From Gammaproteobacteria bacterium (GTDB lineage Bacteria > Pseudomonadota > Gammaproteobacteria > CAISUE01), in NCBI GenBank assembly GCA_947378515.1, contig CANCKG010000017.1, positions 1 to 8,218 on the forward strand: a DNA stretch of 8,218 nt, given 5' to 3'. The notes below the pieces were generated by a model. The model was not told the origin of the DNA, made no database searches, and saw only the letters and a list, made by a program, of their open reading frames with translations. Position numbers and translations under genes: made by a program. This document shows, one piece after another, positions 1-8,218 of this stretch; positions within the stretch are counted from its first letter, which is position 1; every line of letters starts with the position of its first letter.

Positions 1-1214
1 ACCCCGTCTTGTGGGCGGCTATCGAAGGCGAGAAAGTTCGCCAACGTGAACACCTCGAATTAATCGCTTCTGAAAATTATGTGAGCCAAGCCGTACTTGA
101 AGCGCAAGGTTCTGTTCTGACCAATAAATATGCCGAAGGATATCCAGGGCGGCGTTATTATGGGGGCTGTGAATTTGTCGATATCGCCGAAAGCTTGGCG
201 ATTGACCGTGCCAAACAATTATTTGGCGCCGATTATGTCAATGTCCAGCCGCATTCAGGCGCATCGGCGAATATCGCGGCTTTAATGGCGTTGATGCAAC
301 CGGGTGATACCGTGTTGGGGATGGCACTTAAAGCCGGTGGCCACTTGACTCACGGTACGCCGATCAATTTTTCAGGCAAGATGTATAAAGCGGTCCAATA
401 TGGTTTGTGTCCGATAACAGAGCAAATTGATTATGAAGAAGTGCGACGTTTAGCGCACGAACATCGACCGAAAGTGATTATTGCTGGTTTTTCAGCCTAT
501 GCACGGATCATCGATTGGGCTAAATTTCGAGCCATTGCCGATGAAGTAGGCGCCTACTTATTGGTGGATATGGCGCATGTAGCAGGGTTGGTGGCAACTG
601 GCCTCTATCCCTCACCATTGCCTCATGCTCATGTCGTGACATCTACCACCCATAAAACGTTACGTGGCCCACGTGGTGGTTTGATCTTAAGTCTTGGGCA
701 TGAAGCATTACATAAAAAATTAAATTCAGCCATTTTTCCTGGTAGCCAGGGTGGGCCTTTGATGCATGTGATCGCCGCCAAAGCAGTGGCTTTGTTAGAA
801 GCACTGCAACCGGAATTTACGCATTATCAACAGCGAGTCGTTGATAATGCCCAGGCGATGGCGAATATTTTGCTGGCACGTGGTTTTGATCTGGTATCGG
901 GGGGGACTGATAATCATTTACTCCTTATTAAACTCTTGAATAAGACGATCACCGGTGTCCAAGCAGAACATGTCTTGGGCTTGGCTAATATCACGGTCAA
1001 TAAAAATGCCATTGTTAATGATCCTTTGCCGCCGATGGTAACCAGTGGGGTGCGCATCGGTACGCCAGCGATTACCACGCGTGGTTTAGGCGTAGCTGAT
1101 TGTTGCCAAGTGGCCACTTGGCTGGTCGATGCACTGGAACAAGCCGATGATTTGGTGTATTTGCACCAGCTGCAAGCCAAGGTGGTTGAATTTTTAAAGC
1201 AATTTCCGACTTAA
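1..1214 (+). CDS. glyA: Serine hydroxymethyltransferase, 5'-truncated by window edge
   Basis: This PLP enzyme interconverts serine and glycine with tetrahydrofolate, supplying one-carbon units in the cytoplasm. The frame is open from the first base (first whole codon at 3). Comparison with E. coli GlyA as I recall it suggests only about 14 N-terminal residues are missing, so the TTG at 9 is an internal Leu codon, not the start. Visible motifs, counted from that Leu: [10 protein letters not shown] near 15-24, [15 protein letters not shown] near 39-53, the VQPHSG turn at 79-84, GGHLTHG at 110-116, DMAH at 187-190, and the PLP-binding lysine in STTHKTL (Lys216). The SGGTDNHL and [10 protein letters not shown] motifs near the C-terminus are also present. 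One small deviation: the segment before GGHLTHG reads MALKA where E. coli has MNLAH, so the first His is Ala; I believe other bacteria also have Ala there. The stop is TAA at 1212-1214. The family assignment is secure. Confidence 0.97.
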
Positions 1215-1230
1215 AATAATTGTCGGAGTA

Positions 1231-1270
1231 CCCATAAACGGCTGCCCTTGTAAGCGCTGCCGTTTATGGG
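1231..1270 (+). terminator. Perfect 12-bp stem-loop after glyA
   Basis: Positions 1231-1242 (CCCATAAACGGC) are perfectly complementary to 1259-1270 (GCCGTTTATGGG), with a 16-nt loop. The stem begins 16 nt after the glyA stop, the right place for a transcription terminator. However, the following bases (TTGTGGAGTC) are not a T-tract, so it could instead be a 3'-end stabilising hairpin or one end of the mobile-element remnant to its right. Confidence 0.4.
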
Positions 1271-1300
1271 TTGTGGAGTCATTCGTACTTAGCTTTTGCC

Positions 1301-1450
1301 TGTAAAACCCGCATTCTGACGGGCGAGCCGTGAAGCCTAAGGTATGCACACAACTTCGTCATTACGATGATTTCAGTCATGTGTGGCAACGCATAAGCTT
1401 AGTGGGATTTTAGCAAGAAAGTCTCCGGCCTTTAGGCCGGAGTGTTTTAG
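1301..1450 (+). ncRNA. Structured segment resembling an IS200/IS605 right end / omega-RNA, no tnpB
   Basis: No coding frame is convincing here, but the + strand folds into a nested multi-tier hairpin: AAAACCC (1304-1310) with GGGATTTT (1404-1411, one bulge), CTAAG (1337-1341) with CTTAG (1398-1402), TATGC (1343-1347) with GCATA (1391-1395), ACACA (1348-1352) with TGTGT (1380-1384), and an apical TCGT/ACGA (1356-1367). It is followed by GCAAGAA and a GC-rich hairpin, CTCCGGCC-TTTA-GGCCGGAG (1423-1442). A structured 3' region ending in GCAAGAA plus a TTTA-loop GC hairpin is, from memory, how many IS605/IS1341 right ends and their TnpB guide RNAs look. No transposase or TnpB reading frame lies upstream (glyA is there), so it would be a decayed or non-autonomous copy. 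The family call is by resemblance only; a cis-regulatory or other small RNA remains possible. Confidence 0.35.
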
Positions 1451-1556
1451 ACTTGGAAGAGGTGTACACCTCTCTCCCAAGTCCGCACCTTGTGAAACCT
1501 TAGGCGTAGGCCGAGGTACGGTGCTCCTACCGCTCTGAAGGGCGGGGTTTCAAACC
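1451..1556 (+). other. Second hairpin-rich, noncoding structured segment
   Basis: This segment adjoins the previous one. ACTTGG (1451-1456) pairs with CCAAGT (1477-1482) around a 16-bp perfect palindrome, AGAGGTGTACACCTCT (1458-1473). Further on, GAAACC (1494-1499) pairs with GGTTTC (1546-1551), enclosing GTAGG/CCTAC (1506-1510 with 1526-1530) or, alternatively, a terminal hairpin CCGCTC-TGAA-GGGCGG (1530-1545). The end sequence GAAGGGCGGGGTTTCAAACC again looks like ends of IS200/IS605-type elements. It may belong to the same element as 1301-1450 or be an independent small RNA. No protein frame is supported. Confidence 0.3.
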
Positions 1557-1583
1557 AGCTAAGGAATTTAAAAACAAATTGTG

Positions 1584-1662
1584 TTGCATTTTCGAATGTG
1601 GCTTGGCATAATCAACCCAGTTATCAGCTATGGCGGTCTTGCTATGGCTTTATAAGTATACT
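1584..1662 (+). promoter_or_regulatory. Candidate promoter region of the small lipoprotein gene
   Basis: Two weak sigma70-like options lie upstream of the lipoprotein gene. The first is TTGCAT (1584-1589), a 17-nt spacer, and CATAAT (1607-1612, five of six consensus bases). The second is a good -10, TATACT (1657-1662), without a clear -35 at the right distance; it would leave a leader of about 28 nt. The stretch is AT-richer than the hairpin region to its left. Neither can be preferred from sequence alone. Confidence 0.3.
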
Positions 1663-1682
1663 TTTTTATTAATTGCTGTAAC

Positions 1683-1687
1683 GAGGA
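1683..1687 (+). promoter_or_regulatory. Ribosome binding site GAGGA
   Basis: GAGGA lies 9 nt before the ATG at 1697 and fixes that start. It contrasts with the MNIO gene downstream, which has no such site. Confidence 0.7.
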
Positions 1688-1696
1688 AAGCAAACA

Positions 1697-2032
1697 ATGA
1701 GTAAATTGACCCGCTGTATGATTGTTGCTGCTGCAGCTACTTCTTTGTTCTTGGCAGGTTGTGCGACCCAAGGCACCGATAATGGTAGCGTAACAGCCAC
1801 TCCAGTTGCTGCTACTGCAACTGATGTTGGAACTGTTAAGAACATGAACTCTTGCAAAGGCGTAAGCTCATGCAAAGGTGTAGCTAAACCAGTTTGTAAA
1901 AAACATGTAAAACATCATCACAAAGCTAAAAAAGCTGTAGTTGCTGCTGCAATGACTGAAGCTGCTCCTGCTACTGAAGTTGCTGCTGTTGCTCCTGCAG
2001 CAACTGACGCTGCTGCTCCTGCTGCTGCTTAA
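1697..2032 (+). CDS. Small Cys/His lipoprotein, candidate MNIO-modified metal-binding precursor
   Basis: This 111-aa protein has a lipoprotein signal: Lys3/Arg6, a hydrophobic stretch at 8-20, and lipobox LAGC with the acylated Cys22. After a Thr/Ala-rich linker comes a near-duplicate motif NSCKGV-SSCKGV (51-62), a third Cys in KPVCKK (Cys67) and a His/Lys cluster HVKHHHK (70-76). Residues 77-111 are low-complexity Ala/Pro/Val/Thr; Ala makes up 30 of 111 residues. Cys-Lys-Gly repeats of this kind are known, from memory, in precursor proteins of DUF692 (MNIO) enzymes such as bufferins, and an MNIO gene follows directly. I infer that Cys53, Cys59 and perhaps Cys67 are modified, giving a membrane-anchored metal (possibly copper) ligand. 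The gene has its own Shine-Dalgarno site and terminator. Twenty-two of 30 Ala codons are GCT, suggesting high expression. Without modification it could simply be a metal-binding lipoprotein. Confidence 0.8.
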   Translation: MSKLTRCMIVAAAATSLFLAGCATQGTDNGSVTATPVAATATDVGTVKNMNSCKGVSSCKGVAKPVCKKHVKHHHKAKKAVVAAAMTEAAPATEVAAVAPAATDAAAPAAA

Positions 2033-2054
2033 GTAAAAAAATAGTCGATCTATA

Positions 2055-2083
2055 TTGTGAAATAGAGATTAATTATTTAGAAT
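2055..2083 (+). promoter_or_regulatory. Candidate promoter for the MNIO-mnmA pair
   Basis: TTGTGA (2055-2060, four of six consensus bases), a 17-nt spacer, and TAGAAT (2078-2083, five of six) form a plausible sigma70 promoter between the lipoprotein stop and the MNIO start. The -10 overlaps the left arm of the terminator hairpin. A transcript starting near 2090 would therefore lack that arm and escape termination. Confidence 0.3.
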
Positions 2084-2117
2084 AGGGCACTCGTTATTTT
2101 AAGTGCCCTATTTTTTT
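2079..2117 (+). terminator. Intrinsic terminator of the lipoprotein gene, abutting the MNIO start
   Basis: AATAGGGCACT (2081-2091) pairs perfectly with AGTGCCCTATT (2102-2112), extendable by a G-T and an A-T pair, with a 10-nt loop. The seven-T run at 2111-2117 overlaps the right arm. This is a textbook rho-independent terminator about 48 nt after the lipoprotein stop. Its T-tract ends 2 nt before the MNIO ATG, so it probably also limits read-through into the enzyme gene. Confidence 0.85.
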
Positions 2118-2119
2118 AT

Positions 2120-2956
2120 ATGAATACTCTCCCTCTTAGCAACCTTGGTTTTGGCCTCGGTTTACGCGCTGAATATTACGCATTAATTCATGACACCAAA
2201 CCCGCTGTTGATTGGTTTGAAATTATCACCGAAGATTATTTACTCCCCGGTGGACGACCTCTTTATAATGTGTATAAAATTCGCGAGCACTATCCGATTG
2301 TGATGCATGGCGTCTCACTCTCGATCGGTAGCACCGATCCGCTTGATTTTGCTTATCTTAAGCAAGTAAAACAATTAGCCCAGAATTTGCAAGTGCCGTG
2401 GTTATCGGATCATTTGTGTTGGACTGGGATTCATCATCAAAATGCTCATGATTTATTGCCCATTCCCTATACCCAAGAAGCTTTAAAACATGTTGTGGGG
2501 CGCATAAGCCAAGTGCAAGATTTTTTAGGCCGGCAATTAGTATTGGAAAATGTGTCGAGTTATTTGAATTATAAAGCGTCTGAATTAACCGAATGGGATT
2601 TTTTGATCGAAGTGGTAACGCAAGCCGATTGTAAAATTTTACTCGATGTAAATAATATCTTTGTCAGCAGTTATAATCATCGGTTTGATCCCGACATTTA
2701 TCTGAATGCTATTCCACAACATCGTGTTCAACAAATCCATATTGCCGGTCATACAAACCTAGGTGATATGATTATTGATACCCATGATCACACGGTGGTG
2801 CCACCGGTCTGGCAACTTTATCAAAAAGCCTTACAACGTTTTGGCATGGTAACGACGTTACTCGAACGTGATGATCGCTTTCCTCCTTTGCCAATGCTGT
2901 TAAATGAATTGACTAAAACGCGGCAAATGGCGCGTAAAGCGTTGGCTAATCGATGA
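2120..2956 (+). CDS. DUF692/UPF0276 multinuclear non-heme iron oxidase (MNIO)
   Basis: This 278-aa TIM-barrel-type protein belongs to the family that includes MbnB, TglH, HvfB and BufB. These enzymes use two or three iron ions and O2 to rewrite cysteine residues in peptide substrates. Conserved segments are intact: GLGLR (12-16), [10 protein letters not shown] (62-71), SDHLCW (96-101), HDLLPIPYT (110-118), LENVSSY (142-148), [13 protein letters not shown] (174-186), IHIAGH (206-211), IDTHDH (219-224) and [10 protein letters not shown] (248-257). The His, Asp, Glu and Asn residues of these motifs are the likely metal ligands. Length is typical for the family. The ATG at 2120 is the earliest in-frame ATG/GTG/TTG after a stop at 2078-2080, and it places GLGLR at the usual position. 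No Shine-Dalgarno site precedes it, only the terminator T-tract. Its substrate is inferred to be the upstream Cys-rich lipoprotein. The usual DUF2063-type partner is not in the window. Its stop overlaps the mnmA start. Confidence 0.93.
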
Positions 2957-4020
2957 AAGTCATGTTGGGTTTATCCGGTGGCGTTGATTCGTCCGTCGCT
3001 TTGTGGCGTTTGAAAGAACAAGGCGTTGCGGTCGAAGCCCTGTTTATGAAAAACTGGACCGAGGAAGATTCAACCGAGTATTGTTCTAGTGCAGTGGATT
3101 TAGCCGATGCGCAAGCGGTCTGTGATCATTTAAAAATACCATTGCATCAAGTGAATTTTAGTGATGAATATTGGCAGCGAGTATTTGAATATTTCTTGAG
3201 TGAATATGCCGCGGGCCGAACGCCTAATCCTGATATTCTGTGTAATAAAGAAATTAAATTTACCGCTTTTCTTGATTATGCGCGAGCCCTAGGTGCCGAT
3301 AAAATCGCCACCGGTCATTATGCGAAAAATGTTTGGCGTGATGATCGTTGGCATTTGCAGCGCGCTATGGATAATAATAAAGATCAAAGTTATTTCCTCT
3401 ATACGCTTAATCAACAACAGCTTAGCCATAGTCTATTTCCGATTGGTGATTTAACCAAACCAATGTTACGTCAACTGGCGAAACAAGCAGGGCTGCCGAC
3501 GTTTGCCAAAAAAGACAGTACCGGCATTTGTTTTATCGGTGAACGGCGCTTTAAAGATTTTTTAAGGCGTTTTCTGCCCGCCAAGCCGGGCTTGATTAAA
3601 ACTCTGGCTGGACAAACACTCGGTGAACATCAGGGTTTAATGTATTATACCTTAGGTCAGCGTCAAGGCTTAAGGGTAGGGGGCTTAAAAAATAGTAGTG
3701 AAGCACCGTGGTTTGTCGCGGCCAAAGAGCTTGCTCACAATGAATTGATTGTGGTCCAAGGTCATGATCATCCGGCTTTATTTCGCTCGAGTTTAACGGC
3801 TACCGATATTCATTGGGTCGCTGGCGAATACCCCACCGATGGAACGTTATTAACCGCGAAGATTCGCTATCGCCAAGCCGATCAAGACTGCACGGTGGCT
3901 GATTTTAGCACCAAGAGTTTAAGCGTTAATTTTATGGAGCCACAGTGGGCTGTGACGCCTGGTCAATCGATTGTTTTTTATGCTGGGGTTGATTGCTTAG
4001 GTGGTGGGGTAATTGTTTAA
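2953..4020 (+). CDS. mnmA: tRNA-specific 2-thiouridylase MnmA
   Basis: MnmA thiolates U34 in the wobble position of tRNA-Lys, -Glu and -Gln, taking sulfur relayed from IscS through the Tus proteins. At 355 aa it is close to the E. coli enzyme. Visible features are the PP-loop SGGVDSS (8-14), FMKNW (31-35), [13 protein letters not shown] with catalytic Cys97, GHY (121-123), [11 protein letters not shown] (142-152), and [11 protein letters not shown] with the second catalytic Cys193. The C-terminal beta-barrel region contains [13 protein letters not shown] and the ending [21 protein letters not shown]. The ATG lies inside ATGA (2953-2956), shared with the MNIO stop, so translation is probably coupled. 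This start puts the PP-loop 7 residues in, slightly shorter at the N-terminus than E. coli. A housekeeping tRNA gene downstream of an MNIO is probably co-transcription rather than shared function, although both concern sulfur chemistry. Confidence 0.97.
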
Positions 4021-4033
4021 CGCAGATGACTAA

Positions 4034-4065
4034 CGCAAAGCTGAAGATCTAATATCAGCTTCGCG
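4034..4065. terminator. Hairpin between convergent mnmA and lipoprotein gene
   Basis: CGCAAAGCTGA (4034-4044) pairs with TCAGCTTCGCG (4055-4065) in 10 of 11 positions around a 10-nt loop, centred between the two converging stop codons (4020 and 4073). There is no strong T-run on either side. It may act as a shared bidirectional terminator. Confidence 0.5.
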
Positions 4066-4072
4066 TCTTGTG

Positions 4073-5461
4073 TCAGACGGGATTGGCGACTTCAGCGCTA
4101 TAAGGGTAAATATTACTGCTGCCACTGAGCGTGTAAACGCCTAAAATGTAATTTTCAAAAACTGTATTGGCTGTCGTTGTTGCAGAATTGGGATATTTAA
4201 TATCGATCCAACTCGCCGTGGTGTTAAAACTTTTATCATTATTACGGCTAACATGAGAAAAATCACTTATTAAATCGGATGTAGTCGACATGCCCGCGAG
4301 ATTATAGCCGGTAGAACCATCGGTAGTGATACCTTCAAAATGAGAGATTAAAGCACTATTATTTTGATAAGTATAGGTTTGCCAATGGGTGGCTATCTGC
4401 GTGCTTGAATCCCAATCGACCAAAGAAGCTACATCGCCTGAGGTGATAGGGTCTCTATAGCCACCGGCGATCGTGTAGCTGTTGCCGCCATTGTACCAAA
4501 TGCCATAAGCAGTAAGACTGGTCGTGCCCACAACAGGGGGCTGTAATTCATAATACTTGGTATTCGCTGAGTTATAAATAAACACTCGGCCGGATAAAAC
4601 ACCGGCATTTGTGGTATCAAAATTGCCGACGACAATCCCATTCATGGTGCTGTGGGGAATGACGCCTTCTAAGGCATCCCCTCCATTTAACAGTGTGCTT
4701 ACATCCATATTCGTCCAGTCGCCGCTCGATCCGCTGCCATTTATGGGGCCATCGTAATAAAAGCCATAACTGTAATTGCCACCACTTACGGTCTTATAGG
4801 TGCCGACAAAATGAACATTACCTGCGGTCGAACTATTATCGGGCCCATAGAGGCTAGAAGATACTAGCGTTGTGCCGGAATACAGAGATGGTGAAACCGT
4901 AATAGGATACCAATTGCCGCTATTACCACTTAAGGGGCCTGCATAAAGGTAGGCTTGGTCCTTACTCTCACCATTAGGAAGGTAACTGCCGGTGAGATAG
5001 ACATTGCTGGAATTTGTGACGCCACGAGCACCAGTAATAGAATTGTTGGTGCCACCTGGTATTGATGGAAAAGTAGCGTATTGGTTGACCGTGATACTGC
5101 TTGAGGTGGTAGTCGTATAATTCGTTGCAGCAGCACTCAGCGTCGTGGTGCCTAAGCCTGCCGCCGTTAACGTGACGGTACAGCTATTGTGAGCTGTGGA
5201 TAAAGCGCAAATGCTCGTGTTTAGCGTCAAGACTTGAGTGTTTTGGCTGGCGATAGTGACCAGTTGATCATAAGTCACCCCGTTGGAATCGACTAACGAT
5301 ATGGTCGCGGTAGTCGTGTTTGCCAGGTTTAGATTGTCATTATTAACAGTGATCGTCAAGATTCCAGGATTGTCGCTGTTATTATTCCCCGCACCATCAC
5401 AAGCGCTTAACGTTAATGTGGTGAGCAGAAGGGTGGTGAATGTTAATAAACGTTTATTCAT
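4073..5461 (-). CDS. Lipoprotein with Ig-like domain and repeated propeller-like body, paralog A
   Basis: This 462-aa protein has signal peptide MNKRLL plus a hydrophobic stretch and lipobox LSAC (Cys21), followed by Asp22 and an Asn/Gly/Ser linker. Residues about 33-126 look like a bacterial Ig-like (Big) beta-sandwich, with a close Cys pair in CALSTAHNSC (Cys85, Cys94) suited to a periplasmic disulfide. Residues 140-455 contain about six imperfect repeats spaced 52-62 residues apart. Their cores are NVYLTGSY (153-160), NVHFVGTY (215-222), GIVVGNFD (275-282), YTIAGGY (329-335), YNLAGM (386-391) and YILGVY (438-443), often followed by a short beta-strand pair. This suggests a beta-propeller somewhat like HAF-repeat proteins. 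I recognise no enzymatic motif and no specific function. It is a tandem paralog of the gene at 5597-6973, 135 bp upstream. A GAGG site (CCTC on the + strand, 5466-5469) precedes the ATG by 4 nt. Confidence 0.85.
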   Translation of the reverse strand: MNKRLLTFTTLLLTTLTLSACDGAGNNNSDNPGILTITVNNDNLNLANTTTATISLVDSNGVTYDQLVTIASQNTQVLTLNTSICALSTAHNSCTVTLTAAGLGTTTLSAAATNYTTTTSSSITVNQYATFPSIPGGTNNSITGARGVTNSSNVYLTGSYLPNGESKDQAYLYAGPLSGNSGNWYPITVSPSLYSGTTLVSSSLYGPDNSSTAGNVHFVGTYKTVSGGNYSYGFYYDGPINGSGSSGDWTNMDVSTLLNGGDALEGVIPHSTMNGIVVGNFDTTNAGVLSGRVFIYNSANTKYYELQPPVVGTTSLTAYGIWYNGGNSYTIAGGYRDPITSGDVASLVDWDSSTQIATHWQTYTYQNNSALISHFEGITTDGSTGYNLAGMSTTSDLISDFSHVSRNNDKSFNTTASWIDIKYPNSATTTANTVFENYILGVYTLSGSSNIYPYSAEVANPV

Positions 5462-5465
5462 GAAG

Positions 5466-5469
5466 CCTC
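5466..5469 (-). promoter_or_regulatory. Ribosome binding site GAGG for paralog A
   Basis: Read on the - strand, GAGG followed by CTTC precedes the ATG at 5461. The gap is short but adequate and supports that start. Confidence 0.55.
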
Positions 5470-5524
5470 GTTAGGATCTGTATTGTTGGTTAGTACCACA
5501 ACTAAGTTTCCCGCGCGTGGGGCT

Positions 5525-5584
5525 AAAAAATAGCAGCTTAAATAATGAAGCGTGCCGTACTTGAGTCATATGACCCTGCACGGC
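5525..5584 (-). terminator. Weak terminator-like hairpins between the two paralogs
   Basis: On the - strand, leaving paralog B, there is first a hairpin closed by GCCGT/ACGGC (+ strand 5554-5558 with 5580-5584), enclosing the palindrome GTCATATGAC (5565-5574). A small GCTT/AAGC hairpin (5536-5539 with 5548-5551) follows, then six Ts (As at 5525-5530). Both stems are short, so partial termination or read-through into paralog A is more likely than full termination. The rest of the 135-bp gap shows no clear promoter. Confidence 0.3.
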
Positions 5585-5596
5585 GCATTGAAACGC

Positions 5597-6973
5597 CTAA
5601 ACACTCGGAAAGCTACCGACAAAACCACTAATAATATGACTACCGGCCACTTGATAAACGCCGATGAGATTATTTAAATACGTACTATTGGCAGAAGTAA
5701 TGCTTGATCCAGGATAAGTCGCATCAGTCCAGGTAGCCGCTCCAAATGAGCCATCATTATTCACTGAAATATGGGTGATTGCTGCACCAGTAACTTCAGT
5801 GGTAACCCAATTAGCCGGTAGATAGAAACCCGTGCCACCATCAGACGTAAGACCTTCAAAATGAGAAACTAGCGCTGTAAGCGGTTGATTCTCATAAGCA
5901 TAGGATTGCCAATGGGAAAATGTATGGGTTGTCGAATCCCAATCGACTAAATAACCACTATCAGCACCGTGGTTATTCACATCGCTGTAACCACCCGCAA
6001 TGGTATAACTGGTGCCACCATTGTACCAAATGCCATAAGCGGTGATGCTTAACGCGCCAGCATGGGTGATTTCGAGCCAATAGGTGCTGGTAATATCACA
6101 AATAAACGCGCGACCTTGTACTAAAGCAGTATCATAATTGCCGACAATATAACCACCCATAGTACTGTGCGCAATCGTATTAAGCACGCTATCGCCTTGA
6201 GCGTACATCGATGAGGGAGGGGTTAGGGTAAGCCAATTATTGGTGTTCGCGCGATCGGCAATAGTGCCTTGATAGACTAAGCCTAAGGCTGTATCGGCTC
6301 CTTGTTCAGAGGTCGTGTAATTGCCGACCAGTTGCACTTCATCGGTTTGATTGCCGTTATTAGGGCCATAGAGTGAAGTATTGGTGACAGTAATACCTAT
6401 TGAGTTAGGGTAATTAAATTCGTACCATGTACCACTGCCATTTAATGGCCCTTGGTAGAGTAAGCCTACTTTTGAAGCGGAAGCTGCTTCATAGATACCG
6501 CTGATATAAACGTTGGGTGAATCATTGCTAACACCACGTATGCCGGTTAATTCATTGCTACTGCCGAGCACGGCAGCAGAGTAATTGAGAGTGCTGTATT
6601 GCGCGACAGTCAAGTTTTCTGAGCTGACGGTTGCATAATTAGCAGATGTAGCGCTGATCGTGGTTATACCAATACTCACGCCGGTCAATGTCACCGTACA
6701 AGAGCTGTGCGCCGTCGATAAGCTGCAAGCGGCCGGATCAACCGTCAGGACGCCGCCATCCTGGCTAGTGACAAAGACGGCTTGATCGGACGCATTGTTA
6801 GAGCCACTCAGTGAAATGGTTGCGCTTGAGGTGCCATCAACAGCCAAACTATTGGTAGTTGTTTGAATCGTTAAGTGACCAAAACTGTCGTCATTGCCAC
6901 TGCTGCTATCGCAGGCTGTTAAACTCAACGTTGCTAAAGTAAGGTAGGTAAAACGCATTATCTCATTAGTCAT
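5597..6973 (-). CDS. Lipoprotein with Ig-like domain and repeated propeller-like body, paralog B
   Basis: This 458-aa paralog of the gene at 4073-5461 has the same architecture. The lipobox is LTAC followed by Asp, then an Ig-like domain with the same Cys pair (CSLSTAHSSC), then repeats whose cores read NVYISGIY, EVQLVGNY, GYIVGNYD, YTIAGGY and LIGVY. The segment TAYGIWYNGG-SYTIAGGY is almost identical in both proteins, as are LVDWDS and SHFEG. The start is ambiguous. A GTG at 6985 overlaps the glycosyltransferase stop, and ATGs lie at 6973 and 6958. I choose 6973 because the signal peptide then has 20 residues before the acylated Cys, exactly as in paralog A. None of the three has a strong Shine-Dalgarno site. 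The glycosyltransferase stop is 5 nt upstream, so the two genes are probably co-transcribed. A free Cys in AFICDI is absent from paralog A. Function unknown. Confidence 0.83.
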   Translation of the reverse strand: MTNEIMRFTYLTLATLSLTACDSSSGNDDSFGHLTIQTTTNSLAVDGTSSATISLSGSNNASDQAVFVTSQDGGVLTVDPAACSLSTAHSSCTVTLTGVSIGITTISATSANYATVSSENLTVAQYSTLNYSAAVLGSSNELTGIRGVSNDSPNVYISGIYEAASASKVGLLYQGPLNGSGTWYEFNYPNSIGITVTNTSLYGPNNGNQTDEVQLVGNYTTSEQGADTALGLVYQGTIADRANTNNWLTLTPPSSMYAQGDSVLNTIAHSTMGGYIVGNYDTALVQGRAFICDITSTYWLEITHAGALSITAYGIWYNGGTSYTIAGGYSDVNNHGADSGYLVDWDSTTHTFSHWQSYAYENQPLTALVSHFEGLTSDGGTGFYLPANWVTTEVTGAAITHISVNNDGSFGAATWTDATYPGSSITSANSTYLNNLIGVYQVAGSHIISGFVGSFPSV

Positions 6974-6978
6974 AGCTT

Positions 6979-7869
6979 TTAACACTTTATGGTTATTAAA
7001 AAATTTCTAGCAGCTTGAAAAATGACCTGTTGCCTGATTAACGCGACCGATTGCGGTTTTACGAAGGTGAGCCAGCTTATTTTTAAGCGACTGTGTAACA
7101 AGCTGCGTTTGGCTAAGCGCTGACAATCGCGCCTACTGTAATGTTTTTGATAAAAAATATATAGACTGTGTTGTTTTTTTAAACGGGTTGCCGCTATTTT
7201 TTCAGTGCGTTGCGAAGCACCCCCGATATGCTCGACGATCACTTGCTCACAGACAGCGATTTTATAACCGGCTTTGCGTACGCGTAAGCACAGATCCGTT
7301 TCTTCAACATAGAGAAAATAATCGGGATCAAAGCCGTGTAATTGTGCAAAGCGTGTTTTGAGCATCAACATACTTGAACCTTGAATCCAGGCAATGTTGC
7401 CAGGTAAATGGGCTAAGTGGGGCGTGGATTTTAACTGTTTTTGACCCGGATAATGATAAGCTGGAAGAATGCGCTGTTTGGAATTCGTATCGATTACCGT
7501 GGTGCCGATTAAGCCACAGGTGGGATTGGCAATGGCATAATCTACTAAGATTCTTAAAGACTGAGAGCCTTGTAATTGCGCATCGGGATTGATGAAATAC
7601 AGGTATTGTCCAGTGGCATGTAAAGCCGCCAGATTATTGGCTTTGCCAAAGCCAAGATTGATCGAACTGGCAATGAGCTTTATTTTTGTGCCAAAGCGCT
7701 GCTGTAATGCATCGACACTACCATCATCACTGGCATTATCGACGACCCAGATGTCAAAGCGAATGGATGTTTGGCGAAGTAAACTCTGAATGCAATCGCT
7801 AACTTCGACGCGCGTATTATAATTGACGATGATAATGGAAACATCAATGGTCAGATTAGTCGCTGTCAC
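6979..7869 (-). CDS. GT2-family glycosyltransferase (rhamnosyltransferase-like)
   Basis: This 296-aa protein has a GT-A fold of the WbbL/rhamnosyltransferase type, which transfers a sugar from a nucleotide donor to a cell-surface polysaccharide or lipid-linked acceptor at the cytoplasmic face. Motifs: VSIIIVNYN (10-18), VVDNASDDGS (42-51, donor binding), NLGFGKANN (71-79), FINPDAQ (92-98, the DXD-equivalent region), WIQGSSMLM (161-169), GFDPDYFLYVEETDLCLR (179-196, containing the ED catalytic region), and EHIGGAS (213-219). The C-terminal 60 residues are basic and less conserved. Length is typical. The start is GTG, overlapping the upstream TGA as GTGA (7866-7869); the Shine-Dalgarno site is poor, so translation is probably coupled to the DUF493 gene. 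Donor and acceptor cannot be told from sequence. Downstream are the two surface-type lipoproteins, which could hint at envelope function. Confidence 0.92.
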   Translation of the reverse strand: MTATNLTIDVSIIIVNYNTRVEVSDCIQSLLRQTSIRFDIWVVDNASDDGSVDALQQRFGTKIKLIASSINLGFGKANNLAALHATGQYLYFINPDAQLQGSQSLRILVDYAIANPTCGLIGTTVIDTNSKQRILPAYHYPGQKQLKSTPHLAHLPGNIAWIQGSSMLMLKTRFAQLHGFDPDYFLYVEETDLCLRVRKAGYKIAVCEQVIVEHIGGASQRTEKIAATRLKKQHSLYIFYQKHYSRRDCQRLAKRSLLHSRLKISWLTFVKPQSVALIRQQVIFQAARNFLITIKC

Positions 7870-8150
7870 AAGGCCATGACAACCAAAGGATTGGCGCTTA
7901 ATTCACGATAAATGTCATCTAATTGCTTTTGCGAATCGACATGAACACAAATCGTTAAGGCCAGGTATTTGCCGGCTTTACTATTGCGTTGAACAATCGC
8001 ATTTTCGGATAAGTTTGGGCAATGATGCTGAATGATGGTTAGAATCGTTACTTCAAATTCGGGTGTGGCAGCGCCAAATACTTTAATAGAAAAATCACAT
8101 GGAAAAGTGATTAAGTTTGGTGTTGCTTCAGTATCAAGAATTTCAGACAT
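7866..8150 (-). CDS. ybeD: DUF493 (YbeD/UPF0250) family protein
   Basis: This 94-aa protein is alignable with E. coli YbeD: LITFPCDFSIKVFGAATPEFE corresponds to [21 protein letters not shown], and the C-terminus LDDIYRELSANPLVVMAL to VETLYEELGKIDIVRMVL. The family is a small ferredoxin-like/ACT-like alpha-beta fold; its role is not established to my knowledge. In E. coli it neighbours lipB, but here it is first in a run with the GT2 gene, whose start it overlaps by 4 bp. The ATG at 8148-8150 has only a weak Shine-Dalgarno context. The 68 bp upstream (8151-8218) is AT-rich and presumably holds the promoter, but no convincing -35/-10 pair is seen. Confidence 0.92.
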   Translation of the reverse strand: MSEILDTEATPNLITFPCDFSIKVFGAATPEFEVTILTIIQHHCPNLSENAIVQRNSKAGKYLALTICVHVDSQKQLDDIYRELSANPLVVMAL

Positions 8151-8218
8151 AACGTAGTGATTGCTGGTTATTCAAGCAAATAAAAGAATCTCACTCTTAA
8201 ATTCACGGATGAACCTAA

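What the first reader, a model, noticed from the sequence alone, without database searches (positions are those of the whole stretch)
1697..2956. Lipoprotein-anchored candidate MNIO RiPP (bufferin-like) metal-binding system
A small lipoprotein with tandem NSCKGV/SSCKGV motifs, a third Cys and a His/Lys cluster sits directly upstream of a complete DUF692 MNIO. Known MNIO substrates (methanobactin, HvfA, bufferins) have Cys motifs that become metal-binding heterocycles. Known bufferins are, as far as I recall, soluble periplasmic proteins with ordinary signal peptides. A lipobox-bearing precursor would keep the modified metal ligand on a membrane, a variant I do not know to be described.
Basis: partly seen in the sequence, partly recalled or inferred. 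Interest (0 to 1): 0.75.

Follow-up and report, generated by a model that had tools for sequence, protein, structure and literature searches.

The report
Cut-down, membrane-tethered bufferin-type copper buffer
Beside an intact enzyme gene of a known copper-protection family, this bacterium carries a small predicted lipoprotein with two conserved cysteine sites that the enzyme would likely turn into copper-binding rings; membrane-tethered relatives are already in print, but here the core is cut down to two sites and the helper-protein gene lies elsewhere in the genome.

Summary
In detail: ORF 1697-2032 is a 111-aa predicted lipoprotein (lipobox LAGC, tandem CKG, His/Lys block) ahead of an intact MNIO (2120-2956) that passes NCBI's bufferin-maturase cut-off (362.8 vs 310 bits). 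The pairing is real: a context-blind search of 36 genomes with the lipoprotein gave four hits, all directly upstream of an MNIO. The novelty claim does not hold: Antoine et al. 2025 predict lipoprotein signals in ~16% of Buf2 bufferins, and Chen et al. 2025 purified a lipidated MNIO product. What is unusual is different. (1) The precursor fails the BufA2 model and keeps two conserved CKG sites; the 'third Cys' is Val in the same-genus relative. (2) The partner gene bufC is not in the cluster: mnmA sits in its slot, and an intact-looking bufC lies beside cysS on another contig in both genomes. (3) A terminator-like hairpin separates precursor from enzyme (also in 26 of 59 related gaps). (4) bufA silent sites are more conserved than those of two ribosomal protein genes, suggesting high expression. 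Best reading: an abundant, likely outer-membrane-anchored, bufferin-type metal buffer matured by BufB plus an unlinked BufC. Modification and copper binding are untested.

The parts
1563..1696 (+). upstream region of bufA, presumed promoter and leader
   Evidence: 127 of 134 bases identical to G001, while the flanking coding DNA is much more diverged. The sigma-70 scan reports no plus-strand site here, so the promoter is not located.
1697..2032 (+). bufA-like precursor: 111-aa predicted lipoprotein
   Evidence: ORF; 95% aa identity to G001; no NCBIfam or Pfam family over its cut-off
1751..1762 (+). lipobox LAGC, predicted acylation at Cys22, Ala at +2
   Evidence: sequence; pattern rule only, SignalP was not available
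1853..1861 (+). first CKG (Cys53), predicted modification site
   Evidence: kept in G001; CKG repeats also in P0001 and P0002
1871..1879 (+). second CKG (Cys59), predicted modification site; five residues between the two Cys, as in the NACKGQNACKG part of Buf2 precursors
   Evidence: kept in G001; Buf2 neighbours listed
1895..1897 (+). Cys67 codon, not conserved
   Evidence: Val in G001
1898..1933 (+). Lys/His block KKHVKHHHKAKK
   Evidence: sequence; identical in G001; similar blocks in L126, L005, L129, L136, L059
2079..2117 (+). terminator-like hairpin with T run between precursor and enzyme
   Evidence: folds at -17.4 kcal/mol, z -5.7; kept in G001; comparable element in 26 of 59 gaps against 1 of 295 shuffled gaps.
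2120..2956 (+). bufB: MNIO (DUF692) of bufferin-maturase type
2953..4020 (+). mnmA, in the slot usually held by bufC, overlapping bufB by 4 bases
   Evidence: Pfam; the same overlap in G001

Best explanation
This is a cut-down bufferin-type system: a small predicted lipoprotein with two conserved Cys-Lys-Gly sites is encoded next to an intact bufferin-type MNIO gene, and that enzyme, with a DUF2063 partner encoded elsewhere in the genome, would likely convert the two cysteines to copper-binding thiooxazoles, leaving a metal buffer that is predicted to be anchored in the outer membrane. Shown: the genes, the lipobox by rule, the enzyme family and its intact conserved residues, the conserved pairing, the unlinked partner with a confident two-domain model, the hairpin and the silent-site conservation. 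Inferred: BufB and BufC act on the precursor in the cytoplasm, removing 4 H per CKG cysteine (predicted -8 Da in all); Sec and the lipoprotein pathway export and acylate it at Cys22; Lol sorts it outward (Ala at +2; rule recalled). The hairpin likely keeps the enzyme scarce relative to the precursor, so the cell would hold a large membrane-tethered stock of copper ligand; the His/Lys block would add weaker metal sites or contacts with the envelope.
For: Enzyme over the bufferin-maturase cut-off, 362.8 vs 310 bits, all 23 conserved polar positions kept, in the Buf2-side set of 72 MNIOs, branch 96/93. Pairing found without using context, 4 of 4 hits. A DUF2063 gene is kept in both genomes although unlinked, and its model (pLDDT 88.8) matches the MNIO partners TglI and NGO1945. 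MNIO and DUF2063 co-occur in 23 of 24 MNIO genomes. CKG sites unchanged between the two species while the rest drifts. P0001 and P0002, the closest relatives, give weak BufA2 matches at 20.8 and 20.2 bits. [quoted passage not shown] 4 H lost per motif and Cu binding in the EGKCG relatives (PMC13097082 passages); lipidation of an MNIO product shown (PMC12636315). Silent-site conservation: 8 of 66 four-fold sites differ in bufA against 478 of 793 in eight other genes and 48 of 150 in rplL plus rplJ.
Against: The precursor does not reach the BufA2 model (no hit; the G001 copy 7.1 bits, cut-off 60) and lacks the six conserved Cys of Buf2. bufC is outside the operon, contrary to the usual order, and diverged (HvfC model 40 bits, cut-off 142). 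Of 18 mature cut-down sequences only 9, the window's among them, beat all 200 shuffles against a Buf2 profile. No copper gene or copper-responsive site was found or searched for. A related EGKCG-type cluster was not induced by copper (PMC12538549 passages).
Confidence: 0.6

Rival explanations
1. The lipoprotein is no longer modified: it is an abundant structural or Cys/His metal-binding envelope lipoprotein, and the MNIO beside it is a relic of a decaying bufferin cluster in a small genome.
For: Six-Cys pattern and BufA2 match lost; bufC displaced; Cys67 not conserved; same-genus genome of about 1.7 Mb.
Against: The MNIO keeps all 23 conserved polar positions and 89% aa identity to G001; one MNIO and one DUF2063 gene are both kept in G001, which is 99% complete; both CKG sites are unchanged.
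Confidence: 0.22
2. It is modified as proposed, but the biological ligand is not mainly copper (gold, zinc, nickel or an oxidant), or the His/Lys block rather than the rings does most of the binding.
For: Relatives with long His blocks and few Cys exist, e.g. L136. PMC12452194 suggests roles beyond copper for some bufferins, with MerC fusions and gold-induced operons.
Against: Functional evidence in the papers seen concerns copper (PMC12452194, PMC13097082, PMC12538549).
Confidence: 0.15
3. For the silent-site conservation only: the bufA cassette was recently exchanged between the two species, rather than being held constant by high expression.
For: The conserved block runs from 134 bases upstream through bufA to the hairpin and stops at the flanking genes, as a recombined segment would.
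Against: bufA codon choice resembles that of rplL (Ala GCT 22 of 30 and 17 of 25), as expected of a highly expressed gene.
Confidence: 0.3

Closest known systems
Buf2 / BufA2 bufferins with BufB-BufC maturases (NCBIfam NF050166, NF050167; PMC12452194)
   Same: BufB-type MNIO over the cut-off on the Buf2 side of the tree; exported precursor gene just before bufB; CKG spacing of the Buf2 core; a DUF2063 partner in the genome; lipoprotein versions already predicted for about 16% of Buf2.
   Different: No BufA2 match; two conserved CKG instead of six Cys; His/Lys block; bufC not in the operon and replaced there by mnmA.
DAG-RiPPs: lipidated MNIO products such as NedA and DybA (PMC12636315)
   Same: MNIO substrate with a lipoprotein signal; NedA also uses a DUF2063-type partner.
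   Different: NedA has EGKCG repeats and DybA a C-terminal motif of the ChrH subfamily; lipidation is shown there and only predicted here.
EGKCG oxazolins / captophorins such as HvfA, fontiphorin and bulbicupramide (PMC13097082, PMC12538549)
   Same: MNIO plus PME1 partner; Cys-derived rings that bind copper.
   Different: Motif is Lys-Cys (EGKCG), here Cys-Lys-Gly; the MNIO falls on the Buf2 side, away from the two EGKCG outgroup rows, and scores under the HvfB cut-off (287.9 of 360).
Methanobactin (MbnB)
   Same: DUF692 family; weak PDB match 7dz9.
   Different: 49.7 bits to the MbnB model, cut-off 325; methanobactin precursors lack a Sec signal (PMC12452194).

Membership tests
Buf2 / BufA2 bufferin precursor | matches NF050166 Cu_RiPP_BufA2 over its cut-off (60 bits) | tested here: not met
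   window: no hit up to E 10; G001 copy 7.1 bits
Buf2 / BufA2 bufferin precursor | six (or twelve) conserved Cys (PMC12452194) | tested here: not met
   mature part after Cys22 has three Cys, two conserved in G001
Bufferin biosynthetic system | MNIO of BufB type | tested here: met
   NF050167 362.8 bits, cut-off 310
Bufferin biosynthetic system | DUF2063 (PME-type 1) partner present | tested here: met
   one PF09836 gene in the held contigs of G000 and one in G001; model matches TglI and NGO1945
Bufferin biosynthetic system | gene order bufABC | tested here: not met
   bufA-bufB present, bufC on another contig in both genomes
Bufferin biosynthetic system | Sec-type signal peptide on the precursor | tested here: inconclusive
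   n-region with K and R, hydrophobic core and LAGC lipobox by rule; no SignalP
Bufferin biosynthetic system | Cys converted to thiooxazole; copper binding | not testable with these tools
   needs mass spectrometry and metal titration
DAG-RiPP (lipidated MNIO product) | lipoprotein signal on an MNIO substrate | tested here: inconclusive
   lipobox by rule only
DAG-RiPP (lipidated MNIO product) | acylation of the N-terminal Cys | not testable with these tools
   needs isolation of the protein

The most novel reading that the evidence does not exclude
A bufferin stripped to its two working cysteines has become a bulk outer-membrane lipoprotein, perhaps among the most abundant proteins of these cells: thiooxazole ligands line the membrane, a His/Lys block cooperates with them, and maturation is run in trans by a partner uncoupled from its enzyme's operon, with a terminator setting substrate far above enzyme. 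Cut-down forms seem to have arisen more than once in related lineages.
Probability: 0.33. Interest if true: 0.62.

Novelty: new variant of a known kind. Interest (0 to 1): 0.42.

Why it matters
It gives a minimal natural substrate (two conserved CKG sites) for asking what a bufferin maturase needs, and a natural experiment in which the partner protein is made from another locus, while a distant relative (L062) has the two fused into one protein. The hairpin between precursor and enzyme genes, found in 26 of 59 related gaps, is a testable rule for how one enzyme serves a large pool of substrate. The lipid anchor as such is already known.

Tried and rejected
Rejected: lipid anchoring as the novelty (in print). 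Rejected: Cys67 as a conserved third site. Rejected: an MNIO without partner (bufC found elsewhere). Not shown: one family of cut-down lipoproteins with a single origin (7 changes at the fewest, starred branches force 2; p-AU 0.063, undecided; the bootstrap had not settled). Weak: homology of the cut-down cores to Buf2. Against a Buf2 profile 9 of 18 mature sequences (two of them from L044) beat all 200 shuffles, the window's included (10.7 bits, best shuffle 8.4); L059 was matched by 1 shuffle, L007 by 2, L044 by 6 and 26, L092 by 14, L136 by 36, and L004, L127 and L128 by 150 or more. hhalign gave 86% for a near set of 7 sequences but 41% for all 18.

Led nowhere: Rfam gave only matches below the gathering scores; the promoter scan found nothing on the plus strand upstream of bufA, and its terminator scan does not list the hairpin at 2079-2117; GroEL could not serve as a yardstick, as it was not found in the held G000 contigs; DoxX occurs once in each genome but not in the cluster; a PDB sequence search with the bufC profile found nothing at E up to 0.01; a paper search for 'bufferin' mostly matched 'buffering'; the 2024 PNAS bufferin paper is not held and is known here only through other papers.

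Limits: genome contigs gave 68 loci. One search drew 369 genomes, 76 with a match at E up to 1e-95; only its capped loci were read (25 new, L125-L149). One search kept 110 distinct loci; the tree used 76: 72 with 335 bits or more and four outgroup rows. MNIO stretches under 230 aa and duplicates were dropped. Row L008 is mislabelled as lipoprotein (a spurious upstream ORF), so Buf2 with lipobox is 18, not 19; those labels are mine, by pattern. The shuffles keep base composition only, not dinucleotides. The bufC flag misses fusions: L062, L067 and L071 are MNIO-DUF2063 fusions. and the first alignment read the G000 bufC without its first codon; searches use the correct frame ends. The sample of loci is centred on relatives of this MNIO and is no survey.

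Full report
OBSERVATION. The first encodes 111 aa with a lipobox L-A-G-C ending at Cys22, CKG at Cys53 and Cys59, a further Cys67, a block KKHVKHHHKAKK and an Ala-rich tail. The second encodes a full MNIO: PF05114 364.4 bits and NCBIfam MNIO_BufB 362.8 bits against a cut-off of 310, while the HvfB, ApyH, MbnB and ChrH models stay below theirs. It aligns to 3bww, TglH (8hci, 8hi7) and MbnB (7dz9) and keeps all 23 positions where His, Asp, Glu or Asn is at least 95% conserved over 76 MNIOs.

PAIRING. The window lies in a 0.99-Mb partial genome, 58.7% complete. G001, the one same-genus genome found (99% complete), has the same order glyA-lipoprotein-MNIO-mnmA; its contig has the length of CAISUE010000003.1, titled uncultured Gammaproteobacteria bacterium isolate AlinenLipids_bin-1826. 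Searching 36 genomes with the lipoprotein alone gave 4 hits: the window, G001, G031 and G017, in each case the gene upstream of the MNIO. The protein database gave 4 relatives with E up to 1; the best two, P0001 (E 2e-15) and P0002 (E 9e-12), are lipobox proteins with three CKG and Lys/His tails; their gene neighbours are unknown.

PRECURSOR TYPE. On the tree of 76 MNIOs the window is one of 72 on the Buf2 side, split from the Buf1 and EGKCG outgroup rows at 96/93. Precursors next to these 72, by my pattern rules: Buf2 without lipobox 28 (29 after correcting L008), Buf2 with lipobox 19 (18), cut-down lipoprotein 14, none found 11. A lipobox is thus common near this enzyme type. The window's precursor fails BufA2. 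The cut-down set (L001, L002, L126, L005, L127, L128, L004, L129, L136, L092, L044, L007, L059, L062) shares a lipobox and CKG or Cys-rich cores, many followed by His/Lys, but is scattered on the tree; a single clade is neither shown nor firmly rejected. Nine of 18 mature sequences, the window's included, beat all shuffles against a Buf2 profile; the three G031-type sequences clearly do not. My inference is repeated reduction from Buf2 towards its central, modifiable cysteines; for the G031 type nothing here supports it.

PARTNER. In 26 of 86 other loci the ORF after the MNIO starts within the same 4-base overlap that mnmA has in the window and G001 (I did not check each of those ORFs for DUF2063). 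In the window and G001 that slot holds mnmA. One DUF2063 gene was found in each genome, on another contig, between DUF192 and cysS. In G001 the MNIO is about 25.7 kb from the nearer end of its contig and bufC about 4.2 kb from its own, so they are not neighbours. Over 36 genomes 24 of 27 DUF2063 genes lie within 3 kb of an MNIO; the exceptions are G000, G001 and a second copy in G017. MNIO and DUF2063 co-occur in 23 genomes, with one MNIO-only genome, G025, 91% complete. PMC13097082 says PME1 genes are almost universally next to MNIO genes (passage). The displaced BufC is diverged (NCBIfam HvfC 40 bits, cut-off 142), but hits PF09836 at 58.6 bits, cut-off 27.2; its model (pLDDT 88.8, pTM 0.82) matches TglI 8hi7_A (E 9.4e-7) and NGO1945 3dee (E 1.9e-4), and more weakly (E 0.13-0.39) leader-binding lasso-peptide proteins. 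Among the 14 cut-down loci bufC is adjacent in 10, fused to the MNIO in L062, beyond the contig end in L129, and displaced only in the window and G001.

EXPRESSION ANATOMY. The hairpin with T run at 2079-2117 folds at -17.4 kcal/mol, z -5.7, and is kept in G001. By the rule of my script such an element lies in 26 of 59 precursor-MNIO gaps, against 1 of 295 shuffled gaps; 11 of 13 in the cut-down set (L059 was outside the distance limit), 15 of 46 in the rest. The standard scan misses the window's element because of its 10-base loop. Between G000 and G001, bufA differs at 8 of 66 four-fold sites, against 478 of 793 pooled over glyA, bufB, mnmA, GT2, DUF493, bufC, DUF192 and cysS (Fisher p 8e-15) and 48 of 150 for rplL plus rplJ (p 0.002). 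Its Ala codons (GCT 22 of 30) resemble rplL (17 of 25). High expression is the simplest reading; a recent exchange of the cassette is the rival.

LITERATURE. PMC12452194 (abstract, Results parts 1-3 of 4, Discussion, passages): ~16% of Buf2 precursors have predicted lipoprotein signals; hundreds of further small Cys-containing ORFs with signal peptides precede MNIOs, so this precursor may already be in its Table S2, which I could not see. PMC12636315 (abstract, mining section): tri-acylated NedA with -12 Da over three EGKCG motifs. PMC13097082 (passages): 5-thiooxazole, 4 H lost per repeat, Cu binding; precursors with multiple Cys-Lys motifs named as one category. PMC12538549 (passages): the Microbulbifer cluster was not induced by copper. 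In the text I saw I met no two-site lipoprotein bufferin, no bufC displaced by another gene, and no hairpin between bufA and bufB; the searches behind this are and the look-up, over an open-access subset.

VERDICT. A known enzyme family with an already described kind of lipid anchor, but an unusual variant: reduced core, partner in trans, a hairpin between precursor and enzyme, and a precursor gene conserved at silent sites beyond two ribosomal protein genes. No chemistry has been tested.

Noticed in passing
window 1407-1560: A ~160-base structured non-coding repeat (fold z -5.0) lies between glyA and bufA; 40 copies of about 130-165 bases at 88% identity or more, this one included, were scored in the 0.99-Mb partial genome, but only a 42-base piece in G001. 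No Y1 transposase was found in the held contigs. The 3' end resembles IS200/IS605 ends (recalled).
   Followed up: partly
window 4073-5461 and 5597-6985 (-): Tandem paralogues of 462 aa each, 43% identical, with lipobox-like N-termini and no Pfam family over its cut-off.
   Followed up: partly
L115:3693-5325 (G017:C51): DUF2282 (Buf1-type) precursor, DUF2063 and DoxX genes in a row without an MNIO; the genome's only MNIO match is the one on C81, so that enzyme may serve two precursors.
   Followed up: partly
L062:5001-6689, L067:4977-6635, L071:4974-6626: MNIO and DUF2063 fused in one protein of 550-562 aa; L062 also has a cut-down CKG lipoprotein and a Buf1-type precursor upstream.
   Followed up: partly
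59 precursor-MNIO gaps read: Terminator-like hairpin between precursor and enzyme genes in 26 of 59 gaps, against 1 of 295 shuffles: perhaps a general way to set precursor-to-enzyme ratio.
   Followed up: partly
window 2100-2122: The MNIO start codon follows the hairpin's T run within a few bases, with no visible ribosome-binding site, in both species.
   Followed up: no
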